Virus record (IMG/VR): IMGVR_UViG_3300046011_011625 | Coordinates: 1 to 29,576 of that record | DNA: 29,576 bases | Direction: 5' to 3' (one strand) | Origin: a virus | Shown here: one piece after another, positions 1-29,576 of the stretch | How positions within the stretch are numbered: the first letter of the stretch is position 1 | How the letters are laid out: the number at the start of each line of letters is the position of its first letter | The notes under the pieces: model-generated | The model's input: only the letters and a program-made list of their open reading frames with translations | Told to the model about the DNA's origin: nothing | Database searches by the model: none | Made by a program: the position numbers and the translations under genes

Positions 1-1076
1 GAGGATACAAAATTGCAGTTGCTTCAAACTCCATCAGAGAAACTGTAAAATTATCATTACTAAGTATTGGTGTAATGGATGCTATCGATTATTATGTCAG
101 CAATGAAGATGTAAGTAGAACAAAGCCCTATCCTGAAATGTATTGGAAATGCATGACAGCTTTAGATGTGCTTCCTAAAAATACAATAATTGTAGAAGAT
201 AGTCATATCGGTAGACAAGGTGCAATGGACTCCGGTGCTCATCTTTTACCCGTAGAAAATTCACAAGAAGTTAATTCAGAAAGAATGACTCAAAGGTTGA
301 AGGACATGATGGAAACAATTGAAGGTAAAAGTAAAAAATCTCTTCCATGGAGAGACAATAAACTCAATGTGTTAATTCCTATGGCAGGCGCAGGCTCAAG
401 GTTTGCGTCAGCAGGATATACCTTTCCAAAGCCTCTCATTGAAGTAAGAGGTAAACCAATGATTCAAGTAGTTGTTGAAAATTTGAACATTGAGGCTAAC
501 TATATTTTCATCGTTCAAAAAGAACATTATGAAAAATACAATCTAAAATATCTACTCAATCTAATTGCACCCAACTGTAAAATTGTTCAGGTTGATGGGC
601 TTACCGAAGGTGCTGCCTGTACAACATTGCTTGCAAAAGAATTTATTGACAACGATAACCCATTAGTTATGGCAAACTCCGATCAATATGTTGAATGGAA
701 TTCAAACGAATGTTTGTATGCTTTTACAGCAGATTCAATTGATGGCGGTATTGTTACTTTTGAAGCAACTCATCCTAAATGGTCATATGCTAAACTTGGT
801 GATGATGGTTTTGTTTCAGAAGTTGCGGAAAAAAGACCTATTAGCAATATGGCGACAGTAGGAATTTATTACTGGCGACACGGTTCAGATTATGTTCGAT
901 ATGCAGAGCAAATGATTGAAAAAAATATTCGTGTGAATAATGAATTCTATGTTTGCCCAGTGTTTAATGAAGCAATTCAAGACGGTAAAAAAATTAGAGT
1001 AAAAAATATTGAAAAGATGTGGGGTATCGGTACTCCAGAGGATTTGAAACATTTCTTGGATAATCATAAGGAGTGA
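1..1076 (+). CDS. HAD phosphatase / sugar-phosphate nucleotidyltransferase fusion (5' partial)
   Basis: The frame is open from base 3, so the start lies upstream of the window; the first internal ATG (75) falls inside a conserved HAD segment and is not the start. The N-terminal part shows HAD motifs: ASNS (motif II), KPYPEMY (motif III lysine) and VEDSHIGRQGAMDSGA (motif IV acidic). From about base 363 a second domain begins with the sugar nucleotidyltransferase signature MAGAGSRF followed by FPKPL, with a later ANSDQY carrying the likely metal-binding Asp. Such enzymes join a nucleoside triphosphate to a sugar 1-phosphate; a fused HAD domain would dephosphorylate a sugar phosphate. I infer a role in making an activated sugar for the glycosyltransferases that follow. 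The exact substrate cannot be read. The stop is 4 bases before the next gene. Confidence 0.85.
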   Translation, partial: GYKIAVASNSIRETVKLSLLSIGVMDAIDYYVSNEDVSRTKPYPEMYWKCMTALDVLPKNTIIVEDSHIGRQGAMDSGAHLLPVENSQEVNSERMTQRLKDMMETIEGKSKKSLPWRDNKLNVLIPMAGAGSRFASAGYTFPKPLIEVRGKPMIQVVVENLNIEANYIFIVQKEHYEKYNLKYLLNLIAPNCKIVQVDGLTEGAACTTLLAKEFIDNDNPLVMANSDQYVEWNSNECLYAFTADSIDGGIVTFEATHPKWSYAKLGDDGFVSEVAEKRPISNMATVGIYYWRHGSDYVRYAEQMIEKNIRVNNEFYVCPVFNEAIQDGKKIRVKNIEKMWGIGTPEDLKHFLDNHKE

Positions 1077-1080
1077 GAAA

Positions 1081-1779
1081 GTGAAAAAAAGTGGAGACGA
1101 TTATCTTTTAATGCAAAAGAATCATTATGACAATTTAGCCAAACAATGGAGTATTCAGAATAAAAATCCCGTTGTTGGATCATATGTTGGACATAATAAT
1201 TTTGAAGACTATGACAAATATCTTTTTCCAAAAGTAGAAACAAAAGACATGGTTGCATTAGAATATGGTTGTGGGCCAGGAAGAAATCTAATACGATTCA
1301 ACAAAAAATTTAAAAGAATTGATGGTGTTGATATTGGTGAAGTTAATATCAAAAATGCTGAAATCAACATAAAAGATGCCAACCTTGAAATTCCAAATCT
1401 TTACACCAATAGTGGAGATAATATACCTACAGAAAATGAAGTTTATGATTTGGTTTTTTCTGTGATATGTTTACAACATATTTGTGTACATGAAATTCGT
1501 TATAGTATAATGAAAGAAATTTATCGTGTGCTGAAAAAGGGGGGCTATTTTTGTTTTCAAATGGGATACGGTTCACCTAAACCCAACTCCGTAGATTATT
1601 ATGTAAATAACTATGAAGCAGCATCGACAAATGGTGATAATGATGTTAATATTTCAAATCATGAATACCTAGAAAAAGATTTGAAAGAAATAGGTTTTAA
1701 AACATTCAAACATGTTATCGAAAGAACTGGTCCAGGTGACAGTCATGGGAATTGGATTTGGGTTCAAGTTGAAAAATGA
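1081..1779 (+). CDS. SAM-dependent class I methyltransferase
   Basis: A 232-residue protein starting at GTG 1081, supported by AAGGAG at 1068-1073 with a 7-base spacer. The class I methyltransferase motif I is clear at residues 61-69 (EYGCGPGRN), followed by the acidic residue of the second strand (GVDIGE, about 82-87). A later segment with SVICLQHI and VLKKGGYF matches the usual strands 4 and 5 of this fold. It lies between a sugar nucleotidyltransferase and glycosyltransferase-like genes, so I infer it methylates a sugar, glycan or glycolipid, but the acceptor is unknown. A DNA or protein methyltransferase role cannot be excluded; I see no DPPY-type DNA methylase motif. Confidence 0.85.
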   Translation: MKKSGDDYLLMQKNHYDNLAKQWSIQNKNPVVGSYVGHNNFEDYDKYLFPKVETKDMVALEYGCGPGRNLIRFNKKFKRIDGVDIGEVNIKNAEINIKDANLEIPNLYTNSGDNIPTENEVYDLVFSVICLQHICVHEIRYSIMKEIYRVLKKGGYFCFQMGYGSPKPNSVDYYVNNYEAASTNGDNDVNISNHEYLEKDLKEIGFKTFKHVIERTGPGDSHGNWIWVQVEK

Positions 1780-1782
1780 TGA

Positions 1783-1790
1783 AATAAATA
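1783..1790 (+). promoter_or_regulatory. Possible T4-type late promoter element
   Basis: AATAAATA lies in the short gap before the gene at 1822. It differs at one base from the T4 late promoter box TATAAATA. The region is so AT-rich that a chance match is likely; its gap position is the only support. Confidence 0.22.
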
Positions 1791-1821
1791 ATTTAATTAT
1801 GGAAGAATAAAACGAGGAAAA

Positions 1822-2505
1822 ATGAGAATTGCAATTATTTTTACAGGGCATATAAGATCATGGAATGTATGTAAAAATAATATTATGGAAATGTTGAATG
1901 ATAAAAATCATTTGGTGGATGTTTATATTGAAACTTACAAAGAAGGATTCAGACCTGATTATAATGTTAGAAATGAACATCAGGAAAAAATTCTTTATGA
2001 AGAAAAAGATATACTCAATATGTTTGATGGTTTTAATGTGATTAAAATTTCAATAGAGAATCAAAACGTTAATTTTTCAGCTAATGATGGACAAAGACAT
2101 AAAATAATAAAAGCATACGAAACTTTTTCCAAATGTCAAGAAAATAGAGAGCCTTATGATTTAATTGTTAAATCTAGAATGGATCTCTATTTCGATGAAA
2201 AAATAAATTACGAAAATATTTTGGTTGAATGTAAAGAGAAGTCTAAACTTGTTCTCGGTTCTAATGTTACCGACCATATGAATGACACTTTTGCAATAGG
2301 AACACCAGAAAATATGAAAAAATATTTCAATCGTTTTTCTATAACCGGTGATAATTCTAATTATACTAGCATAACCAATTTGGGCACCAAAGAAAAAATA
2401 ATAATTGAACAGAAAATAGTTCATCATATTGTTAGATTGTCATTGGATAGGAATAAAACTAAGTTCGTCAAATGTAGTTTTTGTGGTGAATTGCCAATTA
2501 ATTGA
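1822..2505 (+). CDS. Glycosyltransferase-like protein, paralog 1 of 3
   Basis: A 227-residue protein that begins MRIAIIFTGHIRSW and carries KSRMDL at about 117-122 after PYDLIV. The same two landmarks occur in the proteins at 2517 and 4433, so the three are paralogs. The opening strand with TGH(I/M)R and the (K/R)xRxD motif resemble uncharacterised nucleotide-sugar transferase-like proteins that sit in capsule and LPS loci; the RxD could be the metal/nucleotide site of a GT-A fold, which is inference. An AGGA sits 3 bases before the ATG. Base composition is very AT-rich, even for this window, which may reflect acquisition. The last 80 residues match the paralogs poorly, so acceptor specificity may differ. 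Confidence 0.6.
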   Translation: MRIAIIFTGHIRSWNVCKNNIMEMLNDKNHLVDVYIETYKEGFRPDYNVRNEHQEKILYEEKDILNMFDGFNVIKISIENQNVNFSANDGQRHKIIKAYETFSKCQENREPYDLIVKSRMDLYFDEKINYENILVECKEKSKLVLGSNVTDHMNDTFAIGTPENMKKYFNRFSITGDNSNYTSITNLGTKEKIIIEQKIVHHIVRLSLDRNKTKFVKCSFCGELPIN

Positions 2506-2516
2506 AGTGAGAAAAA

Positions 2517-3233
2517 ATGAAAGTTGCTTTATTATTAACAGGCCATATGCGTTGCTGGGAACAAGTTTTCCCTAATACCAAAAAACACTTTCTCGATAGA
2601 TATAATCCTGATATTTTTATAGAAACGTGGGATAATGAAGCGTATTGGGATCCACATAGTTCACATGGTATTGTCAAAAATGCACCTAAAGTCAACTTTG
2701 ATAGTCTGATCGAAACTTACAAACCTGTAATGTTGAGAAAAGAACATTATGAAGATTATGAAAAAAATTTCGAACAGAGGGCTAAACAGTATGAAAATTT
2801 CTATCATGTACCTAAAAATATAATTTCAATGTTTTTTAAACTTGGGCGTGGCGTAGCAATGATGGAAGAATATATGTTTAAAACAGGAAAAACATATGAC
2901 CTTGTTATTAGAATGCGCCCAGACTTAGTATTCAATCAAGAACTGCCAAATTTTGATAGAAACAAATTCTATACTATGGGTTACAGAAATCATATGGGTC
3001 AAGGCACTTCAGACATGATTCAAGTTGGAAACTTTTTTACTGTAGGTTTATTTTCTAAGTTACTTCATCATCTTCCTCAAATCTACAGAGAAACAGATTT
3101 ACTTTGCCCACACGTTGTTTCAGAACATTTCATAAAAAGATTGGGGTTTCCTTGGGAAGAATTTATCGTCAGTAAAACAATTATGCACACACCATTAGGT
3201 GAATATAAACCAAAAGAAACGTATCTAAAATGA
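2517..3233 (+). CDS. Glycosyltransferase-like protein, paralog 2 of 3
   Basis: A 238-residue protein beginning MKVALLLTGHMRCWEQ, with NPDIFIETW at about 30-38 and TYDLVIRMRPDL at about 126-137. These align with the paralogs at 1822 and 4433 and define the family: an N-terminal beta strand ending in GH/GQ-x-R, a hydrophobic strand ending in Thr/Ser-Trp or Tyr, and an RxD(L/F) motif. I infer a sugar transferase acting on a surface or virion glycan. The gene shares an ATGA overlap with the GT2-like gene at 3230, implying coupled translation. No signal peptide or membrane segment is visible, so it should be cytoplasmic. Confidence 0.62.
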   Translation: MKVALLLTGHMRCWEQVFPNTKKHFLDRYNPDIFIETWDNEAYWDPHSSHGIVKNAPKVNFDSLIETYKPVMLRKEHYEDYEKNFEQRAKQYENFYHVPKNIISMFFKLGRGVAMMEEYMFKTGKTYDLVIRMRPDLVFNQELPNFDRNKFYTMGYRNHMGQGTSDMIQVGNFFTVGLFSKLLHHLPQIYRETDLLCPHVVSEHFIKRLGFPWEEFIVSKTIMHTPLGEYKPKETYLK

Positions 3234-4009
3234 AAAAGATTAAATTATTTATTGTGACATATAATGCTAAAGATGATTTAGATAAAACTATCAGAACATG
3301 TATTGATGGTCAAATTGATAAAGTATCGTTGCATATTAACTTGATTAACAATCATACCAATTTTCATTTAGCAGAAGATTTATTGAAATATGTTACTGTT
3401 TTCCATAATACACTAAGACCCGACTTTAGCACAGGGCATCTAAGCAGGAATTGGAATCAGGCAATAATTAATGGTTTTAAAAATTTGAATAACCCCGATT
3501 GTGATATTCTTATCACTTGTCAAGATGATGCAATCTGGAAAAAAAATTGGGTAGAAGAATTACTAAAGATACATGAAAAATATACTTTTTATACCTGTAA
3601 CAATGGTGATATGTTGTGCAGTTATAGAGTTGATGCTATTAAAAAAATAGGTTTATGGGATGAAAGGTTTTGCAACATACAATTCCAAGAAGCGGATTAT
3701 TTTTTGAGAGCTAATATTTACAATTCCGAAAATAGCTCTATTAATGACGAACATCACGGAAGAACATTAAATAAAACCTTTTGTATAGCAGATAGACCAA
3801 ACAGTGGGCAATTTACACCAAGGGGAAAAGAAAGTAATGAATATCATGGGTTGAGTAAAAAATTATTTTTGCAAAAATGGGGAGAAAAAATAAGATGGAA
3901 TGAAAAAATTACTGATATACAGCATAGTAAAATACCTTCTTTTTTCCTTTATCCATATTTCGAAAAACAAATTGAAAACGCAACAGAAAAAGGTTATTTA
4001 ACACCATGA
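3230..4009 (+). CDS. Family 2-like glycosyltransferase
   Basis: A 259-residue protein. The opening MKKIKLFIVTYNAKDDLDKT is the typical N-terminal strand and Asp-containing turn of GT-A family 2 enzymes. ILITCQDDAIW (about 97-107) supplies the acidic cluster expected for the metal/nucleotide site, and GLWDERF followed by QEADYFLRA (about 140-164) resembles the acceptor-side ED/xxR region. It should transfer a sugar from a nucleotide donor; donor and acceptor are not readable. It overlaps both neighbours by 4 bases, so it is in the same translational unit as the paralog at 2517 and the phosphodiesterase-like gene at 4006. Confidence 0.75.
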   Translation: MKKIKLFIVTYNAKDDLDKTIRTCIDGQIDKVSLHINLINNHTNFHLAEDLLKYVTVFHNTLRPDFSTGHLSRNWNQAIINGFKNLNNPDCDILITCQDDAIWKKNWVEELLKIHEKYTFYTCNNGDMLCSYRVDAIKKIGLWDERFCNIQFQEADYFLRANIYNSENSSINDEHHGRTLNKTFCIADRPNSGQFTPRGKESNEYHGLSKKLFLQKWGEKIRWNEKITDIQHSKIPSFFLYPYFEKQIENATEKGYLTP

Positions 4010-4485
4010 AATTTATTGCTCACCGTGGACTTACCAATGGTCCAGATAAACAACTTGAAAATCGACCAGAACAAATAGAAAAAGTTTTGAATCAAGGTAT
4101 TGACTGTGAAGTTGATGTATGGTTGATTTATAACAAATGGTTCCTTGGGCATGACGAACCTCAATATGAAATACCAATGAATTTTCTGGGTAAACAAGGT
4201 TTGTGGATACACTGTAAAAATTTGGATGCTTTGTATTCTTTCAGTGACTCACCTATTCATTATGAATATTTTTGGCATCAAAATGATGACTATACTTTGA
4301 CTTCAGGTAATTTGATCTGGACTTACCCAGGAAAATATTTAACTAAAAACTCTATAGCCGTAATGCCAGAAATCAACGAAGATTATTGGGAATATGTAAA
4401 AACCTTGCAAATATTTGGAGTATGTACTGATTATGTCAAAAAAATCTCAAATGAAATTAGCACTATGTCTGTCAGGGCAACCTAG
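4006..4485 (+). CDS. Small glycerophosphodiester phosphodiesterase-like protein
   Basis: A 159-residue protein with the core marks of the GDPD/PI-PLC-like TIM-barrel family: AHRG near the N-terminus, then NRPEQ, then the metal-binding pair in CEVDVW, then GHDEP. Full GDPD enzymes are about 240 residues, so this is a short form; the barrel may be minimal or incomplete, but the catalytic His, Glu and Asp are all present. Known family members hydrolyse glycerophosphodiesters. In this glycan cluster it may act on a phosphodiester-linked or glycerol-phosphate decoration, which is inference. It starts at an ATGA overlap with the preceding gene, and its last 53 bases are overlapped by the gene starting at 4433. 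Confidence 0.65.
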   Translation: MKFIAHRGLTNGPDKQLENRPEQIEKVLNQGIDCEVDVWLIYNKWFLGHDEPQYEIPMNFLGKQGLWIHCKNLDALYSFSDSPIHYEYFWHQNDDYTLTSGNLIWTYPGKYLTKNSIAVMPEINEDYWEYVKTLQIFGVCTDYVKKISNEISTMSVRAT

Positions 4486-5167
4486 AAGTTACTTCGATGC
4501 TCATGCTTATGTAAAAAGGAATCTATTAGATCATTATGATGTGGATGTTTTTACTCATTCGTGGAAAAATGAGAATCATCTGTTGCATTTAAAAATATAC
4601 GAAGAAATCAAGGCAATTTATTCACCTATGATTTGTTTGTCCGATGTACCTTTGGATCCTAAAATCAATCAAGACATGATCGTTCCGAATGCATCACATC
4701 CGGCATATTTTTGCACTTCTATGTTTTATTCTATTTTTAAAGCCGATCATTTTAGAAATGTTGCAGAATTATTTTTCGATAAGAAATATGATTTCGTAAT
4801 CAGAAGCAGATTTGATTTTGCCTTGAACAAGGTGATAGATTTCAGTCAATTAAAAAAGGGTAAAGTTTATATTTCAAAAGATACTGATGGAACAAATCCT
4901 TTGTTTAATGATCAGTTTGCAATAGCAGATCCGGAAACAATGAAAATCTACTCATCAACTTTTCTTTTCCTTAGGTATCATTACAATAGGGCCGTCGAAC
5001 TTTGTGGTCATACGATGCTAGAGGCACAAATGCAAATGTTTAAAATTCCTTACGAGAGGATTGATATAAATCATCCTTTTGAAAATGGAAAATACAATAT
5101 AGGAAGACATTCAATTATTCGTGATGACATGGATAAATGGGTTGATACTAAAATTTGGGGTTACTAA
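4433..5167 (+). CDS. Glycosyltransferase-like protein, paralog 3 of 3
   Basis: About 244 residues from ATG 4433. A TTG at 4415 would extend it, and ATG 4451 gives MKLALCLSGQPRSY, which aligns exactly with the first residues of the two paralogs. I chose 4433 because GGAG at 4417-4420 is the only nearby ribosome site, though its 12-base spacing is long; 4451 is equally possible. Family marks are SGQPRS, VDVFTHSW and YDFVIRSRFDF. The start lies inside the preceding gene in another frame (overlap 53 bases), so translation is probably coupled. Likely a sugar transferase of the same surface-glycan set. Confidence 0.6.
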   Translation: MSKKSQMKLALCLSGQPRSYFDAHAYVKRNLLDHYDVDVFTHSWKNENHLLHLKIYEEIKAIYSPMICLSDVPLDPKINQDMIVPNASHPAYFCTSMFYSIFKADHFRNVAELFFDKKYDFVIRSRFDFALNKVIDFSQLKKGKVYISKDTDGTNPLFNDQFAIADPETMKIYSSTFLFLRYHYNRAVELCGHTMLEAQMQMFKIPYERIDINHPFENGKYNIGRHSIIRDDMDKWVDTKIWGY

Positions 5168-5170
5168 ATA
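5164..5170 (+). promoter_or_regulatory. Possible late promoter element (CTAAATA)
   Basis: CTAAATA overlaps the stop of the last glycosyltransferase-like gene and lies about 35 bases before the start at 5205. It keeps most of the T4 late box TATAAATA and resembles the late motif reported for T4-like cyanophages, as I recall it. It would mark the start of the head-protein block. Short motifs of this kind are common by chance in this DNA. Confidence 0.32.
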
Positions 5171-5204
5171 CCAAATAGTCACAGTGTACTAATAACGAGG
5201 TATT

Positions 5205-6401
5205 ATGTTATCTTTTGTCAAATTCTTACTGGAGCAACAGGATCCAGAGGAAGGCGCCAGCCGTCAGATTAAACATCTAACACATGTTGAAGATCGAGCC
5301 TTACAAACGGGCGAGAAGGGAGCTTTACGTTCAATTTCCTCTCTTAGGGCCGCGGCCGATCACGTAGCACAAGGTAAAAAAACCTCCGAATTGACAACAA
5401 AGTATGATGGTTCACCTGCAATAGTTTACGGGCGACATCCGGATAATGGGAAGTTTTTCGTAGCATCAAAGTCTGCTTTTAATAAAACACCGAAGATAAA
5501 TTATACACCAAAAGATATTGAAACTAACCACGGGCACGCGCCTGGATTGGTAGAAAAACTCAAATATGCCTTGAAACATTTACCAAAAACCGCACCCAAA
5601 GAAGGAGTGTATCAAGGTGACATGATGTTCTCACCAGAAGATAAAAAGACGGCTCAAGGTGGTGGCGTTTCTTTCAATCCTAATCCCTCAGGGTTAACAT
5701 ATACTGCCCATGGGGAATTAGGTAAAAAAGCAAAAAAAGCACAAATAGGTGTCGTGACTCATTTAAAATACGAAGGTAAAAATTCAGGAAGCTTGAACGC
5801 ATCTCATGAAGTTGACCATGAAAACTTTGGTGAACATCCAGATATTTTCAGTGTCGATCCAAGAATGGATACTTCAAAAGTGCATTTTGGACCAAAAGAA
5901 CGAGCAGAATTCAATAAGCACTTGGCAAAAGCTGAAGAAGTTCACAATACTCATGGTGACGACATGTATGCCGGCACAAAACTTCATCAAGGTGTCGGTG
6001 CGCATTTGGAAACTTACATGAATCATACAGTAAGAAGTGTTGAAACCCCCAATCACCAAAACTTTAAAAATTGGTTAGAAAACAAAAAAACAAAAGAAAT
6101 TGATAAATTGAAAGTTGAGAAAAACAAAACAGCAAGACAAGAAGAACTCAAAAACGAATTGAACAAAATTGAAATCAATAAAAAGCACTATAACAATTTA
6201 TTTAAAATGCATGGGCACCTACAAAATGCTAAAAATGTTTTGATTAATGTTATGAACCAACATCAGCAGTTTCAACATCAACATGCTGGCGAAAATGCAA
6301 ATCCTGAGGGATATGTTTTTCATCATAAAAACGATACAGATAAATTTGTAAACCGACAAGAATTCTCCAAAAGAAATTTTGAGGGAATAAGAAACATATG
6401 A
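5205..6401 (+). CDS. DUF6267-like protein with ligase-type KxDG motif; capsid-targeting-like N-terminus
   Basis: A 398-residue protein of a family seen in T4-like aquatic phages (DUF6267 by recall). Residues 66-70 (KYDGS) match motif I of the polynucleotide ligase/capping nucleotidyltransferase fold, where the Lys is adenylated. YQGDMMF (136-142) could be motif III and PEGYVF (367-372) resembles motif IV (EGxV). Residues 290-345 are Lys-rich and likely helical. The first ten residues, MLSFVKFLLE, resemble the T4 capsid-targeting peptide and end in LxE, the prohead-protease cut signal. I infer a head-packaged protein with a ligase-like nucleotide-binding domain; catalysis is unproven. CGAGG precedes the ATG, and it overlaps the next gene by ATGA. 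Confidence 0.7.
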   Translation: MLSFVKFLLEQQDPEEGASRQIKHLTHVEDRALQTGEKGALRSISSLRAAADHVAQGKKTSELTTKYDGSPAIVYGRHPDNGKFFVASKSAFNKTPKINYTPKDIETNHGHAPGLVEKLKYALKHLPKTAPKEGVYQGDMMFSPEDKKTAQGGGVSFNPNPSGLTYTAHGELGKKAKKAQIGVVTHLKYEGKNSGSLNASHEVDHENFGEHPDIFSVDPRMDTSKVHFGPKERAEFNKHLAKAEEVHNTHGDDMYAGTKLHQGVGAHLETYMNHTVRSVETPNHQNFKNWLENKKTKEIDKLKVEKNKTARQEELKNELNKIEINKKHYNNLFKMHGHLQNAKNVLINVMNQHQQFQHQHAGENANPEGYVFHHKNDTDKFVNRQEFSKRNFEGIRNI

Positions 6402-8305
6402 AAACATTTCTAGAACGAGTAGAAGAAAATGAAAAAACCGAAAGACCAGTTGTTATGGCTTTTGGTAGAATGAATCCTCCCACTATTGGGCATGAAAAAC
6501 TTGTTAATCATGTCAAGAATATAGCAAAAGACTATAATGCGCCTCATCATATAATTATTTCACATTCGACGGATTCAAAAAAGAATCCTTTAGAAGTAAC
6601 AAAAAAAGTGAAACACGCTAAAAGATTTTTTCCAGGTAGCAACATATATTCTTCAAGTAAAGAAGCACCTTCTTTTATACAACATGCATCTAAACTTTAT
6701 CATTCCGGGCATGATCATTTAGTTATGGTTGCCGGTTCAGATCGAGTTGATGAATATGAAAAGACCTTGAACCGATATAATGGCCCACATGAAGGAGCTT
6801 TATTTAATTTCAAAAAAATAGAAGTAAAATCTGCTGGGCAAAGAGATCCTGATGCAGAAGGTGTTGAGGGAATGTCTGCATCAAAAATGCGAGAACATGC
6901 AAAAAACAATGATTTTATGTCATTTAAGCAAGGTGTTCCTGCTCATGTTCCAGAAGCACATGCAAAAGAATTGTTTCGTGATGTAAGAACAGGAATGGGT
7001 ATACATGAAAATGTGAACCATGGAAAATTTAAAGCTATTTTTGTAACAGGTGGACCAGGTTCAGGTAAAGATATTATTATTAGAGAGTGTGTACCTAGTC
7101 AAAAAATTGTAGAGATGAATGCCGGTTTAGCCATATCTATTCTAAATGATAAGCATAGATTACATGAGTCTTCCAGTGATTATCGTCGAGAAGCAATGCG
7201 AAATAGAAATCCTTTGATAATCAATGGTACAACAAATGATCAATACATGATCGTTGAAATAAAAAATGAATTAGAAGAACTTGGTTATGAAACATTAATG
7301 GTTTTCGTCAATACTTCAAACGATTCGTCAAAACAGAGAAATGAAAAACATGCAAGAGTTCTTGAAGAATCCGTTCGTTTTGAAAGATGGAAAAGGACTC
7401 AGACAGTTTCAGAAAGCCTAAAACAATCATTTAATAAGTATTTTGAATTTGACAATTCTATTGATTTAAACGAAGCAACAGAATTTGAAAAGTACGAAAA
7501 AGAAGAAGATTTGACAATCATGTATGAAATGATTAATTGGTTTCTAGATATTGAAGTTGAGAATGAGATTGCAAACAGTTGGCTTTTAAGAAACAAAAAG
7601 ATAAACATCAACAATCTATTTGAACAAGCTATAACCGGAGAAAACTATGTTTCAAAAAATAAAACAGATCGCAATGCTTCTATCACCAAAGAACAAACCT
7701 GTTCCTGCACCAAAGGAGGAAAGACATCCTCTCGACTCTTTGGTGGACGCCCAAGAGAGAAAGGTCAACGCTTACTTGACAACATCTGCCCCAGCTGCCA
7801 ACTCGTCAGAAAACAAGGTAGAGCAGACTCAGTTACCGACGGAGACGTTGCCTCAAACAGTAGTTACATCTTCAGAACCTACGTTGAAGGAAGAGCCAGC
7901 ACCAGTGCGCCAACCCTCCAACAAACCCCGCAACCCAAAGAAACCAGGTTCCAGCAAGACGCCGACAAAATCAAAGCCAAAAAACAAAAAACCTCAAACG
8001 CAGAAGCCGGCAAAGTCTTAAAACCTGCTGGTGTATCATCTGAGTATGATACAAGAGGTTCTGGAACAGTTTATCCTATGTCTGGTCTAGGCATGGTAAC
8101 ATATAGAGAACAGAAGGAGAATAAATATACCAGTGCCGCAGAGGTGTCTACCAAATCTTTTAGAAAATTCAGAAAAGAAGCAATAGATTCACCGAGCCCG
8201 GATATGGGTGTTACTGGAACTGCACATGGGCCAACTAATAAAGAGCCGATGGAAACTTTAAATAAAATTGAAACGAATCCACCAATAAAGAAGAAAAAAA
8301 GATGA
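6398..8305 (+). CDS. Nucleotidyltransferase (NMNAT-like) plus P-loop kinase-like protein
   Basis: A 635-residue multidomain protein. Residues 20-36 (AFGRMNPPTIGH) are the (T/H)xGH nucleotide-binding loop of the cytidylyl/NMN-adenylyltransferase family; VAGSDRVDEY (111-120) and SASKMR (160-165) match the later strands and the ISxSxxR-type motif. Residues 217-225 (TGGPGSGKD) are a Walker A loop, followed by a region like small P-loop kinases. A disordered Lys/Pro-rich stretch from about 417 to 541 is dual-coding with the ORF at 7647; after it SEYDTRGSGTVYPMSGLG and MVTYREQ look conserved. The N-terminus MKTFLERVEE resembles the capsid-targeting peptide. Possible roles are NAD+ or other nucleotide metabolism in the infected cell, perhaps after injection; this is inference. 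Confidence 0.75.
   Translation: MKTFLERVEENEKTERPVVMAFGRMNPPTIGHEKLVNHVKNIAKDYNAPHHIIISHSTDSKKNPLEVTKKVKHAKRFFPGSNIYSSSKEAPSFIQHASKLYHSGHDHLVMVAGSDRVDEYEKTLNRYNGPHEGALFNFKKIEVKSAGQRDPDAEGVEGMSASKMREHAKNNDFMSFKQGVPAHVPEAHAKELFRDVRTGMGIHENVNHGKFKAIFVTGGPGSGKDIIIRECVPSQKIVEMNAGLAISILNDKHRLHESSSDYRREAMRNRNPLIINGTTNDQYMIVEIKNELEELGYETLMVFVNTSNDSSKQRNEKHARVLEESVRFERWKRTQTVSESLKQSFNKYFEFDNSIDLNEATEFEKYEKEEDLTIMYEMINWFLDIEVENEIANSWLLRNKKININNLFEQAITGENYVSKNKTDRNASITKEQTCSCTKGGKTSSRLFGGRPREKGQRLLDNICPSCQLVRKQGRADSVTDGDVASNSSYIFRTYVEGRASTSAPTLQQTPQPKETRFQQDADKIKAKKQKTSNAEAGKVLKPAGVSSEYDTRGSGTVYPMSGLGMVTYREQKENKYTSAAEVSTKSFRKFRKEAIDSPSPDMGVTGTAHGPTNKEPMETLNKIETNPPIKKKKR
7647..8021 (+). CDS. Overprinted Pro/Lys-rich small protein (within the 6398 gene)
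   Basis: A 124-residue ORF wholly inside the 6398-8305 gene in the +1 frame relative to it. It has an ATG with GGAG at 7637-7640 and a 6-base spacer, as good as the accepted genes nearby. The product starts MFQKIKQIAMLLSPKNKPVP and is rich in Pro, Lys, Thr and Ser, ending in a strongly basic PKNKKPQTQKPAKS tail. There is no signal peptide, lipobox or membrane helix, so it is not an Rz1-type spanin. Composition shifts sharply here: the host frame suddenly uses many codons ending in C, which is unusual for this genome and fits dual-coding constraint. It may instead be non-coding by-product; no function is recognised. Confidence 0.42.
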   Translation: MFQKIKQIAMLLSPKNKPVPAPKEERHPLDSLVDAQERKVNAYLTTSAPAANSSENKVEQTQLPTETLPQTVVTSSEPTLKEEPAPVRQPSNKPRNPKKPGSSKTPTKSKPKNKKPQTQKPAKS

Positions 8306-8622
8306 AAAGTTTCAAACAATTTATTAATGAAGAGTATCTAGAAGAATCCACACCTGCCTGGCAAAGAAAAGAAGGTAAGTCTGAGTCCGGCGGTTTAAAC
8401 AGAAAAGGTATTGCTTCATATCGTAGAGAAAATCCGGGATCAAAACTTTCGATGGCTGTTACCACTAAGCCATCAAAACTGAAACCGGGGTCTAAAGCAG
8501 CAAACAGACGCAAGTCATTTTGTGCTAGAATGACGGGAATGAAGAAAAGATTAACCTCTGCTAAAACGGCAAGAGATCCTAACTCTAGAATTAATAAATC
8601 ACTCAGAAAGTGGAATTGCTAA
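8302..8622 (+). CDS. Small basic phage protein (DUF6321-like), putative capsid-targeted internal protein
   Basis: A 106-residue, strongly basic protein. MKSFKQFINE at the N-terminus is very close to the T4 internal-protein capsid-targeting peptide (MKTYQEFIAE, by recall) and ends in INE, which fits the prohead-protease rule (I/L)xE. After it comes TPAWQRKEGKSESGGLNRKG, a module common in phages (DUF6321 by recall) and often found as a domain in larger phage proteins. The rest is Lys/Arg-rich with CARMTGMKKRL and a final Cys, suggesting nucleic acid binding. I infer a packaged, DNA-associated internal head protein. It starts at an ATGA overlap with the 6398 gene. Confidence 0.7.
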   Translation: MKSFKQFINEEYLEESTPAWQRKEGKSESGGLNRKGIASYRRENPGSKLSMAVTTKPSKLKPGSKAANRRKSFCARMTGMKKRLTSAKTARDPNSRINKSLRKWNC

Positions 8623-8634
8623 ACGGAGAAAGCT

Positions 8635-9807
8635 ATGTATTCTAATAATAAATTTGCCAAAATGGATTCGATTGCCAATCTAATCAAGACGATTCTTGAA
8701 GCCGACACAAAGGCTAAAATGGAAGAATTGAAAGGTGGGCAACATAAAATTGATAAAAACAAGAACAATAAAATCGATGCACAAGATTTTAAGATTCTCC
8801 GTGGTGAAAAGAAAGTCGAAGAGTCAAGCCATCAAGCAAAGACTACAATGAAGCACGTTAAGAATCCTACAGCAGGCGAGAAAGCCGCTGCTAAAGATAT
8901 CAAGCCAGGTATTGCGGGTTATCGTGACCGTATCGATATGCTAAAATCCGCCGAAGCTCGTGGTGGTTTGAAGAAAGAAGAAGCTGAACAGGTTGATGAG
9001 GCGGGTGTGAAGGAAGAAGATGAAACTTTGTCTGAAGGCAGACCGTACAGTCCAATGCATCGTATTGGTAGATACGGTTCTACCCGCGGTTCATCTTACC
9101 TGGATCTCGGTGGGCGTAGAGAAGCTCCACCTGCATCTAAACCTACAACACCTGCACCTAAGCCACCTGAGAAATCTGATAAAGAGAAAGAAGAGCTTTG
9201 GGATTATATGCAAAGGAAAAAAGCAAAAAAGCAAAAAGCTGAAGCTATGAACAAAGAAGAAATAGATGAAGCAAAAGAACCGGGTTTCAGAGCATCATAT
9301 GGTATTGGAAGAAAAGGTTCTACTGCAAAAAAGGCAACACAAGCTTCTGGAAGAAAAGTTCAGGGTAGAGGCTATGATAGTGAAGGTAATGAGCGTAAAG
9401 CACCTGAAGGTCATGCGCCAGTAACAAGTCTGATGCCTGGGCATGATGAACGCGCTGCCAGATTTTTAGCTCGTCAAGCAAAAGGTAAAGTAGTAAAAGG
9501 TAAAGCACAAAGTGCACCTCAAAAAGAAGACGTTCAAATTGATGAAATGAAAGCTGGAGCAAGCGCAGGGAATGAAAACAAGTTTCACAAGAAATTGGAC
9601 AAACTAGTTCATGGTACTTTTGGTGCATCATCAGATGAAAAGAAAATGAAAAAAGAGGAAATTGACCCTAAGAAAACCGTGACGGACACTTTAAAAGGGC
9701 GCGAAAAAACTTCAGACAATCCTTTTCTATCGAAAAAAGTTGTGATGGATGTTCCAGGTAATGTAAAAGAACAGAAAACTCTTTCTTCTCTCCGAAAAAA
9801 AAAGTGA
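8635..9807 (+). CDS. Modular low-complexity protein with EF-hand/dockerin-like loop and repeated (I/L/V)xE sites
   Basis: A 390-residue charged protein with GGAG 6 bases before the ATG. Residues 40-51 (DKNKNNKIDAQD) form a Ca2+-binding loop of EF-hand/dockerin type, followed by FKILRG. Two related segments, RIGRYGST (143-150) and GIGRKGST (223-230), indicate internal duplication. Linkers repeat acidic sites with an (I/L/V)xE core: ILE (20-22), VDE (120-122), LSE (132-134), IDE (210-212) and IDE (302-304), the pattern recognised by T4-like prohead protease. I infer a head scaffold or internal protein that is cut into pieces. It ends ...SLRKKK at a slippery A AAA AAG directly before UGA, so a -1 shift would continue into the 9804 ORF. 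Confidence 0.65.
   Translation: MYSNNKFAKMDSIANLIKTILEADTKAKMEELKGGQHKIDKNKNNKIDAQDFKILRGEKKVEESSHQAKTTMKHVKNPTAGEKAAAKDIKPGIAGYRDRIDMLKSAEARGGLKKEEAEQVDEAGVKEEDETLSEGRPYSPMHRIGRYGSTRGSSYLDLGGRREAPPASKPTTPAPKPPEKSDKEKEELWDYMQRKKAKKQKAEAMNKEEIDEAKEPGFRASYGIGRKGSTAKKATQASGRKVQGRGYDSEGNERKAPEGHAPVTSLMPGHDERAARFLARQAKGKVVKGKAQSAPQKEDVQIDEMKAGASAGNENKFHKKLDKLVHGTFGASSDEKKMKKEEIDPKKTVTDTLKGREKTSDNPFLSKKVVMDVPGNVKEQKTLSSLRKKK
9798..9804 (+). promoter_or_regulatory. Candidate -1 ribosomal frameshift slippery heptamer
   Basis: Nine A bases (9795-9803) followed by G give A AAA AAG in the zero frame of the 8635 gene, with UGA as the next codon (9805-9807). This is the heptamer used in E. coli dnaX frameshifting. 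A -1 shift reads on into GTG 9804 and the DUF3008-like ORF. I see no clear upstream Shine-Dalgarno-like stimulator or downstream hairpin. Confidence 0.5.
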
Positions 9808-10190
9808 ATGAGGAGTTGATTGACGAAAAATCGGTAAGCCAAGCTCAACAAAAGTTTATGGGTATGGTCTATGCAGCTAAAAAAGGTATGAAACCTGCAA
9901 GCCCAGAAGTTGCCAAAGCTGCAAAATCTATGACAACAAAAGCGGCTAGAGACTTTGCAAAGACTAAGCATAAAGGCTTACCGCAGCATGTTGATGAAGC
10001 TGTACCTTTGGGTATGAAATATAAAAAACCTAAGATGACCGCCTTAGAAAAATTTAGAAAATCCCTAAAGAGTGCTGGGTATGATTCAGAAGCACATGAG
10101 AAAAAACTCAATGACCTTTTAGCAAAACATAAAAAGGAAAGAGAGGAGATGGAAAAGAAATATCCACACATTTATGGCGAAAACAAATAA
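9804..10190 (+). CDS. DUF3008-like protein, separate or a frameshift extension of the 8635 gene
   Basis: A 128-residue ORF. Residues about 11-61 (SQAQQKFMGMVYAAKKG ... FAKTKHKGLP) match the phage/bacterial DUF3008 family as I recall it. The remainder is a charged helical tail (KKHKKEREEMEKKYP-like). As a free gene it would start at GTG 9804 overlapping the preceding UGA, without any ribosome binding site upstream. Its first residues, NEELIDEKS, are a typical copy of the acidic (I/L)xE linker that separates modules inside the 8635 and 10200 proteins, so it reads as one more module of the same polypeptide. VDE near residue 64 is a further possible processing site. Function is unknown. Confidence 0.65.
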   Translation: MNEELIDEKSVSQAQQKFMGMVYAAKKGMKPASPEVAKAAKSMTTKAARDFAKTKHKGLPQHVDEAVPLGMKYKKPKMTALEKFRKSLKSAGYDSEAHEKKLNDLLAKHKKEREEMEKKYPHIYGENK

Positions 10191-10199
10191 GGAAAAACC

Positions 10200-11984
10200 A
10201 TGAGTGAACGTAAAAAACAGATTCTTTTAGAGGCGTACAAAAAATCTAAAAAAGAATCTGTCATGGGAAAATTAGCAAACGGTGATACCGATCCAATGGA
10301 GCCATGGTCAAAAAAACATGCTCCATTAGATGAGGTCAACACTCAAATTCTTTGGAAGTACATCAAAGCAATGGGCCGTGACCCCAGAACAATTTCACTC
10401 AATGATCGCTTGAATCTTGCAAGAACAGATAGATTCAAGAAATTTTCAAGAGATCACATGAAGTATACTGATATGGGTACAACAGAAGAAGTTGAAGGTG
10501 TGGCGGAAGAAACCGTTAATGAGATGGACAAGTCAGCACCTCAACCTGGGCGCGATGGTAAAGTAAGTCATAGCACATATGGTTCAAGGGATAAAGAAGG
10601 CTCGGATTACTTTAAGGGTAAAGAAAGTCCCGCTAAAGCAATTACCGTCAAACAAGCTAAAAAAGATGCTTTAGATATAATGAGAAAGTTGGGTATGGCG
10701 GAAGAAACCGAGAAAAAATACTATGCTATTGTTCATAAAACATCGAAAAAAGTACACTCAACTTATAGAAACTTAGATACCGCAAAACATGTCTATCGTC
10801 AAATGGACAAAGATTTAAGACCCCACCTTACGGTTATGGCAACCTCGAATCCAGGTGATATCAAAGAAAAAACAGTCAATGAAGCTGGTACTGGTACATT
10901 AATGTCATACATCAAAGCAAAAGGATTGAATCCATTATCAATGGATGGCAATCAGAAAAACAAATATTCAAAGTCGAGCGAATTCAAATTATTCAAACAT
11001 AGAAAAATGAAAGCTGAAACTTCTGGTATGAGTGAACGCGATGATGATTGGAACGAAGAAGTTGAGAATATCAATGAATTAAAAAAACAATCTGATACGC
11101 AAGATTTAGACTCTCATATCACTAGAGAAGATTTACGAAAATGGTTCAGTAAAACTGATCCTGAAGGTGGTTGGAAAAGAATTAACAGCAAAGGTGAAGC
11201 AATTGGCCCTTGCGCCCGTGAACCAGGTGAACCAAAACCGAAATGTATGTCAAATGAAAAGCGAGCAAAACTTTCTAAAAAAGAAAGAGCGGCCGCTGTT
11301 GCTGCAAAACGCAAGCACGATCCAGTTGCAGATAGAGCCGGTAAAGGTGGTAAGCCAGTAAATGTATCAAACTTTGGTAAAGGTAAGCTGTCAAAAGAAT
11401 CTGTCGATGAAGCTTGCTGGGACACACATAAACAAGTTGGTATGAAGAAAAAAGGTAACAAGATGGTGCCAGATTGTGTACCAAAAAATGAAGAAAATGA
11501 AATGATTGATGAAAAGAATTCACCAACAAATCCAAAACTTTGGGCGAGAGCAAAATCTCTTGCTAGATCAAAGTTTGATGTATATCCATCTGCATACGCA
11601 AACGGGTGGGCGTCAAAATGGTATAAGTCTAAAGGTGGTGGCTGGAGAGCAACAAGTGAGGAAACTGTCAGCGAAGGTATATATGGTATAGAAGATTCTC
11701 CTTTGTCTGCAAACAATTCTGTCAAAGCGATGGAATCTAAAATGACAAAAGAAAAATCCAAATCTGCCAGAATGATCAAAGCCATCTATAAGAAAAAAGG
11801 GCTTAAGAAAGAGACAATCTATGATTGGGAAAAAACGGAAAAAGGTGGCAAAGCAGAAGGTGATGCAAAGTACATCCTTAAAGGTGGTACTACAATGACG
11901 GGTAAACCTCGTGACACGATTGAAATTGAACCAGTCGTAAGAACGAAGTTGAATAGCCCTAACGGCATGAAATCTAATCCATAA
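10200..11984 (+). CDS. Modular basic protein with duplicated domain and repeated (I/L/V)xE sites
   Basis: A 594-residue protein made of short modules. Residues 48-88 (NTQILWKYIKAMG ... KFSRDHMK) and 231-272 (GTLMSYIKAKG ... KLFKHRKMKAE) are diverged copies of one unit. Residues about 303-392 (DSHITREDLRKWF ... DRAGKGGKP) resemble DUF5872 by recall, including CAREPGEPKPKC. CWDTHKQVGMKKKG and NPKLWARAKSLARSKF with VYPSAYANGW are further modules common in aquatic phages. Between modules lie LLE (9-11), LDE (43-45), VNE (106-108), VNE (226-228), INE (291-293), VDE (402-404), IDE (436-438) and VSE (490-492), compatible with prohead-protease cutting. I infer a processed head-internal protein. It starts 9 bases after the preceding stop, with AAGG upstream. 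Confidence 0.65.
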   Translation: MSERKKQILLEAYKKSKKESVMGKLANGDTDPMEPWSKKHAPLDEVNTQILWKYIKAMGRDPRTISLNDRLNLARTDRFKKFSRDHMKYTDMGTTEEVEGVAEETVNEMDKSAPQPGRDGKVSHSTYGSRDKEGSDYFKGKESPAKAITVKQAKKDALDIMRKLGMAEETEKKYYAIVHKTSKKVHSTYRNLDTAKHVYRQMDKDLRPHLTVMATSNPGDIKEKTVNEAGTGTLMSYIKAKGLNPLSMDGNQKNKYSKSSEFKLFKHRKMKAETSGMSERDDDWNEEVENINELKKQSDTQDLDSHITREDLRKWFSKTDPEGGWKRINSKGEAIGPCAREPGEPKPKCMSNEKRAKLSKKERAAAVAAKRKHDPVADRAGKGGKPVNVSNFGKGKLSKESVDEACWDTHKQVGMKKKGNKMVPDCVPKNEENEMIDEKNSPTNPKLWARAKSLARSKFDVYPSAYANGWASKWYKSKGGGWRATSEETVSEGIYGIEDSPLSANNSVKAMESKMTKEKSKSARMIKAIYKKKGLKKETIYDWEKTEKGGKAEGDAKYILKGGTTMTGKPRDTIEIEPVVRTKLNSPNGMKSNP

Positions 11985-11990
11985 TAAATA
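11983..11990 (+). promoter_or_regulatory. Possible T4-type late promoter element
   Basis: AATAAATA, one base off TATAAATA, lies 28 bases before the ATG of the probable virion gene at 12019. That gene also has a strong AAGGAG (12007-12012, 6-base spacer) and a terminator behind it, so a dedicated late transcript is plausible. Confidence 0.4.
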
Positions 11991-12018
11991 GTAAATAGAT
12001 TCTTTTAAGGAGTGTAAA

Positions 12019-12705
12019 ATGTCCTCATGGGGAAATTACGATAATGCAGCAAATGCACCATATTGGGCAGTTACCCAAGTTTCAACAGGTGTAAATAAAG
12101 CTGCCGCAGCACCAACAGCAGCAAACGTTGCATTACTATATGGCAACACAACATCTGATGTGTACGTTACAAACGAAACTGTTGGTCTGTTTATGGCCGA
12201 CAAGTTTGAAGTGCAAGCCGCAGATAGTTCTATTCCCGGAACAGGCTGGGTTTTAAAGACGACAGGTTCAGGTGGGCGCGCCGGCCGAGTTACATGGGAA
12301 GTTTTAGCTTGCGTAGCTGAAGTTCAAAACGATGCCGCTGCAACTGAAGATGCAACTCTTGTCGATACGACACTGACATTCTTGACCTCACCAACACCAG
12401 TTCAATTTATTGCTGGTGCAGGAAACAGTGGAACATTCTCAGTAACAACAGATGTTGTACCGCCAGATGCAACTCTAACATTCCTCTGGCAATACTCAAC
12501 AGATGGTACGACATATGCTACAGCCGCAAACAGTGTAACAGCAAACACGACATATGTTGGAAACACAACGAATACTCTGAGAGTGTTTGCAACAAATACT
12601 GATGCAAATCTTTATTACTATCGTGTTCAAGTTACAGCAACTAATGCAATCGCTAACTCTAACACGGTTTATACGTCTTCTAACTCAAGAATTACATTAC
12701 TGTAA
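12019..12705 (+). CDS. Probable virion structural protein with C-terminal Ig-like domain
   Basis: A 228-residue Thr/Ala/Asn-rich protein with few charges, unlike its Lys-rich neighbours. The N-terminal part (MSSWGNYDNAANAPYWAV ...) is not assigned to a family. Residues about 135-225 look like an Ig-like beta-sandwich: alternating strands with LTFLWQYSTDGTTY, then TLRVFATN, then YYYRVQVTATN, the usual Trp and Tyr-x-Val pattern of Ig/FN3-type phage domains. Such domains decorate capsids, tails and fibres. Strong AAGGAG, a late-promoter-like box upstream and an intrinsic terminator directly after the stop suggest high late expression as a single-gene transcript. A surface decoration or neck/tail role are both possible. 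Confidence 0.65.
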   Translation: MSSWGNYDNAANAPYWAVTQVSTGVNKAAAAPTAANVALLYGNTTSDVYVTNETVGLFMADKFEVQAADSSIPGTGWVLKTTGSGGRAGRVTWEVLACVAEVQNDAAATEDATLVDTTLTFLTSPTPVQFIAGAGNSGTFSVTTDVVPPDATLTFLWQYSTDGTTYATAANSVTANTTYVGNTTNTLRVFATNTDANLYYYRVQVTATNAIANSNTVYTSSNSRITLL

Positions 12706-12711
12706 TAAAAG

Positions 12712-12734
12712 GTCCGCCCTTCGGGGCGGGCTTT
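12712..12734 (+). terminator. Intrinsic (rho-independent) terminator
   Basis: The 8-bp stem GTCCGCCC / GGGCGGGC (12712-12719 with 12724-12731, one G-T pair) closes a TTCG loop of the very stable C(UUCG)G type and is followed by TTT. It sits 6 bases after the stop of the virion gene. The U tract is short, and the next start (12742) is only 8 bases away. Confidence 0.85.
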
Positions 12735-12741
12735 GTCTATA

Positions 12742-13128
12742 ATGTTTGATGACTTGAATGAAGATAACTTTTTAATGTATGCGATGAAAGCATATAATTC
12801 ACCTCATTGTATTATGAGTGAATTCGAAAGCGACCTAAAGCGTACTAAATACTTAAAACGATTATTTCGTCGTTATAAAGTGACCAAAACTCTCAAAGAG
12901 AGGTTGATACTTAATCATATTATTCTTTTGTATAATGTTTTTGGAGTAGATGCAGCCACAAGAATATTATTTTTTAAAATTGATGAAACAAGTTATGATG
13001 TTTTAAAAACTTTCTTAATTTATCTAAACTACATGCCGGATAAAGTGAAAGGTATAAAAGGTAGAGATATAATTTCTTCCGACATACTCATAGACATGAA
13101 CGTGGCAGAAATACTAAGAAAAATATGA
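12742..13128 (+). CDS. Conserved T4-like phage protein (DUF7207-like)
   Basis: 128 residues from ATG 12742; a TTG at 12733 in the terminator tail is an unlikely start. The sequence, with NFLMYAMKAYNSPHC, KRTKYLKRLFRRY, LKERLILNHIILLYNVFG and FLIYLNYMPDKV, matches a small helical family common in marine T4-like phages (DUF7207 by recall). No membrane segment, metal site or enzyme motif is evident. No good ribosome site precedes it, and the terminator arm lies just upstream, so it may depend on readthrough or on GGG in the terminator stem. Its last bases overlap the next small gene (ATGA). Function is unknown. Confidence 0.72.
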   Translation: MFDDLNEDNFLMYAMKAYNSPHCIMSEFESDLKRTKYLKRLFRRYKVTKTLKERLILNHIILLYNVFGVDAATRILFFKIDETSYDVLKTFLIYLNYMPDKVKGIKGRDIISSDILIDMNVAEILRKI

Positions 13129-13304
13129 AATCATTCAAAAAATTAAGAGAAGACATGGTTGGATCAGCAGGACCGGCAAACGTAGTTTCGTCCGGATCGA
13201 TTGCTGGTTCAGGTGAAAAAGGTGGAGAACCTGGCGTACATCTAAAAAGGAAAAAAGCTGTCATAGTACAACCTATGACAAGAAGAAAACCACCAAGGCC
13301 CTAA
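13125..13304 (+). CDS. Small Gly-rich phage protein with capsid-targeting-like N-terminus
   Basis: A 59-residue protein starting at an ATGA overlap with the preceding gene. It begins MKSFKKLRED, close to the 10-residue capsid-targeting-like peptide of the 8302 gene but with Asp where cleavage would need Glu. The middle, GSAGPANVVSSGSIAGSG and GGEPGVH, is a Gly/Ser-rich motif that I recall from many T4-like aquatic phages as a small stand-alone ORF. The tail (LKRKKAVIV ... TRRKPPRP) is basic. Function is unknown; a small head-packaged protein is a reasonable guess. Confidence 0.68.
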   Translation: MKSFKKLREDMVGSAGPANVVSSGSIAGSGEKGGEPGVHLKRKKAVIVQPMTRRKPPRP

Positions 13305-13305
13305 A

Positions 13306-13740
13306 ATGTGGATCCTAGAATGGCTTCCTAACTGGATCTTCTATCTGTTACTTCTACTAGGTATCGTAGGGTTTGCGATAACCTATCTTCTTAAACTGAT
13401 TCCTATTCCAGCAATTTACATGTATAGAACACCTATACAATTAGCATCCGTATTGCTAATTGTCGTTGGAGTTTATATGTCTGGTTCAATAGCAAACAAT
13501 GAATCGTGGTTAGCTAAAGTGAAAGAAGTTCAAGCTAAATTAGCAGAAGCCGAAGCAAAAGGTGCGCAAGAAACAATTAAGATAGTCGAGAAAGTTGTAT
13601 ATCGAGAAAGAATTGTTAAAGAAAAAGGTCAGAATGTAATACAATATGTCGATAGAGAAGTTGTTAAGTATGACAATAAATGTGAAATACCTCCTCCTTT
13701 TATTGATGCATTAAATCAAGCAGCAGAGAATGCACAATGA
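13306..13740 (+). CDS. Inner-membrane spanin-like protein (two TM segments plus coiled coil)
   Basis: 144 residues, AAGG 7 bases before the ATG. Two hydrophobic segments (about 11-31 and 45-61) are followed by a charged coiled-coil region (about 66-120; AKVKEVQAKLAEAEAKG and then IVEKVVYRERIVKEKG). The next gene overlaps it by ATGA and encodes an outer-membrane lipoprotein, then a GH19 endolysin follows. That order and the membrane-plus-coil design suggest the inner-membrane half of a spanin pair that joins the inner and outer membranes in the last step of Gram-negative lysis. Classical i-spanins have one TM, so the double TM is atypical. The tail EIPPPFIDALNQAAE is similar to that of other phage Rz-like proteins. 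Confidence 0.65.
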   Translation: MWILEWLPNWIFYLLLLLGIVGFAITYLLKLIPIPAIYMYRTPIQLASVLLIVVGVYMSGSIANNESWLAKVKEVQAKLAEAEAKGAQETIKIVEKVVYRERIVKEKGQNVIQYVDREVVKYDNKCEIPPPFIDALNQAAENAQ

Positions 13741-14003
13741 GAATTGCAATGTTAGGATTATTAATTGTTTTAACAGGTTGTGCAACAAAACCAGTTCCTG
13801 TCAAACAAAATTTTCCAGTTGCACCCGAAACATTGCTACAACCTTGCCCAGAACTAAAAAAGCTGGAAAAGGATGTCAAACTAAGTGATGTTGCCAAAAC
13901 AGTGGTCGAGAACTATACACTCTATCATGAATGTTCAATTAAAAGCCAGGCATGGATAGGATGGTATAACGCGCACAAAAAAATATTTGAGGATGCACAA
14001 TGA
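13737..14003 (+). CDS. Outer-membrane spanin-like lipoprotein
   Basis: 88 residues. The short N-terminus MRIAMLGLLIVLTGCATKP is a lipoprotein signal with lipobox L-T-G-C and lipidation at Cys15. The mature part has a Pro-rich start (KPVPVKQNFPVAPE), Cys residues in QPCPEL and HECSI, and a helical C-terminus ending before NAHKKIF. A small phage lipoprotein next to a membrane/coiled-coil protein and an endolysin is the expected o-spanin arrangement. It overlaps both neighbours by 4 bases (ATGA). Unlike lambda Rz1 it is not embedded in the i-spanin gene. The host should be Gram-negative if this is right. Confidence 0.72.
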   Translation: MRIAMLGLLIVLTGCATKPVPVKQNFPVAPETLLQPCPELKKLEKDVKLSDVAKTVVENYTLYHECSIKSQAWIGWYNAHKKIFEDAQ

Positions 14004-14620
14004 TAACAGAAGAACAACTAAAAGAATTGTTACCTAAAAATCCTTATGTTTCACACTGGCACAAGGCCCTAGAACAATTATTACCCGATTATGAAATTAA
14101 CACACCACAAAGAATTGCAGCTTTTGTTGCACAGTGTGCTCATGAATCAGGTGGATTTATACATTTAGTAGAGAACTTAAATTATAGATGGCAATCTTTA
14201 AGAAAAGTATTTCCAAAATATTTCCCTACAGATGCTCTTGCTCAGGATTATGCATCTAGACCAAACAAACAAGAAGCGATTGCAAATAGAATCTATGCAA
14301 GTCGTATGGGTAACGGTCCAGAGGAGTCGGGAGATGGATTTAGATTTAGAGGTAGAGGCTTAATTCAACTCACAGGAAGACACAATTATACATGGTTTGC
14401 CGCATCACTAGAGATAACACCTGAAGAAGCCAGTGAATATTTAACAACGTTTGAAGGTGCCGCACAATCAGCTTGTTGGTTTTGGGAAAGCAACAAATTG
14501 AATCAATGGGCGGATAAAGGCGATATTCTTACATTGACTAAACGCATCAATGGGGGAACGATTGGGCTTGACGACCGTATCAAGCACTATGAACATGCAC
14601 TACATGTTCTAGGAGTTTAA
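14000..14620 (+). CDS. GH19-family endolysin (chitinase-like lysozyme)
   Basis: 206 residues, the usual length for a single-domain phage GH19 endolysin. FVAQCAHESGGF (about 43-54) carries the catalytic-type His-Glu, NLNYRW follows, and FRGRGLIQLTGRHNY (about 114-128) is the most conserved GH19 block. The C-terminal half contains AAQSACWFW and LTKRINGG, also typical. The enzyme cleaves the glycan backbone of peptidoglycan. There is no signal peptide, so it needs a holin for release; candidates follow directly. It begins at an ATGA overlap with the o-spanin-like gene. Confidence 0.9.
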   Translation: MITEEQLKELLPKNPYVSHWHKALEQLLPDYEINTPQRIAAFVAQCAHESGGFIHLVENLNYRWQSLRKVFPKYFPTDALAQDYASRPNKQEAIANRIYASRMGNGPEESGDGFRFRGRGLIQLTGRHNYTWFAASLEITPEEASEYLTTFEGAAQSACWFWESNKLNQWADKGDILTLTKRINGGTIGLDDRIKHYEHALHVLGV

Positions 14621-14621
14621 T

Positions 14622-14891
14622 ATGGTCAGTGATAAAAAACTATTTTGGTCACTATTAATACTTCTTTTTATACCCTTGACTCTTGCAATTTTCGCAGTTG
14701 ATCGTTTTAGATATCCTTGCCAAGACTCAAAAAATTGGGATAAAGAAATGTGTAAGAAGCCTCAATGTGAAGTTACGAGAACATGCCCAGAAAATATATT
14801 TAAAAACAAAGTAGCAGTGGAAAATGTTGCTCCAGCGCAGCAGTGTACCGCTTGCCAACCACCGACGGCAGGAGTAAAAAATGGAAAATAA
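14622..14891 (+). CDS. Small membrane protein with Cys-rich periplasmic tail
   Basis: 89 residues with AGGAG 6 bases before the ATG. One hydrophobic segment (about 8-26, LFWSLLILLFIPLTLAIFA) follows a charged MVSDKK start, giving a probable N-in/C-out anchor. The tail after the membrane holds seven Cys (YPCQ, MCKKPQC, RTCP, QQCTAC), suggesting disulfides in the periplasm. It lies directly after the endolysin. It could be a pinholin/holin-type protein or a lysis regulator (antiholin) acting from the periplasm, but nothing in the sequence decides this. It overlaps the next gene by 11 bases. Confidence 0.62.
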   Translation: MVSDKKLFWSLLILLFIPLTLAIFAVDRFRYPCQDSKNWDKEMCKKPQCEVTRTCPENIFKNKVAVENVAPAQQCTACQPPTAGVKNGK

Positions 14892-15327
14892 ACCCCCATT
14901 TGTGTATACAGATGATCAATTGATGGCACGCCTCAAGTTTTTTGTAGGCGTATGTCTTGCATTAACATTAACAGGAATTGTATTCGTTGTACTTTATTCG
15001 ATCATATTTGTAACACAACCTCTTGATGCAATGTCACCTATCGATCAGAAATTTTTCGAATTAATTGTACCCATTGCTACTTTCTTAACAGGCACACTAT
15101 CTGGTATAATGCTTGCTGGTACAAGTAAAGAAGACAAAGAAGCAATGTTAGCTGCACAAAAGCAAGCAACTGAAAATTTTAAAACAACAATGGAAGAAGT
15201 TAAAAAGCCGGCTAAAAAAGATAAAGTGGAACCTTCTTTAGGTTCTGCAATAAATTATACAGGACCGGTAGTCATAGGTTATAACGGAAAATTAGCACCT
15301 CCACCAGCACCACAGCCGGAACTATGA
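14881..15327 (+). CDS. Two-TM membrane protein in lysis cassette (holin candidate)
   Basis: 148 residues, AGGAG 6 bases before the ATG. Two hydrophobic helices (about 19-43, FFVGVCLALTLTGIVFVVL ..., and 61-79, ELIVPIATFLTGTLSGIML) with a short loop between put both termini on the same side, probably the cytoplasm. The rest is a charged helix (KEDKEAMLAAQKQATENF) and a Pro-rich tail. A two-TM topology with a polar tail is compatible with a class II or related holin, as is the position after the endolysin, but other two-TM proteins sit nearby so the true holin cannot be named. It ends in an overlap with the next gene. Confidence 0.62.
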   Translation: MENKPPFVYTDDQLMARLKFFVGVCLALTLTGIVFVVLYSIIFVTQPLDAMSPIDQKFFELIVPIATFLTGTLSGIMLAGTSKEDKEAMLAAQKQATENFKTTMEEVKKPAKKDKVEPSLGSAINYTGPVVIGYNGKLAPPPAPQPEL

Positions 15328-15566
15328 TGACACCTTTAATGACAATTTTTCGTTCGAGTGTAAGTGACGATGGCATTAGTAGCAAAAGAGTTGTAACATT
15401 TCTGGCATTTGTGTTTTGCTCGATAGCGTTTTTTGCAAATACATTTTTTGGTTATGATGTTGATCACCATCTTTATGATGGAATGATGTATATTGCAATA
15501 GCGGGATTAGGTGTGACGGTGGCAGAGCGTTTTGCGAACAAATCTGAAACAAAGGAGAAAAAATGA
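15324..15566 (+). CDS. Small two-TM membrane protein (holin candidate)
   Basis: 80 residues with ATG-ATG at 15324/15327; the first is taken. Two hydrophobic helices (about 21-42, KRVVTFLAFVFCSIAFFAN, and 53-68, MMYIAIAGLGVTVAERF) are joined by a short acidic loop GYDVDHHLYDG. The C-terminus is short and basic (NKSETKEKK). Size, two helices and basic tail are typical of small phage holins, making this the most holin-like product in the cassette, together with the 14881 gene. The phage may also use one as holin and one as antiholin. Confidence 0.62.
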   Translation: MMTPLMTIFRSSVSDDGISSKRVVTFLAFVFCSIAFFANTFFGYDVDHHLYDGMMYIAIAGLGVTVAERFANKSETKEKK

Positions 15567-15781
15567 AAAAGATACTTTTTATTGCACTAGTTGCAGGATC
15601 GATACCACTTCTGAGTTATCATGGTATTTCTTTTAGCGCAGAAGTAAAACGAGTGTGTGTAAATAAAATTACAAATGATGGTAAGCCTGTGTTAGATCGT
15701 GAAGGCAAACCAGTTCAAGATTGCAAAGAAATTAAAGTGCATAAAAAATTAGAAGGTACGGAAGTTCCTCCGAAAAAATAA
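15563..15781 (+). CDS. Small exported/periplasmic protein
   Basis: 72 residues with AAAGGAG just before the ATG. The N-terminus MKKILFIALVAGSIPLLSYHGISFSA is a signal peptide with probable cleavage after SFSA. The short mature part has two Cys (RVCVN and VQDCKE) that could form a disulfide, between them GKPVLDREGKPV (a small internal repeat of GKPV), and a Lys-rich end. Similar mini-proteins occur near lysis genes of T4-like aquatic phages, as I recall. The function is unknown; a periplasmic lysis regulator or superinfection protein are options. Confidence 0.6.
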   Translation: MKKILFIALVAGSIPLLSYHGISFSAEVKRVCVNKITNDGKPVLDREGKPVQDCKEIKVHKKLEGTEVPPKK

Positions 15782-16218
15782 TGTCTGAAGATAAAGAAAC
15801 TACCGTTTTAAAGGTTGATGTTGGCATTTTGAAGACGCAAGTGGCAATGCTAACAACCCTTTGCAATAAAATGGATACTGTCATTGAAAAATTGACAGAT
15901 AACCAAGATCGCATTGTTACTCAGATATATAAAGACATGGAAAAAAGACAATCTGATACGACAACTGATATAAAAGAGTTGCATTCAAGAATCACTACTG
16001 TCGATAGAAATCTTTCCGATAAGCTAGAACTTACGGAAAGAAGAATTATGGACGAAATAAAAAGTCTGAGAGAACACATTTCCGAACATAACAAAAAAGA
16101 AGACGGTGAAATTAAGAAAATTTTAGAATGGAAATGGATGGCCGCAGGTGGTATACTTACATTAGCATGGTTGTTTTCTAACATAAATTTAGATATGATA
16201 TCAAATCTATTTCGTTAA
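15781..16218 (+). CDS. Coiled-coil protein with C-terminal membrane anchor (lysis cassette)
   Basis: 145 residues. Most of the protein (about 10-115) is a long amphipathic coiled coil (DVGILKTQVAMLTTLCNKMD ... LTERRIMDEIKSLREH). Near the C-terminus a hydrophobic segment (about 121-137, WMAAGGILTLAWLFSNI) gives a tail anchor. The pattern is like phage proteins encoded beside holins (XhlA-type hemolysin-related or DUF7201 by recall). Its start overlaps the preceding stop (TAATG), with no separate ribosome site, so it is translationally coupled to the exported protein. It may help holin assembly; this is inference. Confidence 0.62.
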   Translation: MSEDKETTVLKVDVGILKTQVAMLTTLCNKMDTVIEKLTDNQDRIVTQIYKDMEKRQSDTTTDIKELHSRITTVDRNLSDKLELTERRIMDEIKSLREHISEHNKKEDGEIKKILEWKWMAAGGILTLAWLFSNINLDMISNLFR

Positions 16219-16234
16219 ACTTTTGTGAGTTGTT

Positions 16235-17248
16235 ATGTCTGTTTTTATTGATAGAAAATATCTAAAACTACTTTCACCTAAACTAAATAAATTCTCTCAG
16301 AAAAAAGAGGACTTATATAATTTTAGGTGCCCTTTTTGCGGAGATTCACAAAAAAATGTGAATAAAGCACGAGGATATGTTTTTCGAAAGAAAAATGATT
16401 ATTATTATAAATGCCAAAATTGTGGTGTAGGGCATACGATGTATAATTTCATCAATTTGATTGACAGTAATCTTGTCAAAGAATATGCGATGGAACGATA
16501 CGCAAATGGTGAAGATGGTAATCATAACTATAAAAAGCCAGAAATAAAATTTGAAATCCCGAAATTTAAAAACAAATTTTTCATAGATTTGCCAAAAATT
16601 TCATCTCTTGACGATAAACACTATGCAGTGCAATATTGCATCAGACGAAAACTTCCATTTAATACATATGATAACCTTTATTATTGTGAAGACTTTAAAC
16701 GTTTCGTAGATAAGGTTTTACCAAATAATGAAAAAAATCTAAAAGAAGAAGATCCTAGACTTATTATACCTTTCTTTGATGAAGATGAAAATTTAGTTTG
16801 TTTTCAGGGTAGATCGTTGAATGATTCAAAGCTTCGGTATATTACAGTCAAACTTGATGACGAAAATTCCAAAATCTTCGGATTAAACACAGTAGATAAA
16901 ACAAAAAAAGTGTATGTAACAGAAGGTCCAATTGATTCACTCTTTTTGCCAAATGCTGTTGCAACAGCCGATGCAAATTTAAGCAATGCCGTAAATTTTA
17001 TACCAAAAGAAAACATTGTTTTAGTTTTCGATAATGAACCGAGAAATAAAGACATTTGTAAGCTAATGGACAAGGCCATTGAAAATCATTTTTCAATATG
17101 CATTTGGCCTGAAATGATGCAAGAAAAAGATATCAATGAAATGATCTTAAGTGGTTTTACACAAGATGAATTGGTTGATATTATTGATAAAAACACCTTC
17201 GTTAATTTGAGGGCAAAAATGGAGTTTATTCAATGGAAAAAAGTGTAA
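16235..17248 (+). CDS. 61: DNA primase, T4 gp61-like
   Basis: 337 residues, close to T4 gp61 (about 342). The N-terminal zinc-binding domain is clear: CPFC (Cys32, Cys35) and CQNCGVGH (Cys60, Cys63, His67). The catalytic half has a Toprim-type core: KVYVTEGPIDSLFL (about 226-239) with the conserved Glu, and IVLVFDNEPRNKD (about 260-272) with the Asp-x-Asp-like acidic site. gp61 makes RNA primers for lagging-strand synthesis and works with the gp41 helicase, which is not in this window. It overlaps thyX by 16 bases. It begins the replication/nucleotide segment; the ribosome site before the ATG is weak (GTGAG). Confidence 0.9.
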   Translation: MSVFIDRKYLKLLSPKLNKFSQKKEDLYNFRCPFCGDSQKNVNKARGYVFRKKNDYYYKCQNCGVGHTMYNFINLIDSNLVKEYAMERYANGEDGNHNYKKPEIKFEIPKFKNKFFIDLPKISSLDDKHYAVQYCIRRKLPFNTYDNLYYCEDFKRFVDKVLPNNEKNLKEEDPRLIIPFFDEDENLVCFQGRSLNDSKLRYITVKLDDENSKIFGLNTVDKTKKVYVTEGPIDSLFLPNAVATADANLSNAVNFIPKENIVLVFDNEPRNKDICKLMDKAIENHFSICIWPEMMQEKDINEMILSGFTQDELVDIIDKNTFVNLRAKMEFIQWKKV

Positions 17249-17898
17249 GACTGATTAGTTATTCACAAGGAGAAGATGGAAAAAACTTGTTGGAACAAAT
17301 CGCATACGTCGCAAGGGTTTCAAATCCGTCCAATCAAAATAATGATGCTACAGCCGAAAAGCTTGTTCGTTATTTGATTAAACATCAACACTGGTCGCCT
17401 CTTGAAATGGTCAGTGTTTGTTTAGAAATTTCAACGACAAGAGATATCGCACGACAGATTCTTAGGCATAGGTCATTTTCCTTTCAGGAATTTAGTCAAA
17501 GGTATGCCGTTGCAGACAGCGATTACAAACTGAAGGAAGCCAGAAAACAAGATGAAAAAAATCGTCAAAATTCTGTAGAACTTGATATGACAATCGATTC
17601 AGAAAGACAACTAGCATATCAATGGGAAATGATGCAAAATAGAGTTATCGTAGAAGCTAAAAATGCATACGAATGGGCATTAACAAAGGGAATAGCAAAG
17701 GAACAGGCCCGAGCAGTTTTACCAGAAGGCATGACAGCCTCTAAACTTTACATGTCTGGAACCATGCGTTCTTGGGTACACTATATACAGCTCCGCTCCG
17801 CAAATGGCACACAGAAAGAACACCGCCAAATCGCTATTGAGTGTGCAAATACTATTGAACCTATTTTTCCTATGATTAAGGAGTATGTAAGTGTATAA
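17233..17898 (+). CDS. thyX: Flavin-dependent thymidylate synthase ThyX
   Basis: 221 residues. The signature RHRx7S is present at 78-88 (RHRSFSFQEFS), and ARAVLPEGM followed by FYM/SGTMRSW-type sequence (about 160-177) matches the conserved C-terminal substrate-binding region. ThyX makes dTMP from dUMP using methylenetetrahydrofolate, FAD and NADPH. GGAG at 17221-17224 lies 8 bases before the ATG, inside the primase gene. It sits with MazG-like, nrdA and nrdB genes, forming a nucleotide supply operon for AT-rich DNA. Length is normal. Confidence 0.95.
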   Translation: MEKSVRLISYSQGEDGKNLLEQIAYVARVSNPSNQNNDATAEKLVRYLIKHQHWSPLEMVSVCLEISTTRDIARQILRHRSFSFQEFSQRYAVADSDYKLKEARKQDEKNRQNSVELDMTIDSERQLAYQWEMMQNRVIVEAKNAYEWALTKGIAKEQARAVLPEGMTASKLYMSGTMRSWVHYIQLRSANGTQKEHRQIAIECANTIEPIFPMIKEYVSV

Positions 17899-18226
17899 TG
17901 ATGTTGTAAAATTTATCGAAGCATGTGATCAAGAAAAAACTGTAGGTAATAGTAATCTTTATTTAAAATTGATCAATGAAGAATATGAAGAACTTTTAGA
18001 TTCAAAATATCGAGAAGAAGAACTGGATGCATGTTTAGATTTAATCTGGGTTATTCTAGGATATTGTTATATGAGAGGTTATGATGTCGAAGGTGGTTGG
18101 AACGAAGTAGCTCGTTCAAATCTAGATAAAATTGATAAAGTGACCGGAAAAGTAAAAAAACGAGAAGATGGTAAAGTTTTAAAACCTAATGATTGGCAAC
18201 CACCGAAACTAGAAACTTTTGTATAA
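17891..18226 (+). CDS. MazG-like nucleotide pyrophosphohydrolase
   Basis: 111 residues starting at GTG 17891, supported by AAGGAG (17878-17883) with a 7-base spacer; it overlaps thyX by 8 bases. LINEEYEELLD followed by EEELDACLDLIWVILGY gives the EExxE...ExxD metal-binding helices of the all-alpha NTP pyrophosphohydrolase (MazG/HisE) superfamily. The C-terminal GKVKKREDGKVLKPNDWQPP is shared with phage HisE-like members. These enzymes hydrolyse (d)NTPs or related nucleotides to monophosphates; beside thyX and nrdAB it could supply dUMP or control pools, or lower ppGpp as proposed for cyanophage MazG. The substrate is not readable. Confidence 0.8.
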   Translation: MYNDVVKFIEACDQEKTVGNSNLYLKLINEEYEELLDSKYREEELDACLDLIWVILGYCYMRGYDVEGGWNEVARSNLDKIDKVTGKVKKREDGKVLKPNDWQPPKLETFV

Positions 18227-18237
18227 CAAGGAAAAAA

Positions 18238-20028
18238 ATGAAATACCTCGGTATAAAAATAGATTTAGAAAGAGATAAACTATTCGACACTTTAGGAATC
18301 AAACGATTAAAAGAGTCCTATATGAGAGAAGATGAGACTTCTCCACAAGAAAGGTTTGCATATGTTTCAAAAACATTCTCTTCCTCGCCGGAACATGCTC
18401 AAAGGTTATATGAGTACAGCAGTCGTCATTGGCTCAGTTATTCTACTCCCATTCTTTCTTTTGGGCGCAGTCGTAGGGGTTTACCTATTTCTTGTTTTTT
18501 GCCTTATCTCCATGATAGTGCAGAAGGTTTGGTGGATTGTCTTTCGGAAGTAAACTGGCTCTCAATGCTAGGAGGTGGAATTGGTATCGGTGTTGGAATT
18601 CGTTCTGCTGACGATAAGTCTACTGGGATTATGCCTCATCTTCGGACATATGATGCTTCTTCGTTGGCGTACAGGCAAGGCAGGACTCGGAGAGGTTCTT
18701 ACGCTGCCTATCTTGATATTTCTCATCCTGATATTCTTATTTTTCTTGAAATGAGAAAACCTACCGGTGATCCTAATATGAGAGCTTTAAATCTTCATCA
18801 TGGTGTGAACATCACCGATGATTTTATGAAGATTGTTGAAAACTGCATGGTTAATCCTGATGCTGATGATTCATGGGAATTAAAAGATCCGCATGATGGG
18901 CAAGTTCGTGAAGTTGTATCAGCAAAAGAACTGTGGCAGAAAATACTTGAATTGAGAATGAATACTGGAGAACCCTATATTCATTTTATTGACACTAGTA
19001 ATAAAATGATGCCACAATTTCAAAAAGACAAAGGGCTTTCGATTAGGCAATCAAACCTTTGTTCGGAAATTATTCTTCCGACGGACAAAGACAGGACTGC
19101 CGTTTGTTGCCTATCTTCTGTTAATCTAGAATATTATGACGATTGGAAAAATCATCCAACTTTTCTTCGAGATATCGCAGAGATGCTTGATAATGTTTTA
19201 CAGTATTTCATTGACAATGCTCCTGATAGCATTTCACGCGCAAGATATTCTGCTGGCATGGAACGATCTATTGGTGTTGGTACTCTTGGTTTTCATGCTT
19301 ATCTACAAAAAAATAATGTCCCGTGGGAATCCGCATTAGCCGTCGGTAGAAACATAAGCATTTTCAAAAACATCAAAAAAGGTTTAGACGATGCAAATCT
19401 TGAATTGGGTAAACTGCGCGGTGAAGCACCTGATGCCAAAGGAACCGGACGTAGGTTCAGTCACACTATGGCTATCGCTCCTAATGCTTCTTCTAGTATT
19501 ATTATGGGTAATACAAGCCCTTCCATCGAGCCTTATCGTGCTAATGCTTATCGTCAAGATACTCTTTCAGGTGCTCATCTTAATAAAAATAAATATCTAG
19601 ATAAAATTATTCGTGAAGCCAGCGAAGGCCCAGATAAGATTGATTATGATAGAACCTGGTCGAGCATTATCGCCAATGATGGTTCTGTGCAACATTTGGA
19701 TTGGATTTCTGAGTGGGTTAAAGACGTATTTAAAACCTCGATGGAAATTGATCAGAGATGGATTGTACAACATGCATCAGACCGTCAACAGTTCATTGAT
19801 CAAGCACAATCGCTAAATTTATTCTTTAGACCTGATGCGCATATTAAGTATATTCATGCAGTGCATTTTCAGGCATGGAAATCCGGCCTAAAAACACTTT
19901 ACTACTGTCGTTCAGAAAAATTAGCAAAAGCAGATAAAGTATCAAAAAGCATTGAACGACAAGTGATACAAGAAATTGACCTGAAAGCTTTGGCCCAAGG
20001 AACAGACTGTCTTGCGTGTGAGGGCTAA
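18238..20028 (+). CDS. nrdA: Ribonucleotide reductase class Ia, alpha subunit (NrdA), short form
   Basis: 596 residues from ATG 18238 (AAGG with a 6-base spacer; a TTG at 18193 is inside the previous gene and unlikely). Active-site features: Cys86 in PISCF (pair partner of the redox cysteines), NLCSE at 273-277 (thiyl Cys275 and Glu277), CC at 290-291, SAGMERSIGVGTLGF, and the C-terminal redox pair Cys591/Cys594 (CLACEG). E. coli NrdA has about 760 residues with an N-terminal ATP-cone; here the N-terminus begins directly in the catalytic domain, so the dATP activity switch appears to be missing. It would make deoxyribonucleotides with NrdB (21301), from which it is separated by two genes. Confidence 0.95.
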   Translation: MKYLGIKIDLERDKLFDTLGIKRLKESYMREDETSPQERFAYVSKTFSSSPEHAQRLYEYSSRHWLSYSTPILSFGRSRRGLPISCFLPYLHDSAEGLVDCLSEVNWLSMLGGGIGIGVGIRSADDKSTGIMPHLRTYDASSLAYRQGRTRRGSYAAYLDISHPDILIFLEMRKPTGDPNMRALNLHHGVNITDDFMKIVENCMVNPDADDSWELKDPHDGQVREVVSAKELWQKILELRMNTGEPYIHFIDTSNKMMPQFQKDKGLSIRQSNLCSEIILPTDKDRTAVCCLSSVNLEYYDDWKNHPTFLRDIAEMLDNVLQYFIDNAPDSISRARYSAGMERSIGVGTLGFHAYLQKNNVPWESALAVGRNISIFKNIKKGLDDANLELGKLRGEAPDAKGTGRRFSHTMAIAPNASSSIIMGNTSPSIEPYRANAYRQDTLSGAHLNKNKYLDKIIREASEGPDKIDYDRTWSSIIANDGSVQHLDWISEWVKDVFKTSMEIDQRWIVQHASDRQQFIDQAQSLNLFFRPDAHIKYIHAVHFQAWKSGLKTLYYCRSEKLAKADKVSKSIERQVIQEIDLKALAQGTDCLACEG

Positions 20029-20030
20029 AA

Positions 20031-20642
20031 ATGCTAGAAACTATAGGTGAAATTTTTCGGGAGGGGTATCGTCGAGGATGGGTGACCACTCGTGATGGTA
20101 ATGCCAGCCTTAGATATAATACTGTAGACCATTTTCATATTACACCAAAAGGCGTTAGAAAACAAAATCTACAGCCAGAAATGTTTAAAAAAATTGGCAT
20201 TGGGCAAGATAATTGGTATGCCATGAATTACACAAAAATTAGTTCTGAACTTGAGCCTAGTGGTGAAATTCCAATGCATTGGGGGATACAAAGAAAAATT
20301 AACACTGAGGTTAGAGTCGTTATACATATGCATCCAACTTACATCACGGCAGCAATGTATAAAGGTATCGATTTGCAAAAATTAGTAGATGAGTTTCCGG
20401 AGCTTAGTAGATATACGACAGTTGGTCCTAGTGTTCCTTTAATACCACCTATCACTCAAGAACTGGCCGATGCATGTATTGAAAATTTAGGTGTTGACAC
20501 TGATGGAAGTTTAAAGTACAATATCATAGGTATGGATCGGCATGGTGCTATTGCAGTTGATACAAGCCCATGGCGAGCATTTGAGCATATTGAAAGGTTG
20601 GAACATATTTGCAAAATTGTTTTATCTTCGGGCAAAGGTTAA
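20031..20642 (+). CDS. Class II aldolase/adducin-family protein
   Basis: 203 residues, the usual size for L-fuculose-1-phosphate aldolase-type proteins. GNASLRY near residue 24, ITPKGV, EPSGEIPMH (about 81-89), HMHPTY (about 101-106; Zn-binding His-x-His) and MDRHGAI (about 165-171; third His) follow the family order. Family members cleave or epimerise sugar phosphates with Zn. GAGGG is 6 bases before the ATG. It is placed between nrdA and nrdB in the same transcript, which is unusual for a sugar enzyme. It could serve the phage's glycan genes or host carbon metabolism; no evidence picks one. Confidence 0.85.
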   Translation: MLETIGEIFREGYRRGWVTTRDGNASLRYNTVDHFHITPKGVRKQNLQPEMFKKIGIGQDNWYAMNYTKISSELEPSGEIPMHWGIQRKINTEVRVVIHMHPTYITAAMYKGIDLQKLVDEFPELSRYTTVGPSVPLIPPITQELADACIENLGVDTDGSLKYNIIGMDRHGAIAVDTSPWRAFEHIERLEHICKIVLSSGKG

Positions 20643-20645
20643 TCA

Positions 20646-21299
20646 GTGTCACATTTAATCGCAAATTTGCCTCCTATTCATTGTTACATTCGAAAAGAAT
20701 TCCTTTATGATTTCCAAAAGGGATTTGAAGAATACGAACCGTGTATTTGGGTTTCTGTAAAATCTATTCGGGGGCAAGCTTTTCGTATTGAATCTTATTT
20801 GCCAAGATATGGAGCATTATACGATAAGTTACCTATTCACGCTTACGTATCAAGAAATAAAGAATTAGAACCTAAAAAATTTCTTCCTTTAGATAATTTG
20901 CAAATTTGGGACTGTTTCAGTCATGACATTTCTATTCTTAGAAAAACTTTTCTAGGAAATTTAAGTGCAAAATTTTATGGCAAAGATAAACAATGGCATC
21001 CTGGGCAATACTTATTTACAGTGGATAATGGTTTTAGTGATCCAAATGTTTTAGATACAACTTATGCAGAATGGCCTGAAGATCATAAATCATTTAATTT
21101 TTTACAGCTAGAAAACGGGCAGTATGCAGCACAACCCAACAATAGAACAATTTTTCTTGATGCAGCATCTAATCCAGAAAAAATGTTATTTCCAGATTTT
21201 AAAGTTTGTACAAAAATGTATCGAGTTGAAGTGAATCCTAAATGGGCATTAGGAAATACAGATGATGTTATGTACGAAAATAAAGTAGAGAGCAAATAA
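20646..21299 (+). CDS. Unrecognised protein between nrdA and nrdB
   Basis: 217 residues starting at GTG 20646, supported by AAAGG 7 bases upstream. I do not recognise the family. It is a mixed alpha/beta, soluble protein rich in aromatic residues (IWVSVKSIRGQAFRIES, LPRYGALYDKLPIHAYVSR, QWHPGQYLF). No signal peptide, membrane helix, P-loop or HExxH is visible. It has normal codon use and lies 3 bases from the aldolase gene and 1 base from nrdB, so it is part of the nrd operon and probably expressed with it. Similar unknown ORFs are found beside nrd genes in other large phages, as far as I recall. Confidence 0.7.
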   Translation: MSHLIANLPPIHCYIRKEFLYDFQKGFEEYEPCIWVSVKSIRGQAFRIESYLPRYGALYDKLPIHAYVSRNKELEPKKFLPLDNLQIWDCFSHDISILRKTFLGNLSAKFYGKDKQWHPGQYLFTVDNGFSDPNVLDTTYAEWPEDHKSFNFLQLENGQYAAQPNNRTIFLDAASNPEKMLFPDFKVCTKMYRVEVNPKWALGNTDDVMYENKVESK

Positions 21300-21300
21300 A

Positions 21301-22290
21301 ATGATAACAAAAAATAAAACAAAATTAACACTAACCGATGAAAGAAATAGTTTCAAACCTTTCAACTACCCATGGGCATATGATGCTTGGTTAAAACATG
21401 AACAGGCTCATTGGCTTCACACCGAAGTTCCAATGATCGAAGATGTTAAAGACTGGAAGAATAGACTTACTGATGGTGAAAAACAATTCCTAACGCATAT
21501 ATTTCGCTTTTTTACACAGGGTGATATCGACGTTGCAGGTGGTTATGTTCGTAACTATCTACCATATTTTCCTCAGCCTGAAATTCGCATGATGCTATCT
21601 GGCTTTGCTGCTCGTGAAGCTTTACACATTGCTGCATACTCTCATTTGATTGAAACACTAGGTTTACCGGAAACAACTTATAATCAGTTTCTGGAATATC
21701 AACAAATGAAAGACAAACATGATTATGTGACGGACCTTTCATCCAAGAATGGAACAAAAGAATCGACTGCAACACATATTGCTGTCTTTTCTGCATTTAC
21801 TGAAGGTATGCAATTATTCTCATCATTTATTATGTTACTTAACTTTCCTCGTAACGGTAAAATGAAAGGTATGGGACAAATCATCACTTGGTCTATTGTC
21901 GATGAAACAATTCATGCGGAAAGTATGATAAAATTGTTCCGGGCATATATAGAGGAAAATAAAGAAATTTGGAACGATGATCTCAAAGGAAAAATTTACA
22001 CTATTGCTACAAAAATGGTTGAACTCGAAGACCATTTTATTGATCTGGCATTTAGTATGGGCGATATGCCTAATCTATCTGCTGATGACGTTAAATCCTA
22101 CATTCGCTATATTGCTGATCGTCGTCTTATTAGTATGGGCCTCAAGGGTATAATGAAAGTTAAGAAAAATCCTCTTCCATGGGTTGAAGAAATGATCAAC
22201 GCACCGACTCATACCAATTTTTTCGAAAACAGGGCGACCGATTATGCAAAAGGTGCTCTTTCGGGAAACTGGGGAGATGTTTGGGCTTAA
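21301..22290 (+). CDS. nrdB: Ribonucleotide reductase class Ia, beta subunit (NrdB)
   Basis: 329 residues, somewhat shorter than E. coli NrdB (376). Di-iron ligands are seen as Glu106 and His109 in REALHIAAY, with Tyr113 in the position of the radical tyrosine (four after His, as in E. coli Tyr122), then FTEGMQLF (Glu), and DETIHAE (Glu and His). FTQGDIDVAGGY carries the first acidic ligand. It generates the tyrosyl radical used by NrdA. The C-terminus ends in a short acidic/aromatic tail (SGNWGDVWA), probably the peptide docking to NrdA. The AT-rich start has a weak GAGAG ribosome site. Confidence 0.95.
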   Translation: MITKNKTKLTLTDERNSFKPFNYPWAYDAWLKHEQAHWLHTEVPMIEDVKDWKNRLTDGEKQFLTHIFRFFTQGDIDVAGGYVRNYLPYFPQPEIRMMLSGFAAREALHIAAYSHLIETLGLPETTYNQFLEYQQMKDKHDYVTDLSSKNGTKESTATHIAVFSAFTEGMQLFSSFIMLLNFPRNGKMKGMGQIITWSIVDETIHAESMIKLFRAYIEENKEIWNDDLKGKIYTIATKMVELEDHFIDLAFSMGDMPNLSADDVKSYIRYIADRRLISMGLKGIMKVKKNPLPWVEEMINAPTHTNFFENRATDYAKGALSGNWGDVWA

Positions 22291-22299
22291 GGAGTAAAA

Positions 22300-22488
22300 A
22301 TGATAGAAAAAATAATATCAGCCGAATGCATAGAATGTGAATCAATTTTTGAAATGACCTATCAACAAGAACTTGTGTCAAAAGAAGTTCCTTGTTTTTG
22401 CCCGTTTTGTGGTGAAAAAATCGAAGATGTTCAAGAAGAAGAATATATAGATGAGGATGACTTCGATGAGAATGAGGAATGGCGTTAA
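22300..22488 (+). CDS. Small zinc-ribbon protein
   Basis: 62 residues with AAGGAG 5 bases before the ATG. Two Cys pairs, CIEC (10-13) and CPFC (34-37), form a likely zinc ribbon with about 20 residues between them; GEKIED follows. The C-terminal third is highly acidic (DVQEEEYIDEDDFDENEEW). Similar mini zinc ribbons are common after nrdB in T4-like phages, to my knowledge without assigned function. It overlaps the following GIY-YIG-like gene by 10 bases. Confidence 0.75.
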   Translation: MIEKIISAECIECESIFEMTYQQELVSKEVPCFCPFCGEKIEDVQEEEYIDEDDFDENEEWR

Positions 22489-22895
22489 ATTGGATTTATA
22501 AAGACAAAGACTTTTTTGAAGAAACCATACAAGACAACTATGGATTTGTTTACCTTATAACCAACTTAAAAACAGGTAAAAAATACATAGGTAAAAAATT
22601 CTTTTATTCTTCAAAAACAAAAACCGTCAAAGGTAAGAAAAAAAGGTATAAAGTAAGTTCAGATTGGCAAACTTACTACGGATCTAACACAGAACTTCAA
22701 AAAGATGTTACAATGCTAGGAACAGAGAACTTCAAAAGAGAAATCTTGTTTCTATGCAAATCAAAAGGAGAATGTGGCTATCTTGAAGCAAAAGAACAGT
22801 TTGTCAGACAAGTCTTGGAATCGAATGAATATTACAATACTTGGATAATGGTGAGAGTTAGAAAAAATCATCTAAGGGCTAAATTAATTGATTAA
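22479..22895 (+). CDS. GIY-YIG-like endonuclease
   Basis: 138 residues. YGFVYLITNLKTGKKYIGKKFF (about 21-42; the G-[F]-V-Y ... Y-I-G core) matches the GIY-YIG nuclease fold with strand and turn spacing as expected. A Lys-rich segment KTVKGKKKRYKV and then SDWQTYYGSN, LGTENFKREIL and GYLEAKEQF follow, the latter supplying the likely metal-binding Glu. The domain occurs as a stand-alone conserved protein in T4-like aquatic phages and is not clearly a homing enzyme. It could process host or phage DNA. Its ATG overlaps the zinc-ribbon gene. Confidence 0.75.
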   Translation: MALNWIYKDKDFFEETIQDNYGFVYLITNLKTGKKYIGKKFFYSSKTKTVKGKKKRYKVSSDWQTYYGSNTELQKDVTMLGTENFKREILFLCKSKGECGYLEAKEQFVRQVLESNEYYNTWIMVRVRKNHLRAKLID

Positions 22896-23241
22896 TATTG
22901 TAGAAAAGTTTCGTGGTAAAGAAATGGACGGTATTGAGTTTTTTAAAAATAATGGAGAGTATGTCGTAAATTTATTTGATTACAAAAAAAAAGGTGAAAA
23001 AGTTCCCGGTTCATCAATGGGAGATTTTTATCATATCATACTAATGCCAAAAAAATCCGATTCTGAACCTGAAAAAATAGAAGCCATTTTAACTTCACCT
23101 TTACATTATGTCGAAAGTCTCATGAATGACAATTTCAATGGTGTTGTAGCAAAGGTTACTACCACTTCTGAAGAAGTAATGAATAAAATTTTAAAAAGTG
23201 TTTCTGATAACAGTGATAAGGAAAATCAAGATGATGAATAA
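22888..23241 (+). CDS. Unrecognised small phage protein
   Basis: 117 residues if started at TTG 22888, which has AAGGG 9 bases upstream and overlaps the previous stop; ATG 22924 would give 105 residues. I do not recognise the family. The sequence has FFKNNGEYVVNLFDY, then GDFYHIILMPKK, then SPLHYVESLMNDNFNGVVAKVT, which looks like a small alpha/beta domain, and an acidic, disordered tail (SDNSDKENQDDE). It overlaps the next gene by 11 bases. There is no membrane segment. Confidence 0.6.
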   Translation: MINIVEKFRGKEMDGIEFFKNNGEYVVNLFDYKKKGEKVPGSSMGDFYHIILMPKKSDSEPEKIEAILTSPLHYVESLMNDNFNGVVAKVTTTSEEVMNKILKSVSDNSDKENQDDE

Positions 23242-23521
23242 ATATGAACTTAAAGAAATTCTTCAAAATTCGGTCGTCACAGTAGTTTTTACAAAAGTTG
23301 ACGGAACAGAACGGATAATGAATTGCACACTTGTTTCTGACTATATTCCAGAGTACATCAAAACTGATGTTGCAGAAAAACAACAACTTTTAACTGAAAG
23401 CTTGCCAAAAGTAGAGAATCCTAATACCATTTCAGTGTGGGATGTAGAAAACAATGGCTGGCGTTCATTTCGCCTTGATTCAATCAAATCTGTGACAAAA
23501 AATGAGACTCACATCCGTTAA
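23231..23521 (+). CDS. WYL_2/DUF2693-like SH3-barrel protein
   Basis: 96 residues from ATG 23231 (AAGG with a 9-base spacer); a longer ORF from 23198 is inside the previous gene. VVFTKVDGTERIMNCTLVSDYIPEY followed by ISVWDVENNGWRSFRLDSI matches a small phage family, DUF2693/WYL_2 by recall, with an Sm-like SH3 beta-barrel. Such proteins may bind nucleic acid or nucleotides; the function is unknown. It overlaps the next gene by 20 bases. Confidence 0.72.
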   Translation: MMNKYELKEILQNSVVTVVFTKVDGTERIMNCTLVSDYIPEYIKTDVAEKQQLLTESLPKVENPNTISVWDVENNGWRSFRLDSIKSVTKNETHIR

Positions 23522-24590
23522 AGACTATGAAAAACAATTTTCAGGTGGTGAACCCACCTGGAAAAATGGTGAAGGTTCAGTCGTAAGAGCACTTAATTGG
23601 TATAATTACCACAGTGACACAAAAGAAAGTAAAAAATACGCGATAGATTATCTAAAAGATAACAAATACTCACCTAAAGATATTGCACTATTCGAAAAAC
23701 TCTCCGAAGATCATTTCAAGAATTTAGGTTTTGTTTGCCGAATCAAAAGTCGCGGAGCAAAACTCACGAAATCCAATCTAGACTGGATTCAAGATTCTTT
23801 TACAGAACTAAAGCGCCGATCAGAAGTTGAAAATAAAAAGGTTGTAGAACCTAAGGCAACAATTTCTATTCAAGAAAGGACTTTAGAAAAGTCAAAAGAA
23901 TACATTGGTGAAATTGAAAGTATCATCGATGATTGTTTTCTTGTTCGTGATTTTAACGCAATCGAACCCTATGAAGCTATGCAATTGATGGGTGTTAAAG
24001 CTGCACATGCTGCTCATGTGATCAAATTCTTCAATACTAAAATTGAACACCTTGAAGAAGCCGTCAAAGGAAAAGATCCTCAATTGGTTGAAGGTTATTC
24101 AAACTTTTCTAAAAAGGAACTAAGGGAATACCTTGCATATCACAAAAAGATCATTTCTGATGCGGAGAAACTGTCACATAATGTCAAGCTGACTCGTAAA
24201 CCTAGAAAGAAAAAAGTTAAACCTGTTGATAAGGTCGTTTCTAAGATTGTCTATAAAAAAGAAGATGCTGAATATAAAATTGCATCCGTGAATCCTACCG
24301 ACATCATTGGTTGTTCACAACTTTGGGTATTCAATACCAAAACTCGTAAACTTGGTGTTTATAACTCAATTGATGAATCGGGGCTTTCTGTTAAAGGTAC
24401 AACGATTCTAAATTTCAATGAACAATCTTCAATACACAAAACGGTTAGAAAACCTGAAGCGGTTCTTGCCGATCTTGTCAAGTGTGGAAAAGTTTCTCTA
24501 AGAAAATTTATGTCAACAATTAATTCTGTTGAACAAAACTTGACAGGTAGAATTAATGCTGATACAATCCTTGTTAGGATTATCAAATAA
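23502..24590 (+). CDS. Conserved T4-like phage protein, function unknown
   Basis: 362 residues, starting at an ATG that overlaps the previous gene by 20 bases, without a clear ribosome site. It looks helical and basic: an N-terminal part with GEGSVVRALNWYNYHSD and PKDIALFEKL, a central coiled region (ERTLEKSKEYIGEIES ... LEEAVKGKD), a Lys-rich hinge (KLTRKPRKKKVKPVDK, about 226-241), and a C-terminal beta-rich part with LWVFNTKTRKLGVYNS and VKGTTILNF. I recall similar uncharacterised proteins in T4-like cyanophages and related phages. The hinge could contact DNA. It precedes the RNase H gene by 9 bases and is likely part of the replication set. Confidence 0.65.
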   Translation: MRLTSVKDYEKQFSGGEPTWKNGEGSVVRALNWYNYHSDTKESKKYAIDYLKDNKYSPKDIALFEKLSEDHFKNLGFVCRIKSRGAKLTKSNLDWIQDSFTELKRRSEVENKKVVEPKATISIQERTLEKSKEYIGEIESIIDDCFLVRDFNAIEPYEAMQLMGVKAAHAAHVIKFFNTKIEHLEEAVKGKDPQLVEGYSNFSKKELREYLAYHKKIISDAEKLSHNVKLTRKPRKKKVKPVDKVVSKIVYKKEDAEYKIASVNPTDIIGCSQLWVFNTKTRKLGVYNSIDESGLSVKGTTILNFNEQSSIHKTVRKPEAVLADLVKCGKVSLRKFMSTINSVEQNLTGRINADTILVRIIK

Positions 24591-24599
24591 AGGTATATA

Positions 24600-25445
24600 A
24601 TGATTCTCGTTGATCTAAACCAAGTTTTACTTTCAGGTTTGATGGCACAAATTTCTAGTCAAAAGAATATTAAAATCGAAGAAGGATTGGTCCGACATTT
24701 GGTTCTCAATATTCTCAGGATGCACATCAAACAATTTCGTCAAGAATATGGTGAAGTTGTCCTTTGTTGCGATAACAAAACTTATTGGCGAAAAAGCTTT
24801 TTTCCATATTACAAAGCCGGAAGAAAGAAAGCCCGCGAAAAATCCGATCTTGACTGGCATCTAATCTTCAACATTCTTGGTAGTCTCAAGCAAGAATTAA
24901 AAGAAAACTTTCCATATCGTGTTCTTGATGTTGATGGTGCAGAGGCCGATGATATCATTGGTACACTGTCTGCTCGTCATTCGGGCACCGAAAAGGTTTT
25001 GATTCTTTCCAGTGACGGAGACTTTATTCAACTTCAAAAATACAAAAATATAAAGCAGTACAATCCTGCGGTGAAGAAGTTTATTGTATCCATTAATCCC
25101 ACCGCAGAACTCAAAGAAAAGATCATTCAAGGTGATCGTGGTGACGGCATTCCAAATATTTTTTCACCAGACAATTGTTTTGTTCTTGAACAACGACAAA
25201 AGCCCATAACAAAAAACAAACTCAGTGAACTGCTGAATGAAAATTCTGAAAATTACGCTGAAGAGATCAAAAGAGGCTTTATTCGTAACAAAACACTTAT
25301 CGATCTTGAAATGACACCAAAAGAAATTCAAACTTCAATTATTGAAGCGTTTGAAAACTATAAACCTTCTCCAAAATCCAAGTTGATTAATTATTTTATG
25401 GAGAAGAAACTCAAAAATCTTATGGACGTAATCGAGGAATTTTAA
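24600..25445 (+). CDS. rnh: T4 RNase H-like 5'-3' exonuclease / flap nuclease
   Basis: 281 residues (T4 Rnh is about 305). The FEN/PIN-type acidic sites are present: MILVDLN (Asp5), YYKAGRKKAR, DVDGAEADDIIG, LSSDGDFIQLQ, and GDRGDGIPN, the last being the helix-hairpin-helix-side metal site. The enzyme removes RNA primers and flaps on the lagging strand. AAGG lies upstream of the ATG. It is followed by a DUF6433-like gene overlapping at TAATG, as in related phages. Confidence 0.9.
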   Translation: MILVDLNQVLLSGLMAQISSQKNIKIEEGLVRHLVLNILRMHIKQFRQEYGEVVLCCDNKTYWRKSFFPYYKAGRKKAREKSDLDWHLIFNILGSLKQELKENFPYRVLDVDGAEADDIIGTLSARHSGTEKVLILSSDGDFIQLQKYKNIKQYNPAVKKFIVSINPTAELKEKIIQGDRGDGIPNIFSPDNCFVLEQRQKPITKNKLSELLNENSENYAEEIKRGFIRNKTLIDLEMTPKEIQTSIIEAFENYKPSPKSKLINYFMEKKLKNLMDVIEEF

Positions 25446-25867
25446 TGCGTAAAAACATTTATGAAGTGTTCGATGAATTTGAAAAAGAAAGCACAGTCGA
25501 TAGTAAAATTGGAGTGCTTGTTCGTAATTGGACACCAACTCTAAAACTTGTGTTGCAACTGGCATATCGCCCAGAGGTTCAGTGGAAACATACTGAATAT
25601 CCGAGGGCATATAAAAAACAGGATATTGTACCGGGTTATTCCTTTGCATCACTTGACACCGAATTGAAAAGGTTGTATATTTTTCAAAAAGGAAATCCTT
25701 CCGCAGAGAAACTAACACCAAAACGAAGCGAAGAGCTTTTGGTTGTGTTGTTGGAATCTCTAGAACCTCGTGAAGCGGAGATTGTTATGGGCATTTTTAG
25801 AAAAAACCTGGATGTCAAAGGTTTGACAGAAAAATTCATTCGCAAAAACATTCCAGATATCTTTTAA
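25445..25867 (+). CDS. DUF6433-like phage protein
   Basis: 140 residues. MRKNIYEVFDEFEKEST, GVLVRNWTPTLKLVLQLAY, PGYSFASLDTELKRLYIFQKG and LTPKRSEELLVVLLESLEPREAE correspond to a helical protein family widespread in T4-like aquatic phages (DUF6433 by recall). No catalytic motif is seen. It lies right behind RNase H, and its start overlaps that gene's stop (TAATG; GAGG upstream), suggesting a role linked to replication. The end, KGLTEKFIRKNIPDIF, is typical. Function is unknown. Confidence 0.78.
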   Translation: MRKNIYEVFDEFEKESTVDSKIGVLVRNWTPTLKLVLQLAYRPEVQWKHTEYPRAYKKQDIVPGYSFASLDTELKRLYIFQKGNPSAEKLTPKRSEELLVVLLESLEPREAEIVMGIFRKNLDVKGLTEKFIRKNIPDIF

Positions 25868-25888
25868 TAGAAAAACGGAGAGAACTAA

Positions 25889-26074
25889 GTGGGTAAATTT
25901 GTAGGAAAATTTCGTCAAGAGCGTGATTATTCGGATGATTATGGTTACAATGGGCGCAAACCAAAACGAAAGCGAGAAAATCGAGAAATTCGTAAAATGA
26001 AGATGCGCCAGTATGATGAAGATGGTTACGCATTTGACGGACCTTCACCTCCTTCAAAACATAAAAGTTATTGA
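25889..26074 (+). CDS. Small highly charged phage protein
   Basis: 61 residues starting at GTG 25889, supported by GGAG (25877-25880) with an 8-base spacer. It begins GKFVGKFRQERDYSDDYGY and then has a very basic stretch, GRKPKRKRENREIRKMKM, and a Pro/Lys tail. Short proteins of this design follow the DUF6433-like gene in related phages, as I recall. A nucleic-acid-binding role is possible. It is the last gene before a promoter region. Confidence 0.62.
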   Translation: MGKFVGKFRQERDYSDDYGYNGRKPKRKRENREIRKMKMRQYDEDGYAFDGPSPPSKHKSY

Positions 26075-26084
26075 GTTTTTTCTG

Positions 26085-26108
26085 TTCTGTTGCCAAAAGA
26101 CAACAGAA
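26085..26108. repeat. 8-bp inverted repeat upstream of a promoter
   Basis: TTCTGTTG (26085-26092) and CAACAGAA (26101-26108) are perfect inverted copies separated by 8 bases. There is no T tract after it on either strand, so it is a poor terminator; a T run (26075-26081) precedes it instead. It ends 5 bases before the -35 box at 26114, where a dimeric regulator could bind. Confidence 0.55.
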
Positions 26109-26113
26109 TGCTA

Positions 26114-26143
26114 TTGACTTGAACCAGCACAATGTGATATTAT
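26114..26143 (+). promoter_or_regulatory. Sigma70-like promoter
   Basis: TTGACT (26114-26119) and TATTAT (26138-26143) are 18 bases apart in a 95-base intergenic gap, upstream of the gene at 26169. The predicted start near 26150 gives a short leader containing GGAG (26158-26161). An early host-polymerase promoter is inferred. Confidence 0.65.
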
Positions 26144-26168
26144 AGAATCTCATTGTCGGAGATTTGTT

Positions 26169-26513
26169 ATGATGATTTATGGTAATCTTGGTAAATCCAA
26201 GCCGAAACTCGCTCCTAAAAAAGAGCGAGAAGAATACGCTGCATGGCTGAAAAAGCATGGCGTTGGTGTTACTTCAACGGTAAAACCTAAAATGTTTCAA
26301 AAAGCTAATACATACACGCCAAAACCTCCTCCTGGGCGAGAGTCGAAACAGCACATTCCATCGATTGACACCGGAATAGGCAATGCTCCGGCTGCTCACC
26401 GAAAAGTTTACACGGGCACCAAGATTATCGGTATTGGAACCCTACATAAATCTAATGCTGTTCCTATTTTTTCTGATGAAGAAGCAAAAGATATTGCAAA
26501 AATGCGAAGATAA
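26169..26513 (+). CDS. Conserved T4-like phage protein, function unknown
   Basis: 114 residues. The first ATG of two (26169 and 26172) is used, with GGAG 7 bases upstream. YGNLGKSKPKLAPKKEREEY at the start and YTGTKIIGIGTLHKSNAVPIF with EEAKDIAKMRR at the end are conserved landmarks, to my memory, in many T4-like aquatic phages. The middle is Pro/Lys-rich and probably disordered (TYTPKPPPGRESKQHIPS). No enzyme motif is visible. It is the first gene behind the promoter at 26114, so it is likely expressed early. Confidence 0.7.
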   Translation: MMIYGNLGKSKPKLAPKKEREEYAAWLKKHGVGVTSTVKPKMFQKANTYTPKPPPGRESKQHIPSIDTGIGNAPAAHRKVYTGTKIIGIGTLHKSNAVPIFSDEEAKDIAKMRR

Positions 26514-26534
26514 AACAAAAAAGGTAGAAATCCT

Positions 26535-26789
26535 ATGTATATTCAAGAACTTAAACGTGTTGAAGTGCCGGCATGGCAACTTTTGACTGAAATTGTCAAT
26601 CAATGGGTGAATCCTCAAGTTGAAATGACAGGTTTTGCAACAATTCAAGATGCGGAAGACGGATCCGGCGATGGAATTCTCACTTTTCCTGACGGTTTTT
26701 GTGAAAAACTCGGTTGGAAAGAAGGAGATCAATTGGAACTTGAACTTTTAGACGATAAAAGCTTCACTTTGACAAAAAAACAACAGTAG
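26535..26789 (+). CDS. AbrB/SpoVT-like DNA-binding domain protein
   Basis: 84 residues with AGG upstream of the ATG. The C-terminal part GDGILTFPDGFCEKLGWKEG (about 45-64) followed by DQLELELLDDKSFTLTKK matches the swapped-hairpin AbrB/MazE fold: a strand, a Pro, a short helix, L-G-W-x-x-G-D, then strands. The N-terminal half (VEVPAWQLLTEIVNQWVN) is a helix of unknown role. AbrB-fold proteins bind DNA as dimers. No toxin-like gene is adjacent, so it is likely a regulator or structural DNA-binder rather than an antitoxin. Confidence 0.68.
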   Translation: MYIQELKRVEVPAWQLLTEIVNQWVNPQVEMTGFATIQDAEDGSGDGILTFPDGFCEKLGWKEGDQLELELLDDKSFTLTKKQQ

Positions 26790-26801
26790 ACTCTATATTT
26801 C

Positions 26802-26830
26802 TTGACATTTTTTCGTTTTTTGAGTATAAT
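26802..26830 (+). promoter_or_regulatory. Consensus sigma70 promoter
   Basis: TTGACA (26802-26807) and TATAAT (26825-26830) match the sigma70 consensus exactly with the ideal 17-base spacer. AT-rich DNA surrounds it. It drives the gene at 26866, whose leader has AGGA (26855-26858) 7 bases before the ATG. This is the strongest promoter in the window by sequence. Confidence 0.88.
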
Positions 26831-26865
26831 TTCTTATACTTCAACGTTTCACTCAGGAAATTTCA

Positions 26866-29034
26866 ATGCTGATCGACGCAAAATCCACTCTTGCAAAGCT
26901 GATGGCAACCGAAAACATCGTTGTTGAACAACGAAAAGTGCCTACAGCATGTTTTGATGTTAAAAATCGAATTCTGACGATTCCAATTCTCAACGGAAAC
27001 CTTTCTCCCGAAATTTATGACCTGATGATCGGGCATGAAACTGGTCATGCGCTTGAAACTCCTCTGGAAGGTTGGCACAATTCGGTTGTTGACCTAAAAG
27101 TCAATCGTACAATTCTGAATGTATGCGAAGATGCGCGTATTGAGAAAAAAATCAAGCGTAAGTTTCCTGGGCTTCGCGCATCCTTCACCAAAGGTTACCG
27201 TCAATTGTTTGACATGGATTTCTTTGGTGTCAAAGGGAAGAACCTCAACTATCTGAATTTTATCGACCGTATCAATCTACACACCAAAGGTGGTGCATCA
27301 CAAGGTATTGAATTCTCTTCTCATGAACAAGAACTTCTCGATGATGTAGAAAGCGCAGAAACTTTTGAAGAAACCGTAAAAGTTGCAATCAAAATTCAAA
27401 AGTTCATGAAAGAAGAACTTGATCGCCAAAAAGAAGAAATGCGAAAAGCTAAGTCTTTTTCAAAAGACAATCCTTTTCAAGGTGACATTGATGAATATGA
27501 TTACGATTATGGTGATGACGATGAAATTGAGAATGAAGAACTAGAAAACGATAATGGTTCTGATGATTATGATTCTGATGAAGACGGTGAAGGAAATGAG
27601 CGCGACTATGGTTCTTATCCTTCGTCTTCGACAAATACACTTCGTTCAATCACGGATGAAAAATATCGTCAGCGTGAGCAAGAACTGTACTCAAAAGAAA
27701 ACAAGGAAAATACCTATTGCGATATTCCGAAAATTGACTTTGAGGAAATCATCATCGATTACAAGATTTTGATTGGCAAAATTAAAAAAGAAAATGAAGA
27801 GTATGAATATTACAAAAATGGATTGCCTCACATTCTTGCAAATTACAATAAGTTCAAAAGCGAGTCAAACAAGGTCGTTTCATACCTTGTCAAAGAATTT
27901 GAAATGCGTAAAAACGCAGGGCAACAATCACGCGCTCGTATCTCCAAAACTGGTGATTTGAATCTGAATAAGATTCATGAATACCGGTTTACCGATGATA
28001 TCTTTGCGCGTATGACAAGAGTGCCGAACGGTAAGTCTCATGGGCTTGTCATCTTTGTCGATTGGTCAGGATCGATGAACGAAAACATGCACGGTACAAT
28101 CAAGCAACTTTTGAATCTAGTTTTCTTTTGCAGAAAAATTAATATTCCTTTTGAAGTGTATGGTTTCTCATCGATATTGAATATTGAAGAAAACGTTGAT
28201 TCCACTTCTTTTATTCAAGGAAAAATTCAAGAACGTAATATCGGATCATTGGCAATTTCAAGATTCTCTTTGTTGAATATCTTTTCAAGTAAAATGTCGA
28301 ATCGTGAAATTACTTTTATGGGTTCACATCTTTTGAATTTTCCAGGACCTGTAAACTCGAATTGTTATGTTCGTTTTCCAAGACTTTTCAATCTTTCAGG
28401 TACACCCTTGAATGAAGCGATACTTACCTCCTTTGAGCTTCTACCTGAATTCAAACGGCGTAACAAACTTGAAATTGTCAATACAGTGTTTTTGACTGAT
28501 GGTAATGGTGGAGCGATTGGTGAAAGAATTGAATCTGTAAAAACAAATACAAACATTCTGTATAAATCGTATAAGTCGCGTATTTGGTTTCGTGATCCGA
28601 TAACGAAAGCATCGATTGAAATTGATTCGGTTGAAGGATTACATTTTTCTCATGGGCTATCAGAGTTCGCCGCGCTTCAGACCGTTGCATTTTTAAAACT
28701 ACTCAAAGCGCGAGTTGGTTGTAATATCATTGGTTTCTATATGTGTAATGTTCGAAATGCGCGAGATGGTATGGAGTGTTATATGAAAAAAGAATTGATC
28801 GATCAAAAGATTGCCGAATTTCGCAAGAACAAACATGCGATTGTTTCGAATATTGGGTATGATGACTTTTACTTTATTCGTTCGGAAACAATGAACATCG
28901 AAGATGCTGAGTTTGAAATTACCGAAACCGCAAAGAAAACCACTCGTGCGCTTGTCACGGCGTTTTCTAAATACACAAATGGGCGAATTCTAAACCGTAT
29001 TGTATTGAGCCGATTTATTACACTGATTTCATAG
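26866..29034 (+). CDS. CobT-like protein: HExxH metallopeptidase-like domain plus VWA domain
   Basis: 722 residues. Residues 57-61 (HETGH) form an HExxH zinc site in an N-terminal peptidase-like domain, with EDARIEKK downstream as a possible third ligand region. Residues about 205-260 are a long acidic, disordered segment. A C-terminal von Willebrand A domain has the MIDAS motif DWSGS (399-403), a conserved Thr in LSGTPLNEA, and a later FLTDGNGG. The layout matches phage CobT-like/VWA proteins that partner a MoxR-type AAA+ ATPase (CobS-like). No such ATPase is in the window and it may lie beyond it. A chaperone or remodelling role is inferred; cobalt chelation is not implied. It has its own consensus promoter. 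Confidence 0.82.
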   Translation: MLIDAKSTLAKLMATENIVVEQRKVPTACFDVKNRILTIPILNGNLSPEIYDLMIGHETGHALETPLEGWHNSVVDLKVNRTILNVCEDARIEKKIKRKFPGLRASFTKGYRQLFDMDFFGVKGKNLNYLNFIDRINLHTKGGASQGIEFSSHEQELLDDVESAETFEETVKVAIKIQKFMKEELDRQKEEMRKAKSFSKDNPFQGDIDEYDYDYGDDDEIENEELENDNGSDDYDSDEDGEGNERDYGSYPSSSTNTLRSITDEKYRQREQELYSKENKENTYCDIPKIDFEEIIIDYKILIGKIKKENEEYEYYKNGLPHILANYNKFKSESNKVVSYLVKEFEMRKNAGQQSRARISKTGDLNLNKIHEYRFTDDIFARMTRVPNGKSHGLVIFVDWSGSMNENMHGTIKQLLNLVFFCRKINIPFEVYGFSSILNIEENVDSTSFIQGKIQERNIGSLAISRFSLLNIFSSKMSNREITFMGSHLLNFPGPVNSNCYVRFPRLFNLSGTPLNEAILTSFELLPEFKRRNKLEIVNTVFLTDGNGGAIGERIESVKTNTNILYKSYKSRIWFRDPITKASIEIDSVEGLHFSHGLSEFAALQTVAFLKLLKARVGCNIIGFYMCNVRNARDGMECYMKKELIDQKIAEFRKNKHAIVSNIGYDDFYFIRSETMNIEDAEFEITETAKKTTRALVTAFSKYTNGRILNRIVLSRFITLIS

Positions 29035-29044
29035 GATTAAAAAA

Positions 29045-29576
29045 ATGATTTATATCGTTCGTGACGTACTTTCACAACCACTGATTGATAAAATTCTTGC
29101 ATGGAATGAAGAAACAAAGGGAGGTGATGTATGGGCTTCCAATCAAGTCAAATGGGTAAATGTGCTTAAGTATGCCACGACCGGTACGATTCTGTCTCGG
29201 GTCTTTTCAGAAGAGATCCGCGCAGAAATCTTTGATGACCTGTATATTCGCCGTAAGATCGATCACCAACCATCCTCGACCTCTGCGCTTTTTTATATGG
29301 GTTTTCCGCATTCCTGCGTCAACTGGCATTCAGATTTTCCAGACTATGATGCAATGTCGATTTACCTGAGTAAAGAATGGGATTCCAATTGGGGAGGATG
29401 GTTTGCATGGACCGAAGAAAATGCAGGTAAAGACCTTTCTCAACCACAATTCAATCCTCTTTCGGGTAACTTCTTTGTTCCACAGTACAACACGGCTGTA
29501 CACTCAACAAACACCGAGTGGCATTGCACGACACCAATCTCCTCGATGGCACCTCCACGAATTTCCATTCAATTAT
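29045..29576 (+). CDS. 2-oxoglutarate/Fe(II) oxygenase (3' partial)
   Basis: 177 codons are visible from ATG 29045, which has AGGA 8 bases upstream; the end runs off the window. HSD (His95-x-Asp97) in NWHSDFPDYD, His153 in TAVHST and Arg172 in PPRISIQL are the iron ligands and 2-oxoglutarate-binding Arg of the prolyl-4-hydroxylase-type superfamily. WDSNWGGWFAWTE (112-124) and LSGNFFVPQYN fill the usual strands between them. Such phage enzymes hydroxylate proteins, nucleobases or other small targets; the target here is unknown. It starts 10 bases after the CobT-like gene and probably shares its promoter. Confidence 0.85.
   Translation, partial: MIYIVRDVLSQPLIDKILAWNEETKGGDVWASNQVKWVNVLKYATTGTILSRVFSEEIRAEIFDDLYIRRKIDHQPSSTSALFYMGFPHSCVNWHSDFPDYDAMSIYLSKEWDSNWGGWFAWTEENAGKDLSQPQFNPLSGNFFVPQYNTAVHSTNTEWHCTTPISSMAPPRISIQL

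Follow-up and report, generated by a model that had tools for sequence, protein, structure and literature searches.

A CobT-like phage protein with an HExxH site and a VWA domain as a candidate peptidase co-factor of a CobS-type AAA+ ATPase

The gene and its promoter

The window, by which we mean the whole stretch of viral DNA that was analysed (a virus record of 29,576 bases), encodes on the plus strand a CobT-like protein of 722 amino acids (26866..29034, ATG start) that combines an HExxH motif with a VWA domain. Profile comparison assigns this protein over its full length to PHROG 459, annotated ‘peptidase’ (E = 1.4e-192, residues 4-722 on positions 5-736 of 736), and no family in Pfam, NCBIfam or PADLOC was matched above the cut-off. 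An earlier note on this DNA had described a 722-residue protein with HETGH (residues 57-61), an acidic linker and the MIDAS motif DWSGS (residues 399-403), all of which are present in the translated open reading frame; the position that it gave as the start, 26802, is that of a promoter, and the gene itself begins at 26866. Given the protein's own composition, HExxH would be expected 0.02 times by chance. Directly 5' of the promoter lies a small ORF (26535-26789, +) with a MazE/AbrB-like domain (PF04014, 26 bits), and the gene is followed by an ORF cut by the window end (29045-29575, +) that resembles 2OG-Fe(II) oxygenases below the Pfam cut-off. Elsewhere in the window, three neighbouring ORFs (1822-2505, 2517-3233 and 4415-5167, all +) match PHROG 13607, whose function is unknown, and form a local gene family, and 6398-8305 (+) encodes a 635-residue protein in which a cytidylyltransferase-like part is joined to an ATPase-like part.

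The sequence TTGACA-N17-TATAAT at 26802..26830 (+), in which the earlier note had recognised a perfect sigma70 promoter with a 17-base spacer, matches at 12/12 positions and is the sole exact match in the window with a spacer of 16-18 bases (0.06 expected; an exact match appeared in 6 of 100 shuffles of the window). All 13 close relatives have 11 or 12 of the 12 bases just 5' of the same gene, with a spacer of 16 or 17 bases whose sequence has changed, some of these relatives being near-copies (L001, for example, has 5 differences from the window gene over 2,166 bases). Among 19 more distant relatives, at least 10 of the 12 bases were found in 13 and fewer in 6; the corresponding frequency in random 120-base stretches of the window was 64/2000, the stretches taken from the relatives being 130 bases long. 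Because 11-12 of the 12 bases are kept in 13 relatives despite the altered spacer, the match is not attributable to chance, and its reading as a sigma70 promoter of the early type is supported. Judged from sequence, the gene is probably read from a host sigma70-type promoter, which would make early transcription probable; a search of open-licence papers for expression timing in cyanophages gave nothing on point. Among PHROG 459 members, a conserved sigma70-type promoter was demonstrated for the window's clade only. Three further promoter-like sites (20494-20522, 24540-24568 and 25653-25681, all +) match at 11/12 positions with a 17-base spacer; including the perfect one, the window thus holds four, a number that was reached in 0/100 shuffles.

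The promoter bears on the idea that the protein is a virion or tail assembly factor, like the MoxR-VWA tail system of an archaeal virus, for which PMC7159879 provides a virus-borne precedent. Both the sigma70-type promoter of the window's clade and the position of the cyanophage gene between gp46 and gp45/gp44, that is, in the replication and recombination block, speak against such a role, which we consider highly improbable.

Domains and conserved motifs

PHROG 459 is near-universal in T4-like cyanophages, and a tblastn search with the window protein against 50,697 phage records gave hits in 463, and 450 of these bear the name Synechococcus, Prochlorococcus or Cyanophage. The cyanophage ‘peptidase’ (T4-GC 146) has the same HExxH, glutamate helix, MIDAS and CobS partner, and the window protein is 26-61% identical to the 51 relatives with which it was aligned. 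HExxH is carried by 20/20 aligned viral homologues, among which H57, E58, H61, N85, E88, D89, R91, I92, D399, S401, G402, S403, T513 and D545 are invariant. In two scans whose search patterns did not include the N-terminal motif, HExxH was found in 22/22 genome-collection loci with an N-terminus (the 23rd being cut) and in 73/73 loci with an intact N-terminus retrieved by a VWA-only query (the other 7 of 80 being cut), with some contigs recurring between the scans; one further scan that had HExxH in its search pattern was left out of the conservation counts. The 52-row alignment contains 37 invariant columns, with 21 in residues 1-160, none in residues 161-330 and 16 beyond; H57, E58, H61, N85, E88, D89, R91, D399, S401, S403 and D545 occur in 52/52 rows, and T513 in 51/52.

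The motif HETGH (residues 57-61; 27034..27048, +) lies in an N-terminal gluzincin-like domain (residues 1-198; 26866..27459, +), for which AlphaFold2, applied to the domain alone, gives a pLDDT of 91.7. In this model HExxH falls within helix 48-64, and E88, the putative third metal ligand in NVCEDARIE (residues 85-93; 27118..27144, +), within the predicted helix 81-99, a putative glutamate helix; the gluzincin arrangement of HExxH with a downstream glutamate ligand on the next helix is found in both alignment and model. The closest folds are zinc metallopeptidases, as the best 16 VIA matches (ArdC, selecase, IrrE/PprI, BlaR1, jannalysin, abylysin and a putative Zn peptidase) are without exception zincin-type proteins, at Z scores from 5.2 down to 3.9, and the best E value in Foldseek was 0.17. 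ArdC and IrrE are zincins. Since the best neighbours are all zincins but the scores are modest, we regard a zincin fold of the modelled domain as likely rather than proven. The order of predicted strands, HExxH helix and glutamate helix is shared with minigluzincins, ArdC, IrrE and the BlaR1 peptidase domain, although Z is only about 5; to our knowledge, none of these proteins has a VWA or AAA+ partner. The fold matches listed for the models do not include the solved CobT chain 9uka_G, and a sequence search of the viral family against solved structures returned chance-level matches only.

The domain is followed by an acidic, probably disordered linker (residues 199-262; 27460..27651, +), in which 24 of the 64 residues are D/E and 3 are K/R, and for which pLDDT is below 50 at residues 199-257. 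The VWA domain (residues 390-722; 28033..29031, +) contains the MIDAS residues in DWSGS (residues 399-403; 28060..28074, +), T513 (28402-28404, +) and D545 (28498-28500, +), so that the pattern DxSxS...T...D is found together with a predicted VWA fold. In the full-length model (mean pLDDT 76), the VWA part comes closest to the VWA domain of NorD (Z 15.2, rmsd 8.0, 256 residues aligned) and to the MIDAS domains of MDN1 (Z 14.9, 3.7 A, 222 aligned) and Rea1 (Z 14.2, 3.9 A, 224 aligned), with other VWA domains scoring Z 12.1 or less. The likeness to NorD and Midasin extends to the partner class, which is AAA+ as for NorQ and the AAA+ ring, but the match is restricted to the VWA part (model residues ~282 on), at 10-15% identity. 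That both of these nearest VWA folds partner AAA+ proteins supports the reading of the window protein as an AAA+ co-factor.

The same nearest folds are in keeping with a non-proteolytic alternative: the AAA+ and VWA proteins would form a remodelling chaperone comparable to NorQD, RavA-ViaA or Midasin, and the zinc bound by HExxH would serve only to hold the N-terminal domain together or to dock CobS. A 206-residue N-terminal part of CobT has been solved with a CobS fragment (entry 21vu), and the N-terminal domain may therefore be kept for docking, which counts against a peptidase. Of eight more divergent CobT-like proteins from viruses, six carry HExxH (CRP-810, Gordonia FlyingTortilla, Mae-Yong1326-1, Klebsiella GArcari-2022a, archaeal virus HVTV-1 and a prophage-like region of G145), whereas Nican01 and P74-26 have lost it yet retain the AAA neighbour. 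The catalytic glutamate E58, however, for which a structural zinc site has no need, is invariant in 52/52 rows, and we consider a purely remodelling function rather unlikely.

The CobS-type AAA+ partner and vitamin B12

A PF07728 search found no AAA+ gene inside the window, which ends 0.5 kb past the CobT-like gene. The earlier note had placed the AAA+ partner outside the window, had proposed looking upstream and downstream for a MoxR/CobS-type ATPase, and had named the lack of such a gene, or of HExxH in homologues, as evidence that would speak against its reading. Relatives do contain CobS-type ATPase genes, and HExxH is conserved in homologues; the assignment as an HExxH plus VWA (CobT-like) protein is supported, as is the possibility of a peptidase. 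Overall that interpretation held in part, as it had missed the family PHROG 459 and its already known CobS partner, the CobT identity being in print (PMC8651126).

Phage CobS is a MoxR/CobS-type AAA+ protein, with matches to Midasin, cobaltochelatase CobS, NorQ and CbbQ. The CobT-like gene lies 5' of CobS in 11/11 main-family members that were annotated or read (Syn33, OC, DLP6, S-H9-2, P-TIM68, S-SRM01, ACG-2014f, P-HM1, HTVC008M, MED4-213 and AG-345-L05), and the pairing has been published: Liu et al. 2021 name the gene cobT and call the peptidase label a mistake (PMC8651126). CobS searches matched 770 phage records, with the same counts in the cyanophage name groups (365, 61 and 24) as for the CobT-like gene, a comparison of totals by name group. 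At 47 of the 80 loci retrieved by the VWA query, CobS follows within 1.8 kb; the 33 loci without it belong in 31 cases to the window's clade (38-50% identity), and the other 2 are on contigs that end within 160 bases. Genome-collection loci contain CobS in 14/23 cases, and among the other nine, L046 and the window-like L045 have 2,975 and 5,946 bases downstream without CobS, and seven have 0-667 bases. Whereas CobS adjoins the gene in PHROG 459 cyanophages, it lies 14-18 kb off in the window's clade, where it was found 13.7-18.3 kb downstream in 5/15 records (in one of them, G004, split in two pieces by a stop), the other 10 records ending at most 14.5 kb downstream.

The pair counts exclude the S. 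aureus phage SA3, as no VWA or HExxH gene adjoins its CobS-like AAA+ gene (L025 3707-4825); Staphylococcus phage records matching CobS number 236. With the Ochrobactrum phage protein as query, no match was obtained among plasmids. Many loci of the phage family (L032-L054) come from contigs that are assigned to MAGs of bacteria or archaea, and binned ‘cobS/cobT’ genes may therefore be phage DNA.

Liu et al. 2021 (PMC8651126) hypothesise that viral CobS and the CobT-like protein join host CobN as cobaltochelatase and raise the supply of vitamin B12; parts of their account are repeated in PMC9503304 and PMC12043954, and PMC5083919 doubts the homology of cyanophage cobS to bacterial cobS. Phage CobS matches the solved cobaltochelatase CobS (E = 2e-35), and homology to CobT can be traced through intermediates. 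CobN-type proteins are present in genomes G009, G010, G011 and G145 and absent from G012-G015; the CobN-family proteins of the cyanobacterial genomes G010 and G011 make a B12 hijack conceivable for cyanobacterial hosts. Against a role in B12 supply, CobN is absent from 18/18 viral records as well as from the Nonlabens isolate genome G012, a presumed host in that it holds a T4-like phage contig with the gene pair. Furthermore, the reductase encoded in the window is of class I and has an R2 subunit, an enzyme type that needs no B12, and the intact HExxH...E that is conserved in viruses is found at the site in 1/74 bacterial CobT ORFs. We therefore judge a contribution to B12 synthesis to be quite improbable.

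Relationship to bacterial CobT and a proposed machine

Cobaltochelatase CobT (PF06213 + PF11775; 9uka) shares with the window protein the order of N-terminal domain, acidic linker and MIDAS VWA, a CobS-type partner and an E-x-A-R-[IV]-E helix, but has HDxxxxH or less in place of HETGH. The comparison covered ORFs from 74 bacterial CobT loci of one phylum. Of these loci, 58 were the best-scoring matches (among 85/115 genomes of a class and 54/200 of a phylum, with one addition), and the other 16 had low scores. Typically, bacterial CobT has HDxxxxH at the site and keeps EQARVE; 3/74 ORFs contain HExxH somewhere in their first 250 residues, two of them off site (position 32 in L100, position 196 in L122) and one, L124, at the peptidase site. 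L124 has a weak CobT score (36 bits) and a match to PHROG 1576, and its prophage-like region includes an adjacent DNA primase of phage type. At 7903-12618 of L285 (G145:C2:33000-52000), in a bacterial genome, an HExxH CobT-like protein is flanked by a DUF3150 protein on one side and by a DNA primase of phage type on the other; this is a prophage or element in which the neighbour gene is a different one.

When the profile of the viral family was compared directly with that of bacterial CobT, the probability was 2.7%, with EDARIE aligned to EQARVE. Because this direct link is weak, homology of the N-terminal domains is argued via intermediates: a profile of the viral N-domain retrieves Klebsiella GArcari (1.2e-10), G145 and CRP-810 (3e-5), and the Pfam model of the CobT N-domain retrieves Klebsiella GArcari (1.4e-22) and CRP-810 (2e-15). 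The window protein matched none of PF06213, PF11775 and TIGR01651 in Pfam up to E = 1 or in NCBIfam up to E = 0.1, while more divergent phage relatives do match the Pfam/NCBIfam CobT models. In a tree with unknown root, bacterial CobT proteins form one group (100/100) beside the viral HExxH forms, two motif changes being needed; since the root is not given and long branches meet, as the tool warned, we offer an ancestral peptidase as a hypothesis only. One resolution of the naming dispute suits both sides, as the phage protein has the architecture and partner of CobT and, in addition, a peptidase site that bacterial CobT lacks. Among the matches listed in searches of open-licence papers, no passage discusses the intact peptidase site of viral CobT.

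The viral family keeps an apparently intact peptidase site that is lost in the B12 enzyme, and the gene pair may thus be a protein-processing machine. We favour, with a probability of about 55%, the reading that the window protein is the VWA co-factor of a CobS-type AAA+ ATPase and carries an intact, putatively working N-terminal zinc-peptidase domain of the gluzincin type. Transcribed from the host sigma70-type promoter, probably early, such a protein would be docked by a CobS hexamer encoded outside the window; its MIDAS site would capture a substrate protein, ATP-driven movement via the flexible acidic linker would pull or remodel this substrate, and the HExxH...E domain, with its presumed metal, would cleave it. 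More tentatively, phage ‘CobS’, long regarded as an auxiliary gene for vitamin B12, might be the motor of a virus-encoded ATP-dependent protease with the PHROG 459 family as its peptidase chain; the peptidase form would then be ancestral, and bacterial CobT would descend from it as a branch whose active site has been lost.

T4-like marine cyanophages have cobS in their core genome, and ecological surveys count it among the B12 genes. Should the two proteins form a proteolytic machine, the cobS counts of such surveys are no measure of B12 metabolism, and an uncharacterised ATP-driven peptidase would be encoded by some of the marine phages with the widest distribution. The CobT subunit would then have a testable origin, namely, a peptidase that lost its active site.
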